Origin: Litchfieldia alkalitelluris
GTDB taxonomy: Bacteria > Bacillota > Bacilli > Bacillales > Salisediminibacteriaceae
NCBI RefSeq assembly: GCF_002153425.1
Contig: NZ_KZ119600.1
Span: forward strand, 3,089,920 to 3,153,919
Length of the DNA: 64,000 nucleotides
Direction of reading: 5' to 3'
Position numbers and translations under genes: made by a program
Notes under the pieces: model-generated
Told to the model about the DNA's origin: nothing
What the model saw: the letters and a program-made list of their open reading frames with translations, nothing else
Databases searched by the model: none
Shown: one piece after another, positions 1 through 64,000 of the stretch
Layout: every line of letters begins with the position of its first letter
Position numbering within the stretch: the stretch's first letter is position 1

Positions 1-571
1 CAGCATCGTGTAAATCCCTTGCTAGTTTTCTTCTTTCCTCGAGGCTTGCAGCCCTCTCTGCCTCTGAGATAAGCTGTGCATTTTCATTTAATACTCGTCG
101 CATAGAGACTATTTGCTGCTCCACATCATCGGTTAGGGCATTAAGCTGCTCAGATAGTTTGCCAAGCTCATCCCCTCTTTGTATACTTTCTATTTTACGG
201 AGTGACCCCATTTGGAATTGCTTAATTTGATGAATGAGTTGAGTAATCGTCCTTTTTAACGAAGCACCATAGGAGTACGTAAAAAACCAGGCTGTCCCTA
301 AATAAATAATGGCGATACTTAATAGAATTAATCCATAAATCACTGGTTGTGTGTTTAATTCACTTGAGATATATGGAGAACTTATATTGTCAGCAAAAAA
401 AGAGTACATAATAAATAAAAGTATGATAGTGATTGTAAAAGCAATTACCGTTATCTTCACTTGCAGTCCCAACAATTCCCATAATATACCCTTTAAACCC
501 CTGTTTCTTTTTTCACTTCCTTGTTTTATATCCTTCTTTTGATTCGATACATGATGGGATGTGTTAACCAA
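1..571 (-). CDS. liaS: LiaS-like sensor histidine kinase, partial (3' end outside window)
   Basis: Reading the minus strand from a TTG at 571 gives 190 codons without a stop up to the window edge. Visible are a polar N-terminus, two membrane helices (about residues 37-58 and 75-98) around a short external loop, a HAMP-like linker, and at the very end the phospho-acceptor box ERRKLARDLHDA of HisKA_3 kinases. The catalytic ATPase domain lies outside. The gene overlaps the end of liaF by 8 bases. The GGAGG for TTG lies inside liaF, which suggests translational coupling. In B. subtilis LiaS senses cell-envelope stress and LiaF inhibits it; the same pairing here supports the name. The TTG start is inferred from the RBS position and the overlap. 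Confidence 0.85.
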   Translation of the reverse strand, partial: MVNTSHHVSNQKKDIKQGSEKRNRGLKGILWELLGLQVKITVIAFTITIILLFIMYSFFADNISSPYISSELNTQPVIYGLILLSIAIIYLGTAWFFTYSYGASLKRTITQLIHQIKQFQMGSLRKIESIQRGDELGKLSEQLNALTDDVEQQIVSMRRVLNENAQLISEAERAASLEERRKLARDLHDA

Positions 572-1415
572 CAGTCAACACCTCCACATCTCCAATATTT
601 AAATTGACATACATAATAACTTTTTTATCTGCTTCATAAAAGTTAGGACTTGTATATGTTGCACTTCGACTTGTTCCAGAATAAGTATCATCAAATAGAG
701 TCACTTCTCCAATTCGAACATCTGCAACTGCCTTAATCGCCATATCTTTAGGCACTAAAATTTCTACAGAGCCGACCCAACTACGTATATCAATGACATT
801 CTCACCATCTTTTAATATCGCTTTCGTAAGATCAATTTCAACGCTTCCTACCCCCATTGATATATCGGCACCATCTACCTCAAAAGGAGTTCGACCTAAT
901 TGAATTTCCCCAACAACAGTATGGTGTTTTGTATTTGCTTTTCTTTTCTTCTTAATTTTTATTTTTTTCTCCTGCTTTTTATCATCGTACTTATTGTCAT
1001 CATCGTCAAAATCATCCTTCTTCCCCTTATCGCCCATGTCCAGATGAATGACGACGTCTCCGTTTCGATCAAAGATCACCTTAAAACCTATATATATGAG
1101 GAGGATTGGCCAAGTCCAGCTCCACAAATCTCCAAAGCCAAATGAAAACCAACCTGCATTATTTCCTAATAATACTACTCCGATAGCAGTTAATAATATC
1201 CCAAAAACAACCTTACCTACGTGGAGTTTATCCCTTTTCAAGTTTTGGAAAAAGTAAATGATCCCCTCGAAGAGAACTTTTAGTCCAATTAGAATAATTA
1301 AAACTGGCCAAAAAGTTGAAAAAATACTACTTGCATTGGTTTCTATAAACCCAGTATTAGATAAGAAAAATATAATTCCTACAGCTAATATTAAAATTCC
1401 AAATACTTTTTTCAT
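564..1415 (-). CDS. liaF: LiaF-like inhibitor of envelope-stress two-component system
   Basis: A 283-residue protein. Four membrane helices lie in the first ~110 residues. A very charged Asp/Lys-rich stretch follows (about 125-160), then a C-terminal beta-rich domain of the LiaF/cell-wall-active-antibiotics-response family with repeated G-x-(V/I)-E-(V/I) strands such as VGSVEIDL and VGSVEILVP. In B. subtilis LiaF keeps LiaS inactive until bacitracin, nisin or similar agents perturb lipid II cycling. The LiaS-like gene follows directly with overlap. LiaI, LiaH and LiaG are not upstream, so this is a short liaF-first operon. Confidence 0.88.
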   Translation of the reverse strand: MKKVFGILILAVGIIFFLSNTGFIETNASSIFSTFWPVLIILIGLKVLFEGIIYFFQNLKRDKLHVGKVVFGILLTAIGVVLLGNNAGWFSFGFGDLWSWTWPILLIYIGFKVIFDRNGDVVIHLDMGDKGKKDDFDDDDNKYDDKKQEKKIKIKKKRKANTKHHTVVGEIQLGRTPFEVDGADISMGVGSVEIDLTKAILKDGENVIDIRSWVGSVEILVPKDMAIKAVADVRIGEVTLFDDTYSGTSRSATYTSPNFYEADKKVIMYVNLNIGDVEVLTVG

Positions 1416-1462
1416 CGTCAGTAGCCCCTTTTCATGAAGGATGTTTTAGACATCCTCCTATC

Positions 1463-1491
1463 ATTGTATCCTTAACCAGCTTGTACGCCAA
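1463..1491 (-). promoter_or_regulatory. sigma-A-like promoter of liaF-liaS
   Basis: On the minus strand TTGGCG (1491-1486) is followed by a 17-base spacer and TACAAT (1468-1463), about 50 bases before the liaF start. A small hairpin (GGATGTCTAAAACATCC, 1439-1455) lies in the predicted leader. I do not recognise a LiaR operator with confidence. Confidence 0.5.
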
Positions 1492-1579
1492 TAATAAATT
1501 CTTTGTGTAAACAAGAAAAAGGTAATATTTATAAAATCCTGTCCTCTGAATCAATCATAAAGGGAAAACACTTCTATTT

Positions 1580-1700
1580 GTACCTTCGATAGACTGTTCT
1601 CTCCTCCGTCTCAAGACTGATTTTTTGGCTACCGTTAAAATAGACATGATGATATTATTGAACTCGCTATAGGCTAACAACTTTCCGCGGGCGTTACTCT
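1580..1700. repeat. degenerate remnant of a dispersed Bacillaceae repeat
   Basis: The stretch between liaF and the fabF terminator has no ORF with an RBS. It contains TTTCCGCGGGCG near 1682-1693, the reverse complement of the CGCCCGCGGAAA end of the fuller repeats near 56.1 and 59.2 kb. The rest is too decayed to align by eye. Confidence 0.4.
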
Positions 1701-1710
1701 AATAAAATGA

Positions 1711-1741
1711 AAGAGCGTCCAAAATAGCTTCGGATGCTCTT
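1711..1741 (-). terminator. rho-independent terminator of fabH-fabF
   Basis: A 10-bp stem with one mismatch (AAGAGCATCC / GGACGCTCTT on the minus strand) lies just 3' of fabF and is followed by a T-rich tail. Confidence 0.7.
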
Positions 1742-1748
1742 ATAGTTC

Positions 1749-2987
1749 TTATTGATATTTTTTAAAGACTAAAGCAACATTGTGGCCACCGAAGCCTAAT
1801 GAGTTACTCATTACAGCATGAACGTCCTGTTTTCTTGCTTTATTTGGAACATAATCCAAATCACATTCAGGGTCTGGCGTTTCTAAGTTCATTGTTGGTG
1901 GAATAATCCCTTCTTGAATGGCCTTTACGGAAAAGATCGCTTCAACAGCACCGGCTGCACCTAATAGATGTCCAGTCATCGACTTCGTAGAACTGATAGC
2001 AAGGTTCTTTACATGATCTCCGAAAACAGTCTTTGCAGCTGCTGTCTCATATTTATCATTATATTCGGTACTCGTTCCATGGGCATTTAGATAAGTTATT
2101 TGTTCAGGAGTTAACTCCGCGTCCTTAATTGCCTCCCTCATGGCACGAACCCCACCCTCACCTTCAGGGGCAGGTGCAGTAACATGGTAAGCATCACCTG
2201 TAGCACCATAACCTACAATTTCAGCATAGATAGTAGCATTCCGAGCAAGAGCAGATTCCAATGATTCTAAGATTAAAATACCCGACCCCTCCCCCATCAC
2301 AAAGCCATCACGATTTTGGTCAAAAGGACGACTGGCTGTCTTTGGATCTGGATTTGTTGATAGGGCCTTAGCTGAGCTAAATCCAGCAAAAGCCATTTCC
2401 GTAATCGGGGCTTCGGCTCCACCTGTAACCATAACATCAGCATCACCACGCTGGATGACTTTAAATGCGTCACCGATGGAATTCGCTCCTGATGCACACG
2501 CAGTTACTGTACAAGAATTAACCCCTTTTGCCCCTAGTGTAATAGAAACTTGTCCAGACGCCATATCCGGAATCATCATTGGTACAAAGAATGGGCTAAC
2601 TCTACGGTGACCTCTTTTTTCATACATTCTAAATTGCTTTTCGAATGTTTCCATACCGCCGATTCCAGAACCGATCCATACACCAACGCGGTGAGCATTT
2701 TCATCATTTATCTCTAATTTTGCATCCTTTACAGCCATAATGGAAGCAGCTACTGCAAATTGAGTAAACCTATCCATTTTACGAGCATCCTTAGGGTCAA
2801 TAAATGCAGCAGGGTCAAATTCAAGTGCTTCCGCTGCTACCTCAGTTGGAAATGTTCCAACTTCATATTTTTGTAGCTTGTCAATCCCTGATTCACCATT
2901 AACGACCTTCGTCCAAGTTGTATGAGCATCATTTGCTAGTGGTGTAACCGCTCCAATTCCAGTAACCACTACTCTATTTTTTTTCAT
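1749..2987 (-). CDS. fabF: 3-oxoacyl-[acyl-carrier-protein] synthase II
   Basis: A 412-residue condensing enzyme that extends acyl-ACP with malonyl-ACP in fatty acid elongation. The Cys-His-His triad is visible: [12 protein letters not shown] (nucleophile Cys), [14 protein letters not shown] and [16 protein letters not shown]. Length is normal for FabF. The gene lies 40 bases after fabH on the same strand, the same pair as B. subtilis fabHA-fabF. It is probably cotranscribed from the promoter carrying the FapR-like operator upstream of fabH. Confidence 0.97.
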
Positions 2988-3027
2988 CTAACATTTCTCC
3001 TTTCATTAATAAGGACTTCTAATGAAC

Positions 3028-3963
3028 TTAACGTCCCCAACGCATGGCAATGGAACCCCAAACTAATCCAGCTCCAAAGCCAACTAATACGATTAAATCT
3101 CCATCTTTTATTTTACCATGTTCTAGATCATACATTAACGATAATGGAATTGATGCAGAGGATGTATTGCCATACAAGTCCACTGTTTTTGACATTTTCT
3201 CTACTGGTAAGTCTAGACGTTGCCTTGCAGATTCCATGATACGAATATTTGCTTGATGAGGAATAAGAAAATCTACGTCCTCCTTACTTAATCCTGCTTT
3301 TTCAACAGCCTTTAAAGAAGATTCTCCCATTTGCCTAACAGCAAACTTAAATACTTCTCTTCCGTTCATTTGTATAAATTCACCTGGCTGTTTAATATGT
3401 TCTCCACCACTTCCATCCGAACCTAAATCAAAAGATAATATGCCCCTATCTTCAGATACTCGACCCAGAACAGCTGCTCCTGAACCATCACCAAATAACA
3501 CTGCCGTATTACGGTCATTCCAATCTACAATTTTTGAAAGCTTTTCAGTTCCTACTACAAGAACATTTTTATAAGTACCAGATTCAATAAACTGTTTTCC
3601 TGTAACCATTCCATAAATAAATCCTGCACAGGCTGCACTGATATCCATTGCTGCTGCCTTATGTGCACCTAATTGATGTTGCAGCATGGAGGAAACAGAT
3701 GGGAAAGGCTGATCTGGCGTAACTGTAGCAACTATGATCATATCCAAATCTTCAGGAGATATATCAGCATCTTTTATCGCCTCTACTGCAGCTTTATAGG
3801 ACATATGTGATGTATCCATATCCTCCTTTGCTATTCTTCTTTCTTTAATTCCTGTTCTAGTACGTATCCATTCGTCATTAGTATCAACTTTCTTTTCAAG
3901 ATCTAAGTTTGTAACAATATTTTCAGGTACGTATTTACCTATACCAATAATTCCTGCACGCAT
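3028..3963 (-). CDS. fabH: 3-oxoacyl-[acyl-carrier-protein] synthase III
   Basis: A 311-residue initiating condensing enzyme that joins acyl-CoA (branched primers in bacilli) to malonyl-ACP. The catalytic Cys is in [13 protein letters not shown], His in [12 protein letters not shown] and Asn in [11 protein letters not shown], in the expected order. An ATG start follows a GAGGAGG RBS. It is the first gene of a fabH-fabF operon. A 17-base palindrome 44 bases upstream looks like a FapR site, which implies control by malonyl-CoA. Confidence 0.97.
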
Positions 3964-4006
3964 TGTAAATCCTCCTCTAAATTCCCCCTGGTTTTTATAC
4001 TTAATA

Positions 4007-4023
4007 TTATGACCTAGTACTAA
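4007..4023 (-). promoter_or_regulatory. FapR-like operator upstream of fabH
   Basis: TTATGACCTAGTACTAA is a 17-base imperfect palindrome. It closely resembles FapR operators in front of fatty-acid synthesis genes of bacilli, and it lies at the expected promoter distance from fabH. FapR binding is inferred from this resemblance and the gene context. Confidence 0.7.
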
Positions 4024-4047
4024 AAAAATTGCAATCCTAAATTAATA

Positions 4048-4073
4048 GAACTCCGCTTTGGCAAGCGGAGTTC
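4048..4073. terminator. stem-loop terminator between 4.1-kb gene and fabH
   Basis: GAACTCCGCTT pairs with AAGCGGAGTTC over a 4-base loop. T-rich sequence follows on both strands, better on the plus strand. On the minus strand it ends the gene at 4083-4472 just before the fabH promoter. Confidence 0.75.
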
Positions 4074-4082
4074 ATTTTTATT

Positions 4083-4472
4083 CTATCCATGCTGTGGACC
4101 ATAATTTGGGCCGAAATTAGGACCATAGTTAGGACCATAATTTGGGCCGTAATCTGGACCAAAGCCAGGGCCATATTGTGGTCCAAAGTTTGGAGCATAA
4201 TTAGGAACTGGAGGACCATATGGCGCTGGGCTAGGGTGAAATTGTGGTGGTTGATAATAGGGCTGTGGCGGCCGTGGTGGTGCTGGGTGATTAGTACCTG
4301 TAAAGGCCGTTGCAAGTAAACCTCCACCTGCAAGACCGGCTACAAATGGTAATACTGGTCCAAACCTACTATTTTCATGAGGGTGGCCATGTTGCCCATG
4401 TGGAGCCCCTTGTGCGTGGGAATGCCCTTGATGTCCTCTATGCCAACCATGCTGATACATCGGATGATGCAT
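4083..4472 (-). CDS. His/Pro/Gly/Tyr-rich low-complexity protein, possible spore surface protein
   Basis: A 129-residue protein of three parts: a His-rich start (about 1-35); a short hydrophobic segment, LPFVAGLAGGGLLATAF (about 42-58); and a Pro/Tyr/Gln tail ending in tandem NYGP/NFGP units (about 95-129). The RBS is AAGGAGG. I do not recognise the family. The composition resembles spore coat or crust proteins of bacilli, but that is inference. It shares the style, not the sequence, of the protein at 48075-48617. Confidence 0.7.
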   Translation of the reverse strand: MHHPMYQHGWHRGHQGHSHAQGAPHGQHGHPHENSRFGPVLPFVAGLAGGGLLATAFTGTNHPAPPRPPQPYYQPPQFHPSPAPYGPPVPNYAPNFGPQYGPGFGPDYGPNYGPNYGPNFGPNYGPQHG

Positions 4473-4544
4473 GATATAAACCTCCTTAAGATTAAACTAA
4501 GGCTTTCGTTCATATCATATGAGGACATCTATCCAGGTGTTCCA

Positions 4545-4871
4545 TTAGTCGTTTAAGTTATCTTGAATCGAGTTCATGAGTTCTTGAAACATTTCCTCCA
4601 CTCTCTTTTTCAGAGATTGCTCTTTATTATTTTTTGGTTCATGCTTTTGTAGTTCTTCGTAAGTTTGAAGAAAAGAATCAATATCCTTACTCCCAACTTG
4701 CGCAATCGCTAAATACGACAAAAAGGTTACATTCGGTCTATCCTCTTGATGAAATAATGGGGCAATTGGATCCAATAATTTCTTTGCCTTTTGATAATCC
4801 TTATCGTGAATGGCATTATATCCCTCTACAACTCTGTCAGCCATTTTTTGTATTGCTTTATTATTACTCAT
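4545..4871 (-). CDS. conserved hypothetical helical (TPR-like) protein
   Basis: A 108-residue soluble helical protein. I start it at the ATG at 4871, which has GGGGTG at good distance; an in-frame GTG three codons upstream overlaps that RBS. The repeated helix-turn-helix pattern (VVEGYNAIHDKDYQKAKKLL, then FLSYLAIAQVGSKDIDSFLQ) is what a tetratricopeptide pair would look like. No catalytic motif is visible. It lies between med and the 4.1-kb gene. ComZ occupies the corresponding place in B. subtilis, but I see no resemblance to ComZ. Confidence 0.65.
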   Translation of the reverse strand: MSNNKAIQKMADRVVEGYNAIHDKDYQKAKKLLDPIAPLFHQEDRPNVTFLSYLAIAQVGSKDIDSFLQTYEELQKHEPKNNKEQSLKKRVEEMFQELMNSIQDNLND

Positions 4872-4961
4872 TGTCTGCACCCCTTGAATAAAGTGTTGCT
4901 TACTATCATGAAGATAAACAACAAAAAATGCAAATGAAAGCTTTCATTTGCATGCTAATAA

Positions 4962-5912
4962 CTATTTAAGTTCATGTGGGAACTTGCCAGTTTCGATATA
5001 TTCTTTTATAGCCTTCTCTATCCAGTCTCTTTTTTCATCAGGGACATTAATACCATACTCCCCTAAAGAAATCACTTCATCAGCAAAATCATAATAATGA
5101 TTTCCACTTTCTAATTTTCCTTCTATAAAATCATTAACTACTTTTTCATAAAGCTTTTCTACATGCTGAACAGTACTAGTTAAAATAGTTTGTTCACCTA
5201 AGTCATAGTGGTCTCCAACATAGCCTATTGCAAATAATCCAGACCTCTTTACTTCTTCAACTACCTCAACGTGAAATCCATCTCCAGCAGGGTAAAACAC
5301 ATCTACCCCTTCTTCTTTCATTCTATGAAAATATTTAATGGCTTTCGTACTATCAACCCAACTTTCAACAAATTCCACAGTAACTGAGACTTCTTCCCTA
5401 TTAAAAACAGCCCCATCTTTAAACCCCTGTACTTCAGGTTGAAAGGAAAAAGCAGCAATGATACCTAATTGATTTGTTTTCGTCATCTCACTAGATAATA
5501 ATCCAGCAAAATATCCCATTGCATACCCTTCGAAATGAACACTAGTTACATTTTCACCTTCCACTTCCCCATTAAAACTAACAAAGTGAATGTGTGGATA
5601 TTGATCCTTCAATTCCATAAAATAATCTGCGTAAAGGCTACTGTGTCCAAAAATGAGTGTAACTCCTTCTTCGTCCATTTCCTTTACTGAAGTAAAAATA
5701 GAATCTTCTGTATGTATATCTTCTTTAATGATTACTTGGATATCAAATGTAGATTGAATATTCAACATCCCTTGATATCCTTTACTATTCCACCCTTGAT
5801 CATCTATTGGATGCGGAAGTAATATTCCTGCCTTTTCTAACCCATTACCATTACTACCACAACCGCTTACAAAAAATATAAGTATTATTAAAGAAAAGTA
5901 CCAAACTTTCAT
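4962..5912 (-). CDS. med: Med-like lipoprotein of the BMP (basic membrane protein) family
   Basis: A 316-residue lipoprotein. The start ATG at 5912 follows GGGGGAG. A signal peptide ends in the lipobox FVSGC, followed by the periplasmic-binding fold of BMP proteins (KAGILLPHPIDDQGWNSKGY near the N-terminus, LIFGHSSLYADYF, GYAMGYFAGLLSSEMTKT). In B. subtilis med lies upstream of comZ, yjzB, fabHA and fabF and acts positively on comK. The same relation to fabH-fabF here supports the name. BMP proteins otherwise serve as nucleoside-binding lipoproteins; no ABC permease genes are adjacent. Confidence 0.8.
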   Translation of the reverse strand: MKVWYFSLIILIFFVSGCGSNGNGLEKAGILLPHPIDDQGWNSKGYQGMLNIQSTFDIQVIIKEDIHTEDSIFTSVKEMDEEGVTLIFGHSSLYADYFMELKDQYPHIHFVSFNGEVEGENVTSVHFEGYAMGYFAGLLSSEMTKTNQLGIIAAFSFQPEVQGFKDGAVFNREEVSVTVEFVESWVDSTKAIKYFHRMKEEGVDVFYPAGDGFHVEVVEEVKRSGLFAIGYVGDHYDLGEQTILTSTVQHVEKLYEKVVNDFIEGKLESGNHYYDFADEVISLGEYGINVPDEKRDWIEKAIKEYIETGKFPHELK

Positions 5913-5979
5913 GCTGGCATACTCCCCCACTTTTTCATCAACTCTTCGAACACACTGTTGTTGTTTTTTATTTTCTTAA

Positions 5980-6141
5980 TTAATTATTGGTTTTTCGATA
6001 AAAAAGAAATTCCATAATACCACCAAAGACAATAGCAACAATCACATTAAATCCTGTATTTAAGTTGAAAAATAACTCTAATAATGAAAAAGATAATAGC
6101 GAGCAAGCAGCAAATAGTATTAAACCATAAACTAGTCTCAC
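5980..6141 (-). CDS. small membrane protein, DUF2929/YjzD-like
   Basis: A 53-residue protein from a GTG at 6141, behind a run of GGAGG-like bases (AAGGAGGAGGAAGGGAG). It has two predicted membrane helices (residues 3-23 and 31-48) and a short basic tail. The size, topology and position next to med match YjzD (DUF2929), which lies in the same chromosomal neighbourhood in B. subtilis. Function is unknown. Confidence 0.65.
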   Translation of the reverse strand: MRLVYGLILFAACSLLSFSLLELFFNLNTGFNVIVAIVFGGIMEFLFYRKTNN

Positions 6142-6234
6142 GTTTGCTCTCCCTTCCTCCTCCTTCTTACGAACTATTTAATCATTACAAAATTTCTCAG
6201 TTTTTGCAAGAATAAATAACCTTTTTTATAGGAA

Positions 6235-6975
6235 CTATTGCTCATATTTCACAAAAAAGAAACAAATTGGTTGAATAAATTGATTTATTGTTTTCCCTGG
6301 AAGGTAAAATGTAGTATCTATTTCCTTTTGTTTATCTTTTCTTTCCTTAATAAATACTCTTGTTTGTTTTTCCATGGAATACGGTGCTTGATAAACTGCC
6401 TGTAGAATCCTTATAGGAACATCAGGATTAATGGCTTCCCGCACCTTATCCATATCATTACTTATTAGTTCAAGTTCTTCTTCCCCAACATTGTAGGCCT
6501 CTATTAACTCTTTTACCATCTTCTTATAAAAGAAACGGTTTATCTCTTCCTCTTCCAATTGATTCGTGATAGAAATGCAAGGATTAATAAATACAGATGA
6601 TCTAATTTTTATATTTTTATCTGCTAGTAACCTTAGGGCAATGAGAGCACCCATACCTTCTGCAATGATGTGAATATGTTGATTTAATATTTCTGTTTTT
6701 AATGCATAATTAATCAGTCTTACTGTCACCTTTGCAATATCTGCTTTCCCCCAATGAGCACCAGACTGATGGGAATAAAAAACGGTGTACCCCTTGTCCA
6801 CAAACCCTTCTAGAAGTTCCTTTCTCGTTGGATGCTGAGTCCAGTAACTATCTTCTCCATGAATATAATGACTACGGTCACCTAGAATTAAAATGGCATA
6901 ACCATTTGGTTTTTCAGGAAGGTGGAGGAGACATTCCTCATTTTCAATTGTAATTAATCGTTTTTTGATAGTCAT
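6235..6975 (-). CDS. alpha/beta-hydrolase-fold protein lacking the nucleophile (YjaU-like position)
   Basis: A 246-residue protein from the ATG at 6975 (RBS GGAGACGG). The order of strands and helices fits an alpha/beta hydrolase: YAILILGDRSH, GYTVFYSHQSGAHWGKAD, then IHIIAEGMGALIALRLL where the nucleophile elbow G-x-S-x-G should be. At the elbow Ser is replaced by Gly107 (A-E-G-M-G), so classical serine hydrolysis looks impossible. It lies beside med and a YjzD-like gene, where B. subtilis carries yjaU. A regulatory or binding role is possible. Confidence 0.65.
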   Translation of the reverse strand: MTIKKRLITIENEECLLHLPEKPNGYAILILGDRSHYIHGEDSYWTQHPTRKELLEGFVDKGYTVFYSHQSGAHWGKADIAKVTVRLINYALKTEILNQHIHIIAEGMGALIALRLLADKNIKIRSSVFINPCISITNQLEEEEINRFFYKKMVKELIEAYNVGEEELELISNDMDKVREAINPDVPIRILQAVYQAPYSMEKQTRVFIKERKDKQKEIDTTFYLPGKTINQFIQPICFFFVKYEQ

Positions 6976-7122
6976 GATCATCCGTCTCCAATGTTCAATA
7001 TAATCACTCATAATAATGTTACACACTTTTACTTGTATTTGATTTTAAAAACACCAATCTTATATTTTTTATATGATAAAAAAAAGGTGATAATACCTAA
7101 TAGGAAATATTTGTCCAAAAAT

Positions 7123-7149
7123 AAAAAGCTAGGAGAACCTAGCCTTTTT
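7123..7149 (-). terminator. terminator of the ywiC-like gene
   Basis: AAAAGCTAGG / CCTAGCCTTTTT forms a 9-10 bp stem with T runs on both strands. It lies 3' of the ywiC-like gene on the minus strand and upstream of the hydrolase-like gene. Confidence 0.75.
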
Positions 7150-7221
7150 ATGTCACCATTTCATCTCTCCAAATTCAATTTTATACTTAAAATCCATTTT
7201 TAAGTTGGAGTGATGTGATTA

Positions 7222-7944
7222 TTAAATATAATAAAACGTAATAACGAGGATAATGAAAATAACACTGTTTATAACTTCTACTATTCCAATATGTTTCGGT
7301 GTTCGTAAATATTTTATTGGTAGAAATTTCATTTTTAGAAACGTAATAAAAAATGCTATCGCTACTCCAATCAATTGTAAAGCTATGGAACAAATAATAA
7401 TAAAAATGTGATAGTAAAGAGACCTCTTTTTAAACGTTTCATTTTTCTTTTCCCTTATAAGGGATTTCACATGAAATACACTAGCAGTATAGAAAAGAAT
7501 ACATACCACCATATATAGAAATGCTTCAGGCTGAAGCGCTGGTTCATTTAGTCGATAGGAAATAAGTAATAGCCCTGATAAAGCAGTAATAGCACATAAG
7601 TCATTAATAAATAGGCGTTCTTGCTTTGTTTTTGCAAAGTATAAATTTACTAGAAAAAGCGGAGCTATGCTAAAACATATAATGAGTAACTCAGGCACAC
7701 GTATTAAAAACGGTATAATAATTGTTAAACCAATCACAACGTATACGAAAAAAGATGGCCAAACATCTTTATGCTTAGGATTTCTTAAATAGTTTAGCAA
7801 TGGGGCTTGGGCAAAATATACAGCTAAGAAGCCTAAAAACAAGACAACGTGACTCCAAGTTGGTTGACTAATAGAAGCACCAATCCAAAATGGAACAATA
7901 AGCATCGCCCATGCACCATGTTCACGTGGAATATACCAAGTCAT
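7222..7944 (-). CDS. ywiC: YwiC-like integral membrane protein
   Basis: A 240-residue protein with about eight membrane helices, beginning WYIPREHGAWAMLIVPFWIG, the hallmark opening of the YwiC family. The RBS is GAGGGGAAG. In B. subtilis ywiC belongs to the narK-fnr-ywiC-narGHJI region; here it lies 0.9 kb from fnr and near narK. A perfect Fnr palindrome is centred 41.5 bases before the predicted transcription start, so expression is very likely oxygen-controlled. The biochemical role is unknown. Confidence 0.85.
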   Translation of the reverse strand: MTWYIPREHGAWAMLIVPFWIGASISQPTWSHVVLFLGFLAVYFAQAPLLNYLRNPKHKDVWPSFFVYVVIGLTIIIPFLIRVPELLIICFSIAPLFLVNLYFAKTKQERLFINDLCAITALSGLLLISYRLNEPALQPEAFLYMVVCILFYTASVFHVKSLIREKKNETFKKRSLYYHIFIIICSIALQLIGVAIAFFITFLKMKFLPIKYLRTPKHIGIVEVINSVIFIILVITFYYI

Positions 7945-7976
7945 TTCTTCCCCTCATTTCATCTATATTCACCTTC

Positions 7977-8019
7977 ATTGTACCGTATATGAATCATCAA
8001 GCTTGTGATAGCAATCACA
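7977..8019 (-). promoter_or_regulatory. Fnr-type promoter of the ywiC-like gene
   Basis: TGTGATAGCAATCACA (8004-8019) is a perfect TGTGA-N6-TCACA palindrome. On the minus strand TACAAT lies at 7982-7977, exactly where a class II promoter with the box at -41.5 would have its -10 element (predicted start near 7970). Confidence 0.85.
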
Positions 8020-8169
8020 TTTATGAAGTTGTAATTTCTTACAATATAACTTTGCAACATGTAGAGGCTCGCCATCCCCCCACGGAAAGGGAATGGACTG
8101 TAATGAATACCCACACATGATTTAAATTTTCACGGTAGACCATATGAAAACTTGGTATACGGATATGTG

Positions 8170-8212
8170 TGTGATTTATACCACAGTCAGCTAGTTATTA
8201 CTTTGATAAACT
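8170..8212 (+). promoter_or_regulatory. Fnr-type promoter of the 8.25-kb gene
   Basis: TGTGATTTATACCACA (8170-8185) has one mismatch from TGTGA-N6-TCACA. With the box at -41.5, the predicted -10 position (8207-8212) reads TAAACT. The start would be near 8219, about 37 bases before the downstream ATG. Confidence 0.7.
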
Positions 8213-8255
8213 ATGTATAAATGAATTTTTAACTATAAATAAAGGAATGGTTATT

Positions 8256-8807
8256 ATGTTAACAGCAACTGTTTCATATAAAGGACAGCCAATGCTCTAC
8301 AGTCTTTTGTCCTCCCATGGTTTAACTTATAACAATAATATGTATACTCTTGAATTAAGCAATAAAGCAGGAGGCCAATTAAAAGTAATTAATTCTCTTG
8401 AAAATAACACAATTGAACTGCAGTTTCCACAAGAAGTAGCCATGGAGGATTGCCAGAATATTTATAACATCATTAGTCACATTGCAGATCATACTGAGGG
8501 AAGTGTTCATGACAGTAATGCTCATATTGGTTATGATGAAGCTGGAAACAAAGTATTTATTTATCATGGTTTTTCGGTATGGACTGATTTCATTGACAAA
8601 GCAAAACACAAGTCTCTTGAAGGTCAGAAGGTTGCTGTCTATTATGGCGATGATATTATTGGTGAAGGAATTCTCCTCACTTATAAAAGGAAACAAGTTT
8701 CCTCCAACAAAAAGGAGGATGTTCTTTCCTGTACATTAGTTACAACAGAAGGAGAACAAACATTCCATGGTGAAAACATGGAAATTGTTCCAATGACAGA
8801 ATGGTAA
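8256..8807 (+). CDS. uncharacterised protein under a probable Fnr promoter
   Basis: A 183-residue soluble protein; I start it at the second ATG (8256), nine bases after AAAGGA. No signal peptide, membrane helix or Cys-rich site is seen: there is one Cys near residue 72 and a few His. Two segments can be made out, an N-terminal beta-rich part (TATVSYKGQPMLYSLL, YTLELSNKAGG) and a C-terminal beta-rich part (GQKVAVYYGDDIIGEGILLT, GEQTFHGENMEIVPM). I do not recognise the family. It faces the ywiC-like gene across an intergenic region with two Fnr boxes and converges with fnr, so a role in anaerobic life is inferred. Confidence 0.75.
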   Translation: MLTATVSYKGQPMLYSLLSSHGLTYNNNMYTLELSNKAGGQLKVINSLENNTIELQFPQEVAMEDCQNIYNIISHIADHTEGSVHDSNAHIGYDEAGNKVFIYHGFSVWTDFIDKAKHKSLEGQKVAVYYGDDIIGEGILLTYKRKQVSSNKKEDVLSCTLVTTEGEQTFHGENMEIVPMTEW

Positions 8808-8820
8808 CTAACTAAATGAA

Positions 8821-8853
8821 AAGACGAACAAGGTAGCTTACCTTGTTCGTCTT
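8821..8853. terminator. bidirectional terminator between 8.25-kb gene and fnr
   Basis: A perfect 15-bp stem AAGACGAACAAGGTA / TACCTTGTTCGTCTT with a 3-base loop and T-rich flanks. It abuts the fnr stop codon and serves both convergent genes. Confidence 0.9.
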
Positions 8854-9564
8854 TTAAATTGTACAAATTTCTACGGGACAGTCTCCACAATGTAAGTAAT
8901 CTTTTAAAAACTGAATATTATGGAGAATAATACGCCCATCATTCATTGATAAAATTTTAGATTTTTTTAGATCATTTAACATCCGATTAACACTTTCTCG
9001 TGTAGTCCCAATATAATTTGCAATATCTTGATTTGTTAATTGAACATTTATTAAGATTCCATCATTTGTTTCCATTCCATAAGAATTACTAAAACGAACA
9101 AGGGTAGAGTAGAATGCGCCAGTTTTTCCACATAAAATTAAGTCTCTAAACTTCGCCTGTGTTGATTGCGTATGACGAGCAAACCATTTCATAAACGCTA
9201 CTGCAATTTCACCATTTTCCCTAAATAGAGCCTCTAATGTATGACGATCAAAACGGACGAGTACAGCATCCTCAATCACTTCAGCCGTAACACTAATTGA
9301 CATCTCATTAAATAAACCTACTTCACCTACTAACTCATCCTTTTGTTTTAAGTGAACAGAAAATTCTTTGCCATCAGCAGTCATTTTGCTTAATCTAACT
9401 TTACCTGATCTCACAAGATAAACATGTTCAGGAAAATCACCTTCATAAAAGAGAAAACTACCGCTTTTTACCGATATTTCCAATCCGTATGTTAGTAATA
9501 ATGTTTGGTTTTCTTCAGAAAGTTCGTTAAAAAACCTTTTCATTTGCAGTTGTTTTTTATCCAT
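8854..9564 (-). CDS. fnr: Fnr anaerobic transcription regulator (B. subtilis type)
   Basis: A 236-residue CRP/FNR-family protein. The start is the ATG at 9564 (GGAAAGAGG RBS); the in-frame TTG upstream is less likely. It has an N-terminal cyclic-nucleotide-binding-like barrel (about 15-130), a dimer helix, and a winged helix whose recognition helix reads TTRESVNR, suited to TGTGA half-sites. The C-terminus HCGDCPVEICTI places Cys at 226, 229 and 234, and Asp lies at 141. B. subtilis Fnr binds its [4Fe-4S] cluster with three such C-terminal Cys plus Asp141. It lies between ywiC and narK, and local Fnr boxes are its likely targets. Confidence 0.93.
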   Translation of the reverse strand: MDKKQLQMKRFFNELSEENQTLLLTYGLEISVKSGSFLFYEGDFPEHVYLVRSGKVRLSKMTADGKEFSVHLKQKDELVGEVGLFNEMSISVTAEVIEDAVLVRFDRHTLEALFRENGEIAVAFMKWFARHTQSTQAKFRDLILCGKTGAFYSTLVRFSNSYGMETNDGILINVQLTNQDIANYIGTTRESVNRMLNDLKKSKILSMNDGRIILHNIQFLKDYLHCGDCPVEICTI

Positions 9565-9698
9565 AAGAAAACCTCTTTCCAAAATTCATTTTATATTACC
9601 ATGTTATCACTATAAGCACAGTTAAAAACGAGCAATATATGAATATTGTTTGACGATTTCACTAGCACTCGCCCAACATTAACCATATGAGATAAAAT

Positions 9699-9737
9699 AA
9701 GGCTCTCATAAGAGTTTTACACCCTTATGAAAGCCTT
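9699..9737 (-). terminator. terminator of the nitrate reductase-narK operon
   Basis: AAGGCTTTCATAAG / CTTATGAGAGCCTT (one mismatch) on the minus strand, followed by ATTTTAT. It lies 3' of narK and before fnr. Confidence 0.8.
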
Positions 9738-9789
9738 TGTTTATGCTTGTTCAATTACGCAGGTCTAGTGGAATCCAACTGCTCCTATG

Positions 9790-11085
9790 TTAACATTGAA
9801 CCTCTGCATTTTTTCTAGAGTAGTAATACCATGTAATAACTAAACTAACGACATAGTATGCGATGAAAATATATAATGCTAGATTTGCTGTTCCAGTAGT
9901 ATCAATAGACCAACCAAATATTTCAGGAATTACATATGCTCCATATGCCCCAATTGCAGAAGTCCAGCCAATTACTGCTGCCCCATGCTTTGGATTATCA
10001 AAGATTACAGGAATCATTCTAAATGTAGATCCATTGGCGATACCTGTAGTTACGAATAAAATCAAGAACATAATTAAGAATCCGGTAAAGTTACCTGCGT
10101 TATAAAAGTATACAACCCCGATAGTAGCTGCAATCATCACGATAATATCGTAAAAAGTTACAATAGCTCCACCAATCTTATCAGAAATCCAACCTCCAAC
10201 TGGACGGATAGCAGCACCTACTAGTGGACCTAAAAATGCAAATTGAATTGCATTCACTTCAGGGAACTCTGTCCTAATTAATAGTGGGAAGGCAGCAGAA
10301 TATCCAATAAATGAACCGAAACACATCACGTATAACCAAGTCATGATCCAAGTATGCTTCTTCTTCAAAATAACTGCCTGTTCTTTCACTGAAGCTTTCG
10401 TTCCAGGTAAGTTATCCATCCAAAAAATAGCGGCTATCACAGTTAAGACAATTGGAATTACCCATATAAATGCTGCATTTTGCATCCAAACCTGAGAACC
10501 ATCTGGTAGTATTTGTGGTCCTCCAACAACAGCACCAAAAATACCTATAGTGATAACTAATGGTGCTAGAAATTGTACTGCACTTACACCTAAGTTACCA
10601 ATCCCCGCATTAAGTCCTAATGCAGTACCTTTTGCTTTTCTTGGATAAAAGAAACTAATATTAGCCATTGAGGAAGCAAAGTTACCTCCACCAAGTCCAC
10701 ATAATGCCGCTAAAATGGCCATCGTAGTAAATGAAGTTTCTGGATTTTGTACAGCTATCCCAATACCAATGGATGGTATTAATAGCGTTGCAGTACTAAA
10801 AATTGTCCAGTTTTTCCCTCCAAAAATTGGTACTACGAAAGTATAGAAAAGTCGAAACGTTGCCCCAGTTAAACCTGGTAACGCTGCTAACGTAAATAAT
10901 TGAGAATTTGTAAAGTTAAATCCAACATCATTTAAGCTGGCTGCTACAACTGACCAAATTTGCCATACAGCAAATGCAAGCAATAGTGCTGGAACAGAAA
11001 CCCACAAGTTTCTACTGGCATGTCTCTTTCCTTCCCTTTCCCAAAACTGCTCGTCTTCTGGGTCCCACTTAGTTATTCTTGCCAT
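9790..11085 (-). CDS. narK: NarK-type nitrate/nitrite transporter (MFS)
   Basis: A 431-residue major facilitator protein with about 12 membrane helices and Gly-rich nitrate-signature segments (GLGGGNFASSMANISFFYP and GIGNLGVSAVQFLAP). The N-terminus is cytoplasmic (WDPEDEQFWEREGKRHASRN) and the RBS is GGAGG. NarK proteins import nitrate and/or exchange nitrate for nitrite. It is the last gene of the minus-strand run that starts at 15749 and encodes a nitrate-reductase-like complex, so substrate supply to that complex is the natural reading. Confidence 0.93.
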   Translation of the reverse strand: MARITKWDPEDEQFWEREGKRHASRNLWVSVPALLLAFAVWQIWSVVAASLNDVGFNFTNSQLFTLAALPGLTGATFRLFYTFVVPIFGGKNWTIFSTATLLIPSIGIGIAVQNPETSFTTMAILAALCGLGGGNFASSMANISFFYPRKAKGTALGLNAGIGNLGVSAVQFLAPLVITIGIFGAVVGGPQILPDGSQVWMQNAAFIWVIPIVLTVIAAIFWMDNLPGTKASVKEQAVILKKKHTWIMTWLYVMCFGSFIGYSAAFPLLIRTEFPEVNAIQFAFLGPLVGAAIRPVGGWISDKIGGAIVTFYDIIVMIAATIGVVYFYNAGNFTGFLIMFLILFVTTGIANGSTFRMIPVIFDNPKHGAAVIGWTSAIGAYGAYVIPEIFGWSIDTTGTANLALYIFIAYYVVSLVITWYYYSRKNAEVQC

Positions 11086-11127
11086 GTAAACCCCTCCATT
11101 TTCATTTAGTCTATTTCTAAGTACATG

Positions 11128-11166
11128 AATGAGGAGCTGCCTCTATGGTGGAGACAGCTACTCATT
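11128..11166 (-). other. intercistronic stem-loop before narK
   Basis: AATGAGTAGCTGTCTC pairs with GAGGCAGCTCCTCATT on the minus strand with two mismatches and a 7-base loop, between the small membrane-protein gene and narK. No T run follows, so it looks like an mRNA processing or stability element rather than a terminator. Confidence 0.55.
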
Positions 11167-11369
11167 TATTTTTCATCTTCCTTATACTCAACTTTTTTCC
11201 ATTGAAGAAAAGTGAAGAATGCAATACCTGCCATGACAACACCTACGATAGAATAAGGAAGAACCATTTCAAATTCTCTACCTAAGTAAGCCCTTGTTGT
11301 CAATTGAAGCATAATTACATTCACGGCTACTGTAAAAAATATAATTCCCCAGTACCATTTCTTATCCAT
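11166..11369 (-). CDS. small two-helix membrane protein of the nitrate reductase operon
   Basis: 67 residues with two membrane helices (about 6-25 and 37-56) and a charged C-terminus (KKVEYKEDEK). It overlaps the end of the Rieske gene by 8 bases. I do not recognise a family. Its place between the Rieske subunit and NarK suggests an anchor or assembly subunit for the complex. Confidence 0.75.
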   Translation of the reverse strand: MDKKWYWGIIFFTVAVNVIMLQLTTRAYLGREFEMVLPYSIVGVVMAGIAFFTFLQWKKVEYKEDEK

Positions 11370-11892
11370 GTCTAAACTGCCTCCCTACTGCATAAACCTT
11401 TCCATTCACTACTTCAATCTCAATTAATGGCAGCTCGCGCTGAGGCGGACCAGCAATAGGTTGACCACTATTAACATCATAAGAACCTTTATGGCATGGA
11501 CATAATAATTTATTTTCTTCCTTTTGATAAAACACAGGGCACATTAAATGGGTACATTCTGAATTGTAGGCAACTAAATCACCATCTACTGTATGAACTA
11601 ATAAAGCTTGATCTTTTTCTGTTGGATAGTAAAACTTATGGGACTCACCAACTGGCAATTGATCTAAATCTATGATTTCCACACGGTCTTCTTCATCATC
11701 AGTAAGCCCCATCATTGCCCTTACACTAAATGGAACGGTGGACAGTCCCAATGCCATGGAAGCTCCAACTGCAGATTTCAAAAACGCCCGTCGATTAAAT
11801 TTAAGGTCTTCCTTTTGTTCAACGTTATCAACTAGATTAACCATGTCATTTTTCGATTTATTAGCATGACGGCTTTTTGGGCATTCTGACAT
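11362..11892 (-). CDS. Tat-exported Rieske [2Fe-2S] protein
   Basis: 176 residues from the ATG at 11892 (RBS AAGGGGTGG). An unusually long polar leader of about 35 residues precedes a twin-arginine motif NRRAFLKSAVGAS and a hydrophobic stretch. The C-terminal Rieske domain has both cluster boxes: CTHLMC and CPCHKGSYD. It resembles the iron-sulfur subunit of cytochrome bc/b6f complexes, but no cytochrome b/c1 genes accompany it. Its operon carries the molybdoenzyme genes, so it probably passes electrons at the outer membrane face. That role is inferred. Confidence 0.85.
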   Translation of the reverse strand: MSECPKSRHANKSKNDMVNLVDNVEQKEDLKFNRRAFLKSAVGASMALGLSTVPFSVRAMMGLTDDEEDRVEIIDLDQLPVGESHKFYYPTEKDQALLVHTVDGDLVAYNSECTHLMCPVFYQKEENKLLCPCHKGSYDVNSGQPIAGPPQRELPLIEIEVVNGKVYAVGRQFRHG

Positions 11893-11924
11893 GTTCGCCA
11901 CCCCTTTCAATTTTTCTAAGAATA

Positions 11925-12467
11925 TTAATCTGAATAAACTCCAAAGAATTCAGGTACATACTGCCATTTATCGTTTTGCGACGGCTTCTTTCCTTCAATC
12001 AGATTCATTTGTGTACGACGTCTACGGAGCTCCATCATCTCATCGTGATCAATAAACCTTATTGCATCACTTGGACACACAGAGGCACACATTGGAGAAA
12101 TATCATACTTCGTCCTGTCATAACACATATCACATTTGTACATTTTGTTTTCTTCAAAATCGAATTTTGGAATACCGAAAGGACAACCAAATGTACAGTT
12201 ACGGCATCCAATACACTTTTCTTCCATTGCAGATAAAACGACACCCTCTTCAGTGATCTGAATAGCATTAGCAGGACAAACTTTTGCACACGCTGGATCT
12301 TTACACTGCATACACATCATTGGATACGTCTGTCTACTTTCAAAAAAGTCTATATATTCAACATAATTTCGTTCTTTCGCGTCATGGCCACCACATTCTC
12401 TACAGGCAGCTTGGCAGGAACGACATCCGATACAGCGTTCAAATTCTAAATACATTACCTTTTTCAT
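11925..12467 (-). CDS. four-cluster ferredoxin-type electron transfer subunit (DmsB/NarH-like)
   Basis: 180 residues with four Cys groups: CIGCRSCQAAC, CMQCKDPACAKVC, CIGCRNCTFGC and CDMC...CASVC. This is the pattern for four [4Fe-4S] clusters in beta subunits of the DMSO-reductase superfamily. There is no signal peptide, so it should sit in the cytoplasm beside the catalytic subunit encoded just upstream (15-base gap). It should carry electrons from the membrane subunit to the molybdenum site. Confidence 0.9.
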   Translation of the reverse strand: MKKVMYLEFERCIGCRSCQAACRECGGHDAKERNYVEYIDFFESRQTYPMMCMQCKDPACAKVCPANAIQITEEGVVLSAMEEKCIGCRNCTFGCPFGIPKFDFEENKMYKCDMCYDRTKYDISPMCASVCPSDAIRFIDHDEMMELRRRRTQMNLIEGKKPSQNDKWQYVPEFFGVYSD

Positions 12468-12482
12468 GATTGTTCCTCCTCC

Positions 12483-14606
12483 TTATACCTTCTTGAGTTT
12501 TACGGCACACACTTTAAATTCCGGCATTCTAGATGTAGGGTCTAGGGCTGGATTTGTTAGTTTATTAACAGAAAGTTCTTTCCCCCAGTGATATGGGATA
12601 AATACATGATCTTCTCGAATGGCTTTCGTCAATTTCACTTTAACAGTCATGGATCCTCGCTTTGTTTCTAGATAAACATTGTCTCCATCTTGAAGCGCAT
12701 ATTTTGACGCTAGGTGTGGGTGCATTTCAGCATAAGGCTCTGGACATTGTTCCATTAAGAAATCTGTACGCCTCGTTTGACTTCCAGATAAATAATGGAA
12801 TACAACACGACCTGTTGTTAAAATGTGAGGGAACTCATTAGATGGATTTTCATCTGGCTCCTGCCACTCAACAGCAGCTAAGTTCGCTTTTCCGTCCGGC
12901 GTCCCAAAACTCTCCTGAAACATAGTTGGTGTTCCTGGGTGATCCTCAGATGGACATGGCCAGAAAATACCGTCTTCTTTTTCAATTCGCTCATATGTTA
13001 TACCAGAATAATCAGCTTTCCCACCTTTTGAAGCAACTCTGAACTCTTCAAATATGTCTCTCGGGTTGTTGTAGTTGAAGAAGCTGCCTTTCCCCATTCT
13101 TTCTGCAATTAGTTTAAGAATCTCCCAATCTGTTTTGGATTCTCCAATAGGGTCCTTCACTTTTCTGATTCGAATAACACGGCCTTCCAAGTTAGTTGTC
13201 GTTCCTTCATCTTCAGCCCAGCTTGATGCAGGTAAGACAACATCTGCAAATTCAGCTGTTTCTGATAAAAAGAAATCACTTACAACCATGAAATCAAGTT
13301 TATTAAAACTATCCCAAATATAATTATTGTTCGGTGCTGATACTGCTGGATTACTACAAATCACATGCATGGCACGAATATTTCCTGCTTGAATTTCATC
13401 AAACATTTCATATGCTGAAACACCAGCCTTTGGCATTTCTGAAGGATCAATTCCCCAAACACTGGAAACGTATTTCACATGTTCTGGATTGTCTATTTTT
13501 CTATAACCAGGAAGAGCATCGGCTTTTTGACCATGTTCACGTCCTCCTTGCCCATTTCCTTGACCAGTAAATGTGGCAACACCTGATGCGAATTTTCCAA
13601 TTTGTCCCCTTAATAATGCCATCGATGTATATAACGTCACATTGTCAACACCCTTAGCTTGTTGCTCTACACCTCTTGCAAACATCATCACTGAACGTGG
13701 AGACTTACCGTATATGTGAGCTGCTTTTACTAATTTTTCAATGGATACCCCTGTAATTTCCGATGTATATTCAGGAGTAAATTTTTCAACGGAAGCCTTT
13801 AGCTCTTCATAATTGTTACAGCGCTCGTTAACATACTCCTCATCAACGTAACCCTCTTTAATTATCAAGTGCATCATTCCATTGGCTAACGCTGAATCTG
13901 TTCCTGCTTTTAAATCTAAGTGAACATCTGCAATTCTAGCGGTTGGGGTTTCTCTTGGATCTGCAACGATCATTTTTGCACCTTTGTCTCTTGCTTTCCA
14001 TAACCATTGAATCGTCGTTGGGTGACATTCGGCAGTATTTGTTCCAGCCATAAAAAAGCAGTCCGTATGTTCAAGCTCTGGCCACGGTAAAGTGGAACCT
14101 CTGTCTATACCTAGTGTTTTCATAAATCCGCCTGCAGCAGAAGACATACAGAAGCGACCGTTGTAATCTACGAATCTAGTACCAAGTGCAACTCGAGCGT
14201 ATTTACCAACGAGGTAGCATTTTTCATTTGTCATAGACACGCCGCCAAACACAGACACTGCATCCTTACCATGCTTTCCTTGAAGACTTTTAAAGTTTTT
14301 CTCAATTAAATCCAATGCCTCATCCCAAGTACTTTCCACAAATTCACCATTCTTCTTAATAAGTGGTTTCGTAATTCGTTCTGGGTGATCAATCGTTTGA
14401 TAGGCTGTAACTCCTTTAGGACACATTTTCCCCAGTGTTACTGGCCAGTCATATCTAGGTTCCACACCTACAACTTTCCCTGTCTTTTCATTCAATCTTA
14501 TGTGCATTCCACATTGCATCCCGCAATAACAACAGTGGGTTGTAATCAGCTTTTCACCTGGGTGCTGTAAATTTTTCACACCTGGTTTTGTAACAAATTC
14601 TGTCAT
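12483..14606 (-). CDS. molybdopterin (bis-MGD) nitrate-reductase-type catalytic subunit
   Basis: A 707-residue DMSO-reductase-family enzyme. An N-terminal [4Fe-4S] site is formed by Cys25, Cys28, Cys32 and Cys62 (CCYCGMQCGM, then MCPKG). The presumed Mo ligand is Cys153 in NGRFCMSSA. This is close to the RxCMSSA/RHCMASA context of NarB/NasA/NapA nitrate reductases and unlike the NarG Asp type. There is no Tat signal, so it is cytoplasmic. Its start directly abuts the stop of the membrane-subunit gene. NarK in the same operon and Fnr boxes in front argue for nitrate respiration rather than assimilation. Formate dehydrogenase is the main alternative, but the Cys context and NarK argue against it. 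Confidence 0.85.
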   Translation of the reverse strand: MTEFVTKPGVKNLQHPGEKLITTHCCYCGMQCGMHIRLNEKTGKVVGVEPRYDWPVTLGKMCPKGVTAYQTIDHPERITKPLIKKNGEFVESTWDEALDLIEKNFKSLQGKHGKDAVSVFGGVSMTNEKCYLVGKYARVALGTRFVDYNGRFCMSSAAGGFMKTLGIDRGSTLPWPELEHTDCFFMAGTNTAECHPTTIQWLWKARDKGAKMIVADPRETPTARIADVHLDLKAGTDSALANGMMHLIIKEGYVDEEYVNERCNNYEELKASVEKFTPEYTSEITGVSIEKLVKAAHIYGKSPRSVMMFARGVEQQAKGVDNVTLYTSMALLRGQIGKFASGVATFTGQGNGQGGREHGQKADALPGYRKIDNPEHVKYVSSVWGIDPSEMPKAGVSAYEMFDEIQAGNIRAMHVICSNPAVSAPNNNYIWDSFNKLDFMVVSDFFLSETAEFADVVLPASSWAEDEGTTTNLEGRVIRIRKVKDPIGESKTDWEILKLIAERMGKGSFFNYNNPRDIFEEFRVASKGGKADYSGITYERIEKEDGIFWPCPSEDHPGTPTMFQESFGTPDGKANLAAVEWQEPDENPSNEFPHILTTGRVVFHYLSGSQTRRTDFLMEQCPEPYAEMHPHLASKYALQDGDNVYLETKRGSMTVKVKLTKAIREDHVFIPYHWGKELSVNKLTNPALDPTSRMPEFKVCAVKLKKV

Positions 14607-15749
14607 TTATTTCTCCCCCTTTACATCTTCATAAAATGTCTCATTACGTTCACGACCGAACCCTGGAATATGGATACCATTATTTGTTTGAACTGGCTCC
14701 TCCATCGTTTTACCAAAAGGTGATGGCATATTTAAATGATTCATTACACGAATTTTCCTACGACATGCTGGACAATAATCAGATAATTTATGGCCATCTT
14801 GCATTTCAAAGTCAAAGTTTTGTTGGCCTAGTATCGCCTGAACATCTGTAATTTGATCATCGTTCGAATAAAGCTCATCACAGCCAATACAGTTTTTCGT
14901 ATCGACTCCAACTTCTTCTTGATAGTTCATTGGTACTGCAGTTGCCAGTGGCCTAATCGGAAGATGGAACAGCTTTCCAAATGGAAAATATAATAGGAAA
15001 ACAACAACGGTAATTTGGTGTATAAGTGCCATTTGTGGGTGCATCCACCCTGATAAAAACTTATATGAAACTGTAAGAACTAATCCACTCACTGTCATTG
15101 CAAGCATTAAATATAGTGGGAGCAAATCAAATTCTGCTCTTTCCGTAACTTTTAGATCATTGTTTTTTAATCGACGAGTAATCGCCATAACCAATCCTAC
15201 TAAAAGCATGGACGACGTAATATTTAAGGCATTGTAGGACATTTCAGCAAAAATACTTTCAGGGTGCATTTTCAATGTTTCAAATCCAAATACAACTACT
15301 GCAAATGTACTTGGGTCAACCATCTTAAAAGACATCCAGTTGAATGTTAAAGCAAAAGTAATCGCAAGGGAGCCTATACAACCCCAGGCTATTAGCCAGT
15401 GCTGGACACCTCTATAAATACCACGTTTGAAAATATATTTTTGAAGTATAATATTATCCACAAGCGTCGTAACGATCGCTTTCGTATTTCGTTTTTGACG
15501 CTTTTTTGTTTTCATATTTTGAAAACTACGTTTAATCATTTGCTGTGTCGCCGGGCGTAACCCCCAGGCAGTTAGCCTAATTGTCATTCCTATAAAAAAT
15601 ATAATAGAGGCAATCATATATCCTGATGATGCCCATTTCACTTTAGTAAATTGACCTGTGCTCATCCAAAGTAAGAAAAATAAAACCATAAGAACGATAA
15701 AGGAATACATACTTGCCTTTGAATAAAACGATCTTTCTAACCCCTTCAT
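14607..15749 (-). CDS. b-type cytochrome-like membrane subunit with C-terminal CxxC pairs
   Basis: 380 residues, about six membrane helices (near 13-31, 43-63, 117-136, 173-191, 208-228, 240-259). His117, His237, His244 and His262 lie in or beside helices and are candidate heme ligands, as in NarI/DsrM-type quinol-oxidising subunits. The cytoplasmic tail carries CIGC (287-290) and CPAC (326-329), suggesting a metal or FeS site. It is the first gene of the nitrate reductase operon, with RBS AAGGGGGAAG. The likely role is to take electrons from menaquinol. NarI is usually shorter and lacks this tail. Confidence 0.75.
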   Translation of the reverse strand: MKGLERSFYSKASMYSFIVLMVLFFLLWMSTGQFTKVKWASSGYMIASIIFFIGMTIRLTAWGLRPATQQMIKRSFQNMKTKKRQKRNTKAIVTTLVDNIILQKYIFKRGIYRGVQHWLIAWGCIGSLAITFALTFNWMSFKMVDPSTFAVVVFGFETLKMHPESIFAEMSYNALNITSSMLLVGLVMAITRRLKNNDLKVTERAEFDLLPLYLMLAMTVSGLVLTVSYKFLSGWMHPQMALIHQITVVVFLLYFPFGKLFHLPIRPLATAVPMNYQEEVGVDTKNCIGCDELYSNDDQITDVQAILGQQNFDFEMQDGHKLSDYCPACRRKIRVMNHLNMPSPFGKTMEEPVQTNNGIHIPGFGRERNETFYEDVKGEK

Positions 15750-15809
15750 GGAACTTCCCCCTTTAAACTTCCAAATAAATTATCTCTTTGTATGTGTGTT
15801 GTAGTTCTT

Positions 15810-15875
15810 ATTTTAAGAATCAAAACCATAAACCACTGTGCAATTCCTCACACCAACCCTGTGAATTTAATCACA
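15810..15875 (-). promoter_or_regulatory. tandem Fnr boxes and promoter of the nitrate reductase operon
   Basis: A proximal box TGTGCAATTCCTCACA (15837-15852, one mismatch) lies at -41.5 relative to a -10 TAAAAT (minus strand, 15815-15810). A perfect distal box TGTGAATTTAATCACA (15860-15875) is centred 23 bases further upstream (about -64.5). The predicted start is near 15803, 54 bases before the ATG. Confidence 0.8.
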
Positions 15876-15954
15876 CCGCGATAGTAAAAATTAAATGTAA
15901 GCGTTATCGTTCTAGTCATACCAATGGGTTGGGGGAAATTCCCTGTGTACTCCA

Positions 15955-15990
15955 GTTCACAAAACTGTCACTCTTCACAAAACTGTCACT
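15955..15990 (+). repeat. short direct repeat (2 x 17 bp)
   Basis: TTCACAAAACTGTCACT occurs twice with a 19-base period (15955-15971 and 15974-15990), directly before the long palindrome at 16006. Confidence 0.8.
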
Positions 15991-16005
15991 ATATATTCAA
16001 ATAAA

Positions 16006-16055
16006 GTTCAGGGACCTGTTCCCCGAAATAATTTTCGGGGAACAGGTCCCTGAAC
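16006..16055. repeat. perfect 23-bp inverted repeat (REP/MITE-like)
   Basis: Arms 16006-16028 and 16033-16055 are perfectly complementary over 23 bases with a 4-base loop TAAT; the core reads GGGACCTGTTCCCC. The sequence is GC-rich compared with its surroundings. It has no T run and is not adjacent to a gene end, so it looks like a mobile palindromic repeat rather than a terminator. No transposase is adjacent. Confidence 0.8.
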
Positions 16056-16083
16056 TCCTGAAGCAAATTTCCTCACAAAAAAA

Positions 16084-16121
16084 AGGCTGCTCCCAAGGGT
16101 ATAAATCAATGGGAACAACCT
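16084..16121 (-). terminator. terminator of the HesB/IscA-like gene
   Basis: On the minus strand AGGTTGTTCCCA / TGGGAGCAGCCT (one mismatch), followed by an 8-base T run, 3' of the gene at 16135. Confidence 0.8.
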
Positions 16122-16134
16122 GCTTATTTTTATT

Positions 16135-16422
16135 TTAATTATGATGAAATTCTATTTCATCCTTATCTTTATTAAAATTTACTTCAAAGTCTCTGTTTTC
16201 AAAATACCATTCATCCTTCTTTTCAATAAAGAAAGTTATATCACCTTTCTTAACTGTCACTCCAGGATCCTCTGGGTTCTTTTTAACGACACCTAATGAA
16301 AAACCAGATTGGATGTTGCCACAACCACCGTATCTCACAAAAAATTGAACACCATCACCTGGTTGTGCCCCAAGTTCCGTCTGGAACCATGATAAAGCAT
16401 TTTCTGTTATATCTATATTCAT
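16135..16422 (-). CDS. HesB/YneR-like iron-sulfur biogenesis family protein
   Basis: 95 residues of the HesB/IscA superfamily, opening MNIDITENALSWFQTELG and carrying YGGCGNIQSGFSLGV. Only the Cys in GGCG is present; the C-terminal CxC of true A-type carriers is missing, as in the YneR/YutM-like branch of bacilli. So it may not carry clusters in the standard way. Position beside a regulon rich in FeS enzymes is suggestive only. Confidence 0.8.
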   Translation of the reverse strand: MNIDITENALSWFQTELGAQPGDGVQFFVRYGGCGNIQSGFSLGVVKKNPEDPGVTVKKGDITFFIEKKDEWYFENRDFEVNFNKDKDEIEFHHN

Positions 16423-16520
16423 CTAAAATACCCCCAACATGTTCAAGCTAAAATCATCAATGAGGTCAGGAACCTCACTTGTATGTTTATATTATAACAA
16501 ATTTACTCTCTATATATAAA

Positions 16521-16553
16521 TGTAAAAGGTGCTCCTATGGAACACCTTTTACA
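16521..16553. terminator. terminator of the 16.6-kb gene
   Basis: TGTAAAAGGTGCTCC / GGAACACCTTTTACA is a 15-bp stem with one mismatch and a 4-base loop, directly 3' of the minus-strand gene at 16555. Confidence 0.85.
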
Positions 16554-16554
16554 T

Positions 16555-16884
16555 TTAACTTATCGTTTTTAATTTTTGATCAGACATTAATATAAAAAAC
16601 TTTTCCCAAGTCTTGTTGACTAAGTTATTAATTTCCTCCTTTGTTGCATTATCCACATGAATTCCACCAGAAACAACGACATTTTTATGGAAAGTATTAC
16701 ACCAAACTGTAGCCAACTCTAAAAATAATTGTTCTTCTTTGTGATGTGGAAGTCCATGACTGACTAACTGGACTTGATCATTATTCCACGTTGCAATTAC
16801 TACTGCTCCAATATGTGGCCTTGTACCTCCTGTAATAACTATAAGGTCATCAGCACCAATTTGTTGAACCTCACATTGAATCAT
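16555..16884 (-). CDS. LpdD-like (prenylated-flavin chaperone family) protein
   Basis: 109 residues. The N-terminal half has ADDLIVITGGTRPHIGAVVIA, which resembles the LpdD/YclD-type small proteins that accompany UbiD-family decarboxylases; the C-terminus carries HKNVVVSGGIHVDNATKEEI. No ubiD or ubiX gene is in the window. A perfect Fnr box lies at -41.5 of a predicted promoter, so it belongs to the local anaerobic set. The family call is moderate and rests on motif memory. Confidence 0.55.
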   Translation of the reverse strand: MIQCEVQQIGADDLIVITGGTRPHIGAVVIATWNNDQVQLVSHGLPHHKEEQLFLELATVWCNTFHKNVVVSGGIHVDNATKEEINNLVNKTWEKFFILMSDQKLKTIS

Positions 16885-16920
16885 GATCCCTCTCCAATCT
16901 TAAAGTACTTTTATATTTAT

Positions 16921-16963
16921 ACTTTAACAAAATTTTATAACTAAGTATGTGAAGAGAATCACA
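16921..16963 (-). promoter_or_regulatory. Fnr-type promoter of the LpdD-like gene
   Basis: TGTGAAGAGAATCACA (16948-16963) is a perfect box. On the minus strand the -10 position predicted for a -41.5 site (16926-16921) reads TAAAGT, and the start would be near 16914. Confidence 0.75.
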
Positions 16964-16978
16964 CCTTTTATCAATTTA

Positions 16979-17020
16979 AGTGACCTTCATCACTGACCCA
17001 ACTTGTTAATCTATCATATT
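16979..17020 (+). promoter_or_regulatory. variant Fnr-type promoter of the DUF2249 gene
   Basis: AGTGACCTTCATCACT (16979-16994) is a perfect palindrome that keeps the TGA-N8-TCA core with altered outer bases. CATATT (17015-17020) lies within one base of the -10 position expected for a -41.5 site. With the neighbouring minus-strand box this makes a divergent pair. Confidence 0.55.
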
Positions 17021-17059
17021 CTTATTAGGAAATATATTTTATGTAAGGGGGAAGAAGGA

Positions 17060-17287
17060 ATGTCTTATATTGAATTAGATGTAAGAGAAGATATTGCGTC
17101 AAGTAACGATCCTTTTAGTAAAATTATGAAAGCAGTAGATGAACTTAGGGATAATGAGCAGATTTTACTACACACGCCATTCATTCCAGAACCACTATTA
17201 AAAGTAATGACATCTAAGGGTTTTGAACATGAAGTCCAAGAGCAAACAAAAGATCACTATACTACACTCTTTTCCAAGAAAATATAG
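17060..17287 (+). CDS. DUF2249 domain protein
   Basis: 75 residues from the ATG at 17060 (RBS GGGGGAAGAAGG). The sequence IELDVREDI...DPFSKIMKAVDEL...LLHTPFIPEPL is the DUF2249/TusA-like pattern (L-D-x-R start, then a helix and a P-L loop). DUF2249 genes often accompany denitrification, NO or hemerythrin genes. The context here, an Fnr-type box and an anaerobic island, agrees. No catalytic Cys is present. Confidence 0.8.
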   Translation: MSYIELDVREDIASSNDPFSKIMKAVDELRDNEQILLHTPFIPEPLLKVMTSKGFEHEVQEQTKDHYTTLFSKKI

Positions 17288-17312
17288 CAAAGATTTATAA
17301 TAAAAGGACGTT

Positions 17313-17343
17313 AAAAAGGCTTAGATCTAATCTAGGCTTTTTT
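17313..17343 (+). terminator. terminator of the DUF2249 gene
   Basis: AAAAAGGCTTAGA / TCTAGGCTTTTTT with a 5-base loop, 25 bases after the stop codon. Confidence 0.8.
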
Positions 17344-17429
17344 ATGTTTTGTATAAACATCTAACAGGGTTGTAGAAAACTATGATAAATGTTGGTAAAT
17401 CGTTTAATATGAATATGAGGTGACCATAT

Positions 17430-17834
17430 ATGTTTACAGCGATTTCCGTGTTTGGATATTTAGCTCTTATTGCAGTGCTACTTAACTTTAGTATGTATTT
17501 TTTATTTCTTTGGATTAAGAAGAGTAGAAACAAGGTACGACGAAAGCAACTTGCCTCCATAGCAAGGAAATGGATGAAAACACATAGACCAGTAGCATTA
17601 ATAGCTACACTACTTATTTTTAATCACGGCCTTAGTGTACTTATATATTCAAAGGGGTTCTCAACAAGCATTCCATTCATTACTGGTGCTGTAACAGGAG
17701 TAGTTTTTTTAATTCTTCTCGTTACTGGTATCTTTCGTAACCAGAAGGCAACAGGAAAGCGTCGACGATCCCACCTTTTGATGGCGTTCATTTTTATTAT
17801 TATTTTATCGTTACATATCATAACAACATTTTAA
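17430..17834 (+). CDS. four-helix membrane protein, possible b-type heme protein
   Basis: 134 residues with four membrane helices (about 4-29, 54-73, 79-100, 115-132) and basic loops (KKSRNKVRRKQ, KATGKRRRSH). His52, His65, His114 and His128 lie at helix ends or inside helices, a spacing reminiscent of small cytochrome-b561-like proteins, but no family is recognised. The RBS is GAGGTG. No Fnr box was found in front. Confidence 0.65.
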   Translation: MFTAISVFGYLALIAVLLNFSMYFLFLWIKKSRNKVRRKQLASIARKWMKTHRPVALIATLLIFNHGLSVLIYSKGFSTSIPFITGAVTGVVFLILLVTGIFRNQKATGKRRRSHLLMAFIFIIILSLHIITTF

Positions 17835-18028
17835 TAACAGGCAACAGGCTCCCTTGAAAATAAGTTGTTGAAACAAACTAAAGTCTACTCGCTTTACACA
17901 TAGTTCAAGGCCGACAGAAACTCCTATTGACTTATAAATATGTTGCAAGTTTCACCGAAAAAGGTAAAATTATGTAGTGTATAGTACTTATATAATAAAA
18001 GTGTGCATGTAAAAGAGGTGGGAGATAC

Positions 18029-18250
18029 ATGTTATACAAGATAAAAAGTATGATCAAACAAATAGGGGTATTTAAAACCCTCCTTCTATTATTCGGTTTC
18101 TTAATAGGTGGCATTATCATTTTACTTACATTAACACTCTTCCTTCTATTTTTTTTGGAAAGAGTGGATAATAGATATTATGAAACTCAAATGCTGCAAT
18201 TCGTTAACCTCTTTATTTTTTTTCTATTAAATAAAACTATTAAATACTAA
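18029..18250 (+). CDS. small membrane protein, hypothetical
   Basis: 73 residues with a basic N-terminus (KIKSMIKQIGVFK), one long or two short hydrophobic segments (about 16-42 and 57-68). The RBS is GAGGTGGGAG seven bases before the ATG, and TATAAT at 17991 suits a promoter. Coding status rests on these signals alone. Confidence 0.45.
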   Translation: MLYKIKSMIKQIGVFKTLLLLFGFLIGGIIILLTLTLFLLFFLERVDNRYYETQMLQFVNLFIFFLLNKTIKY

Positions 18251-18304
18251 TTGAACCACCACTAGCCTAAAGGTATAGTGGTTTTACCCTTTAACAAAGC
18301 CAAT

Positions 18305-18566
18305 AAAAAAATAGCTACTATGAAGTGTACCTTCGTTAGTAGCTTTTTTTCGTTCATAATGATTGGGGGTCATAATGAACTAAATCCATGCATTTAATTT
18401 GGGTTTGTAACGCTCTTATTTGGCAACATGCTGGTTTTGGGGGAACCAGCTTCACTTACGTTGGGTTCTTATTTAAAGGAAGTAAAGCTATGCATCACCG
18501 TAAAAAGTGTACTATGAAGAAATTGTTGCCTTCATTTCTGCCTAATAACTCTTCAATAGATGATAT
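18305..18566 (-). ncRNA. candidate Fnr-activated small regulatory RNA
   Basis: Transcription is predicted from about 18566 to the terminator at 18313-18344. The box in front is a perfect Fnr palindrome with its centre at -41.5 and TAGAAT as -10. Within the ~260 nt, no ORF longer than 11 codons has an RBS. A 7-bp stem GCTGGTT/AACCAGC exposes a CCCCCAA loop (18430-18450), and GACCCCCAATC follows before the terminator (18361-18371). C-rich single-stranded motifs are how several Firmicute sRNAs, such as RoxS/RsaE, pair with Shine-Dalgarno sequences. Expression is unproven. Confidence 0.6.
18313..18344. terminator. strong bidirectional terminator at the end of the candidate sRNA
   Basis: AGCTACTA / TAGTAGCT with an additional GAAG/CTTC inner pair and seven T on each strand. 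It ends the candidate sRNA on the minus strand and the 18.0-kb gene on the plus strand. Confidence 0.85.
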
Positions 18567-18572
18567 AGTCAT

Positions 18573-18615
18573 ATTCTACAAGTATTTATGAATTCAAACT
18601 GTGAAATAGATCACA
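18573..18615 (-). promoter_or_regulatory. Fnr-type promoter of the candidate sRNA
   Basis: TGTGAAATAGATCACA (18600-18615) is a perfect box. On the minus strand TAGAAT (18578-18573) falls exactly at the predicted -10. On the plus strand TATATA (18637-18642) is also near the class II position, so the site may fire both ways; no gene lies on that side. Confidence 0.75.
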
Positions 18616-18721
18616 TTATTATCCCTTAAAAACATTTATATATGAACATTTTATGGATAACTAGACTCTCTATTATTTAAAAATGTTTTTACCATCATCG
18701 TGATTTAATGAATTATTAAAA

Positions 18722-18763
18722 AGGTCACCTGTGGAATGTGTATATCCATTCCACAGGTGACCT
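18722..18763 (-). terminator. terminator of the acidic lipoprotein gene
   Basis: A perfect 17-bp stem AGGTCACCTGTGGAATG / CATTCCACAGGTGACCT, followed on the minus strand by TTTTT. Confidence 0.9.
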
Positions 18764-18776
18764 CACCTTTACATAA

Positions 18777-19691
18777 CTATTCCACTATTTTTTTTGCATA
18801 AATGGCTTCACCAAACAGTTCTTGAACGGATTCGGAATAGTTTACAATACCTACTAACCCTAAATCTTCTGTAAAATAGCGTAGTTCTTCCCTATCCTCA
18901 TATTCAACTAATAAAGCATTAATTGTAGAATCGTCTGTTAGGAGAGCACTTACATGAGTATTTACTATCACACCGTCATCCCAGCTCGTTCCTTCTTCTA
19001 GTGGACCTTGAAGTAATACAAAGTTCATATTAGTGTGATCTAATGCATACATGATTGCTGCATCTATATGACCATCAGAAACTAACTCTTCTAAATCATA
19101 GTACTCACCATGTTCTTCATTAGCTTCAAAAACAATACTAGCCTCATGATCATTCACTTTATATAGACGATAAAATCCCATTGCAGTGGAGCCTCCTATA
19201 GCTAGGAAATATTCACCGTCCATCTCCCCAATGACTTCCACATACTCTCCAAATCCATCAGGTACACTCCCGCCAACATGGTGTATATATCCAACCTCCA
19301 TAGGTAGATAAGTAAAAATCGAAACAGAAGTATCTTCTCCATTATCGTCACTATCTGTGTCTGCATCAGGTTCTGTGGTTTCGTTCTCAACTGATTCTCC
19401 TGAACCATCGTTAGTAGGCTCACTACTGTCACCATTATCAGTTAACGTGTCATCTTCATTTCCTTCGTTGTCAGAGTTGGTGTCATTATCAACTTCAGCT
19501 TCTGTATCATTATCTTGATTGTTTTCATCATTAGAATCACCCACAGAGTTATCTACAACTTCTTCTCCATTATCTTCCTCATCACTATCGTTACCACCAT
19601 CTATGGTTATATCAATTTCACAGGCCGCAAAAACGAGTACCATTATCATACTTAATAAAATCACTCTGAGTCTCATCAACTGTTTAAGCAT
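18777..19691 (-). CDS. lipoprotein with long acidic linker, unknown function
   Basis: 304 residues from the ATG at 19691 (RBS GGGGTGG). A signal peptide ends in the lipobox FAAC. Then comes about 110 residues almost wholly of Asp, Glu, Asn, Ser, Thr and Gly, a flexible acidic linker typical of surface proteins in halo-alkaliphilic bacilli. The folded C-terminal domain of about 180 residues (LPMEVGYIHHVGGSVPDGFG onward) is not recognised. The extra upstream codons in frame lack an RBS. Confidence 0.8.
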   Translation of the reverse strand: MLKQLMRLRVILLSMIMVLVFAACEIDITIDGGNDSDEEDNGEEVVDNSVGDSNDENNQDNDTEAEVDNDTNSDNEGNEDDTLTDNGDSSEPTNDGSGESVENETTEPDADTDSDDNGEDTSVSIFTYLPMEVGYIHHVGGSVPDGFGEYVEVIGEMDGEYFLAIGGSTAMGFYRLYKVNDHEASIVFEANEEHGEYYDLEELVSDGHIDAAIMYALDHTNMNFVLLQGPLEEGTSWDDGVIVNTHVSALLTDDSTINALLVEYEDREELRYFTEDLGLVGIVNYSESVQELFGEAIYAKKIVE

Positions 19692-19776
19692 GAATTCCAC
19701 CCCACTATTTAATATGTAATCAAATATTACCAAAACAGTGAGGGAGAATATATTATACTTTCGTATAAAATAATGG

Positions 19777-20013
19777 CTAACCGCCACTTACTGGAGGAAT
19801 AAAGGCAATTGTATCTCCACTTTTCACTACAGTATCGCTAGTAGCGTATTCTTCATTGACTGCAGGTAGGGCGTTTTCTATCCCTTTTAATACTGGGTAT
19901 TCCTCAATTAAGTACTTCTTCACTTCAAGAACTTTCATTTCAGAATTTGAAAGTTCTATTTCCCTTACACCCGCTTTTTCCTCTAAATCTGCAAATAGAA
20001 GGACCTTAATCAT
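19777..20013 (-). CDS. moaD: molybdopterin synthase sulfur carrier subunit MoaD
   Basis: 78 residues with the ubiquitin-like fold and the essential C-terminal Gly-Gly (FIPPVSGG) that is thiocarboxylated. The ATG at 20013 overlaps the moaE stop (ATGA). With MoaE it converts cPMP to molybdopterin, needed by the molybdoenzyme encoded 6 kb away. Confidence 0.93.
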   Translation of the reverse strand: MIKVLLFADLEEKAGVREIELSNSEMKVLEVKKYLIEEYPVLKGIENALPAVNEEYATSDTVVKSGDTIAFIPPVSGG

Positions 20014-20489
20014 TCCAATTCCTCCTTTGTAGGACTTCCACTTGGATAAGGTGTTTTTTCCAACTGGTCTCCAATCCATTCTTCCCCATCTTCCCAGTGC
20101 TCTTTCTTCCAAATCGGGACAATCTCCTTTATTCGTTCAATAGCATATCGACTAGCAGTGTAAGAATCAGCGCGATGAGGTGTAGACACAGCAATAACAA
20201 CTGCAATATCACATATAGCTAATTCTCCAATTCTATGAGTAATCGCTACTTTTGCTTCAGGAAAATCTTTTAAAATCTCTTCCCCGATTTGTTGTAACTT
20301 TTTTTCTGCCATTGGTACATAAGCGTCATATTTTAAATATAATGTCTTCTTCCCTTTTGTCATTTCTCGAACTGTACCAATAAATGTATTAATTGCACCT
20401 GCATTTCGGTCCATCACTTTATCTACTACTTCTTGAATACTTATTTCCTTGTCTGTAATGACAAAACCTTTTTGTAAAGCCAAAATCAA
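20010..20489 (-). CDS. moaE: molybdopterin synthase catalytic subunit MoaE
   Basis: 159 residues from a TTG that overlaps the mobB stop (TTGA); a second TTG two codons on is also well placed for the AAGGAGG. MoaE motifs are GAINTFIGTVREMTKG, HRIGELAICDIAVVIAVSTPHR and VPIWKKEHW, which holds the conserved active-site Lys residues. It pairs with MoaD encoded next. Confidence 0.94.
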   Translation of the reverse strand: MILALQKGFVITDKEISIQEVVDKVMDRNAGAINTFIGTVREMTKGKKTLYLKYDAYVPMAEKKLQQIGEEILKDFPEAKVAITHRIGELAICDIAVVIAVSTPHRADSYTASRYAIERIKEIVPIWKKEHWEDGEEWIGDQLEKTPYPSGSPTKEELE

Positions 20490-21028
20490 GATTCCTCCTT
20501 CTTAACAAACCATGACATCAACCAATTCATATATTGCTTTTCCTCTTCAATATGAAAAACGTTCGTAAACCGTTCTTTTACTTTATCAACATCTTCCTTT
20601 TTCCAACAAATAACACCTTCTACTTGATTACAATGATCCAATAACTTATAATCTTCATCTCTTCCGCGCAATAACAAAACTTTAGGATATCCCTCAGACT
20701 TAAACCCTTCTACGATAATCACATCTGGAGATATAAACTTGTAAAACTCAATTAACTGATCAAGTGAAAGCTCACCAGCTCCATTTAAGTTTAACTGAAT
20801 TTCCATCTGACTTGCTATGAGGGAACCAATCGCTCCTGCTTTCTGATGCTTGGTACTATCAGCATCCTCAACCTTTTTTAATGGATCTGAATGACCATGG
20901 TGCTTTATAGTAACCACCTGGACACCAGCAGCAGTTAAAGACTTAACCCATTTCGTTATGATAGTCGTTTTCCCACTGTTAGAAAAACCAACAACTTGAA
21001 AGATAGAAGGTACTTTATGCGTCATCAT
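20486..21028 (-). CDS. mobB: MobB, molybdopterin-guanine dinucleotide biosynthesis GTP-binding protein
   Basis: 180 residues with a P-loop GFSNSGKTT near the N-terminus, the switch-like VVTIKHHGHSDP and the Walker B-like DVIIVEGFKSE. It assists MobA in attaching GMP to molybdopterin; bis-MGD is what the nitrate-reductase-type enzyme should use. The start overlaps the moeA end by 14 bases. Confidence 0.92.
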   Translation of the reverse strand: MMTHKVPSIFQVVGFSNSGKTTIITKWVKSLTAAGVQVVTIKHHGHSDPLKKVEDADSTKHQKAGAIGSLIASQMEIQLNLNGAGELSLDQLIEFYKFISPDVIIVEGFKSEGYPKVLLLRGRDEDYKLLDHCNQVEGVICWKKEDVDKVKERFTNVFHIEEEKQYMNWLMSWFVKKEES

Positions 21029-22325
21029 TACTTTTCTTAACCCTCAACTTCTCTGGATCTTTAAAAGGATCCTTTGTTCCTTCTCTAAATAATAGTAGAA
21101 TATCAACTTCATCTCCAGCTTTATATCCCCTAGTACCACCTGGAACTGCGACAAGGGCATCGGAATGAGCCAAGGAAGTTACTACTTGTGATTTATCCAT
21201 CCCAACTGGGGACGCAGTAATCTTACCACCTTCAAAAGATATTTTACTTCTTATAAATCGAGTAAATGGATTTGGCTTAGGAAAATCTTCTGTTAATGTA
21301 CCTTTTACCCATTCTGTAAAAGGCTTATCAGAATGGAGGAAAGTCTTCACCCAAGGACGAGTATACAACTCAAAACCTACGAAGCAAGCAGAAGGGTTTC
21401 CTGATAATCCAAATAAAAGCTTCCCATCTTTTTCTGCAACAGTAGTTACACTACCTGGTCGCATCGCAATTTTATTAAATAGTACATTTGCACCTAGCTT
21501 TTGATATATTTCAGGTAAATAATCAAAATCTCCTACAGATACACCACCTGTAGTTATTAATGCATCAACTTTATCTAAAGTGTTTTTCACAGCATCGTAA
21601 CATTGATCAAAATCGTCTGCTAGCTGACCATAATAAACTGCTTCTGCACCTGCCTGATGGACTTGTGTTTTTATCATATATGCATTACTGTTTCTAATTT
21701 TTCCAGGAACAAGCTCTTCATCAACCTCTAATAGTTCAGTGCCAGTTGCATAAATTCCTATTACTGGTTTCTTAACAACAGGAACTTCACTATAGCCAAA
21801 TGTTGCTAAAACAGCAATTACACCTGCATGAATCTTTGTTCCCGCTTCTAATAAAACGTCACCTTTCTTTGTTTCCTCTCCTTCAAATGAGACAAAGTCC
21901 CCTTTCTTAAAAGGGCGCTTTAATTCTATCCACGTTTTCCCATCCTCTTCAATCTCATTCGTAAGTTCGAACATCGCAATCGCATCACATTCCTCCGGCA
22001 TCATAGTTCCTGTCATAACACGAACTGCTTGTCCAGCCTTAACTTCCCGTTTAGCTAGGTTGCCTGCCCCCACTGTTTCGATCACTTCGAGTCTTACGGG
22101 ATTTTCAGGACTTGCACTAGCTGTATCCTCACTAATTACTGCAAAACCATCTAGGGGAGTTCGATCAAACGATGGGATGTTATGGTCTGCTACAACGGCT
22201 TTCCCTAAATATCTCCCTTCCGCATCATCAATGTTTATGTATTCTATTTCCCCTTTTTTGCAAAACTGCATCACACGTTTTATTGCTTCACTAACTTTTA
22301 TTGCAGTACGCTCTTCAAACATCAT
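21015..22325 (-). CDS. moeA: molybdopterin molybdenumtransferase MoeA
   Basis: 436 residues with the MoeA architecture: domain III start (NIPSFDRTPLDGFAV), MTGTMMPEECDAIAMFE, and the MoCF-like core ALITTGGVSVGDFDY and FGLSGNPSACFVGFE. It inserts molybdate into adenylylated molybdopterin. It is the first gene of moeA-mobB-moaE-moaD, with each pair overlapping. MoaA, MoaB and MoaC are not in the window. Confidence 0.95.
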   Translation of the reverse strand: MMFEERTAIKVSEAIKRVMQFCKKGEIEYINIDDAEGRYLGKAVVADHNIPSFDRTPLDGFAVISEDTASASPENPVRLEVIETVGAGNLAKREVKAGQAVRVMTGTMMPEECDAIAMFELTNEIEEDGKTWIELKRPFKKGDFVSFEGEETKKGDVLLEAGTKIHAGVIAVLATFGYSEVPVVKKPVIGIYATGTELLEVDEELVPGKIRNSNAYMIKTQVHQAGAEAVYYGQLADDFDQCYDAVKNTLDKVDALITTGGVSVGDFDYLPEIYQKLGANVLFNKIAMRPGSVTTVAEKDGKLLFGLSGNPSACFVGFELYTRPWVKTFLHSDKPFTEWVKGTLTEDFPKPNPFTRFIRSKISFEGGKITASPVGMDKSQVVTSLAHSDALVAVPGGTRGYKAGDEVDILLLFREGTKDPFKDPEKLRVKKSNDDA

Positions 22326-22380
22326 ATATCCCCCTCTTATTACAATCCCCAGTATTAATTAATAAACATTCAATAAAAAA

Positions 22381-22412
22381 AGTGCCAAAAAGTATATTTT
22401 CTTTTTGACACT
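22381..22412 (-). terminator. terminator of the ctaG-sco operon
   Basis: AGTGTCAAAAAG / CTTTTTGGCACT (one mismatch) followed by a T run on the minus strand. Confidence 0.8.
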
Positions 22413-22434
22413 AATGATTATAGCTTCAATTAAA

Positions 22435-23055
22435 TTAATTCACAACATCGATCAAGTCAGCAATAGATGCATCCAAATCAAAATCAGCATCCCCATCATA
22501 CATCCTGACAATTATTCCTTCTGGATTTACAAGAAAAAATCGAGTAGGGTGAGCTATATCATTTTGATCTGGGATCCTTGTAACTGGTAGCTTAAATGTT
22601 TTTAAAGCAAAATCTTCAATTTCGTCCTGAGAATAACCCGTCACAAATTGCCAATTACTCAGTTCAGCTTCGTAAGCATCTGCATATTCAAGAAGCTGCT
22701 CTGGTGAGTCGAAATCAGGATCGACAGTAAAGGAAACAATCTGTACATCTAAATTATTTTCTAAAATACCATCCTGCAAAGCTACCATATTTGGAGTCAT
22801 AGTCATACAAACAGTTGGACATCTTGTAAATATCGTTTTCGTTAACCACCATTGCCCTTCCATTTGATCAACATTCCAATCTTCCCCATCTTGATTGACA
22901 GCCGATATGTCAGCTACTTCCCATGGTTCTTCAACACCTGAAACATCCGTCACAGGATCTCGACCTTTAGGTTCTGGATCACCATATAGAAAGCTACATC
23001 CTTGGAGTAAAAAGACTATCCCTAAAGCGAATAGTATCAATCTTAAATTAGACAT
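22435..23055 (-). CDS. SCO1/SenC copper chaperone lipoprotein
   Basis: 206 residues from the ATG at 23055. A signal peptide ends in the lipobox LQGC. The thioredoxin fold carries the copper site CPTVC and a downstream His (AHPTRFFLVNPEG). SCO proteins build the CuA centre of cytochrome c oxidase subunit II. The start overlaps the end of ctaG, so the two oxidase assembly factors are made together. Confidence 0.92.
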   Translation of the reverse strand: MSNLRLILFALGIVFLLQGCSFLYGDPEPKGRDPVTDVSGVEEPWEVADISAVNQDGEDWNVDQMEGQWWLTKTIFTRCPTVCMTMTPNMVALQDGILENNLDVQIVSFTVDPDFDSPEQLLEYADAYEAELSNWQFVTGYSQDEIEDFALKTFKLPVTRIPDQNDIAHPTRFFLVNPEGIIVRMYDGDADFDLDASIADLIDVVN

Positions 23056-23060
23056 TTTCC

Positions 23061-24005
23061 TCATCCCTCTTTCAAATTAACCAAATCATTCCCACGAACA
23101 ATCTCCATATCATATTCTTTATGAGTAGTGGAGTCATTTGTAGCTTTATCCCTATTCATCCATTGTTTAAAGACATAACCGATGGCCACACCATATACAA
23201 GCTCCTGAATAACCTTCATAGATGCACCGCCTAGTTGCTGGTCGTGTAATGGAGATAACGGAGCTATTGACTGAGAACCAGTTGTAAAGAGTTCATATGG
23301 AATCTGTGCCCCAGCAGGTAAACAATAGCTAATTGCTAGTGCCCATGTAGCAGGGTCCGTATAAGTCGCATACAATGGCGATCCTGCAAAAATGATAAGT
23401 ACACAGGCAGGAGTAAATAGAGCTCCGCTCGCAAACATGTACCCTACCTTTTTTAACTCTGACATATCATATTTTGTAACCATTCTAGGCAGTAAATGCC
23501 ACCACATGAGTAATGCAGCGAACAACATTCCTAATTGGTATACGTTGTGCCACCCCTCATTTGTGAGAAGTGTGTCAAAGGTAAAGGGAAGATGGTAAAA
23601 AGAGATCATAGCATTGAATAGCACAAGCCCTAAAATTGGAAATCCAACGATTGTAAATATCCCCCTAAGTACTTTAAACTGCCTAAAATATTCGAAAAAC
23701 CATGTAGGGAGTCCGAGTAACAATAAAGGTGGAGTGATTAAATAAACAATGGCCATTGAGAGCATGTGCATGCTTAACATTAAATGTCCTAATACATATA
23801 ATGGCCCTCCAAACCCAAAATAGATCCCTAAAAGTCCGAGATGAAAGTAGACCTTCCTACGTGTTGGGACAGGCTCAGCATTAGTGAACTTATTCCTCAA
23901 TGGTCCAATAAGCCAAAAGTATAAAAAACTAATAAGTCCCAGAACAATAATCAACTCTGGCGTCCAAATGGTTCTTGCAGTGAACGAAGAAAAAAATAAT
24001 TCCAC
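23061..24005 (-). CDS. ctaG: CtaG, cytochrome c oxidase (caa3) assembly factor
   Basis: 314 residues from a GTG at 24005 with AAGGAGGTGG; the upstream in-frame extension has no RBS. Seven membrane helices are present, with family motifs FGGPLYVLGHLMLSMHMLSM and LLMWWHLLPRMV containing conserved His. In B. subtilis CtaG is needed for active caa3 oxidase. It forms an operon with the SCO1-like gene. Confidence 0.92.
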   Translation of the reverse strand: MELFFSSFTARTIWTPELIIVLGLISFLYFWLIGPLRNKFTNAEPVPTRRKVYFHLGLLGIYFGFGGPLYVLGHLMLSMHMLSMAIVYLITPPLLLLGLPTWFFEYFRQFKVLRGIFTIVGFPILGLVLFNAMISFYHLPFTFDTLLTNEGWHNVYQLGMLFAALLMWWHLLPRMVTKYDMSELKKVGYMFASGALFTPACVLIIFAGSPLYATYTDPATWALAISYCLPAGAQIPYELFTTGSQSIAPLSPLHDQQLGGASMKVIQELVYGVAIGYVFKQWMNRDKATNDSTTHKEYDMEIVRGNDLVNLKEG

Positions 24006-24234
24006 GTTCCCACCTCCTTGCATAATTAGAAAAAGAAAAGTAAGAAAAATTTTACAGTTTGTACTTATTCTTGCATTTTGAGCCACACTTATACTAAAAC
24101 TTATCTGCAATTTAATTAGAAAAAGATAAGATCTATTTATCACCATTATTAAGTATAGTATATTTATAACATGTTTTCATTGTAAAACCCATGTATTTGC
24201 TTGGTATGTTTTACTATTTGAAAGGAGCTTGGAT

Positions 24235-25050
24235 ATGCAACCTCACCTCATAGCCGTAGATCTTGACGGAACATTATTAACAGATGATAAAGAAATAAGC
24301 CTACGTAACCATAAAGCCATAAGGAAAATAAGGGATCTAGGACATAAAGTAGTTATTTCTACTGGAAGGCCTTATCGGGCAAGTAAGAGTTATTATGAAG
24401 AACTTATGCTAGATTCCCCGATCGTTAATTTTAACGGTGCCTTTGTACACCATCCTATAAGCAGAACTTCTTTTAAAGCGAAACACACGCCTCTTGATAA
24501 TAAATTGGCAAAAATAATTATAGAGACATGTGAGGCATTTCATGTAACCAATATAATGGTTGAAATTATGGATGAATACTACTTAAGATATAGAAACAAA
24601 GGTTTTTCAGATGCCTTTACTTTAGGGCAATCACCTGTAGATTATGGAAATCTATACACTTTACTTACTGAAGATCCAACCTCTATACTTATTCATCCTG
24701 ACGAAAAAAATCATGCATCATTGAAAAGTCTTTTAAAGAGCGCTCATGCAGAAGTAATTGAACAGCGCTCCTGGGGTGCTCCTTGGCATGTCATCGAGAT
24801 CGTTAAGTCAGGAGTAAATAAAGCAGTTGGACTAAAGAAAATTGCTGACTATTATAATATTCCTCAAGAGCGAGTAATTGCTTTTGGCGATGAGGATAAT
24901 GATCTTGAAATGCTTGAATATGCACGATATGGGGTAGCAATGAAAAATGCTATAGATGATTTAAAATCTGTTGCAAACGAACAAACATTAACTAATGAGG
25001 AAGATGGGGTAGCCCACTATTTAGAAGAGCACTTTAATCTAAAGTCATAA
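24235..25050 (+). CDS. Cof-type HAD-family sugar/nucleotide phosphatase
   Basis: 271 residues from the ATG at 24235 (RBS AAAGGAG). HAD motifs: AVDLDGTLLTDD (nucleophile Asp), STGRPYRAS, the Lys in SGVNKAVGLKKI, and AFGDEDNDLEML. A C2B cap domain lies in between (about 90-190). Substrates of this family are sugar phosphates or flavin/PLP precursors; none can be assigned. Confidence 0.92.
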   Translation: MQPHLIAVDLDGTLLTDDKEISLRNHKAIRKIRDLGHKVVISTGRPYRASKSYYEELMLDSPIVNFNGAFVHHPISRTSFKAKHTPLDNKLAKIIIETCEAFHVTNIMVEIMDEYYLRYRNKGFSDAFTLGQSPVDYGNLYTLLTEDPTSILIHPDEKNHASLKSLLKSAHAEVIEQRSWGAPWHVIEIVKSGVNKAVGLKKIADYYNIPQERVIAFGDEDNDLEMLEYARYGVAMKNAIDDLKSVANEQTLTNEEDGVAHYLEEHFNLKS

Positions 25051-25084
25051 CACTCGTGTATAACAGAATAGCAAATCAATTTGT

Positions 25085-25116
25085 AAAAACTGTCACCAAA
25101 TAGGGGGACAGTTTTT
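25085..25116 (+). terminator. terminator of the Cof-type phosphatase gene
   Basis: AAAACTGTC / GACAGTTTT with a T6 tail. Confidence 0.8.
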
Positions 25117-25219
25117 TCATGTTTACACGTCATTATGCGCACCCTAATACAGACCTTGTTGAGAGGACAATGAAGTATCTAACTAGCAAATACTTAAATT
25201 AAAATTGGAGGTTATTAAG

Positions 25220-25453
25220 ATGGCAAATCGTTTTTTTCAAGAGGCACGAGAAGCAGTAGAAGAAGCACAGCAAGCTATTCAGAGTACTACTACCCCTCTA
25301 GAACAGGATGAAACAGAACAGAAAATAAAGCGTGCAAAACAGGCGATTTCACAGGCTTATGCTGATTCAACTTTGGCAGAAAGAAGACAAATAATGGATT
25401 TGCAACAAACTTTATATGAATTCGCTGAAGAATTTTCGACGGAGGACAAGTAA
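25220..25453 (+). CDS. small helical cytosolic protein, DUF3813-like
   Basis: 77 residues from the ATG at 25220 (RBS TTGGAGG). The start ANRFFQEAREAVEEAQQAI and the continuous Glu/Gln/Ala heptads predict two helices. The opening and size resemble DUF3813 proteins of bacilli. Function unknown. Confidence 0.65.
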   Translation: MANRFFQEAREAVEEAQQAIQSTTTPLEQDETEQKIKRAKQAISQAYADSTLAERRQIMDLQQTLYEFAEEFSTEDK

Positions 25454-25554
25454 AAAAACGTCCTATTCAGAGAGTTTCTTCACTCCAAAAACATTTATTG
25501 AAGGATTTCCCCTATTCTTATGGAAGATATAGTGGAATGGGGGGAAGTAAAGGT

Positions 25555-26022
25555 ATGAAAGTATTTAAAGTTTGTAAGGATTCACCGGGGGATATGCAAC
25601 AATCTATATGCAATGTTATGTTAGAGCAAATGAATGCATTAACTGAACACGTTACAGAGGAAGCCCTATTGAAATCAATCCAATTAGCATTCCAAGAAGA
25701 TTCTGGCACTGAGTTTTTTGTAGCAGAAATAAATGGAAATATTGTTGGATGCGCGTTTTTAAATTCAGGAATTAGCCTTGATAAAGGTGGTCCATATATT
25801 TGGTTAAATGATCTATACGTTTTGAAGAAGTATAGAAAACAAGGGATAGCACGAAATATTTTATTAAATGTGCTATATTGGGCAGAACAAGAAGGATTCA
25901 ACGGGATTGAACTAGAAACAGGGGTAAATAATATCGCTACAAAGAAGTTATATAATTCATTGGGATTTTATGATATCGTGTCAAAACGTTATGGTAGACA
26001 GCTAAAAAATTCACCATACTAA
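25555..26022 (+). CDS. GNAT-family N-acetyltransferase
   Basis: 155 residues; the ATG at 25555 is chosen for its spacing to GGGGGGAAG. GNAT motifs: WLNDLYVLKKYRKQGIARNIL (acetyl-CoA loop R-x-x-G-I-A) and ELETGVNNIATKKLYNSLGF. The substrate is unknown. Confidence 0.88.
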   Translation: MKVFKVCKDSPGDMQQSICNVMLEQMNALTEHVTEEALLKSIQLAFQEDSGTEFFVAEINGNIVGCAFLNSGISLDKGGPYIWLNDLYVLKKYRKQGIARNILLNVLYWAEQEGFNGIELETGVNNIATKKLYNSLGFYDIVSKRYGRQLKNSPY

Positions 26023-26032
26023 TAAATTACAA

Positions 26033-26085
26033 TTGACTCGTTTTCCGTGGGAAGCCGGTAAATAAACATAGCCACGGAGAGCGAG
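26033..26085. repeat. imperfect inverted repeat related to dispersed repeat ends
   Basis: TTGACTCGTTTTCCGTGG pairs with CCACGGAGAGCGAGTCAA (two mismatches) across about 18 bases. It contains the TTTCCGYGG motif of the dispersed repeats. It lies between convergent genes and could also end transcription. Confidence 0.5.
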
Positions 26086-26131
26086 TCAAATAGTTGTGAT
26101 GAAATGGCAATAAAGTATTTTCACGGTATTT

Positions 26132-26437
26132 TTAAAAGAAGATAGTAAAGATAGAGAGTGCTCCTATAGCTCCCCCAACCACAACAATTAATGGCGTTCC
26201 AATATAAGCAAGTATTATAGCTACAAATCCTCCCAAAAGACCGAAAAGAAGGTTTTCATGTACATAAATAATACCAGGAAAAATGAGGGCTCCTAAAACA
26301 GCATATGGGACTCTCGAAAGCATGCGCTTTGACCAAGCTGGCCAGTTTTCCGTTTTCAACAAAACGAGGGGCATTAATCGAGGGATATATGTAACAACTC
26401 CCATACCTATAATCATCCAGAACATCGCCATACTCAT
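26132..26437 (-). CDS. azlD: AzlD, branched-chain amino acid exporter small subunit
   Basis: 101 residues with three to four membrane helices; VVTYIPRLMPL is the AzlD signature region. It overlaps azlC by 4 bases (ATGA). AzlC and AzlD together export branched-chain amino acids or analogues. Confidence 0.9.
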   Translation of the reverse strand: MSMAMFWMIIGMGVVTYIPRLMPLVLLKTENWPAWSKRMLSRVPYAVLGALIFPGIIYVHENLLFGLLGGFVAIILAYIGTPLIVVVGGAIGALSIFTIFF

Positions 26438-27162
26438 TCCGTAACATCCCCCTTTAAAACAAATCGCTCTGTGAGTTCATAAACAGATACTGCAGCAATG
26501 GTGGCAAACATGATCGCCCATCCTGTAGATAGCCATATTGCAAAAAATACATGAAATAGTCCACCTAATAAAGCTAATATAATGACAATTTTACCTTCTT
26601 TTTTAATCGATGGTATTAAAAGGGCAATAAAAAGAGCATATAATGCAATTGCCATACTCTCCTGAAGAAACCACGGTAAAATGGCTCCTGCAAAGAAGCC
26701 AACAGCCGTAAATGAAACCCAACTAGTATAAGCCATTATTGCTGTTCCAAGTATATAACCAGGCTTAATAGGTGGGGTTTTCGTGGAGGCTACTGCAAAA
26801 ACTTCGTCAGTAAGTCCAAATGCGTAAAGAGCTCTCATCTTTTTTGATGATTTTTCAGCCCTTTCATGAATAGAGGCACTCATAAGTAAATGTCGAAAAT
26901 TTACAATAAATGTTGCTGCGATTATTTCTAATGCAGTAGAACCAACAGCAATCATAGATAAGGCCATATATTGTGAGGCTCCTGCGAAGACAATCATACT
27001 CATAAGTACTGATTCTGAAACAGCAAGCCCCGTTGACCCTGCTATCAGGCCAAAAGTTAACGCAACCGGCATATAGCCAATTGCTATAGGGATTCCATCT
27101 AATAAGCCTTTTTTCAAAGGAGAAATCACAAGATTCTCATATGTATCAGTTACGTTTTCCAA
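26434..27162 (-). CDS. azlC: AzlC, branched-chain amino acid exporter large subunit
   Basis: 242 residues, about seven to eight membrane helices, with IAIGYMPVALTFGLIAGSTG near the start and FAGASQYMALSMIAVG, both typical of AzlC/YgaZ. An operon with azlD. No AzlB-like regulator is adjacent. Confidence 0.92.
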   Translation of the reverse strand: MENVTDTYENLVISPLKKGLLDGIPIAIGYMPVALTFGLIAGSTGLAVSESVLMSMIVFAGASQYMALSMIAVGSTALEIIAATFIVNFRHLLMSASIHERAEKSSKKMRALYAFGLTDEVFAVASTKTPPIKPGYILGTAIMAYTSWVSFTAVGFFAGAILPWFLQESMAIALYALFIALLIPSIKKEGKIVIILALLGGLFHVFFAIWLSTGWAIMFATIAAVSVYELTERFVLKGDVTE

Positions 27163-27270
27163 GGATATCCCCCCACTCTAATTAACATTTAACATTTATT
27201 TTACTCCTATAGTATGAATTCTTTCAAGAATTTAGTTCGGTAAAGGAGAAAAGAAAATAAACGAAAAAAA

Positions 27271-27301
27271 TAGCCCTAAAGGAAGATTCCCTTTAAGACT
27301 A
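27271..27301 (-). terminator. terminator of the hemerythrin-like gene
   Basis: TAGTCTTAAAGGG / CCTTTAGGGCTA imperfect stem, followed by seven T on the minus strand. Confidence 0.75.
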
Positions 27302-27305
27302 CCCT

Positions 27306-27851
27306 TTAACCTGCTTTAACTTTTCCAAAAGATTGAAGCAAAAATTGTTTTTCCTCATTAGTCAGCATATTTTCTGCTAATGGAAATAATATTTCCTCTT
27401 CTTTTAGAAAGTGGTCTGTTAATGTGTGAAAAAGAACAGACACATAATAGGCAAGTTCTCGTACACTTTCTTCTTCACCAGTAAACTCTGAATATTTCTG
27501 TAAAAATAACGTAATATGTCTCGTTACGTGATTATGCTCCTCTTGCATTACTGCTATTGGTCCACCATCATCACCTAAGTGTTTCGATATCATTTGAAAG
27601 AGATACATCTCTTCCTTATTTGAATGTGGCTGTAAAACTTTAATAAAAGAATTAAACTGTAGGTTAAGTTTTTCTGCTATCTCCATTCGATCAAGTCGTT
27701 TTGGATCATAGGCTAATAAGGAAGCTGTTTGATATAAGCGATCCAGATCATTCCTTAAGGGTTCATGTTCGTCTAATAATAATTGCAATGCGTCACAATA
27801 TATATCTGGTTTTTGAAATCCAGAAGTGAGACACCCTTGATAACTTTCCAT
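27306..27851 (-). CDS. hemerythrin-like (HHE) metal-binding protein
   Basis: 181 residues from the ATG at 27851 (RBS GGAGGGGGAG). The HHE pattern is complete: DEHEPLR, QPHSNKEE, MQEEHNHVTRH and TDHFLKEEEILFP give the His/Glu ligands of a di-iron site in a four-helix bundle. Related proteins bind O2 or NO or protect FeS centres. An Fnr-type box lies in front, so it joins the anaerobic set although 9 kb from it. Confidence 0.88.
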   Translation of the reverse strand: MESYQGCLTSGFQKPDIYCDALQLLLDEHEPLRNDLDRLYQTASLLAYDPKRLDRMEIAEKLNLQFNSFIKVLQPHSNKEEMYLFQMISKHLGDDGGPIAVMQEEHNHVTRHITLFLQKYSEFTGEEESVRELAYYVSVLFHTLTDHFLKEEEILFPLAENMLTNEEKQFLLQSFGKVKAG

Positions 27852-27925
27852 TGCTCCCCCTCCTTCACTTTTTTGCATGAGTATTTTATGGTTAATAACA
27901 TTTATAAGTCTGTTTGTTTAATCTT

Positions 27926-27968
27926 ATCTTATATACTTTATAACATGATCGCGGTGATTTTATTCACA
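27926..27968 (-). promoter_or_regulatory. probable Fnr-type promoter of the hemerythrin-like gene
   Basis: GGTGATTTTATTCACA (27953-27968) differs from TGTGA-N6-TCACA at one base. On the minus strand the expected -10 position (27931-27926) reads TAAGAT. Predicted start near 27919. Confidence 0.6.
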
Positions 27969-28039
27969 CTTTTAGGAGGTTTCACAAGATGGTCACACTG
28001 TTAATTCTTAAATTTGTAATATTTCGGTTGAAATATGAA

Positions 28040-28066
28040 AAAGCCACTTCGATGTGAAGTAGCTTT
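28040..28066 (-). terminator. terminator of the Nfu_N-like gene
   Basis: AAAGCTACTTC / GAAGTGGCTTT (one G-T) with TTTC following on the minus strand. Confidence 0.8.
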
Positions 28067-28081
28067 GACTTAGTTCAAATA

Positions 28082-28351
28082 TTATTCGTATGCTTTTTGA
28101 AATGCTTCCTCAATTTTAGGTAAGAGGGCATCCCACTCAGCATCCATTTCTTTATTAACAGTTACAAAATCTTGAAAGCCAAAAATATTGTCTACACCCT
28201 CAATTTGTAAGAGTTCTTTTGCTAATGAGTGGTCAGTCTCTTCCCCTTTCTTAAAAGACGCGCTACCAGTACCTTCAAACAGTACTTGGTTAGCAGTAAA
28301 CTTCATTGCATTTGGATTTGGGGTTGCTTCTGCCCTAACTTCGATTGCCAT
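28082..28351 (-). CDS. stand-alone Nfu N-terminal (scaffold) domain protein
   Basis: 89 residues matching the Nfu_N domain: EATPNPNAMKFTANQVLFEG, then LLQIEGVDNIFGFQDFVTVNK and WDALLPKIEEAF. In Nfu proteins this domain precedes the CxxC FeS-binding domain, which is absent here. No Cys is present, so it cannot hold a cluster alone. It may bind client proteins for FeS delivery. Confidence 0.85.
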   Translation of the reverse strand: MAIEVRAEATPNPNAMKFTANQVLFEGTGSASFKKGEETDHSLAKELLQIEGVDNIFGFQDFVTVNKEMDAEWDALLPKIEEAFQKAYE

Positions 28352-28520
28352 AACTATTCCTCCTTTTATGTACTATCGTTATCATAACATGTCCAAGGAA
28401 TAAAAATAAAATACTAAGAAAAGCAGAAGTAATTCAATCAAAGAATCCTAGTACTAATTTAGACTTATTAAAAAGACTGCCCTATTGTTTTCACACAGAT
28501 AAGACAGTCCCTTTCCATCA

Positions 28521-28658
28521 TTAATACCCCACAAAAGCAGCTCCAAGAATAGCTAATAAAATAAATAGAACTAATACTAACGCAAAGCCACCGATAAATC
28601 CACCTGCTGGTGCAGCTGGGTAGCAGCCATACGCCCCTGGATATCCGTAACCGTACAT
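28521..28658 (-). CDS. YjcZ-family sporulation protein
   Basis: 45 residues: a Tyr/Gly/Pro-rich head (YGYGYPGAYGCYPAAPAGG) and one membrane helix (GFALVLVLFILLAILGAAFVG). This is the YjcZ family of short spore proteins. The RBS is GGAGGTGAAGGGG. It marks the host as a spore former. Confidence 0.85.
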   Translation of the reverse strand: MYGYGYPGAYGCYPAAPAGGFIGGFALVLVLFILLAILGAAFVGY

Positions 28659-28764
28659 CCCCTTCACCTCCAGCTGATAAGTAAGTACACTTATATGGTA
28701 TGGAGATGCTGAGTTACTGGACTGGACAGATGTTTAGTTTTTAATTATTTTTAAAGTTTTAGTT

Positions 28765-29379
28765 TTAAATTTTTTGACCTTCCACGTCCTTTAGGCGTTT
28801 CTGCTCCACGGATAATGTTCGAAGTTCTTCTTTAAGTCTTGTAATTTCTTGTGTATCTTCTTTTTCCAAAGCTTCAACAAGCTCCATCAAAAGGTAGTCA
28901 ATCTCTCTTGATATGATATATGCTTTAACTTCTGGGTCTACACCTTCCATCTTATCCTTACTTTTCCTTACTGTCCGGTATGACCCCATCTCAGCTTTTT
29001 CACCTCCACCTATTTTCATAACTGAAACAATCTTGCCCTTATCAAAACAGCTGACATAGATCCATCCGCCTGTAGCAGTTTTTACAATCGCCCTTCCTCT
29101 TGTTTCCGTTATTAACTCTTCTAGTAATATGGCTAAGTCTTCCATGCATATAGACAATTCATTTAATTGAATTACCGTTAAATTCTCATTAGGTCTTTTT
29201 ATGGGGATCATTACCTGACCTTCTTGGGATTTAATGACCAATTCTACTGTATCCTTTTCATGTCGCCATGAAATACGGAACTGTGCTTGGAGCAGTTTAT
29301 GAATAAAGGATTTCAGTGCTGGTCGTGGTAATTCCACAAACAAGTCTTGGAACTCAGCCTGGAAGCAATTATCCTTCAT
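28765..29379 (-). CDS. conserved hypothetical protein divergent from the SNF2 operon
   Basis: 204 residues from the ATG at 29379 (RBS GGAGCG). The N-terminal ~100 residues are mixed alpha/beta (ALKSFIHKLLQAQFRISWRH, LNELSICMEDLAILLEELI). The middle is a beta pair (TGGWIYVSCFDKGKIVSVMKI), and the C-terminus is a likely coiled coil (SREIDYLLMELVEALEKEDT onward). I do not recognise it. Confidence 0.65.
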   Translation of the reverse strand: MKDNCFQAEFQDLFVELPRPALKSFIHKLLQAQFRISWRHEKDTVELVIKSQEGQVMIPIKRPNENLTVIQLNELSICMEDLAILLEELITETRGRAIVKTATGGWIYVSCFDKGKIVSVMKIGGGEKAEMGSYRTVRKSKDKMEGVDPEVKAYIISREIDYLLMELVEALEKEDTQEITRLKEELRTLSVEQKRLKDVEGQKI

Positions 29380-29532
29380 GACCACGCTCCTTTCCTTTTT
29401 CTTATAGATATCGTATGTAATGAAGGATGTAAAAAGAAGAATTTTTTATAATTCACGTTCGTCTTTTTTTATTGTTGAAAGCAACTTACATTAGTAAAAT
29501 ATAAGAAGGAGAAACTGGAGGTAATCAGAATA

Positions 29533-30480
29533 ATGAAAGAATCATTAAGTGCAAATGAATTATACATCTATATAAATGAAAAGCTTTCAAAAGAATTAAC
29601 ATTGTATTCCCAAATCATATTTTTTGAAGAAAATGGTCTCCTAACTTTTAGCAATTGGCTTAATGGACAAGGCTGGAATAGGGAACTTAAACTTTCAGCA
29701 AAAAAGGCAAATAAATATGAGCCTGTCATTAAACTCTTATGCCTAAGGGAAATTAGGTCATTACTGATAAAAAAACAGTTATACACCTTACGGAAGAAAC
29801 AACTTGGAAAGTTGGTTCAAGAAACTCTTGCATCTTCCCAGTCAGAATCCTTCAAGATTGTATTTAATGAAAACTCTACTTGGAGTGAATTATTAGATCA
29901 ATGCTGTAATATGATAATCGCTGAATTTAATATTGAGGTGCCATCAAAACTTTGTAATGACGAGGATCCTGAGTCTATAAAGGGATGGCTAAACAGGTGG
30001 CTAACTTCTCCACATTTCCAAAAATATAAATATTTTATTGAATCCATAGATGACGATAAAGAGAAAAATAAAGCGATTGATTTAGCCATATCCATGCTAA
30101 AAAGACAATTACACCAGGATCATGTAAAGAGAGTTTACTATTCCATCATCATGTACCATCAAAGGCTTGAAGAAGGTATAACAGAATTACGAAGTATCTC
30201 TGATCCACTCCATTTAAGCGAAGAAGAGTACAAGTTTTTAACCCTATTAATTAAAATAAAGCATACAGAAACGCCGTCCATTCTACACCAAGTAATAGAA
30301 CGCCTGATTGTAAGAAAAACACGTAGTCATTATGTACAAGCTGTAGCTTATATTAATATACTAAGACGTTTCTATGACGGAAACAGCTCCCAATTTCAAG
30401 AGTATCTAATCATTCTAAAAAATAAGTTTTCCCGCTACTCGTCATTTATAAAGGAGCTAGAGGAACATGGCAGCTACTAA
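29533..30480 (+). CDS. SNF2-partner protein, possible YwqB-like lacking the SWIM zinc finger
   Basis: 315 residues, mostly helical. It overlaps the SNF2 gene by 14 bases, so the two are translationally coupled. In bacilli the gene in this place is usually ywqB, whose product has an N-terminal SWIM zinc finger (CxC...CxH). No such motif is here; Cys residues are scattered (LLCLREIR, DQCCNMI). It may be a SWIM-less relative or an unrelated partner. The identification rests on position and helical character only. Confidence 0.6.
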   Translation: MKESLSANELYIYINEKLSKELTLYSQIIFFEENGLLTFSNWLNGQGWNRELKLSAKKANKYEPVIKLLCLREIRSLLIKKQLYTLRKKQLGKLVQETLASSQSESFKIVFNENSTWSELLDQCCNMIIAEFNIEVPSKLCNDEDPESIKGWLNRWLTSPHFQKYKYFIESIDDDKEKNKAIDLAISMLKRQLHQDHVKRVYYSIIMYHQRLEEGITELRSISDPLHLSEEEYKFLTLLIKIKHTETPSILHQVIERLIVRKTRSHYVQAVAYINILRRFYDGNSSQFQEYLIILKNKFSRYSSFIKELEEHGSY

Positions 30481-33307
30481 TGTTAAGATTTCAAAGATTA
30501 ACTGTGAATTATTATATAATGAAAATGAGTCAGGTATTCTCCTAACACTTACTTCTGAGAAGTATAGCGAGCATTACGACCCCATGCTATTTAAGCAAAG
30601 ATTATTTCAGGGCGATGCTGCGTCTTTTTACGGACTTACTTACGATTTAAAGACAACTCAGAATGGTAAGACCGTAGGCGTATGGATTCCAGCAAGTCAA
30701 TTAAACACTATTCCACAATTATATAAACAGTGGAAGTTGAATAACACCTTGTACATCACTTCTCAATTAAAAGAAATGGTTAACTTTATTACAGAACTAA
30801 CAAAAGAAGTAGATGAAACTATAATATTCCCTGACAAGAGTGGACGTTGGAATATAGAGAACCCACAAAAACTGGAGTATATATTCAACACTATCCCATC
30901 CATTAAAAATACATTGCCAGATACATCAGAAACGATTATTAATATTGTTTTGGATTGGCTTCAGTATTGGTTTCCACAAGATAAAAATAAGAAGAAAGTA
31001 GCAACATATATTGCTAAAATACGAGATTATTATGAAGATGCACAAGTGAAAAAGTGGCTTTTAACATTGGAAAACCCAAAGGCAACATACTCCCTATCCG
31101 ATCACCTTTATACACAATGTTTAAAGCTATGGAATGGTAAAATAGCTCCATTTGAACTTACATTAATACTAAGAGAACCTGCCAGGAAGGAAGAAGAATG
31201 GCTACTTGAAAGTTATTTAAAAGAGCTTGAGACTGGCAAAATGCAGCCGTTGTCCAAGCTACAAGATGGCACCCACCCATTTCGAAGTAATCCAATACCA
31301 TTTATTAAAGATAGATGGAAGGATGTCTCTAGTGTTTTTCCTTTTTCAACAATGACAATGATAAATACAACAATAGAATTGACAGAGGAAGAAGTAAATA
31401 GCTTCCTATCTCATGGTACAAAAGATCTGGAGGCATTAGGTGTTACAACCCTTGTGCCAGAAGAGTTAAAAAAGGTAAGCGCCGTTCCAAAAATTAACGG
31501 CATGCTCGAACAAAGTGTTGATAATCAATCTCATGCCACTTATGTTCAAAGAAACATTAATTGGGCCTTCCTTATCAATGATCTTCCTGTTGATGAATCC
31601 ATTTTTAAGCAGTGGGTGGAGGAAAAAAGAGAGCTCATTTTTTTACACGATCACTGGGTTAAATGGAATTTGAAAGATGCAGAAAAACTTTGGTTGCAAT
31701 ATAGGGAAAGCCAATCAAATCCTGCAGTATACTTCAATTCTTTAAGGGCATCATTTGAGAAAGAATTAATGGAAAAAGATAACCATTCGGAGTATAAAAG
31801 GGCATCGGCAGTAACGATTAACTGGGAACTCCCAGACTTTTGGAACGATGTTAGTCATTCTACCCTTTCAAATCATTGGTACTCCCTTCTAAGGTCCTAT
31901 CAAAGAGAAGGCGTCCAATGGTTGTTAAAAATGAGACAGTTCTCTTTTGGCGCTTGTTTGGCAGATGATATGGGGTTAGGTAAAACCATACAAACAATTG
32001 CGTATATAGAATCATTAGTATCGAAGGATTCTAGGTCAAGTCCTCATCTTATCCTTTGCCCTACAAGCTTAGTTACAAATTGGGCTCAGGAAATAAATAC
32101 TTTTGCTCCGTCCCTAAAGCTTCATATTCATGAAGGGAAAGTTGTAGAGCGTAGTCTTACATTAGCTAATAATTATGAAAGCACTGATATTATCATCACA
32201 TCATATCCACTTGCAGTGAGAGATCGAGAATTGCTGCAAAAATATAAGTGGTCAAGTTTAATATTAGATGAGGCTCAGAAACTGAAAAATGTAGCTTCGA
32301 AGTTGAGAAAATCTATTAAGCTTATTCAATCCTTTCATACTATTGCATTGACTGGAACACCTGTTGAAAACGAACCAAAGGAATTATGGAGCATTATGGA
32401 TCTGTTAAATCCCGGATATTTAAGGGACGAGGAATGGTTTTTTGATCGGTTTATCCGAAAAGGGCTCACTGAAAGTAAAGCGCAACTTGAACAACTAAAA
32501 TCTTTAATACGTCCGTTTATATTAAGGAGGACAAAACTAGAATTCCAACATGAGTTAACTCTTCCTAATAAAAAGGTTACTCAATATGTTGTTAAGTTAT
32601 CTGAGGAACAACAAAGCTTGTATGAGGCCGTTGTTGAGGAGTATCTTGAAGGCAAACCTACTTTCACAGCTTATGAAAAAAAAGCAAACTTATTTCGCCT
32701 AATTATGAAACTCAAGCAAATATGCAACCATCCTGCACATTTCTTAAAGCAAGAATGGATTCATATGGAGGATAAACGGTCAGGGAAATGGCGAGAATGC
32801 AGTCATTTATTGACTCGACTAAAAAACGATGGTAAGAAGACACTTCTTTTTACTCAATATAAGTATATGGGAGACTTAATTAAGCATTCTTTAACAGAGG
32901 CTTGGGGATTAAATATTCCGTTCTTTCATGGTCAACTTAATAAAGCAGACAGATATCAAATGGTAACAAATTTCCAACGCGATGACACTCCACTATTAAT
33001 TGTGTCCCTTCGTGCAGGCGGGTTTGGTATTAATTTAACGTCAGCTTCTGAAGTCATTCATTTTGATAGATGGTGGAACCCTGCAGTTGAAAACCAAGCA
33101 ACCGATCGTGTATATCGGATTGGACAAACAAAGCCAGTCACTGTTCATACTTTCTTATCACAAGGGACAATTGAAGAAAAACTGGATTACCTTATTAATG
33201 AAAAACTTCAGTTGCAAAATCAACTAATAGGTACTGGAAAATCCAGTTCTCCTTTATGGGATTTGTCAGATGAGGAAATTCTAGAAGTGCTAGCAATAAG
33301 AAAATAA
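30467..33307 (+). CDS. SNF2-family ATPase (bacterial RapA/YwqA-like)
   Basis: 946 residues. The N-terminal ~470 residues hold the bacterial SNF2-associated region (TIELTEEEVNSFLSHGTKDL). The motor follows: motif I ADDMGLGKTIQT, Ia LILCPTSLV, II DEAQKLKN, III ALTGTPVEN, then helicase-C motifs VSLRAGGFGINLT and QATDRVYRIGQTKPV. It is a DNA translocase without evident helicase activity in the family. It is paired with the gene just upstream, as in B. subtilis ywqB-ywqA. Confidence 0.93.
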   Translation: MAATNVKISKINCELLYNENESGILLTLTSEKYSEHYDPMLFKQRLFQGDAASFYGLTYDLKTTQNGKTVGVWIPASQLNTIPQLYKQWKLNNTLYITSQLKEMVNFITELTKEVDETIIFPDKSGRWNIENPQKLEYIFNTIPSIKNTLPDTSETIINIVLDWLQYWFPQDKNKKKVATYIAKIRDYYEDAQVKKWLLTLENPKATYSLSDHLYTQCLKLWNGKIAPFELTLILREPARKEEEWLLESYLKELETGKMQPLSKLQDGTHPFRSNPIPFIKDRWKDVSSVFPFSTMTMINTTIELTEEEVNSFLSHGTKDLEALGVTTLVPEELKKVSAVPKINGMLEQSVDNQSHATYVQRNINWAFLINDLPVDESIFKQWVEEKRELIFLHDHWVKWNLKDAEKLWLQYRESQSNPAVYFNSLRASFEKELMEKDNHSEYKRASAVTINWELPDFWNDVSHSTLSNHWYSLLRSYQREGVQWLLKMRQFSFGACLADDMGLGKTIQTIAYIESLVSKDSRSSPHLILCPTSLVTNWAQEINTFAPSLKLHIHEGKVVERSLTLANNYESTDIIITSYPLAVRDRELLQKYKWSSLILDEAQKLKNVASKLRKSIKLIQSFHTIALTGTPVENEPKELWSIMDLLNPGYLRDEEWFFDRFIRKGLTESKAQLEQLKSLIRPFILRRTKLEFQHELTLPNKKVTQYVVKLSEEQQSLYEAVVEEYLEGKPTFTAYEKKANLFRLIMKLKQICNHPAHFLKQEWIHMEDKRSGKWRECSHLLTRLKNDGKKTLLFTQYKYMGDLIKHSLTEAWGLNIPFFHGQLNKADRYQMVTNFQRDDTPLLIVSLRAGGFGINLTSASEVIHFDRWWNPAVENQATDRVYRIGQTKPVTVHTFLSQGTIEEKLDYLINEKLQLQNQLIGTGKSSSPLWDLSDEEILEVLAIRK

Positions 33308-33310
33308 AAA

Positions 33311-33357
33311 AAAGAGTCTGGTCACTATTTTCATAATAGTTTTCTCCCAGACTCTTT
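33311..33357. terminator. bidirectional terminator between SNF2 and BsuPI-like genes
   Basis: AAAGAGTCTGG / CCAGACTCTTT with an inner ACTATTTTCATAATAGT hairpin, between two convergent genes. Confidence 0.85.
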
Positions 33358-33363
33358 CCAATT

Positions 33364-33876
33364 CTATTCACTTGAAATAGTTTTTACTATTTGGAATTCG
33401 TTATCAAATATATTACCATCAATAGTTGATGGTAATAACTGCGCTTCAACTTCAAGATAATCTAAATCATGTATTTCCTCTGATTCCCAAACCTCTTCAA
33501 ATATAAGTGTTTCTCCTGAGCCAATGGTTTCATATATTAAAGCCTGAGTAAACATCATCTCTTCTGCGTAATGATATAACTTATTTCCTTCAGGATCCTT
33601 GATGAAAATATCATATTGTTGTCCGGAAGAGAATTCAAGTTCCTTGTCAGAATCGCTCTCATTCTTCAGTAACATCTCAATGTGAAGCTCATTTCCTATT
33701 ATTTCCGTTCCTAAAGTAAAAATAAGGTCCTCAATGATAACCTCTGCTGCTGATTCTTCGCCTTCATTAGAAGGATCTCCCCCTTCTCCAGTACGGCTTG
33801 TTTCTTCACTAGTACCACAAGCTACGAAAAATACTGTCCCCATTACTATTAAAAGTACAATTTTAAACAAGTTCAC
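33364..33876 (-). CDS. BsuPI-domain lipoprotein
   Basis: 170 residues. The signal peptide ends in the lipobox FVAC, followed by a Gly/Glu-rich linker. The domain has LLKNESDSDKELEFSSGQQY, DIFIKDPEGNKLYHYAEEMMF and ETLIFEEVW, the pattern of the BsuPI intracellular-proteinase-inhibitor fold. Here it is exported, so the target is probably extracellular; a general beta-sandwich role is equally possible. Confidence 0.8.
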   Translation of the reverse strand: MNLFKIVLLIVMGTVFFVACGTSEETSRTGEGGDPSNEGEESAAEVIIEDLIFTLGTEIIGNELHIEMLLKNESDSDKELEFSSGQQYDIFIKDPEGNKLYHYAEEMMFTQALIYETIGSGETLIFEEVWESEEIHDLDYLEVEAQLLPSTIDGNIFDNEFQIVKTISSE

Positions 33877-33947
33877 CCTATTCTCCTCCTCATCCCCTAC
33901 AAGCTATTTTCTTATTAGACGACAGTTGTACTAAGAAGTTACAACCT

Positions 33948-34790
33948 TTAATTATCTTTTCGGAACATGCCAAAGATACCAGAAGTCTCAACGATGTTAG
34001 TAAATGCACCTGGATCAACTTCATCAATAATTTTTTGTAATTCATATAATTCATAACGGGTTATAACGATCATTAAAATTTCCTTGTCCTGTTTTGTGTA
34101 GCCACCTTTAGCAGGAATTCGAGTGATTCCCCTAATTACCCTTTCATGAAAAGCCTGTTGTAACTCATCCCCTTTATTCGTTACAATGAGGGCCGTCAGC
34201 TTTACATGGCGCGTATGTAAAGTATCAATAATTCTAGATAAAACATACAAAGTAACTAGTGTATATAGTGCCTTCTCCATACCAAACATGACGCCTGATG
34301 TAAGAACAATAATGGCATTAATTGTAAAAAAATAGACTCCTAAAGGTCTATCGCTTTTTCTTGCTAACAGAAGTACTAAAATGTCTAAACCACCAGAAGA
34401 AGCACCAAATTTCAGTATAATACCAGCCCCTAGTCCCCCTAAGACTCCACCAAATACAGAATTAAGAATAATATCAGGAGAAACAGTTTGAACAGGGATC
34501 ACTTCTAAGAAAAAGGTAGTGAATGCAACATTCAAAAAACTATAGAAGGTAAAGCTCTTTCCAACCTTTAACCATCCTAATATGGCCACTGGTATGTTAA
34601 GTAAAAATAATAGAATACCTGGGGACAGGCCAGTTAATTCAGAAAAGATTTGGGCAATACCTGTAAATCCACTGGCAAATACATTCGCGGGAATCAAGAA
34701 TAGATTTAAACTTAGTGCTAATAATGCAGCGGTTCCTATGGCAATTATTACTTTCTTAGTTTCTTCTAGGATATTCCATTCTCTTATCAT
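33948..34790 (-). CDS. YitT-family membrane protein with DUF2179 domain
   Basis: 280 residues from the ATG at 34790 (RBS AAGAGGAG). Five to six membrane helices with ANVFASGFTGIAQIFSEL and FGGVLGGLGAGIILKFGASS, then the C-terminal DUF2179 domain (VTNKGDELQQAF...RIPAKGGYTKQDKEILMIV). Function unknown; a common family in Firmicutes. Confidence 0.92.
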   Translation of the reverse strand: MIREWNILEETKKVIIAIGTAALLALSLNLFLIPANVFASGFTGIAQIFSELTGLSPGILLFLLNIPVAILGWLKVGKSFTFYSFLNVAFTTFFLEVIPVQTVSPDIILNSVFGGVLGGLGAGIILKFGASSGGLDILVLLLARKSDRPLGVYFFTINAIIVLTSGVMFGMEKALYTLVTLYVLSRIIDTLHTRHVKLTALIVTNKGDELQQAFHERVIRGITRIPAKGGYTKQDKEILMIVITRYELYELQKIIDEVDPGAFTNIVETSGIFGMFRKDN

Positions 34791-35027
34791 GTTTAATCTC
34801 CTCTTTTTAAGCATCATTTCCACGGGAATAACTTAGTATCATTGTTTCCCTTCCAATAACCTAATTATTCTTTAAGGACAATGACCATGAGAGAACGTAC
34901 CTATTTTCAATTTAGTCTACCGTGAAAATAGACAATATGTAATTTAAATCGCTGCAGGCTACTTGCTTACCTTAACTTAATTAAAGATGAGGGAATTGAA
35001 CTTAAGACAACTCCCCCCACCATCCGG

Positions 35028-35297
35028 TTATTTACGTTTTTGGTTGTAGTAATTTACAGAATACAGTGCTCCTTCACCAATCATGGAATTGTCTTTTATA
35101 TCATGGGGGTCAGAATGTCCTAGCTTCATTTCATAATATTTTTCATAATCCTCTTTTTTCCTTTTTGTCACCCTAGCTTTCATACTTTTCCATTTCATCA
35201 TTGCCTTCTCCCGCCTATCCTTTGTACCGAGGATAAAGGAGCTAGAAGCAACGATAGATACTAATATGGATGTAGATATCCATTTCTTTGTGTCCAT
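35028..35297 (-). CDS. small single-pass membrane protein, hypothetical
   Basis: 89 residues: one N-terminal helix (ISTSILVSIVASSSFILG), then a very basic stretch (RREKAMMKWKSMKARVTKRKK) and a polar tail. The RBS is AGGAGG. The topology places the basic part in the cytoplasm. No family is recognised. Confidence 0.65.
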   Translation of the reverse strand: MDTKKWISTSILVSIVASSSFILGTKDRREKAMMKWKSMKARVTKRKKEDYEKYYEMKLGHSDPHDIKDNSMIGEGALYSVNYYNQKRK

Positions 35298-35422
35298 GAA
35301 TACGAACCTCCTTCTGGGATTTGTTAGTTCCTATTCCCATTGTTAGGACAAGCTAAACTTTTACATAAATTAGATAGTAGACACAAATATTAAGAACGAA
35401 AGAGTGATAAGGAGGATAGATT

Positions 35423-35560
35423 ATGGGACCAACAAAAGACAATAATAAAAGACCTCATGATAACCAAGCGCTGAATCAACATAAGAACGAAAGAGCGAGG
35501 GAAAATAAGCTTAAGCAACCACAGAAAAAATCATACTCAAAAAAGACAGACCATTTATAA
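35423..35560 (+). CDS. small Lys/Asn/Gln-rich hydrophilic protein, possible spore protein
   Basis: 45 residues from an ATG seven bases after AAGGAGG, with a strong terminator right after the stop. The sequence is wholly hydrophilic (opening MGPTKDNNKRPHDNQALNQH, ending KKSYSKKTDHL) and basic. Composition resembles minor small acid-soluble spore proteins of bacilli (SspN/SspP style), but no specific family match is claimed. Confidence 0.65.
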   Translation: MGPTKDNNKRPHDNQALNQHKNERARENKLKQPQKKSYSKKTDHL

Positions 35561-35566
35561 AAAAAA

Positions 35567-35594
35567 CACACAATAGGAAAAATCCTATTGTGTG
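35567..35594 (+). terminator. terminator of the 35.4-kb small gene
   Basis: A perfect 12-bp stem CACACAATAGGA / TCCTATTGTGTG, followed by six T. Confidence 0.9.
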
Positions 35595-35640
35595 CTTTTT
35601 TATTTTAATTACCTAGAAAGTAGAGCTTACACATCTTCAC

Positions 35641-36018
35641 TTATTTTTTCCAGTCTCGAAGCTCTTGATCACTTTCTATGTAGAACTCTGGACCTTCTTT
35701 TTCTTCCCCGTCCCAAGAAAGCATTCCTCCATTGAAGTTAACAACATTCTCAAATCCATTCTCCTTCAAAAAGAGTGACACGTTTTGTGATCTGTTTCCA
35801 CTTCTACATATAAAGATATACTCTTTATCTTCATTAAAACCATTCAACATAGAAGGTATGGATCGCATTGGCAGGAGTGGAATACCAGGAATATGTCCGC
35901 TTTCATATTCTTCTGGCTCCCGAACATCAAGGACAACTTTGTCACTAGGTAGATCCTTAATTAGCTCTTTCAATTCATTTACATCAATTTGTTTGATCCC
36001 ATCTTGTTCAAAGCTCAT
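35641..36018 (-). CDS. rhodanese-domain sulfurtransferase
   Basis: 125 residues, a single rhodanese domain: VVLDVREPEEYESGHIPG, then the active loop CRSGNRS with the persulfide Cys, and FNGGMLSWDGE. The ATG at 36018 has GAGGTG at good spacing. It is cytoplasmic, and its partner is unknown. Confidence 0.92.
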   Translation of the reverse strand: MSFEQDGIKQIDVNELKELIKDLPSDKVVLDVREPEEYESGHIPGIPLLPMRSIPSMLNGFNEDKEYIFICRSGNRSQNVSLFLKENGFENVVNFNGGMLSWDGEEKEGPEFYIESDQELRDWKK

Positions 36019-36102
36019 CTTCATCACCTCACATTTATTATAAACCTTATATGATCCTTATAAAAAGCGAGGTGCTTATACTACTGATAATTTTCCATAC
36101 TC

Positions 36103-37227
36103 TTATGACTCTTTTGCCGCTGCCTGCTCTTCTGCAATACGTTCATCGTTTCTTTTTCGAAGTTTAAGTAATCGGTATGTATGACTCACAATTACTTTGG
36201 ACGCAGCGTATGTTGGAACAGCCAATAATAAACCGAAGAACCCTGCAAATCGTCCACCTACTAAAATGAGAATAATGATGGTCAAAGGATGAATGGAAAG
36301 CTTTTTCCCCATCACTTGTGGCGCAATCAAATTACTCTCAATTTGTTGAACAATGACGATTGCTAGAAGAACCCAGAGTACCATAATAGGTGAATGGATT
36401 AATGCCACAATTACTGCAGGAATTGTCCCAATCCATGGCCCTACAAATGGAATTACATTTGTAAACATAGCAACAAGAGCTAGAATTAATGAATATTCAA
36501 TTCCAATGATAAGAAACGCAATATACATTAAGACACCAACACAAAAGCTGACGATAATTTGACCTTGAATGTATGAGCCTAGTGCCTCATCCATATCCTT
36601 TAATATTCTTCTACCTTCCACTTGTTGTTTTTCTGGAAAAAAGCGAAGGACTTGATTTGGAGCCTTTTCCCCATCCTTTAGTAAGTAAAAAAGCATAAAG
36701 GGAACAATTATAAATACAAGTACAAAATTAATGACACTACCAATTAATTTTGCGATATTTGTAGATAAGAAGTCTATGGAAGCCATTATATAGGAAGTAA
36801 CATTATCTATAATACCTTCAATAGAAAAGTTTTCTGTCTCCTGATACCTTGCGATCCATTCGTTATCTTGAATCTGAATTAAGATAGCACCTAGGTCATT
36901 AACAAGCCGTGGCATGTTATCCACAAGATTCATTAACTGCCTCTGCAGTATCGGACCAATTAAAAATACAAAACCAGTTGCAATTCCTATTAAACCTAAA
37001 TAAATAAAGACAATCGCAAGTCCTTTAGGTATTTTTTGTTTATGTAAAAATGTTACAATTGGTCTCAGGAGATAAAACAATACTCCTGCGATTAAAAAAG
37101 GGATAAATAACGTCTGGAAAAATACCACTAATGGTCGGAAAATAAAGGGTACTTTCGTGCTTAAAAAGACAACTAATAAGATGAGTATTATACCTACAAG
37201 AACTTTAAAGAATCGATTTTCAAACAA
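36103..37227 (-). CDS. AI-2E/UPF0118-family transporter
   Basis: 374 residues with seven to eight membrane helices, the large extracytoplasmic loop, and family motifs MFTNVIPFVGPWIGTIPAV and IAPQVMGKKLSIHPLTIII. Members export autoinducer-2 or act as Na+(Li+)/H+ antiporters in halophiles. The substrate is not determinable here. Confidence 0.9.
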   Translation of the reverse strand: MFENRFFKVLVGIILILLVVFLSTKVPFIFRPLVVFFQTLFIPFLIAGVLFYLLRPIVTFLHKQKIPKGLAIVFIYLGLIGIATGFVFLIGPILQRQLMNLVDNMPRLVNDLGAILIQIQDNEWIARYQETENFSIEGIIDNVTSYIMASIDFLSTNIAKLIGSVINFVLVFIIVPFMLFYLLKDGEKAPNQVLRFFPEKQQVEGRRILKDMDEALGSYIQGQIIVSFCVGVLMYIAFLIIGIEYSLILALVAMFTNVIPFVGPWIGTIPAVIVALIHSPIMVLWVLLAIVIVQQIESNLIAPQVMGKKLSIHPLTIIILILVGGRFAGFFGLLLAVPTYAASKVIVSHTYRLLKLRKRNDERIAEEQAAAKES

Positions 37228-37309
37228 TCAGATTCACCAACTTTCTAATTATTTTGCTTATTAAATTCACTACAGCTTTTTTCTGGACTCTAGAAACTAG
37301 TTTCTAATC

Positions 37310-38173
37310 CTATCTCCCACGTAATCTTCTATATTCCCCTGGTGTAATTCCTTCCCTTTTTTTAAAAGTTCGGGAAAAATAGCTAACATCAGAAAAACCA
37401 CATTCAACAGCAATCGTAGCCAAATCTTTATGTTCATTGACAAGCTTACTTTTAGCAATAGAAATTCGATAATGATTTAAATATTGAATAGGAGTCATCC
37501 CAATTACTTTTTTCATCGACCTAGTTAAGTAATCTGGGTGATATAAAAGAACCTTTGCCATTTCTTTTACTTTAAAATCCTGTTCGTCGTAATGCTCACG
37601 TATATATTTGATTACCTCATCCGTTACTGTCTTCGCACTTGAAGGAAGCTCGATTGCGTCCTGCTGGATTTGAATAAGTATATCATTGAAAAACATTTGT
37701 TGTTTCAATTTATCGGGAGGGTTATTCGATTCATCTAATTGTTTAATGATAGAAAATGCTTCAACTCCCCTCTCAAAAGAACGAAATTTTCCAAATCTCG
37801 GAAGGTTTAGGTTGTATTGTGCAGATTCTGTAAACGTGTTATCACGGACAATAATTTTTGACCAATCTAGATCATTGGTTGTCTCTAAACTCCATTCCCC
37901 AGAAAGAGAAAAGTGAACCCAGTAGTACTTCGTTTCCTCATCACAGCCTTTATACCCACCATGATATTTCCCAGGGACTAAAAACAAATATTGCCCCTCT
38001 GAAACTTCAAATTCCTTTCCATCTTCCATCATATATAACGTCCCTTGGACTACATATAGTAAATCAAATATATGGAAAACACGGTGGAAGTGGCTCTCTC
38101 CCTTTCGAAAAGTAGCTAATCCCCCTTTGATAAAAATTGGCATCGGTGGTATAGAACATACTAAATTATCCAT
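37310..38173 (-). CDS. AraC-family transcription regulator with cupin sensor domain
   Basis: 287 residues from the ATG at 38173 (GAGGTAG RBS). The N-terminal cupin (HFHRVFHIFDLLYVVQGTLY, GQYLFLVPGKYHGGY) binds a ligand. The C-terminal double HTH has FSDVSYFSRTFKKREGITPGEYR. It is divergent from the MATE exporter with about 138 bases between, so that gene is a likely target; alternatively it controls sugar use. Confidence 0.9.
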   Translation of the reverse strand: MDNLVCSIPPMPIFIKGGLATFRKGESHFHRVFHIFDLLYVVQGTLYMMEDGKEFEVSEGQYLFLVPGKYHGGYKGCDEETKYYWVHFSLSGEWSLETTNDLDWSKIIVRDNTFTESAQYNLNLPRFGKFRSFERGVEAFSIIKQLDESNNPPDKLKQQMFFNDILIQIQQDAIELPSSAKTVTDEVIKYIREHYDEQDFKVKEMAKVLLYHPDYLTRSMKKVIGMTPIQYLNHYRISIAKSKLVNEHKDLATIAVECGFSDVSYFSRTFKKREGITPGEYRRLRGR

Positions 38174-38311
38174 CAATCTACCTCTATTTCCATATCGATT
38201 TTGTACAATTGTAATCGATATTATTCCTTCAAAATCATTTAAGTTTCCATTATTATTATCTAAGTAATTCAAGAAAATGTCCAACTTTTTTAGAAATCGA
38301 GGTAAAATAGA

Positions 38312-39676
38312 ATGAAAACAACTCAGAGTAAAGCAGCGAAGTTAACCCTCTTCGCTTTAACATGGCCAATATTTATAGAAATTCTACTTCACATGCTGAT
38401 GGGTAATGCAGATACTCTCATGTTAAGTCAATATGATGATAATGCTGTTGCTGCTGTTGGTGTAGCAAACCAAATCATGAGTTTGATTATTGTCATGTTT
38501 GGTTTTGTCGCAACAGGAACTACCATACTAATTGCACAGTACTTAGGAGCTAATAATGAAGAAAAGGCAAATCATATAGCAGTAGTTTCTATTGTTGCAA
38601 ACCTTGTCTTCGGGCTTTTACTAAGTTTCGTTCTTTTCGTTTTTGGAGAACAATTACTTGTATTAATGAATATTCCAATTGAGTTAATGGACCAGGCTCT
38701 AATTTATCTCCAAGTAGTAGGTGGAATTTCATTTGTTCAAGCTTTAATTATGACGTTAGGGGCAATTGTTAAAAGTCACGGTTTTACGAAGGACGCTATG
38801 TATGTAACACTTGGAATGAACGTCGTCAATGTAATCGGAAACTACATTTTTATTTTTGGAGCATTTGGAGCTCCAGTACTCGGCGTTACAGGAGTTGCAA
38901 TTAGTACTACATTTAGTCGTGGGCTAGGTTTAATCATTCTTTTCATTTTCTTATATAAACGACTAAAAGGAAACATCCCATGGTCATTCTTGACAAGAAA
39001 ATTCCCTAAAAATGAATTGAGGCAACTACTTAAAATAGGAATCCCTTCTGCTGGAGAGCATTTATCTTACAACGCTTCCCAAATGGTAATTACCATATTT
39101 ATTGCTTCCATGGGGACTGCTGCACTAACGACTAGAGTGTATGTTATGAATATAATAATGTTTGCATTCCTTTTCTCCATTGCAATAGGTCAAGGGACAC
39201 AAATTATAATTAGTTACTTAATAGGTGAAGGTCGCATAAAAGAGGCTTATCACCGCTGTTTAAAAAGCTTATGGATTGCAATGGCAATGTGTACGTTTGG
39301 TACAATTATCTTTGCGTTATTCAGAGAAACATTGTTAGGTATTTTTACAGATAACCCTGAAGTAATTAAGCTTGGCGGAATACTTATGATTATGTCTATC
39401 ATATTAGAGCCTGGACGTGCATTTAATTTAGTAGTAATTAACTCCTTAAGGGCTGCTGGGGATGTGAAATATCCTGTTTATATTGGAATTCTTTCCATGT
39501 GGGGTGTTGCTGTAACAGTTTCATATGGAGCAGGAGTTATGCTAGGATTGGGACTTATAGGTATTTGGTTGGCGTTTATTTTAGATGAGTGGATCAGAGG
39601 AGTACTAATGCTGATACGCTGGAGGTCTCGCAAGTGGGAAAACATGTCCTTTGTAGAAAAAGAAAAAGCTGTGTAG
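38312..39676 (+). CDS. MATE-family multidrug efflux protein
   Basis: 454 residues, 12 membrane helices, with MATE features GVANQIMSLIIVMFGFVATG in helix 2 and GIPSAGEHLSYNASQM in the second half. It uses a Na+ or H+ gradient to export cationic drugs. The RBS is GAGG 11 bases from the ATG. Divergent from the AraC regulator. Confidence 0.92.
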   Translation: MKTTQSKAAKLTLFALTWPIFIEILLHMLMGNADTLMLSQYDDNAVAAVGVANQIMSLIIVMFGFVATGTTILIAQYLGANNEEKANHIAVVSIVANLVFGLLLSFVLFVFGEQLLVLMNIPIELMDQALIYLQVVGGISFVQALIMTLGAIVKSHGFTKDAMYVTLGMNVVNVIGNYIFIFGAFGAPVLGVTGVAISTTFSRGLGLIILFIFLYKRLKGNIPWSFLTRKFPKNELRQLLKIGIPSAGEHLSYNASQMVITIFIASMGTAALTTRVYVMNIIMFAFLFSIAIGQGTQIIISYLIGEGRIKEAYHRCLKSLWIAMAMCTFGTIIFALFRETLLGIFTDNPEVIKLGGILMIMSIILEPGRAFNLVVINSLRAAGDVKYPVYIGILSMWGVAVTVSYGAGVMLGLGLIGIWLAFILDEWIRGVLMLIRWRSRKWENMSFVEKEKAV

Positions 39677-40015
39677 AATTACCATTCACACAATAACTAT
39701 ATTTTTCTCCCTTTTTCGATTGAAATGGACAAAAGTCATGATTATTATACATTTTTCCACTCATGCCTTATTAATTATTTGTGAGGGAAAAACACCTAAT
39801 TAATAACTAATAAAATTAATTAAATATTAAAAACTCTTGATTATAAGCTATAAAACCTAATATAGTAACATTTTCGTTTTGTAGGCTTGACTGCTGAAAT
39901 TTGTAAATGAGAAATTTTTGACATGTTTGTTGTTTTCTGCTTAAATTAATGTTGATACTAACAATTTTTTTAATTAGGTATCATTGGTAGACTATTATTT
40001 TAGGGGGAATGGAAT
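39677..40015. other. 339-base intergenic region upstream of the TAXI gene
   Basis: An AT-rich region with no ORF carrying an RBS and no clear MATE terminator. The only assigned element is the TAXI promoter. Confidence 0.5.
39918..39946 (+). promoter_or_regulatory. sigma-A promoter of the TAXI gene
   Basis: TTGACA (39918-39923), 17-base spacer, TTAAAT (39941-39946), about 70 bases before the TTG start. Confidence 0.7.
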
Positions 40016-40984
40016 TTGAAAAAGAAACTACTTTCCATGTTAGCACTAGTTTTAACTGCGAGCTTAGTCTTAGCTGCTTGTGGTGATGATGATGTCGACA
40101 TTAGTAATTTGCAAATGGGGACAGGCAGTACAGGTGGAACTTACTACCCACTTGGTGGTGAAATGGCTACTGTAATTAACAACAATATCGAAGGATATGA
40201 AGATTTTGATTTAAGTGCCGTTTCATCTGGAGCTTCAGTAGAAAACCTATCTGAAATTGCTCAAGGAAATTTTGCACTAGGTATGACAGTTCATCTACCT
40301 GCAGTCGATGCACTAACAGGAGATGGAGACTTTGAAGGAGTAGAAATTGAAAACTTCGGCTTTATGGGTCATATTTATCCAGAAGTAATGCAAATTGTAA
40401 CTCCTGCAAACTCAGGTGTTGAAACAATCGCTGATCTAGCTGGTAAAAACGTAGCGATTGGACCTCCAGGTTCTGGTACACAAGCTGCTGCAAAATTAAT
40501 CCTAGAAGCTTATGGTCTTGAAGATGGTGACTATAACGCATTTGAAGAAGGTTTCGGTGATGCTGCAGGTCGTATTCAAGATGGTAACTTAGACGCTTCT
40601 TTCGGTCTTTTAGGTTTACCAGCAGGTAGCATTGATGAGCTTGCTCTACAACGTGATGTACGCTTAATTCCAATTACTGCAGAAGGTCTACAGTACATTG
40701 AAGCAAATAGTGGGTACGGCGCATTAACTATTCCAGCCGATTCATATGACTTCCTAGAAGAGGACGTTCAAGCAATTACTGCTTATGCAGTATTAGTTGG
40801 ATCTACTGATTTAATCGATGAGGATCTTGGATATGCTATTACAAAAGCTTTATTTGAAAATAGCGACCAAATCTCTCACTCACAAGGTGCTAATTTAACG
40901 AAAGAAAATGCACTTCTTGGATCAGAAGGTCTGCCAATTCATCCTGGTGCTGCAAGGTACTTTGAAGAAGCTGGCATTCAATAA
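40016..40984 (+). CDS. TAXI-family TRAP transporter solute-binding lipoprotein
   Basis: 322 residues from a TTG with AGGGGGAATGG in front. The signal peptide ends in the lipobox VLAAC. The TAXI fold shows MGTGSTGGTYYPLGGEMATVI and GKNVAIGPPGSGTQAAA. TAXI proteins feed fused DctQM permeases with carboxylates such as glutamate or 2-oxoglutarate. The permease gene follows after a terminator. The exact substrate is unknown. Confidence 0.92.
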   Translation: MKKKLLSMLALVLTASLVLAACGDDDVDISNLQMGTGSTGGTYYPLGGEMATVINNNIEGYEDFDLSAVSSGASVENLSEIAQGNFALGMTVHLPAVDALTGDGDFEGVEIENFGFMGHIYPEVMQIVTPANSGVETIADLAGKNVAIGPPGSGTQAAAKLILEAYGLEDGDYNAFEEGFGDAAGRIQDGNLDASFGLLGLPAGSIDELALQRDVRLIPITAEGLQYIEANSGYGALTIPADSYDFLEEDVQAITAYAVLVGSTDLIDEDLGYAITKALFENSDQISHSQGANLTKENALLGSEGLPIHPGAARYFEEAGIQ

Positions 40985-41006
40985 TTATTATGATATAACA
41001 TCAACG

Positions 41007-41032
41007 AGGCCGGACCTCTAAGTGTCCGGCCT
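41007..41032 (+). terminator. terminator or attenuator after the TAXI gene
   Basis: AGGCCGGAC / GTCCGGCCT followed by TTTTT. It would leave the binding protein in excess over the permease. Confidence 0.85.
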
Positions 41033-41237
41033 TTTTACAACGAAAAAAGGCGTATAATGAATAGTTTTCAACCTTTTCTTTCATGCTAAGACAGTGGTTT
41101 TTAAGTCATTCTTATACATGCATTTCGATAGCGTTCACATAATATATCATTGTCTACTGCACTAAAATGTGGTAATAATTGAATTATAGTCCAATCCTAC
41201 ATTGCATATATCTTTATTGATGATGCATCAACAATTC

Positions 41238-41281
41238 GACGAAAACGCAGGACAACCATTCTATCTCCTACCTTTTCGTCG
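41238..41281 (+). other. 9-bp inverted repeat in the TRAP permease leader
   Basis: CGACGAAAA and TTTTCGTCG are separated by 26 bases, ending about 48 bases before the permease ATG. The 344-base gap between the TAXI and permease genes otherwise holds only the terminator and AT-rich DNA. It could be an operator or an RNA stem. Confidence 0.45.
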
Positions 41282-41328
41282 ATTTGTCATTACATATAGT
41301 TCTAACAAAATTTGAAGGTGGTGAATAT

Positions 41329-43299
41329 ATGAAAGAAAAAGAAGTATTATCAGAAGAGCAGAAACTGGAAATGCTTGCGAAGTATGACAAAGAGTCAGCC
41401 TTTCGACAGAATCCAGGCAGGTGGGCTTGGGTTATTTCATTCCTCGCCATTTCCCTTACAGTTTTTCATTTATGGCGAGCGTTACCTATAAATGGTCCAC
41501 TCGTATTTTTAATGCAAGGTGCAGTTCATTTAGGTACTGCCCTATCACTCATTTTCCTTTTATATCCAGCAAAGAAAACAGGTTTAAAACGCAAAGGAGT
41601 ACCTTGGTATGATGTTCTCTTTGCATTTATGGGAATGGGTTCTTGTTATTATATTTTATTTCAATATGATTGGCTTACAGGCGGAGCTAGAATATTAGGA
41701 TATACAACACTTGATATTGTCGTCGCTACAATTGGTATCATTCTTTTATTAGAAGCAACTCGACGAGCAGTTGGAATACCAATCGTTGTAATTGGAGTTG
41801 TTGCCATTTTATATGGTCTATTCGGAACAAATATACCTCATTTTGGACATGGAGGTTTTGACTGGACTGGCTTAACAAGAAGATTGTTTTATTCAACAGA
41901 TGCAATCTTTGGTACACCAATTCAAATTTCTTCCACATTTATATTCCTGTTTTTATTCTTTGGTGTCATGCTTACAAAAACAGGAGTTGGGCAATATTTT
42001 AATGACCTTGCCTTTGGTGCAACAGGAAGATACACAGGTGGTACTGCAAAAGCAGCCGTTACGGCATCAGCCATGCAAGGTATGGTAACCGGTAGTTCTG
42101 TAGCAAATACAGTAGCATCTGGGTCATTTACTATTCCAATGATGAAGAGAGCAAAATTCCGTCCAGAATTTGCTGCAGCAGCAGAAGCATCCGCTTCCAC
42201 AGGTGGACAAATTATGCCTCCTATAATGGGTGCAGCTGCCTTCATTATGGCAGAGTATGTAACAGGTATATCGTATAGCGATATTGTAATTATCGGTATC
42301 ATTCCAGCTATACTTTATTTTTCTGGTGTATTTATGGGGACTCACTTTGAAGCAAAACGTCATGGAATACATGGACTTCCAAAGGATCAGCTTCCCACAT
42401 TAAAAGGGCTCTTAAAACGAGTCGATTTATTACTGCCCCTTGTAGCAATTGTATTTATGCTAGTTAGTGGGTTTACTGCAACTACTGCAGCTTTATATGG
42501 GATTGGTACAGCATTCCTTGTTAGCTTCTTCAGAAAAGATACTAGAATGAGCTTCAAGGATATGATTAATGCATTAGAGCAAGGTGCCCGTGTTGCATTA
42601 CCAGTAATCGCAGCCTGTGCTACAGCAGGTATCATTGTTGGTATTGTTGTATTTACAGGATTAGGTTCAAAAATTGCTGGGGGATTACTAAATCTTGCTG
42701 GTGATAACCTTTTCTTACTATTATTCTTTACAATGATTGCATGTATCTTATTAGGAATGGGATTACCAACTACAGCAAACTATGTTGTAACTGCAACTAT
42801 GGCTGCTCCAGCATTAATTCAATTTGGTGTAGAGCCTATCGCTGCCCACTTCTTTGTTTTCTATTTTGGAATTGTTGCAGACATTACACCACCAGTTTGT
42901 TTGGCCGCCTATGCAGGTGCCGGTATAGCCCGGGCCAACCCAATGAAAGCAGGTGTAACAGCCTTCAAGTTGGCAATTGCTGCTTTCATTATTCCATACG
43001 TCTTTGTATTTAACCCCGTACTCCTCTTGCAGGATGCTACGGTATTGACGTTAGTACCAGTATTAATTACCGCACTACTCGGTATGATGGCAATTAGTGC
43101 AACAATGATGAATTACTTTATTTATAAGCCTTTCTGGTTCGAAAGAATTTTACTATTTGCTTCTGGTATAATGCTTATTATTCCAGATGATCTGCCAGTA
43201 GAGCTTTCTGGTTTGGCCTTATTCATCTTAATTGGAGCACTTCAATACTTTAGAAAAAAACGGGACGAAAATAAGGATAAAGAAGTCGTAGCTGAATAA
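41329..43299 (+). CDS. TRAP transporter fused permease (DctQM type)
   Basis: 656 residues from the ATG at 41329 (RBS AAGGTGGTG). An N-terminal DctQ-like four-helix part is fused to the DctM-like permease; helices cover nearly the whole length. Family motifs: GGTAKAAVTASAMQGMVTGS, ASASTGGQIMPPIMGAAAF and GLPTTANYVVTATMAAP. It works with the TAXI binding protein and a Na+ gradient, which fits an alkaliphile. Confidence 0.94.
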   Translation: MKEKEVLSEEQKLEMLAKYDKESAFRQNPGRWAWVISFLAISLTVFHLWRALPINGPLVFLMQGAVHLGTALSLIFLLYPAKKTGLKRKGVPWYDVLFAFMGMGSCYYILFQYDWLTGGARILGYTTLDIVVATIGIILLLEATRRAVGIPIVVIGVVAILYGLFGTNIPHFGHGGFDWTGLTRRLFYSTDAIFGTPIQISSTFIFLFLFFGVMLTKTGVGQYFNDLAFGATGRYTGGTAKAAVTASAMQGMVTGSSVANTVASGSFTIPMMKRAKFRPEFAAAAEASASTGGQIMPPIMGAAAFIMAEYVTGISYSDIVIIGIIPAILYFSGVFMGTHFEAKRHGIHGLPKDQLPTLKGLLKRVDLLLPLVAIVFMLVSGFTATTAALYGIGTAFLVSFFRKDTRMSFKDMINALEQGARVALPVIAACATAGIIVGIVVFTGLGSKIAGGLLNLAGDNLFLLLFFTMIACILLGMGLPTTANYVVTATMAAPALIQFGVEPIAAHFFVFYFGIVADITPPVCLAAYAGAGIARANPMKAGVTAFKLAIAAFIIPYVFVFNPVLLLQDATVLTLVPVLITALLGMMAISATMMNYFIYKPFWFERILLFASGIMLIIPDDLPVELSGLALFILIGALQYFRKKRDENKDKEVVAE

Positions 43300-43324
43300 G
43301 AAAAGCAATAGTACTAAGCAATAT

Positions 43325-43371
43325 AAAAAGCCTGGAGAAGAATGGTTATTTCACATTCCTCCAGGCTTTTT
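43325..43371. terminator. bidirectional terminator between TRAP permease and RpiR-type regulator
   Basis: AAAAGCCTGGAG / CTCCAGGCTTTT with T runs on both sides, between convergent genes. Confidence 0.85.
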
Positions 43372-43377
43372 AAGCTT

Positions 43378-44232
43378 TTAATCGTAAAAAACATCAAAAG
43401 TACCCCATAGATCTTCTAATTCCTTTAATCGTTTCTCCACTTGTTTATGCTCTGACCTTGTTAATGCAGTAATTAAAGCACTTGCTATACTCATTGGTGC
43501 TGCAAAGGAATCAATAAAGGAATTAATCTCCGTTGCCGCAACAATATTTCGATCACCGTATGGTACTAACGGGCTCATTAGATGGTCTGTAATGACTAGC
43601 GTCTTTGCCCCTTGCTGCTTCACATATTTTAATACCTCTACAGTACGTTTCGTATAACGAGAGAAACCAAGTCCAATTACAAGGTCCTCTTCTGTAATAT
43701 CAAGTAAATGTTCAGAAACTCCATCTGCCTGCCTAATTAACTCTGTATTTTGAAGAACAAGGTCAAGATAGAACTCTAAAAATGTTCCGATACTGGTTGC
43801 ACTTCGATAAGCAATAATATATATTCTTTTTGCATTAATAATTTCCTTAACCGCTTTTTCAAAGTTGTCTGGCTCTACTTGCCCCAACGTCATTTTTAGA
43901 TTTTGAATATCGTCAGATAACACCTCAGAGATAACATTCTCTGTCATATCATCTGCATCTGTCGTTCTTGCCAATACTTCTGCTGATGTCATTTTACGTT
44001 GTAATGCTTCCTGTAAATGACGTTGTAAGTCAGGGTAACCTTTATAATTTAGAAAAAATGCAAAGCGGATGACAGTTGCTTCTCCAACTTGGACGTTTTT
44101 CGCTAACTTTGATGCGGTTAGAAAAGGTGCCGTTTCATGATTCTCAATGAGATAATTTGCTATTTTTTTATGGGATTTACTCATTCTGTCGCGACTTTGA
44201 ATCATTCGTTTATAAACTTCGCTTTCTAACAC
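43378..44232 (-). CDS. RpiR/MurR-family transcription regulator with SIS domain
   Basis: 284 residues: an N-terminal HTH_6 (AKNVQVGEATVIRFAFFLNYKGYPDLQ) and a C-terminal SIS domain (KRIYIIAYRSATSIGTFLE, LVIGLGFSRYTKRTVEVL). Such regulators sense phosphosugars or related anions. It is transcribed with the aminotransferase upstream of it and converges with the TRAP permease, so it may control both. Confidence 0.9.
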   Translation of the reverse strand: MLESEVYKRMIQSRDRMSKSHKKIANYLIENHETAPFLTASKLAKNVQVGEATVIRFAFFLNYKGYPDLQRHLQEALQRKMTSAEVLARTTDADDMTENVISEVLSDDIQNLKMTLGQVEPDNFEKAVKEIINAKRIYIIAYRSATSIGTFLEFYLDLVLQNTELIRQADGVSEHLLDITEEDLVIGLGFSRYTKRTVEVLKYVKQQGAKTLVITDHLMSPLVPYGDRNIVAATEINSFIDSFAAPMSIASALITALTRSEHKQVEKRLKELEDLWGTFDVFYD

Positions 44233-44244
44233 AAGTCCTCCCCC

Positions 44245-45645
44245 TTAGGACATACCATCTCCCCCTAAGCGATTATTTAATACTTTATCATAGGCGCTTA
44301 ACGTTGCTTCCATTTCTTTATCCCCGTGAGTAGTGGAAATACTGTAGCGATTCATTGGTTTCGTATAAATACCCTCATTCAATAAATGGAAGTCTAACTC
44401 TTTTCGTAAACTAAGGTTAGTGTTTTGGAGGTCACGGTAATGCCGTATTTTATTATCACGGGTGCACACAATACTGAAAATAGTTCCAAGACCTAACGTT
44501 TTTAATGGAATATTTGCTTTATTACCAAGCTTTTCTATTTCAGCCTTCAAAGTATTAGTATACGCTATTGTTTGGTCAAAATCCTGCTCTAAACGTTCAA
44601 TAGTTGCTAAACCTGTCGCTAAAATTGTCGGATGTCCGTTGTAAGTCCCACTATGAAACAAAATCTCCTTCGCTGAAGACTTTTTCCCTTGGCCTACATT
44701 GAACACATCACCAGTAGCATTTGGTTTACTAATTGTTAGTATTTCTTCCCTTCCCCCTACAACACCAATTGGAAAGCCACCGCCTATAACTTTTCCAAGT
44801 GTAGTAATATCTGGTTTGATATGATAAATCTCCTGACCGCCACCAAGTGCACTGCGGAAGCCGGTCTTTACTTCGTCAAAAATAAGAATTATTCCATGTT
44901 TTTTTGTAATTTCTCTCAAACGTGTCATGAATTGTTGTTTTGCAGGAATAAATCCTCCTTGAACTGGTTCAATAATAACTGCCCCTAATTCTGAAGCATT
45001 TTTTCCAATTAATCTCTCTGTGGCTTCGATGTTGTTGAAAGGAAGCATCAGAGGTCTTTCATCAGAATAAAGATCTAAACCCGAAGACTCTGGAACTGCT
45101 TCTGGTGATTCCTCTTCTCCTGCCTCATCAAGTGAAGGATTAATGCTGTACAAGACATCATTATATCCACCATGATAATGCCCTTCGAACTTTGCTATCT
45201 TCTTCTTTCCTGTAAATGCAGTAGCTAATCTAATTGCCAATAGTGTTGCCTCTGTACCAGAATTAGTAAATCTTAATTTTTCCATTGATGGATAGTACGA
45301 CTGTATTTTCTTAGCAAATGTTGTTTCTAGTTCATGTGGCGTTCCAAATAAAAACGTTCCATCTTGAATCATTTGCTCTTGTATTGCAGTTTTTATATCT
45401 TCATGCCCATGCCCTAAAGCTAATGATCCATATGCCATCAAATAGTCGACATACTGATTTCCGTCAACATCTTCTATCCAAGCACCATCAGCTTTTTTCA
45501 TCACGATCGGATAAGGCGCGAAATGTTTAATGTTAGCTGTAACTCCTCCAGGTAAATAATCCTCTGCTTCCTTCATTAGTTCGTATGATTTCTTTGTTTT
45601 GGCTCCGTACTGAATGAATGGATGTTCCACCTTCCGAATGGCCAT
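44245..45645 (-). CDS. class III PLP-dependent aminotransferase (GSA-aminomutase-like)
   Basis: 466 residues with the fold-type I, class III pattern: EAEDYLPGGVTANIKHFAPYP, RFTNSGTEATLLAIRLATAF, GHYHGGYND, IIFDEVKTGFR and TLGKVIGGGFPIG with the Schiff-base Lys. It is nearest to glutamate-1-semialdehyde aminomutase-like enzymes, but about 35 residues longer than HemL. Its context (TRAP transporter, RpiR regulator, KamA-like enzyme) points to an amino acid or beta-amino acid transaminase rather than heme synthesis. Confidence 0.88.
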   Translation of the reverse strand: MAIRKVEHPFIQYGAKTKKSYELMKEAEDYLPGGVTANIKHFAPYPIVMKKADGAWIEDVDGNQYVDYLMAYGSLALGHGHEDIKTAIQEQMIQDGTFLFGTPHELETTFAKKIQSYYPSMEKLRFTNSGTEATLLAIRLATAFTGKKKIAKFEGHYHGGYNDVLYSINPSLDEAGEEESPEAVPESSGLDLYSDERPLMLPFNNIEATERLIGKNASELGAVIIEPVQGGFIPAKQQFMTRLREITKKHGIILIFDEVKTGFRSALGGGQEIYHIKPDITTLGKVIGGGFPIGVVGGREEILTISKPNATGDVFNVGQGKKSSAKEILFHSGTYNGHPTILATGLATIERLEQDFDQTIAYTNTLKAEIEKLGNKANIPLKTLGLGTIFSIVCTRDNKIRHYRDLQNTNLSLRKELDFHLLNEGIYTKPMNRYSISTTHGDKEMEATLSAYDKVLNNRLGGDGMS

Positions 45646-45857
45646 TGTTAATCAACAAACCCCTTTCAGTTCAAATTCCTTCTACACTTCATTTTTATGA
45701 AGGATTTATTTCATTTTATGATATGTTTGCTCGTCTGTGAAGAGGTCATACACAATTTCTTCAAAAAAGCATAAGATGATGAATTAGCCTAAATAAACAA
45801 AAGAAATATGGAGGAAATATTTCATTTTGTTAGAAAAATAGATGTTTTATTCCGTTT

Positions 45858-45887
45858 TTGACCAAATATAAAGATTATGTTTATAAT
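45858..45887 (+). promoter_or_regulatory. sigma-A promoter of the KamA-family gene
   Basis: TTGACC (45858-45863), 18-base spacer and a perfect TATAAT (45882-45887), about 40 bases before the ATG. Confidence 0.75.
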
Positions 45888-45928
45888 GGATAAGAATCTA
45901 TTAATCTTGTAATGGAGTGTGATATAGA

Positions 45929-47095
45929 ATGGCACAACCAAAGTACATTATGAACATCGATAAGATTACTCAAATTCCTGAAGAAGAACGTGCAAAACTA
46001 AAAAAAATCACTGAAAAATTCGTGTTTCGTGTGAATGATTACTACTTAAATTTGATTGATTGGAATAATCCGAACGACCCAATTAAAAAGCTGATCATAC
46101 CTAACGAAGGAGAATTGGAAGAGTATGGGCGCTGGGATGCTTCCGATGAAGACACGAATTATGCTGCACCAGGATGCCAGCATAAATATGGAACAACAGC
46201 TTTATTAATTGTATCTGAAGTATGTGGTGCTTATTGTCGTTACTGCTTCCGTAAACGTCTTTTCCGTAATGACATTAAAGAAGCAATGGCAGACGTACAA
46301 CCTGGTATTGAATACATCAAAAACCACCCTGAAATAAACAATGTTTTATTAACAGGTGGAGATTCACTTATACTTGCAACGAAGAAGTTACGCCTTATCA
46401 TTGAGCAACTTCGTGAAATCCCACATGTAAAGATCATTCGTCTTGGATCAAAAATGCCAGTATTTAATCCAATGAGAATTTATGAAGATGAAGAGTTACT
46501 AGAGCTTATTCGTGAATACTCTACACCGGAACAGCGAATATATGTAATGGCTCACATTAATCATCCAGTGGAGATTACTGAAGAGGCTAAACGTGGTTTT
46601 GATGCCCTTCACCAAGCTGGTGCAATTGTTGTTAACCAAACACCTGTATTAAAAGGAATTAATGATGATCCTAAAGTTCTTGGAGAGTTACTAGACAAGT
46701 TATCATGGGCTGGAGTTACACCATATTACTTTTTCATTAACCGCCCAGTTGCTGGAAACAATGATTTCGTTCTTACCCTCGAAGAAGCATATAATGCTGT
46801 TGAACAGGCTAAAGCAATGACTTCTGGATTAGGTAAACGCGTTCGTCTGTCCATGAGTCACACTTCTGGTAAAATTGAAATTCTAGCTATTGAAGACGGT
46901 AAAGCATACCTTAAATATCACCAATCCCGTGATAATCATTATGGTAAATTCATGGTTCTAGATTGTCCTAAAGATGCGGCATGGTTTGATGATCTACCAG
47001 GAAATGAACAGTATTGGGAAAAACCAAAGAAGAAGCTCGAAACTTTTGTAGGAGCTAACGAAAAAATTAAAGCTAAAGAAGAAACAACTGTTTAA
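45929..47095 (+). CDS. KamA-family radical SAM aminomutase
   Basis: 388 residues. The radical SAM cluster is CGAYCRYC (Cys99, Cys103, Cys106) followed by FRKRLF. Then come the SAM-binding GGD in NNVLLTGGDSL and the KamA-like IIRLGSKMPVFNPMRI and GAIVVNQTPVLKGIND. Clostridial lysine 2,3-aminomutase is longer (about 416) and has a CSMYCRHCTRRR motif; the Y-C-F-R form here is nearer to EpmB-like members. Lysine, glutamate or another amino acid could be the substrate. No beta-lysine acetyltransferase gene is adjacent. It faces away from the aminotransferase gene. Confidence 0.85.
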   Translation: MAQPKYIMNIDKITQIPEEERAKLKKITEKFVFRVNDYYLNLIDWNNPNDPIKKLIIPNEGELEEYGRWDASDEDTNYAAPGCQHKYGTTALLIVSEVCGAYCRYCFRKRLFRNDIKEAMADVQPGIEYIKNHPEINNVLLTGGDSLILATKKLRLIIEQLREIPHVKIIRLGSKMPVFNPMRIYEDEELLELIREYSTPEQRIYVMAHINHPVEITEEAKRGFDALHQAGAIVVNQTPVLKGINDDPKVLGELLDKLSWAGVTPYYFFINRPVAGNNDFVLTLEEAYNAVEQAKAMTSGLGKRVRLSMSHTSGKIEILAIEDGKAYLKYHQSRDNHYGKFMVLDCPKDAAWFDDLPGNEQYWEKPKKKLETFVGANEKIKAKEETTV

Positions 47096-47105
47096 ATAAG
47101 CAAAG

Positions 47106-47143
47106 AAAAGGCCAGGAGAACTCTTTTGTTCACCTGGCCTTTT
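47106..47143 (+). terminator. terminator of the KamA-family gene
   Basis: AAAAGGCCAGG / CCTGGCCTTTTT. Confidence 0.85.
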
Positions 47144-47262
47144 TACTATCCTCTAAGTTTAATTGATTTCAAACATAGTCCCCACTTATCCGTTAGTTTT
47201 GCTTCTATAAATAATTCTTGTAAAATGAACTTGAATCTATTTTTTCAAAGGGGGGAATACGT

Positions 47263-48042
47263 ATGAGATTTTTCATAATAGGTCTAGTAATATTACTTCT
47301 GATTAGCTGCGAGAGTAATTTACGTTTTTCTTCCGAAGAACCTACTCCCCCTATTGTAACTAATGCTGAAATAGCTCCACTATCCATTCAGTTTTTATCT
47401 ACTAAATTTAATGAAAACAATGCGGAATTGTTCTTTGAATTAGCTCATTTGGACCACTCGCCTGTGAAAAAGAGTGACTACTATATTGAATGGCCAGAAT
47501 ATGTATTTGACCAAAATGACCTTCCATACAAAGTTACTTCACATGGATTTACTTATGGTAACAAAGAAAATGAAGTAGCGTTTGATACCAATGCTCAAGT
47601 TATTAGTCTCAAAATAGAACCAACACCTGTCCAAAAGCAAGAATCTACATTGCAAATTCCAATGTTTATAAAACCTATTTTGTTTGAAAATGGCTACCCT
47701 TTCCTAATTAAAAACGATTATCATCATTACTTAAAAACAGGAGAAATAACACTAACAGAATTTGAAGTAGAGGGTAATTTTTTAAGGTTCAAAGCGAGAG
47801 ACTCTCATCCTGAAGCTTCCGATAAAAGCCTTCATTACGCATATACCTTGAATGTGAATGGGCATGAGATTTTCCCTTTATTCACAAGGAATCGAAACAA
47901 ATATAATGGTTCCACTTTTATTGAACTGGAATTTGCTAATTCGATCGGTCTTCCAAGTGAATTAATTATAAAACGCATGACATTGCAGGACCCTGAATGG
48001 CGATTTAATTTCTCTATCCCAATAAAACGGCAGGGACATTAG
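47263..48042 (+). CDS. uncharacterised lipoprotein
   Basis: 259 residues. A short signal peptide ends in the lipobox LISC. The mature part is beta-rich and begins SNLRFSSEEPTPPIV; no known domain is recognised. It stands alone between terminators, with RBS AAAGGGGGG. Confidence 0.7.
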   Translation: MRFFIIGLVILLLISCESNLRFSSEEPTPPIVTNAEIAPLSIQFLSTKFNENNAELFFELAHLDHSPVKKSDYYIEWPEYVFDQNDLPYKVTSHGFTYGNKENEVAFDTNAQVISLKIEPTPVQKQESTLQIPMFIKPILFENGYPFLIKNDYHHYLKTGEITLTEFEVEGNFLRFKARDSHPEASDKSLHYAYTLNVNGHEIFPLFTRNRNKYNGSTFIELEFANSIGLPSELIIKRMTLQDPEWRFNFSIPIKRQGH

Positions 48043-48062
48043 TGTAAAAACACATATGTCCC
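48033..48062. terminator. hairpin between convergent lipoprotein and coat-like genes
   Basis: GGGACAT / ATGTCCC with inner TGT/ACA pairs spans the stop codon of the lipoprotein gene. The T run is weak. Confidence 0.5.
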
Positions 48063-48074
48063 TACTACTTTCTT

Positions 48075-48617
48075 TTAGTCTAAATCGTCATCTGGCATAT
48101 ATCCGTAATGTTGTGGCATGCCTCCTTGGAATGGTTGCCCTTGCTGCTGCATAGGGGGTGTTTGTTCCATTGGATAAGTTGGTTGCCCTGGTTGTGTCGG
48201 TTGCTCAAAATTTCCCGGATACATGTGCATGGACTGATCCCCCATGTGACCCTGAGGTTGCTCATACGGTAAAGGAGCTTGAGGCGGCATCATTGGTTGG
48301 TCATGGTGCCCCATAGGCATCTGCCCTGGTTGTGCATGATGGGGCATACCTGGCTGATATCCATGCGGTGCAACACCTGGGTATTGTCCTGGCAACCCGT
48401 GACCTTGTTGTGGCATTGGTTGATGATGTCCCTGAAAACCGCCTGGTTGAGGATGATATCCATGACCAGCATGTGCTGGGTGTACATGTCCTCCATGTGG
48501 CATATATGGTGCATGATGTGCATGGGCATGATGTGGAGTCATTGTGTTTCCATAGCCCTCTGGCATTGCACCAGCATAAGGGTTATGTTTCTTCGGTTGG
48601 TTACAGTTACAACTCAT
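48075..48617 (-). CDS. His/Met/Pro/Gln/Gly-rich protein, possible spore coat protein
   Basis: 180 residues of low complexity. The start has Cys-x-Cys (MSCNCNQPKKHNPYAG). Next comes a His-rich region with many HH/HAH steps (about 29-75), then Pro/Gln/Met-rich repeats such as GMPHHAQPGQMPMGHH, and the acidic end PDDDLD. Spore coat and crust proteins of bacilli share this style, and the His clusters could bind metal. No family assignment is made. Confidence 0.75.
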   Translation of the reverse strand: MSCNCNQPKKHNPYAGAMPEGYGNTMTPHHAHAHHAPYMPHGGHVHPAHAGHGYHPQPGGFQGHHQPMPQQGHGLPGQYPGVAPHGYQPGMPHHAQPGQMPMGHHDQPMMPPQAPLPYEQPQGHMGDQSMHMYPGNFEQPTQPGQPTYPMEQTPPMQQQGQPFQGGMPQHYGYMPDDDLD

Positions 48618-48823
48618 TATTTTTCCCCTTTCTATCGGTACTTCTTAATATCAATATTGATTCAATTTTCATTTTATGAGACTAATTAAATATTGTGACA
48701 ATGTCCTATACCATTCGCCGTGTCAGGTACTAGCCCTTACTTAACGATCTAGTATTAACAGCACACTTCCAGGAATATATTTTCATATAATGCAACAAAA
48801 ATTGTTCTAAAGGAGTTCGTGCT

Positions 48824-49390
48824 ATGGGATTTATCTCTCCTGTCGAAGCAGGAATGAAAGACGCTAAAATGATGATTAGGACTGCGGAGGGTTACGATGG
48901 AAAACAAATGCACCAATTAACAAGAGATGTTATTGCTGAAGAGAATGGGCTAATTATGACACTTGCTGATTTTACAATGACTGAAGAGGATCAGGCAGTA
49001 AAAAATGATTGGTTTATTCAGCACCCAGATACACTAGCCATCGTTGCATTAAAAAATCACTTTGTAATAGGGATATTGACAATTGAACCAGAAACCTTTT
49101 TGAAAACTTGCCATCGGGCTAATTTAGGCTTAATTGTCCATAAAAATTACCGTTCAAAAGGAGTTGGGCTTGCACTGATGAAAGCTGCAATACAATGGGC
49201 GCAGCACCACGAACGGTATGAAAAAATAGAGCTTGAGGTGCTTCAATCCAATAAAAGAGCGATTAACCTCTATAACAAGTTGGGATTCATAGAAGAAGGA
49301 ACCATCTATAAAGCTATAAAAAATGCCCCCCATTCATATGACCATTTAGTAAGAATGTCCTTATTTACAGATGAATTGGAAAATCTGTAA
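48824..49390 (+). CDS. GNAT-family N-acetyltransferase (RimI/ribosomal-like)
   Basis: 188 residues with RBS AAAGGAG. The acetyl-CoA site is NLGLIVHKNYRSKGVGLALM, followed by ELEVLQSNKRAINLYNKLGF. The substrate is unknown. It is near the KamA-family gene, but the sequence is not specifically that of a beta-lysine acetyltransferase. Confidence 0.88.
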   Translation: MGFISPVEAGMKDAKMMIRTAEGYDGKQMHQLTRDVIAEENGLIMTLADFTMTEEDQAVKNDWFIQHPDTLAIVALKNHFVIGILTIEPETFLKTCHRANLGLIVHKNYRSKGVGLALMKAAIQWAQHHERYEKIELEVLQSNKRAINLYNKLGFIEEGTIYKAIKNAPHSYDHLVRMSLFTDELENL

Positions 49391-49476
49391 TGGCACCTGT
49401 AGGACACATGATGCTTTCTATATCTTTAATATGATATGATATTCATTGGCAGTTTTTTTAATTGGAGGATTGTATC

Positions 49477-51201
49477 ATGAATATAATTGTTACTACACTT
49501 AACGCAAAATATATACACACTTGCTTGGCCCTTAGGTTGTTAAAAAGTTATTCCGCTCCCGAGTTTGATGTTGATATGATGGAATTTACGATTAAGGATC
49601 CAGACCTTAATGTGGTTTCAGATTTATACAGCAGAAATCCTGATGTGATAGGATTTAGCTGTTACATATGGAATGTGGAGAAAACAATTCAAATTGTTAA
49701 AATGCTAAAAAAGGTTTTGCCAGAAACGAAGATTGTATTAGGTGGACCTGAAGTATCCTATGACACAGAAGAATGGCTTCGTAGAGTACCAGAGGTAGAC
49801 TTTATTGTTAGGGGAGAAGGAGAGGAAACGTTTAAACAACTCCTCACACAAATAAAAACTGATCAAAAGTATGATGGGATTGCTGGGCTCGGGTTTAGGA
49901 AGGGTGACGATATAAAAATGACACCTTCAAGACCAAACTTAGATATCCTGTCCATACCAACCCCATACAGATTTGAAGAAGACCTTCAGGATTTGGGCAA
50001 AAGAATCATCTATTTTGAGACAAGCCGTGGTTGTCCATTTCAGTGTCAGTTTTGTCTCTCGTCCATAGAGGTTGGAGTGCGCTATTTTAGTATTGAAAAG
50101 GTAAAATCTGACCTACTATATTTAATTGAAAATGGGGCAAAAATGATTAAGTTTATTGATCGTACATTTAATATTAAGAGAGATTATGCAATCGAAATAT
50201 TTCAATTCTTAATTGATAATCATGGGGGCTGTCAGTTTCAGTTTGAAATAACCGCGGACATCATGCGTCCTGAAGTATTAGATTTCCTCAACACGAATGC
50301 ACCAAAGGGGGTTTTTCGGTTTGAGATTGGCGTTCAATCAACGAATGACTTGACCAACGAGCTCGTAAAGAGGCGTCAAAATTTCAAGAAACTAGCAAGA
50401 ACGGTCACGATGGTAAAAGAAGGTGGTAAAATTGATCAACATTTAGATTTAATTGCTGGTCTTCCAGAGGAAAACTATGATTCTTTCGCTAAGACGTTTA
50501 ATGATGTCTTTGAATTACGTCCAGAAGAACTTCAACTAGGTTTTCTCAAGATGTTAAGAGGTACTGGTATGCGTGCAATGGCTGATAAATATAACTATGA
50601 ATTCATGGAGCATGCACCTTATGAAATCCTATCGAACAACGTCTTGACCTTTGGAGAACTTACAAGGATAAAACGTGCGGAAGATATTTTAGAGAAATAT
50701 TGGAATGATCATCGTCTTGATCATACTGTAGAATATCTAATTGAACATTCATTTGGATCACCCTTTGACTTTTTCCAACGATTTGGGGATTATTGGGATA
50801 AACAGGGTTGGGGAAAAATTGGCCACCAATTCGAGGACCTTTTTCTACGTCTAAAGGAATTTCTAGAATATGAAGGAATTACTGGTATGGACGTTATTAT
50901 TGGCTTAATGAAGGTCGACTATCTCTTGCATTATAACCAAAAGCCAAGAAAGAAATGGTGGGACTCAAGTGGTGGTAAAGATGAATTAAACCAATTACGT
51001 CAACATACGATAGAAAAGCTCCCAGAATTGCACCGTGATATGAATGAAAAGGTGTTATCCAAACATCTCATAATGGAAGAATTACCTTTCGACGCAGACA
51101 AATTCCTTCAATCAAAGCAACTTACTATGGGGAGCTATCTATTTATAGTAAACTATAATCCAAAGCTGGAAGAAAAGGGAGTTTACACTTTAAAAGTATA
51201 A
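49477..51201 (+). CDS. B12-binding radical SAM protein with DUF4080 C-terminus
   Basis: 574 residues from the ATG at 49477 (RBS TTGGAGG). The N-terminal cobalamin-binding Rossmann domain covers about 1-130 (IGFSCYIWNVEKTIQIVKML, KIVLGGPEVSYD). The radical SAM core has SRGCPFQCQFCLSS (C-x3-C-x2-C) and IKFIDRTFNI. The C-terminal DUF4080 domain covers about 370-574. The reaction is unknown; class B radical SAM enzymes often methylate unactivated carbons. Confidence 0.9.
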   Translation: MNIIVTTLNAKYIHTCLALRLLKSYSAPEFDVDMMEFTIKDPDLNVVSDLYSRNPDVIGFSCYIWNVEKTIQIVKMLKKVLPETKIVLGGPEVSYDTEEWLRRVPEVDFIVRGEGEETFKQLLTQIKTDQKYDGIAGLGFRKGDDIKMTPSRPNLDILSIPTPYRFEEDLQDLGKRIIYFETSRGCPFQCQFCLSSIEVGVRYFSIEKVKSDLLYLIENGAKMIKFIDRTFNIKRDYAIEIFQFLIDNHGGCQFQFEITADIMRPEVLDFLNTNAPKGVFRFEIGVQSTNDLTNELVKRRQNFKKLARTVTMVKEGGKIDQHLDLIAGLPEENYDSFAKTFNDVFELRPEELQLGFLKMLRGTGMRAMADKYNYEFMEHAPYEILSNNVLTFGELTRIKRAEDILEKYWNDHRLDHTVEYLIEHSFGSPFDFFQRFGDYWDKQGWGKIGHQFEDLFLRLKEFLEYEGITGMDVIIGLMKVDYLLHYNQKPRKKWWDSSGGKDELNQLRQHTIEKLPELHRDMNEKVLSKHLIMEELPFDADKFLQSKQLTMGSYLFIVNYNPKLEEKGVYTLKV

Positions 51202-51231
51202 GCCATTTGTGGCAGGAAAGGGGAAGTTAAC

Positions 51232-52146
51232 TTGTACAAGATTGCTTTTTTCATGATCATTTTAGGCGCAGCTTTATGGGGAACAATTGGACTATTTGTT
51301 CAAGGTCTTTACGACTTAGGTTTTTCTCCAATTGAAGTTGTCACTATACGAGTTACAGTCGCCTTTCTTGCCTTATTCTTTTATATCCTTTTAAAAAAAC
51401 GAAGCTCCTTACATATTAAAATAAAACATATTCCTTTCTTTTTAGGTACAGGAATATGTAGCATTGTTTTCTTTAATTGGGCCTACTTTACAGCGATCCA
51501 GGAAATGAACCTTTCCATTGCCGCTGTCCTTTTATATACTGGTCCAATGTTTGTTGCAATTATGTCACGTATCTTTTTTAAAGAACTATTCACTCCCCAA
51601 AAATTGATTGCCCTTTGCACAACCTTTATTGGTTGTATATTAGTTATTCAATTGTTCCCATTAAATACATCGACCCTGTCTCTATATGGTGTACTAGTGG
51701 GATTAGGTTCTGGTTTTGGTTACGCACTATACAGTATTTTTGGAAAAGCAGCATTATCTTCCTATTCCTCATTAACAACTACATTATATACTTTTCTAGT
51801 TGCTACATTAGCTTTAGTGCCAACTAGCGGTTTAGTAATGCAAGGGACTGGTCCATGGAACCTAGAGGCTGTCATGATCAGTTTAGGATTAGGTATTATT
51901 CCAACAGTTATTGCTTACTTATTGTATACAAGTGGATTAAATAAAGTGGAAACGAGTAAGGCTTCCATCGCTTCAACGATTGAGCCTGTTGTGGCCGCGC
52001 TTATTGGTGTTTTCGTATTTCACGATGTTTTATCTCCATTACAAATGCTTGGAATTCTCTTTATTCTATCTGGAGTACTGTTTATTAATATGAATGGGAG
52101 ACTCTTTCAGAGAGACTCTTTAATAAAAAAGAAAGCCGTATCATAA
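51232..52146 (+). CDS. EamA/DMT-family transporter
   Basis: 304 residues from a TTG behind AAAGGGGAAG. Ten membrane helices form two EamA repeats; the first begins ILGAALWGTIGLFVQGL and the second GVLVGLGSGFGYALYSIFGK. It is probably a metabolite exporter. The gap to the preceding gene is 30 bases, so the two may be cotranscribed. Confidence 0.9.
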   Translation: MYKIAFFMIILGAALWGTIGLFVQGLYDLGFSPIEVVTIRVTVAFLALFFYILLKKRSSLHIKIKHIPFFLGTGICSIVFFNWAYFTAIQEMNLSIAAVLLYTGPMFVAIMSRIFFKELFTPQKLIALCTTFIGCILVIQLFPLNTSTLSLYGVLVGLGSGFGYALYSIFGKAALSSYSSLTTTLYTFLVATLALVPTSGLVMQGTGPWNLEAVMISLGLGIIPTVIAYLLYTSGLNKVETSKASIASTIEPVVAALIGVFVFHDVLSPLQMLGILFILSGVLFINMNGRLFQRDSLIKKKAVS

Positions 52147-52231
52147 GACACAGCATTCCGAACGTGAGAAGTCAGAGCATACACTTGTCGAGGAAGAGAG
52201 CGTCTCCTCGTAAACTTCCTCCCAACATATG

Positions 52232-52813
52232 CTAACAATTACTTTTAGCGAAATACTCCACTTGCTCTAGCATTTTCTGCCGCTCATCGTCACTACATTG
52301 AATGACGTCTCCAAAATGAAGGCTACCTTTATTTTCTAAGCCACAGAATTGAAACATCGTTTTATCTATTAGATCTAAGAAGTTAGCTTCAATTTTTTCA
52401 GAAATGAGCTGTTCCTTAGGTGTTCCAGTTGTATAAATCATAGCTACTTTTTTCCCGCTCAATAATGGAATTGGGTCCTCCCCTTCCAATTCATAAGCAA
52501 CGCCATAGGAAAATACTCTGTCGATGTAACCTTTACCTATAGCAGGAAACCCACCCCACCAATATGGAAATAGTAAAGTAATATAATCTGCCTCTTGTAA
52601 AAACTGGTGCTCTTTTTTTATATCAATGGAATATTTACCTTTAAGGCTTTCCTTATACTCTTCTATTTGTAATAAAGGTTGAAAATCCTGTTCATATAAA
52701 TTCCTGATATTGACCTCATGTCCGAGAGTCTTTAATGTTTTAGAATAAGCATTTAATATGGCACCATTAAAGCTATTTAGTGTTGGATGCATATAGATGA
52801 TAAGATGATTCAT
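52232..52813 (-). CDS. NAD(P)H:quinone oxidoreductase-like flavodoxin-fold protein
   Basis: 193 residues from the ATG at 52813 (RBS GGAGAA). The NQO1/MdaB fold is shown by HPTLNSFNGAILNAYSKTL (FMN phosphate loop), FPYWWGGFPAIGKGYIDRVF and KKVAMIYTTGTPKEQL. It reduces quinones or nitro compounds by two electrons, or acts in K+ efflux control as KefF does. Confidence 0.88.
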   Translation of the reverse strand: MNHLIIYMHPTLNSFNGAILNAYSKTLKTLGHEVNIRNLYEQDFQPLLQIEEYKESLKGKYSIDIKKEHQFLQEADYITLLFPYWWGGFPAIGKGYIDRVFSYGVAYELEGEDPIPLLSGKKVAMIYTTGTPKEQLISEKIEANFLDLIDKTMFQFCGLENKGSLHFGDVIQCSDDERQKMLEQVEYFAKSNC

Positions 52814-52830
52814 GTACATTCTCCTTTCAA

Positions 52831-53256
52831 TTAACTATTTTCATCGGCGTTGTACCCTGTCATATATTCCATGGCCATGTCCCCTTCTCCATGAACATAA
52901 AAGCGCTCTTCAATAACTTTATTTTCCTTTGTAGTAGTAATCTCCACAAGCCATTCCCCCTCCATTGCTAATGGAAGTTCGATTTCATAGTTTCCCGGAC
53001 TCACTTCTATCATCGTCCCTTCCATTGGATGATTCATTCGTTCCATATTCATATAAAAATATACTTGATCTGCTGTAACAGGTGCCCCCTCTTGATCTGA
53101 CAAACCTAGGTTAAATGTAATGAATTCACCAGTACGATATGTATTCCCTTCGTTCATAAACTCAATCTGTAGGTCTTCCCCCCTATCATTTTGACAGCCT
53201 ACCATTGTTACTATAAGCACTGTCCAAATTGTCATAAAATAGACTATTTTTTTCAC
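52831..53256 (-). CDS. YtkA/FixH-like domain lipoprotein
   Basis: 141 residues from a GTG at 53256 (RBS GGGGGAG); the upstream in-frame ATG overlaps this RBS. The lipobox is MVGC. The domain has VYFYMNMERMNHPMEGTMIE, resembling YtkA-type domains with conserved Met/His that may bind copper. It is divergent from the thioredoxin-CcdA pair; together they suggest extracytoplasmic metal or cytochrome maturation. Confidence 0.8.
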   Translation of the reverse strand: MKKIVYFMTIWTVLIVTMVGCQNDRGEDLQIEFMNEGNTYRTGEFITFNLGLSDQEGAPVTADQVYFYMNMERMNHPMEGTMIEVSPGNYEIELPLAMEGEWLVEITTTKENKVIEERFYVHGEGDMAMEYMTGYNADENS

Positions 53257-53350
53257 ATTGAACTCCCCCATCCTTCGATATCATTAAACTATATTATAAA
53301 GAATTGTTTTATAAAAAGCATGTACACTAATTCTCTTGGGGGGAGATCAA

Positions 53351-53869
53351 TTGAATAAGATAGGAGTTTTATTAATGGTGTTCATCTTATTGGGGATGGG
53401 ATACACCGCATATTCGTTCTTCACTGACAAAGAACCTGGGGACATATCAACCCTAGAACGGATTAATGGAGAAGATTCAATCCAGTTAAACCATTTTATT
53501 GGGGTGAAAAAAACGATTCTACAATTTGTAGCAGTTCCATGTGACTGCTGTAGTTTTTCTATGCCTTTCATTCAGGAGTTTATTCGAGAACAAGATGAAA
53601 TTGAAGTGATTACTGTCGTTTTTTATGGTAGAGAACGGGAAATTCTCGATAAATTTGAAAATGAGTATGAGGCAGAGCATCTTTGGGGTGTGGACTTAAA
53701 TCGTGACTTAGCAAATCATTATGATGTATCCGTTTCACCAACTTATGTATTCTTTGATGAATCCGGCAATGTATTAGGTAATCACCCATATATCATTGGG
53801 ACTAGCGAAGAACTAGGAAAAAGATACGAAGATGCTTACAATAAATTTCAATCGGAGGAAGCATCTTAA
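53351..53869 (+). CDS. membrane-anchored thioredoxin-like protein with CDCC motif
   Basis: 172 residues from a TTG behind GGGGGGAG. One N-terminal anchor helix (IGVLLMVFILLGMGYTAYSFF) precedes a thioredoxin fold with QFVAVPCDCCSFSMPF where the redox CxxC should be, and the cis-Pro loop VSVSPTYVFFDESGN. Cys-Asp-Cys-Cys includes a C-x-x-C but with an extra Cys. It overlaps ccdA (TAATGG), so CcdA probably feeds it electrons, as with ResA. Confidence 0.85.
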   Translation: MNKIGVLLMVFILLGMGYTAYSFFTDKEPGDISTLERINGEDSIQLNHFIGVKKTILQFVAVPCDCCSFSMPFIQEFIREQDEIEVITVVFYGREREILDKFENEYEAEHLWGVDLNRDLANHYDVSVSPTYVFFDESGNVLGNHPYIIGTSEELGKRYEDAYNKFQSEEAS

Positions 53870-54558
53870 TGGATATATGGTTTGCATTTGCAGCAGGATT
53901 TCTATCCTTCACATCAGCATGTATACTTCCGTTAATTCCAAGCTATATGGCAGTAATTACAGGCCTATCTGTCAATGATCTAACTAATTCTAAAGTGGAA
54001 AGATTTAAGGTTATGCCAAGGTCTATCGCCTTTGTAGTTGGCTTAATTATTCCATTAATGCTGATAGGAATGGGGGCAACAGCAGTGGGTGCCATTTTCA
54101 CTCCTGCCTTTTCCACATTCCTATCTCAATTCCTAGGATTTATCGTCATCATTTTTGGTCTTCAATTATTGGGTCTACTAAACATTCAATTATTTCAACG
54201 GGAAGTAAGATTTCAGCGATTTTTCCAACAAAAAGGTGGTCTATTTAGTGTTACCTTGATGGGGATGGCTTTTGGTTTCGGGTGGACCCCTTGTATTGGA
54301 CCAATGCTTAGTTCCATTCTTATCTTGGCAACAGATTCAGAGACTATTTGGCAAGGCGGGGGATTATTACTTATATATGGGCTAGGATTAGGGATTCCCT
54401 TTATTTTAATAGGTTTACTTAGCTCCATTAGCTTAAAGTTTTTAAGATTCCTTCAGCGTCATGTTAAAGTTCTTTCTGTTATTAGTGGGCTCTTATTAGT
54501 TGTTTTAGGCATTCTATTAGTTACAGGGAATATGGCGTACATTACACCGACGCTTTAA
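53869..54558 (+). CDS. CcdA thiol-disulfide electron carrier across the membrane
   Basis: 229 residues, six membrane helices. The two essential Cys lie in FTSACILPLIPSYM and GFGWTPCIGPMLSS. CcdA carries reducing power from thioredoxin to outer-face thiol proteins for cytochrome c maturation and sporulation. Its start overlaps the stop of the thioredoxin-like gene by one base. Confidence 0.94.
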   Translation: MDIWFAFAAGFLSFTSACILPLIPSYMAVITGLSVNDLTNSKVERFKVMPRSIAFVVGLIIPLMLIGMGATAVGAIFTPAFSTFLSQFLGFIVIIFGLQLLGLLNIQLFQREVRFQRFFQQKGGLFSVTLMGMAFGFGWTPCIGPMLSSILILATDSETIWQGGGLLLIYGLGLGIPFILIGLLSSISLKFLRFLQRHVKVLSVISGLLLVVLGILLVTGNMAYITPTL

Positions 54559-54576
54559 GAAAAGCGAAAGGGATTT

Positions 54577-54645
54577 GGTTATCGGCCGCAAAAGCTGTCT
54601 CTTCCTCTACTAATAAAGCTATGTAGCGTACCCGTCAAGAAAACT
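54577..54645. repeat. partial dispersed repeat (5' module)
   Basis: TGTCTCTTCCTCTAC followed by a TAGCGTACCCGTCAAGA-type stretch matches the copy at 59029-59082 with substitutions. It has no ORF. Confidence 0.55.
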
Positions 54646-54699
54646 AATAATCATATCTATATTGTCAAAAAAACGAGGCCTTTTACATGATAGAGGCAT

Positions 54700-54852
54700 G
54701 ATCAGGTATGAAAAAGAGGAAATCACAAATCTCATACCTGATCGATGCCTGATCTGGTACGAAAATTGGAAAAATCATAATCTCATACCTGATCGACGAC
54801 TGATCTGGTATGAAAATTAGAAAAATCATAATCTCATACCTATTCGCTCATC
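54700..54852. repeat. three tandem 51-bp repeats, each a hairpin
   Basis: Units at 54700-54750, 54751-54801 and 54802-54852. Unit 1 carries the perfect 12-bp inverted repeat GATCAGGTATGA / TCATACCTGATC; units 2 and 3 keep most of it with substitutions. The internal loop (GAAAATTRGAAAAATCATAATC) is also conserved. There is no ORF or RBS; the rest of this 460-base gap holds a repeat remnant and a terminator. Confidence 0.9.
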
Positions 54853-54900
54853 GGTCCAATTATGGACAAATTGAAGCAAAAACCCTGATTTAACTAAAAA

Positions 54901-54937
54901 AATACTAGTCCAATTAGTTATCTATTTGGACTAGTAC
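54901..54937 (-). terminator. terminator of the PAP2 gene
   Basis: TACTAGTCCAA / TTGGACTAGTA with a seven-T tail on the minus strand. Confidence 0.8.
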
Positions 54938-55020
54938 TTACAGCAATTTGTGTTTTATTTTCCTCACAAACAGAACTACTTACTCTCTTTTTTACCACCT
55001 ATTATTTCTGTATAGTATAA

Positions 55021-55899
55021 TTAATATTTTTTCCTATAAAGGCCTGTTTTCACGAATAAGTAAGGCGCACCAAATATTCCCCATAATCCAATCAGTGCAT
55101 AGCGTAAACCATCAAACAGTGCCATTTCAGGGAACAGTACTTTGAGACCTGTCTGTAATACAAAAATCACAATTATCCCTATTACATAGGCACTTATTCT
55201 CTTAAGCCACGACTTTGGAATTTCCATCTTAATATACTTTTGTTCTAGGAAAAAACCGATACCTGCTCCTAATAGAAACCCACCATAACTAAATCCTTCA
55301 GAATCCCGGAAAACGACCATCATTATTAATGGAACCACGATGGCAAGTACTAACTTCCACTTCAAAGGTAACGAAACGATTTTTTCCACAATAATATGGT
55401 AAATAGTAATAATAATTGCAGCAATAGCGACACCGGCTAAGATATCTAATGGCCAATGGACACCTGTAAAAAGACGAGCCACTGCAATCAAAAATATAAG
55501 TAAACCTGCACTCACCCATACTGCTGGTCTATTGATCCAGTAGGCCATGAATCCCCAAAGGGTTGCAGAGCCTTGAGCATGTCCACTTGGAAAGCTATCA
55601 TGGGGAAAATGTGTCCCTACTTCCGCAGAGTAGACATAAAGGGAATTAACTCCTTCAACATAAATAGGTCTTGTAATTGGAAAAATAGATTTTAAAAATG
55701 CATTAGTATAAACTGAAAATAAAAATACATACAGGAGACGAATTCCAAACGATTTTGAAAAACACCAGTAAACAAATGGAATAATAATAAAATAAAAAGT
55801 CTCATCCCCTAAAAAAGTAAGTACTCTCGCAACTTCATTCAAGAACGGATTTTGTAGGTTAGTAAAGAAGCGCAGTATCTCTGTTTCTAGCTCTCTCAA
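55021..55899 (-). CDS. PAP2-family membrane phosphatase
   Basis: 292 residues from a TTG at 55899 six bases after GGGGAG; an upstream ATG would add 10 residues but lacks a good RBS. Eight or so membrane helices. The phosphatase signatures are present: KSIFPITRP, PSGHAQGS and ARLFTGVHWPLDIL (catalytic His and Asp). Candidates for the substrate are undecaprenyl diphosphate or lipid phosphates. The C-terminal ~90 residues add extra helices. Confidence 0.9.
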   Translation of the reverse strand: MRELETEILRFFTNLQNPFLNEVARVLTFLGDETFYFIIIPFVYWCFSKSFGIRLLYVFLFSVYTNAFLKSIFPITRPIYVEGVNSLYVYSAEVGTHFPHDSFPSGHAQGSATLWGFMAYWINRPAVWVSAGLLIFLIAVARLFTGVHWPLDILAGVAIAAIIITIYHIIVEKIVSLPLKWKLVLAIVVPLIMMVVFRDSEGFSYGGFLLGAGIGFFLEQKYIKMEIPKSWLKRISAYVIGIIVIFVLQTGLKVLFPEMALFDGLRYALIGLWGIFGAPYLFVKTGLYRKKY

Positions 55900-55973
55900 A
55901 TAAATCTCCCCTTCCTTCATATCTCCCATTATACTTATTCCAATAATTCTTTGTATAGTAATTTTTTTCTACT

Positions 55974-56216
55974 AGCCTGGAGCGAGTTCAATTACATCTT
56001 GTGTAATTTACAATAGACTTCCACAATTAAAATTTGCACCATGAGAATGAAAATATTACTAATTTAGTAATTGAATGAGCAGAGGGCACGAGACTCCTGC
56101 GGGATCAAAGGCAGGGGTGAGACCCCGCAGGTGCAAAGCGCCGAGGAGGCTCACCAGCCGCCCGCGGAAAGCGAGTAGCCTGGAGCGAATTCAATTACAT
56201 CATGTGTAATTTTACG
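55974..56216. repeat. GC-rich dispersed repeat flanked by 40-bp direct repeats
   Basis: TAGCCTGGAGCGARTTCAAT plus a short AATTACA-TGTAATT hairpin occurs at 55974-56013 and again at 56177-56216. Between them (about 56083-56185) is a GC-rich element with CTCCTGCGGGATCAAAGGCA, a GACCCCGCAGG block and the end CCGCCCGCGGAAAGCGA. This matches a repeat type I know from many Bacillaceae genomes. No coding sequence is seen. Confidence 0.75.
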
Positions 56217-56304
56217 TTAGCTTATTATTTTACAATTTTTTTATTTTCAACTTCCTATGGTACAATATAGTATGATTTTATCGACTTAAACGGAGGAATT
56301 CGCT

Positions 56305-56820
56305 ATGCACTGGCTTTATTTATTTACAAGTACCATTTTAGGAGTTATAGCCATCTATCACCTGTTTGCTCATAAACGTAGAGAAACAATGCAAGATTAT
56401 GTCATTTATGAACTTAAGGATAAGCGAAAGTTAGGTACAAGCTCGAAGACGTATAAATTTTCCATATGGTCTTCCTACATCGTCCTCATTCTAAACCTAT
56501 TTATCATTATTGAACTATTTAGGAGTTTTCAAACTGCAACGATTCTCTTTCTAATCATCCTCCCCCTCGGCCTTTTCGTTCTTATTACATTAGACCGCGT
56601 GTTTGAAGTACGGGGAAATGCACTGATTTTTGCTGGTTATCATACACAATGGGGAAAAATTAGAAGTATTAAATGGGGAAAACAAAGAGCTCACCGTACA
56701 AAATTAATTATGGAGCTTGATAAGGGGACGAAAATTAATACAACCATTGCCAATGAAGAAAAAGAAGAATTAGAAAGTTTGTTATCAAATTATGTTTATT
56801 TTGAGAAGGAGAAAAAATAA
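56305..56820 (+). CDS. membrane protein with DUF5673-like C-terminus
   Basis: 171 residues: an N-terminal helix (LYLFTSTILGVIAIYHLF), a pair of helices at about 54-97, and a soluble tail with ITLDRVFEVRGNALIFAGYH and WGKIRSIKWGKQ, a PH-like strand pattern seen in DUF5673. The RBS is GGAGG. Function unknown. Confidence 0.7.
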   Translation: MHWLYLFTSTILGVIAIYHLFAHKRRETMQDYVIYELKDKRKLGTSSKTYKFSIWSSYIVLILNLFIIIELFRSFQTATILFLIILPLGLFVLITLDRVFEVRGNALIFAGYHTQWGKIRSIKWGKQRAHRTKLIMELDKGTKINTTIANEEKEELESLLSNYVYFEKEKK

Positions 56821-56959
56821 ATGTTAGAAAGTGGAAAAATTGAAAGATAAACATAATGAGCAATGAGCTCGATTGGGGTAAAGGTAGAGCAAACCGCCAT
56901 TATAAGTTGTTATTAAAGACAGTTTGCTCACTTTTCCTAATTGCAATAGAGCCAACAAC

Positions 56960-57589
56960 TCAGTTTTCTGATTGAGACAAATACTCTAATATTAATTCCA
57001 TTGCCCTTTCTTGGACTGTGATATCCATACTAGGTATGCTTGGCTTTTTTAGTACCATTTCAGGTGTAGCTGGAACATGAACAAAGCCAGCTTTCATTTC
57101 TGGAAAATTATTTTTTAAGTGAAGTAAAACACTGTACATAGTATTGTTACAAATATATGTACCTGCAGTATTGGAAATTTGAGCTGGAATGCCATTATTA
57201 GATAGCAATTGTACCATCTCCCTAATTGGAAGAGTGGAAAATAGTCCATCAGGTCCACTTCGCTCAACTGGACGATCTGTTGGCATGTCGCCATGATTAT
57301 CCCCCGACTTCCCTTCCCCAACTGTATCCTGTATATTGATAGCAATTCTTTCAGGAGTAATTGCTGATCTACCTACTGCAACACCAAGTGATAATACAAG
57401 ATCTGGTTTTATTTCATTGATATACTCGATTAACTCCGCTGCACACTGATTATACACAACAGGTAGTATTATTGTATTAATCTCTAAGTTTGGAATACTC
57501 TTTGAGTTCAATCTTTCTATCAATTCCATCGTGGGGTTTGTCTTTAAATCTCCAAAAGGTTCAAATCCACTAATCAAAATCCTCTTCAT
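56960..57589 (-). CDS. pcp: pyroglutamyl-peptidase I
   Basis: 209 residues from the ATG at 57589 (RBS GAAGGGA). The family start KRILISGFEPFGDLKTNPT is seen. The triad is Glu in ITPERIAINIQD, Cys in NTAGTYICNN and His in AGFVHVPATPE. It removes N-terminal pyroglutamate from peptides in the cytoplasm. Length is normal (about 215). Confidence 0.95.
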   Translation of the reverse strand: MKRILISGFEPFGDLKTNPTMELIERLNSKSIPNLEINTIILPVVYNQCAAELIEYINEIKPDLVLSLGVAVGRSAITPERIAINIQDTVGEGKSGDNHGDMPTDRPVERSGPDGLFSTLPIREMVQLLSNNGIPAQISNTAGTYICNNTMYSVLLHLKNNFPEMKAGFVHVPATPEMVLKKPSIPSMDITVQERAMELILEYLSQSEN

Positions 57590-57868
57590 ATTATATTCCC
57601 TTCTTTCCATAATCACCTAGTATTGAATCCTATTCAGCATTGATGTTATTGATGTTCTACTTAAACTAATTTGAATATTGATGGATACTCTTCAAACTAA
57701 ATGCTCATCAATCTATTCTTAAATTTTATGCTTCAGCTAAAAAGTTTGCAAATTGTTCGTCTTTTTGTCATCTTTTCTGATTAGAAGCATGCTACTCTTA
57801 TTATATATATAAATAATCTTACAGGGGAAATGCAAAAACACCCACTGCTTAGTAGAGGGGGAAAATAG

Positions 57869-58579
57869 ATGAATACAACTATTCAACATAGGAATACACT
57901 TTTTAGTGATATACCGCCAAAAACGTGGGACGAATTATTGGAAGCTGGATCGGTAATCTCCATGAAAAAAAATAGTACGTTATTTTATGAAGGTGACCCG
58001 TCAGAACATATCTATTATATAAAAGAAGGAAAAATTCGTATTACAAAAATGGCTGAAGACGGCAAAGTATTTTATTTACAAACGAAGAAAGATAATGACT
58101 TCATAGGAGAAACAAATTTATTTAATGGCCTTCCTCATCGTTTTGACGCTGTTGTTATACAAGATTCAGAAATAATTAGATTTGATAGGCTTGAGATAGA
58201 AACAATTATTGCCCAAGATACAGACCTTGCAGTCCGTTTTTTTAAGATGCTCTCCAATGAAAATCACACATTATTAGCACATTTAAGGGACCTAATCTTT
58301 TGTGGTAAACAAGGAGCCGTTCTTTCCATACTTATTCGGTTAAGTAATGAATATGGGAAAGAGGTTTCTTCTGGTGTCTTGATTAACAGAAAAATAACGA
58401 ACCAGGAGCTGGCTAATTTTGTTGGGGCGACGCGAGAAAGTATTAATAGAATTTTGAAGCGATTAATAAAACAAAACATTATCTCAGTTAATACAAAATA
58501 TATTACTATTCACGACATGGCCTTTTTAAAGGAGCATTTACGCTGCGCCCACTGCCCTTTCGATGAATGTACAATTTAA
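57869..58579 (+). CDS. second Fnr-type regulator with C-terminal cluster ligands
   Basis: 236 residues, the same length as the Fnr at 8854. It has Asp141 in LRDLIF and Cys226, Cys229 and Cys234 in RCAHCPFDECTI, so it should also bind [4Fe-4S]. Its recognition helix ATRESINR is nearly that of Fnr, predicting TGTGA half-sites. It stands alone with RBS GAGGGGG and has no Fnr box in front. It may be a paralogue with a different oxygen or NO threshold. Confidence 0.9.
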   Translation: MNTTIQHRNTLFSDIPPKTWDELLEAGSVISMKKNSTLFYEGDPSEHIYYIKEGKIRITKMAEDGKVFYLQTKKDNDFIGETNLFNGLPHRFDAVVIQDSEIIRFDRLEIETIIAQDTDLAVRFFKMLSNENHTLLAHLRDLIFCGKQGAVLSILIRLSNEYGKEVSSGVLINRKITNQELANFVGATRESINRILKRLIKQNIISVNTKYITIHDMAFLKEHLRCAHCPFDECTI

Positions 58580-58671
58580 GAAACATTGCTTTGTAAAGAT
58601 TACTGTCGATATTTAACACTGCTAATTTTTCTGCGGAACGTACACCTGTCTCTTCTTTTAAATTTATTTAG

Positions 58672-58698
58672 AAGATGTCTATTATTAGGCATCTTTTT
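58672..58698 (+). terminator. terminator of the second fnr-like gene
   Basis: AAGATG / CATCTT with a 12-base loop and six T. Confidence 0.6.
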
Positions 58699-58777
58699 TG
58701 TCATGTTCTTCCTTCTAGTTTCATATAGTAAATTAACAAATTTGCTAGAAAGCTACTAGAATTAGGGGGTAAATAAT

Positions 58778-58966
58778 ATGAGATTAAATGCTATTCAAAT
58801 AGAAAAGCTAAGTGAACCGAAAAAGGTTGTAGAAGATCCTGACCAACAAGTAGAATGGATTGTAGACGCGTTAGAAATGCTGCTAAATAAGTTCTTTCCA
58901 ATTTTCCTCATTTTAGGGGTCCCATACATGATTTACTTATTCGTACAGCTACTCATTATCTTTTAA
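58778..58966 (+). CDS. small single-pass membrane protein
   Basis: 62 residues: a polar N-terminal half (LNAIQIEKLSEPKKVVEDPD) and one or two hydrophobic segments at the C-terminus (about 40-62). RBS TAGGGGG. No family is recognised. It lies between two fragments of the dispersed repeat. Confidence 0.5.
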   Translation: MRLNAIQIEKLSEPKKVVEDPDQQVEWIVDALEMLLNKFFPIFLILGVPYMIYLFVQLLIIF

Positions 58967-59007
58967 TGAAAAGCTCTGATAAAGGATAATGTTGATATTT
59001 ATCACTT

Positions 59008-59260
59008 TTAATTTTTTGTGGAAGGTACACTTGTCTCTTCCTCTACGAGCAAATGCTTCGTAGCGTATCCGTCGAGACAACTCGCAGCATACTCGTGATG
59101 TTTATGCTCGTTCCTGCGGGATTAAAGGCAGGGGTAAGATCCCGAAGATGCAGGAGGCAGGACGCCGACATTACGCCGTTGCCCACAGGACGTGGGCATG
59201 TACTTAGGAGGAATTTGGAGGAGGCTTACCAGCCGCCCGCGGAAAGCGAATACCTGTAAC
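59008..59260. repeat. long copy of the dispersed repeat with internal insertion
   Basis: The 5' part (TGTGGAAGGTACACTTGTCT, then TGTCTCTTCCTCTACGAGCA) resembles 58624-58660 and 54577-54645. The 3' part (CCTGCGGGATTAAAGGCAGG to GGAGGAGGCTTACCAGCCGC and CCGCGGAAAGCGAA) matches the 56.1-kb copy, but about 55 extra bases are inserted in the middle. It contains no gene. Confidence 0.7.
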
Positions 59261-59359
59261 AATAAATCAACATCTAAATTTAACAGAGCCTAATGAAAAA
59301 GAGGCTAGGACATTGTGTGATGATGTCCCGCCTCTCCTTATAGGATTATTAAAAGGTCA

Positions 59360-59977
59360 TCAAGATCTGATAACTGTATCTTCCACCCCTAAACCTATGA
59401 CAAATGTTTTTACACTATTATTAATGAAAACTTCTTCAGGTACTTGTGCCACTTTTTCCCCAGCTATAAATCTCGAGAAAAAATAACCTAAATTCAACCA
59501 AAGGAAGTTCATCGCTTGTACTTCTGCATCAATCTCCCCGACTTTACCTAACTGTTGCATCTTTTCAAAGTAACCTATCAAAAATGCCTTAAAGTCCCTA
59601 GGATTGCTTGTTAGAGATTCAATAAGTGAAGGAATGGTATTTCTTTCCTGAAAAGCTAACATGATTATTTTTTCGTTTTGATTCATGTACCAATGATACG
59701 TTTGACTAACTAGCTTTAAATCAGCTTCTAAATCATATGAAACATTTTTCAATAAAATATTTGTAACATCAACTAGATGATAAAAACGCTCTACAGCACT
59801 TTCTAATATCTTCTTCTTTGTACCAAAATGACGAAACAGTGTCATCTCACTATACCCTGCTTCTGCAGCTATCTCTTTTGTTGTAACAGCCTTAAAACCT
59901 TTTTTTTCCATCAGATCAATTGCAGCCTTTAAAATTCGATCTTCTGTAGTAACAATTAATTCTCTTTTTTCCTCCAT
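59360..59977 (-). CDS. TetR-family transcription regulator
   Basis: 205 residues from the ATG at 59977 (RBS GGTGGG). N-terminal HTH: ILKAAIDLMEKKGFKAVTTK, then IAAEAGYSEMTLFRHFGTKKK, the TetR signature. The C-terminal helical domain senses an unknown ligand. No partner gene is adjacent. Confidence 0.93.
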   Translation of the reverse strand: MEEKRELIVTTEDRILKAAIDLMEKKGFKAVTTKEIAAEAGYSEMTLFRHFGTKKKILESAVERFYHLVDVTNILLKNVSYDLEADLKLVSQTYHWYMNQNEKIIMLAFQERNTIPSLIESLTSNPRDFKAFLIGYFEKMQQLGKVGEIDAEVQAMNFLWLNLGYFFSRFIAGEKVAQVPEEVFINNSVKTFVIGLGVEDTVIRS

Positions 59978-60115
59978 GTGGCATCCCACCTTAAGTTCTT
60001 ACTTCTACTCCCACTTATATTTTATACTATTATACATTGTGAAGGAATACACATGAGAATAGTGTCATAAAAAAGTCAAAACATTTTTTAATTAAAACTT
60101 TATTAATAGTAAAAA

Positions 60116-60139
60116 AGATGACCTCTATAGAAGCCATCT
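60116..60139 (-). terminator. terminator of the coiled-coil lipoprotein gene
   Basis: AGATGGCTTCTA / TAGAGGTCATCT followed by TTTTTT on the minus strand. Confidence 0.8.
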
Positions 60140-60155
60140 CTAAGGTGTATCTCTT

Positions 60156-60800
60156 TTACCGGACAATACTTGATAGTCTCCATTCATCTTCGTAAATGAA
60201 AGTTAATTTTATCCCTCCATCAAACGTATAGTCCTTAGAATCTCCAGTTGTTAGTGAATACTCTGATTCAAAAACTTCTTCATCAAAGTCATAATTAAAT
60301 GATGTCTGCCTTATATAATTTACTGAATCTAGAGAAATATAGTGGAATGTATAATACAGACGGCCATTTTCATCGTGCATATCTAATGTTTCCGCATTTG
60401 CATTGACTTGAATGTTCTCTGCTACTATACCTTCCAGAAAATAGTGATCACGATCATTCATAGCCTGAAAAATTTCCTTAGCTAGCTCGTCTAGGTAATC
60501 TCGGGTAACTAATTCTTCCTCTCTTAAGTTATCCTTTTCAATCAGTTCTTGACGATAGGTTAAAATATTATCCTTTAATGACCTATTCTCCTCTTCAAGT
60601 TCCTTAACTTGTTCTTGTAATGAAGTATTCTCATCCTTATATGACTCTATTTGCTGGACAAGTTGCTGATTCGTAGAAATTAACGTTTCAATATCACCCG
60701 TATCTTCGATGGGCTCCAATTGACCTTCATCTCCATTAATACAGCCAGTTAGTAACAAAAATATGATGGCAGTTACTGTAATTAATAACACCCTTTTCAT
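60156..60800 (-). CDS. lipoprotein with coiled coil and C-terminal NTF2-like domain
   Basis: 214 residues. Lipobox LLTGC. A predicted coiled coil covers about residues 40-95 (LVQQIESYKDENTSLQEQVK onward). The C-terminal ~110 residues (ELAKEIFQAMNDRDHYFLEG, YTFDGGIKLTFIYEDEWRLS) look like an NTF2/SnoaL-type cone. Function unknown. Confidence 0.75.
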   Translation of the reverse strand: MKRVLLITVTAIIFLLLTGCINGDEGQLEPIEDTGDIETLISTNQQLVQQIESYKDENTSLQEQVKELEEENRSLKDNILTYRQELIEKDNLREEELVTRDYLDELAKEIFQAMNDRDHYFLEGIVAENIQVNANAETLDMHDENGRLYYTFHYISLDSVNYIRQTSFNYDFDEEVFESEYSLTTGDSKDYTFDGGIKLTFIYEDEWRLSSIVR

Positions 60801-60953
60801 AGTATAAGCCCCTTTATAAAGTCTTGCTCGTCTGATTTTATCTTTAAACTATAAAGAAATGAATAATAAGTATCAAATTGAGTTTATTTTATCACTTTTT
60901 TCCAAGCTTTGAAAAGGGTTATTTATTGTCGAATTATCTGTACCCAGTAAAAA

Positions 60954-60980
60954 ACCAATTCCATAGAAGATGGAATTGGT
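60954..60980 (-). terminator. terminator of the 61.0-kb gene
   Basis: ACCAATTCCAT / ATGGAATTGGT perfect 11-bp stem with T6 on the minus strand. Confidence 0.85.
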
Positions 60981-61005
60981 AAAACGCAAGCAAAGCCCTT
61001 CTAAT

Positions 61006-61254
61006 TTACCAGAAGAATGCAGTACCTAAAGCAAAACCACCAATTGCTGCCAGTGCAACTGGAAACCAAAATCCTCCACCCCAACCCCAACCATAACCGA
61101 AGCCTCTTGCTGAAGGATTTACAGGCTCTAGCCATACGTAAGTACGGTCCACGTTCGCTATTCTACCTACGTATTCTCTGCCAGATTTGTCATATATTCG
61201 AACAACTTTTCCTTTATGCTTACAACATATATCATAGTAATAAGCAGCATCCAT
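61006..61254 (-). CDS. small protein with Sm-like strand pattern and Gly/Trp-rich hydrophobic tail
   Basis: 82 residues from the ATG at 61254 (RBS GGAGGTGG). The N-terminal 45 residues (HKGKVVRIYDKSGREYVGRI, then DRTYVWLEPV) follow the strand pattern of Sm/Hfq-like or SH3-like barrels. The tail is GFGYGWGWGGGFWFPVALAA, then IGGFALGTAFFW, probably membrane-associated. I know similar short proteins from bacilli, without a function. Confidence 0.7.
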   Translation of the reverse strand: MDAAYYYDICCKHKGKVVRIYDKSGREYVGRIANVDRTYVWLEPVNPSARGFGYGWGWGGGFWFPVALAAIGGFALGTAFFW

Positions 61255-61374
61255 CGTATGCCACCTCCTTTTCATCTCACCAATATTTTATTGAATCTCC
61301 ATTGATTTCGATTGTATATTTGTCCCGTTCCCTATAATGATTTTTTGCATAATTTGTAGTGGGGAGGTTGCATA

Positions 61375-62082
61375 ATGAGTGACTATATGGATATGTTAGC
61401 AGCATATGGAGTTACAGAAGCCCGTCCAGGTGGTAAACAAATGACGGAGAAGTTGTTATCTTCATACCCATTAAAAGAGGGTATGAAAGTACTTGAGATA
61501 GGATCCGGTTTAGGAGATACGGCAGCATTACTTTCTAAATACAAAACAGACGTAATTGCATTGGATTCTCACAAGAAAATGATAAAAAAAGCGAAGTCCC
61601 GTTTTGAGTCCATTGAAAATATACAGTGGTTGTGTGAAGATTTGCATTATGCAAATCTCAAGCCAAAGCAATTCCAAGCAATATTCTCTGAGTCTGTACT
61701 TGCATTTACAAACTTAAACCAATCTCTGCCTCTTTTATTTGAATGGCTAGATTCTTCAGGTAAATTGTTTGCTCTGGAACCAATCTATTTAGGCGGTCTT
61801 TCAAACGAAGCATTAAAGCAATATAAGTCCTTTTACGGCTTCAATCACATGTTGACGGAAAAAGAATGGAATCAATATTTTTCAAACCACAAATTTAAAC
61901 TCGAGGATATCATCCATAGTGAAGATGCTAATATTGGATCATTTGAGACATCAAGTTTCCCTGATCTCATTATTGATGATGGTTTAGATCAGGAGTATGT
62001 AGAATTAATGGAGAAGCACGTGAAATTCACGGAAGATTATTTAGGTTATTTTGATTTCGCATATTTTATTCTGAAAAAGTAA
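61375..62082 (+). CDS. SAM-dependent methyltransferase
   Basis: 235 residues, class I methyltransferase fold: motif I MKVLEIGSGLGDTAALLSKY, motif II acidic VIALDSHKKMI, and QAIFSESVLAFTN. The substrate is unknown. RBS GGGGAGG. Single gene ended by a bidirectional terminator. Confidence 0.9.
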   Translation: MSDYMDMLAAYGVTEARPGGKQMTEKLLSSYPLKEGMKVLEIGSGLGDTAALLSKYKTDVIALDSHKKMIKKAKSRFESIENIQWLCEDLHYANLKPKQFQAIFSESVLAFTNLNQSLPLLFEWLDSSGKLFALEPIYLGGLSNEALKQYKSFYGFNHMLTEKEWNQYFSNHKFKLEDIIHSEDANIGSFETSSFPDLIIDDGLDQEYVELMEKHVKFTEDYLGYFDFAYFILKK

Positions 62083-62087
62083 TTATG

Positions 62088-62136
62088 AATAGAGGCTGAG
62101 AGAATGCGTTGTTTCTAGCATCACTCAGCCTCTATT
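62088..62136. terminator. bidirectional terminator between methyltransferase and iadA
   Basis: A perfect 13-bp stem AATAGAGGCTGAG / CTCAGCCTCTATT between convergent genes. Confidence 0.85.
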
Positions 62137-62155
62137 ATTATATAATATGGTTGTT

Positions 62156-63316
62156 TTATTCAAAAGTCCCCTTAACTAGGTGTTCCTTATTCTTCATTAG
62201 CCATTTCCCCTTGGACATTACACCGTTAATTACAGCAGATTCATCAATAATCATTAGATCAGCATCTTTTTCTGGCTGTATCCGTCCTTTCGATGGTAGC
62301 TTTAATATGTCTGCAGGATTCGCAGTTGCAACACGTAAAGCTTCCTCTAAAGGTACTCCTTCAACTAAGTAAGCATTCCTTACTTCATCATAAAGACTAA
62401 TAACTTTACCAATTTCTAGGCCGTTAAAATTCCCTTTATTGTCAAAACGCGGTAAACTCCCTTGACCGTCAGAAGTAAACATAATCTTGCCTATTGGAAC
62501 ACCTGATTCCAACATTTTCTTCAAGCTTTTGCTTGCACATAGGTCATTAACTTGCCCCGAAGAGCTACTAGTTGTTAAATCCACATAGCCTCCACCCAGT
62601 GCATAGTTAATTCCTGCCTCTAATAATTCATGTGTACGATTTATGTGTGTCGGTAAGAATTGTGAAATTGGAATATCCGTACTCTTAACTACTTTTTCTA
62701 GCAAGTCTAGTTTTGTTGGACTATTACCAACATGAATAGTCACAACTCCCCCTTTACCGGACAGAATTCCACCAATCCTTGCTTCACTAGCTAAACGCGC
62801 TAATTCATGTTCTTGAGGTTGAGAAGAACGATGATCAGCTATGGCAATCTCTCCTGAACCGATTATTTCTTGGATAAAAATAATATCAGTTTCTACTGAT
62901 CCAGTTAATGTTTTCACCGGGACATGGTAGTTACCACTTTTACAATAACAAGTAATTCCTTCTTCCGTTAATCCTTTTGCTTTTGCTAATAAATTCGCCA
63001 TCGTTCTTGTAGTACCATCGGTTCCAATTACTCCAACAACAGTGGTAATTCCCCCCATAATACAATCAGAGAGCATTAATTCAGGAGTTCGCGTTTTAAA
63101 ACTGCCTTCCCCACCACCACCAGTAATATGGACGTGTCCATCAATTAATCCTGGTGTTATAATATAGCCACTCATATCGCTTACTTCAATATAAGGATTT
63201 GCTTCTAGAGAAATGTGTTCCTCCACGGCAGCAATTCGACCATCAGCTATTAATATATCTTTTTTCCCCATATATTCTGGGGCAAACACCTCTCCATTCT
63301 TGAGTAGCTTGAGCAT
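62156..63316 (-). CDS. iadA: isoaspartyl dipeptidase
   Basis: 386 residues, amidohydrolase superfamily M38: metal-binding HVHITGGGGEGSF near the N-terminus, VVTIHVGNSPTKLD, PTHINRTHELLEAG, and the IadA-typical FTSDGQGSLPRFD with the catalytic Asp. It cleaves beta-aspartyl dipeptides from damaged proteins. Length matches E. coli IadA (390). No transporter adjacent. Confidence 0.93.
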   Translation of the reverse strand: MLKLLKNGEVFAPEYMGKKDILIADGRIAAVEEHISLEANPYIEVSDMSGYIITPGLIDGHVHITGGGGEGSFKTRTPELMLSDCIMGGITTVVGVIGTDGTTRTMANLLAKAKGLTEEGITCYCKSGNYHVPVKTLTGSVETDIIFIQEIIGSGEIAIADHRSSQPQEHELARLASEARIGGILSGKGGVVTIHVGNSPTKLDLLEKVVKSTDIPISQFLPTHINRTHELLEAGINYALGGGYVDLTTSSSSGQVNDLCASKSLKKMLESGVPIGKIMFTSDGQGSLPRFDNKGNFNGLEIGKVISLYDEVRNAYLVEGVPLEEALRVATANPADILKLPSKGRIQPEKDADLMIIDESAVINGVMSKGKWLMKNKEHLVKGTFE

Positions 63317-63397
63317 TTCTTTTTCATCCTTTCCACTTATGCTATCCTACTATCACTATAACACCTCTTTTATGTAGTATAAATGCAAAAAGACTGC

Positions 63398-63411
63398 CTC
63401 TAAAAATAGAG
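63398..63411 (-). terminator. weak terminator of the 63.4-kb membrane-protein gene
   Basis: CTCTA / TAGAG with further CTG/CAG pairs, followed by TTTTT on the minus strand. Confidence 0.4.
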
Positions 63412-63440
63412 TCAGCCTGCGTTATACAAAGGAGTATTGT

Positions 63441-63707
63441 TTATACATAAAGGATTAGGGCAAAGACCAAGGAAGCTGCTCCTAATACAGTAAGTAATAT
63501 AGAAACTGCTGCTTCTTTCTTTTGGTACATTCTCATGGATAAAAAATAGATGCCCACCATAATTCCCATAAATAAAATCGCGTCGAAAATTGGATGTAAT
63601 AATGTGGCTTGTGTTGTCGTATGTTGATATATGGAGAAATTTACGAGGATCGCAATGCTCCATCCGACAAATAGCCCGATGCCTATGTAATTTAATAATT
63701 TTTTCAT
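63441..63707 (-). CDS. small integral membrane protein
   Basis: 88 residues from the ATG at 63707 (RBS AAGGGGG). Three membrane helices (about 8-28, 40-58, 67-86) and a basic loop (RMYQKKE). No family recognised. Confidence 0.65.
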   Translation of the reverse strand: MKKLLNYIGIGLFVGWSIAILVNFSIYQHTTTQATLLHPIFDAILFMGIMVGIYFLSMRMYQKKEAAVSILLTVLGAASLVFALILYV

Positions 63708-63822
63708 CAATTTCACCCCCTTAATAAATATTTAATTTTTAAATTTTTTTACACATTTCATTGTTTTTAGTAGTCTTTATTCGTAAAATAAAATCACAGT
63801 GGGATAATAGGAGTGATACAAA

Positions 63823-64000
63823 GTGGAACTCTACTTTCATTATTTATTAAATGTTTTTATTATTTTAACCCCTACATTTATTTATGCAACTTTTTGGAAG
63901 AACCATACTTTCAATCGTTTTTCAAACGCAAATTCAATCACTTTATTCATATCTTGTGTCTGTGTAAGTATTTTAACCATTATTCTATCCGTTGAATCAT
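63823..64000 (+). CDS. N-terminus of a multi-pass membrane protein, possible 5TMR sensor (truncated by window)
   Basis: From a GTG at 63823 (RBS AGGAG) 59 codons stay open to the window edge. Two helices are seen: LLNVFIILTPTFIYATFW and SITLFISCVCVSILTIILSV. The opening resembles the 5TMR-LYT sensor domain often linked to diguanylate cyclases, but the rest is outside the window and this is a guess. Confidence 0.5.
   Translation, partial: MELYFHYLLNVFIILTPTFIYATFWKNHTFNRFSNANSITLFISCVCVSILTIILSVES

Follow-up and report, generated by a model that had tools for sequence, protein, structure and literature searches.

What kind of gene lies in the unannotated stretch at about 18566-18305 on the minus strand of the window (the whole 64,000 nt that were analyzed, G000:C1:3089920-3153919), and on which genes would its product act? 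The original prediction was an Fnr-activated, noncoding sRNA similar in function to FnrS of Escherichia coli, a proposal to which the promoter geometry (shared by all 23 loci) and the covarying stems give support at the level of sequence. The gene, its promoter geometry, its structure, its complementarity to other genes, and the conservation of all these are directly readable in the DNA, and the features are collected in Table 1. An Fnr-driven sRNA very probably exists at this place.

Table 1. Positions in the window of the predicted sRNA, its promoter elements, hairpins and pairing segments, and of a regulator gene
Feature	Position	Strand	Basis or remark
Upstream conserved motif CATAAAATGTTCA	18640..18659	-	Candidate second activator site
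Fnr-type palindrome, perfect, TGTGATCTATTTCACA	18600..18615	-	Centered at -41.5
-10 box TAGAAT	18573..18578	-	21 nt downstream of palindrome
Predicted sRNA, about 262 nt	18305..18566	-	Promoter and terminator geometry, folding, covariance models R1 and R2
Block 1, antisense to qcrC Shine-Dalgarno sequence and start codon	18472..18498	-	Complementarity
Hairpin 1, 7 bp, loop CCCCCAA	18430..18450	-	Folding and covariation
Block 4, ATGTTGCCAAAT	18418..18429	-	Best conserved match is the DUF420 gene start, cta region
Block 5, CGTTACAAACCCAAA	18398..18412	-	Complementary to ctaC ribosome binding site
Hairpin 2, C-rich loop with CCCCCAAUC	18352..18380	-	Folding and covariation
Terminator hairpin	18313..18344	-	Followed by U tract 18311-18305, ATTTTTTTA; seen in the 262-nt fold
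Crp/Fnr-family regulator gene	8854..9564	-	Domains; C-terminal CxxCxxxxC

The perfect Fnr palindrome and the TAGAAT at class II spacing on which the prediction was founded are both present. With TAGAAT (18578-18573) 21 nt 3′ of the palindrome, read as a class II site, the +1 falls at 18566. Four Fnr-type palindromes of the window are perfect, and nine occur at up to one mismatch (mean of 2.21 in 100 shuffles, none reaching nine). The complete pattern TGTGAN6TCACA-N21-TANNNT occurs four times in the 4.88 Mb of the window's genome (G000) and its reversed control not at all (two occurrences over 35 genomes). In all 23 homologous loci, the palindrome (perfect in 19, with one mismatch in four) lies exactly 21 nt 5′ of a TANNNT; this spacing was measured, not imposed, in 22 of 22 loci, the 23rd (G021) having been found partly through that very pattern. 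A TTCA-type hexamer is found 5′ of the palindrome in 22 of the 23 loci, with a gap mostly near 26, 16, or 7 nt and, in some loci, as a pair 11 bp apart; it is a possible activator site of the OmpR family (ResD-like). Further class II Fnr promoters occur in the window at 7977-8019, before a YwiC-like gene (7222-7944), and at 16921-16963, before a 109-aa gene (16555-16884). Together with that of the sRNA, they make up three of the four class II Fnr-pattern promoters in the genome.

The Crp/Fnr-family gene of the window is likely the Fnr, an assignment at the level of domains, with no equivalog model scoring above its cut-off. A match to a Crp/Fnr-type gene is present in all 18 family genomes that have a covariance-model match for the sRNA, and the sRNA is found in none of the eight family genomes without such a gene match (Fisher p 0.001, ignoring kinship). 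Of 19 flanks, 11 (L033, L035, L036, L039, L040, L041, L042, L044, L045, L046, and L050) have a second Crp/Fnr-type gene on the opposite strand, no farther than about 1 kb downstream of the sRNA; at the corresponding place in the window's genome, there is none.

Homologs of the sRNA occur in 23 genomes, 19 of them in the source family and four in a second family. By blastn, true homologs are present in eight of the nine genomes of the genus; the ninth (G004, 76% complete) gives a short match elsewhere. Covariance model R1, built from eight sequences, matches 18 of 35 family genomes, in four of eight genera, and, across the order, seven of 397 genomes, including one that does not belong to the family. 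With R2, built from 19 sequences, matches are found in three of seven second-family genomes at E up to 0.01 and in 10 of the 397 at E up to 0.05, including a fourth second-family genome at 0.042. The homolog of G021 is shorter; missed by R1, it was recovered by pattern searches and retains the qcrC block, hairpin 2, and the terminator. The second-family RNAs (L031, L075, L076, and L077) have hairpin 2, a GTTACCAAATAACAAC/GTTGCCAAATAACAA(C/T) block, and TCGCCCAAA; the qcrC block is absent. Three short blastn matches of 23-28 bases, considered as extra copies (L010, L011, and L012, in G004, G007, and G000), situated inside an apparent coding gene, were dropped. A pattern scan of named genomes gave 24 loci, eight of them in Evansella or Salipaludibacillus, the other 16 being set aside by organism name.

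The 262-nt RNA folds with -58.6 kcal/mol (z -4.36), and none of 200 shuffles is as low. The CCCCCAA foreseen in the loop of a 7-bp hairpin is there (18450-18430), and the second C-rich element, GACCCCCAATC, forms a hairpin loop as well (18380-18352). The predicted terminator is also seen in the fold, hairpin and U tract, although a simple terminator and promoter scan of the window listed neither 18344-18313 nor the promoter of the sRNA. Block 1 is partly paired in the minimum-energy fold of G000. Among 19 sequences, both partners have changed in 12 of the 17 pairs of the two hairpins (0 of 500 shuffles) and 93.6% of the cells pair, in an alignment that was fitted to the covariance model and thus leans towards the structure; on a MAFFT alignment of the first eight sequences, the count is four of 17 (0 of 500 shuffles). 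The C-rich loops are kept while the stems covary. The loop of hairpin 2 is CCCC(C)AATC in 22 of the 23 RNAs (CCCCCAAAA in G238) and that of hairpin 1 is CCCC(C)AA in most. Hairpin 1 is missing in G021, unrecognizable in the second family, and poorly folded in G003.

For the targets, start regions were taken from 800 kb each of G000 and of another genome, G002; our own caller, with a minimum length of 80 codons per ORF, gave 744 in the former and 749 in the latter, with 451 reciprocal-best pairs. The strongest target is met by block 1. The gene, outside the window, encodes cytochrome b C-terminal and cytochrome c domains, and we take it to be qcrC (menaquinol:cytochrome c reductase; name from B. 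subtilis). In G000, 24 of the 27 positions pair (22 Watson-Crick and two G-U), covering the Shine-Dalgarno sequence and the AUG. Watson-Crick pairs number 19-24 in 17 of the 19 family genomes, and the ungapped 27-nt pairing score is 20-25 in 17 of the 19 against a background maximum of 19.0 over 744 start regions; G031 and G034 fail this pairing test. In energy, the 22-nt block with qcrC of G000 reaches -32.0 kcal/mol, the best of 744 other start regions -23.1, and none of 500 shuffled blocks is as low as -32.0. The folding-energy rank of qcrC is 1 of 744 in 15 of the 19 family genomes and 2, 3, 5, and 69 in the remaining four, the last being G031 (these ranks, like those of ctaC, use the G000 start regions as background for every genome). 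Over 35 genomes, the reverse complement of block 1 at up to three mismatches is found at 42 sites (16 sRNA loci, 24 qcrC starts, and two others) and the reversed control at six. The related genomes in these target counts are not independent. Within the family, direct targeting of qcrC is likely.

In the second family, qcrC ranks 251, 379, 340, and 724 of 744 as a target. When the RNA of G002 is taken at full length, qcrC (-42.0) is surpassed by one background start region (-43.4). The energies of sRNA-qcrC pairs from the same genome are not systematically better than those of swapped pairs, so coevolution with qcrC is apparent at most for G034, where the own qcrC is the best of 13 tried for the RNA; for the RNA of G031, it is not. 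Since the start regions of qcrC and ctaC are conserved in genomes without the sRNA too, the RNA seems to have adapted to its targets.

The sequence GGGTTTGTAAC in front of ctaC, the gene for cytochrome c oxidase subunit II, is complementary to block 5, a match weaker than that of block 1 to qcrC. For this block, ctaC ranks 1 of 744 in G000 and 12 of 749 in G002. By folding energy, it ranks 25th or better among 744 in 15 of 18 family genomes; the rank is poor in G026, G031, and G034 (422, 108, and 232), as it is in two of three genomes of the second family. The odds that ctaC is a direct target appear to us about even. For block 4, the start of the DUF420 gene in the cta region ranks 3 of 744 in G000 and 2 of 749 in G002. 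Two candidates were rejected. As a target of block 1, ctaD is second of 749 in G002 and 63rd of 744 in G000, and the match in other genomes is not longer. The G000 counterpart of a G002 gene, presumably YlaH, with a 15-nt match of its start to block 4 ranks 25 in the paired set.

In the number of conserved target pairs, loop 2 is the sole segment above all of 12 shuffles (6 vs. 1-5); the 5′ segment gives 1 vs. 1-7, loop 1 gives 6 vs. 2-7, and the mid segment 6 vs. 0-7. The list of conserved pairs also includes ctaC. Exact complements of at least 10 nt show no excess, with 12 in G000 (controls 5, 7, and 20) and 15 in G002 (controls 11, 6, and 12). The best conserved match of loop 2 is to ftsZ (L088:7113-8255 in G000, and its G002 ortholog), which ranks 1 of 744 and 2 of 749 and has GATTGGGGGATC before the start in both genomes; a link from oxygen to cell division through ftsZ would be surprising.

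The original prediction had directed the C-rich sequence to GGGGGAA in the ribosome binding sites of the first gene of the nitrate reductase operon, the DUF2249 gene, and the TAXI gene. The motif does precede all three, but it is too common to be specific (before 23 of 744 ORFs in G000 and 18 of 749 in G002, with GGGGG before 80 of 744). Between G000 and G002, it is kept in only one of the three, the TAXI-type gene (NMT1_3); the G002 ortholog of the nitrate reductase gene has GGAGG instead, and the DUF2249 gene has no G002 ortholog within the compared set. Pairing of loop 1 to the start regions of orthologs does not exceed that of shuffled controls. Nor is the targeting simply of the RoxS/RsaE type, as had been suggested, because the antisense block that would recognize qcrC is long and is not part of the loops.

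The reading we prefer, and consider likely, is that of an Fnr-induced, FnrS-like, trans-acting sRNA that would shut down the cytochrome c branch without oxygen. For transcription, oxygen response, pairing in the cell, and repression, we infer the following course. At low oxygen, Fnr would activate the class II promoter, the geometry of which predicts an RNA of about 260 nt. Block 1 would pair with qcrC mRNA across its Shine-Dalgarno sequence and start codon, blocking the translation of menaquinol:cytochrome c reductase, and the segment between the hairpins would pair with the start region of ctaC in most family genomes and keep ribosomes off. The two C-rich loops probably either aid contact with G-rich ribosome binding sites or act on additional targets. 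Altogether, the cytochrome c branch would be turned off while Fnr turns on nitrate respiration. More tentatively, at somewhat less than an even chance, the RNA would be a modular Fnr-induced sRNA of Bacillota with separate segments each antisense to different start sites of the cytochrome c branch, block 1 to qcrC and, weakly, ctaD, and blocks 4-5 to ctaC and the DUF420 gene, so that the bc-caa3 route is switched off at once. Modules would then come and go from genome to genome (G021, G026), and the first of them may have originated when the qcrC start region was copied in reverse.

On the other hand, the RNA could be a C-rich generalist like RoxS or FsrA, in which invariant loops bind many G-rich Shine-Dalgarno sequences and the matches to qcrC and ctaC are secondary. 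Such a role would suit hairpin 2 and its loop, the part common to both families and G021, as well as the conserved pairs of loop 2 and its ftsZ ranks; we find it unlikely, however, as the conservation of block 1 extends beyond 20 nt and a single target stands out for it, G-rich ribosome binding sites being common and loop 1 without excess. A protein-binding RNA, acting as a sponge with repeated CCCAA motifs instead of pairing to mRNAs, would leave the qcrC complementarity unexplained and is very improbable, even though the RNA of the window has four CCCAA-type motifs, spread over its loops and linkers, and block 4 adds a GCCAAAU; we know of no protein in these bacteria that such a sponge would bind.

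Still less probable is a conserved small-protein gene or an untranslated part of a longer mRNA. The stretch overlaps with four ORFs of 25-33 codons on the minus strand, one of them beginning upstream of the predicted +1, and the plus strand carries one of 67 codons. By eye, no evident Shine-Dalgarno sequence precedes the four, so the earlier statement that the stretch has no ORF of more than 11 codons with a ribosome binding site stands. A covariance search and a look for codon-like substitution had been proposed as checks, and both speak for the RNA: in alignments of homologous loci, reading frames and start codons are not conserved, while stems covary and C-rich loops stay. A longer mRNA is further disfavored by the terminator that follows the sRNA and by the next downstream ORF in the window, which is on the opposite strand.

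How does the preferred FnrS-like sRNA compare with known systems? No Rfam family reaches its gathering score in the window, and none that is relevant appears up to E 10 within the stretch; RsaE/RoxS (RF01820) is found in none of the nine genus genomes, with the B. subtilis control positive. FnrS of E. coli is an sRNA under FNR activation and represses genes that are not needed in anaerobiosis, including those of aerobic respiration (PMC8139620). The predicted promoter described here has Fnr geometry in all 23 loci, and it is complementarity that points to repression of aerobic genes; unlike FnrS, the RNA belongs to another host lineage, is without an Rfam match, and has a long antisense block to one cistron. 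RoxS/RsaE of Bacillus subtilis and Staphylococcus aureus has C-rich regions able to pair with Shine-Dalgarno sequences and is redox-linked via ResD (PMC4409812); qcrC appears in a RoxS target table with a ratio of 0.70 (PMC10433868). The present sRNA too has C-rich regions with this pairing ability (in two hairpin loops), but its promoter is of the Fnr type, its main pairing would lie outside the loops, and it does not match RF01820. FsrA of B. subtilis is a C-rich sRNA with a target in the qcr operon, given as qcrB (PMC8216469) or as qcrA (PMC8464778); it is Fur-controlled and 84 nt long, whereas the sRNA here has no Rfam match and the qcrC start as proposed target. NrrF of Neisseria meningitidis regulates cytochrome bc1 genes (PMC5586341); it is Fur-controlled and from an unrelated bacterium, and its likeness is one of described function.

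The pertinent passages of a review of B. subtilis sRNAs name five trans-encoded sRNAs with known targets and do not contain the word Fnr (PMC8464778), and those of a review of nitrate respiration place RoxS under ResDE (PMC8139620). Among the top-ranked matches in the open PMC literature, there is no Fnr-activated sRNA of Bacillus-type bacteria. If the preferred reading is true, Bacillota came independently to the strategy of FnrS, an RNA turning off oxygen respiration, and did so with a long antisense specific to the qcrC cistron. Confirmed by experiment, it would be a new oxygen-control switch in salt-loving relatives of Bacillus. With the sRNA come covariance models, a target open to direct test, and natural variants in which the modules are separated.

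The sRNA stretch adjoins a molybdoenzyme cluster with a NasC-like catalytic subunit, a QmoC-like subunit, an MFS transporter, and the Crp/Fnr regulator, and the molybdenum-cofactor genes MoaE and MoeA are also near. The cluster (11362-15749), with a perfect Fnr-type site beside it at 15860, fits no clear named family. The catalytic subunit scores 925 bits, below the NasC cut-off of 1100 and above the Fdh-alpha cut-off, and the QmoC-like membrane subunit scores far under its own; ferredoxin-like and Rieske-like proteins are also recognized by eye. The cluster may be an unusual respiratory nitrate reductase. On the other side, genes for cytochrome oxidase assembly of the SCO1/SenC and CtaG types (22435-24146) lie about 4-5.5 kb from the sRNA, and they share its neighborhood in several relatives.
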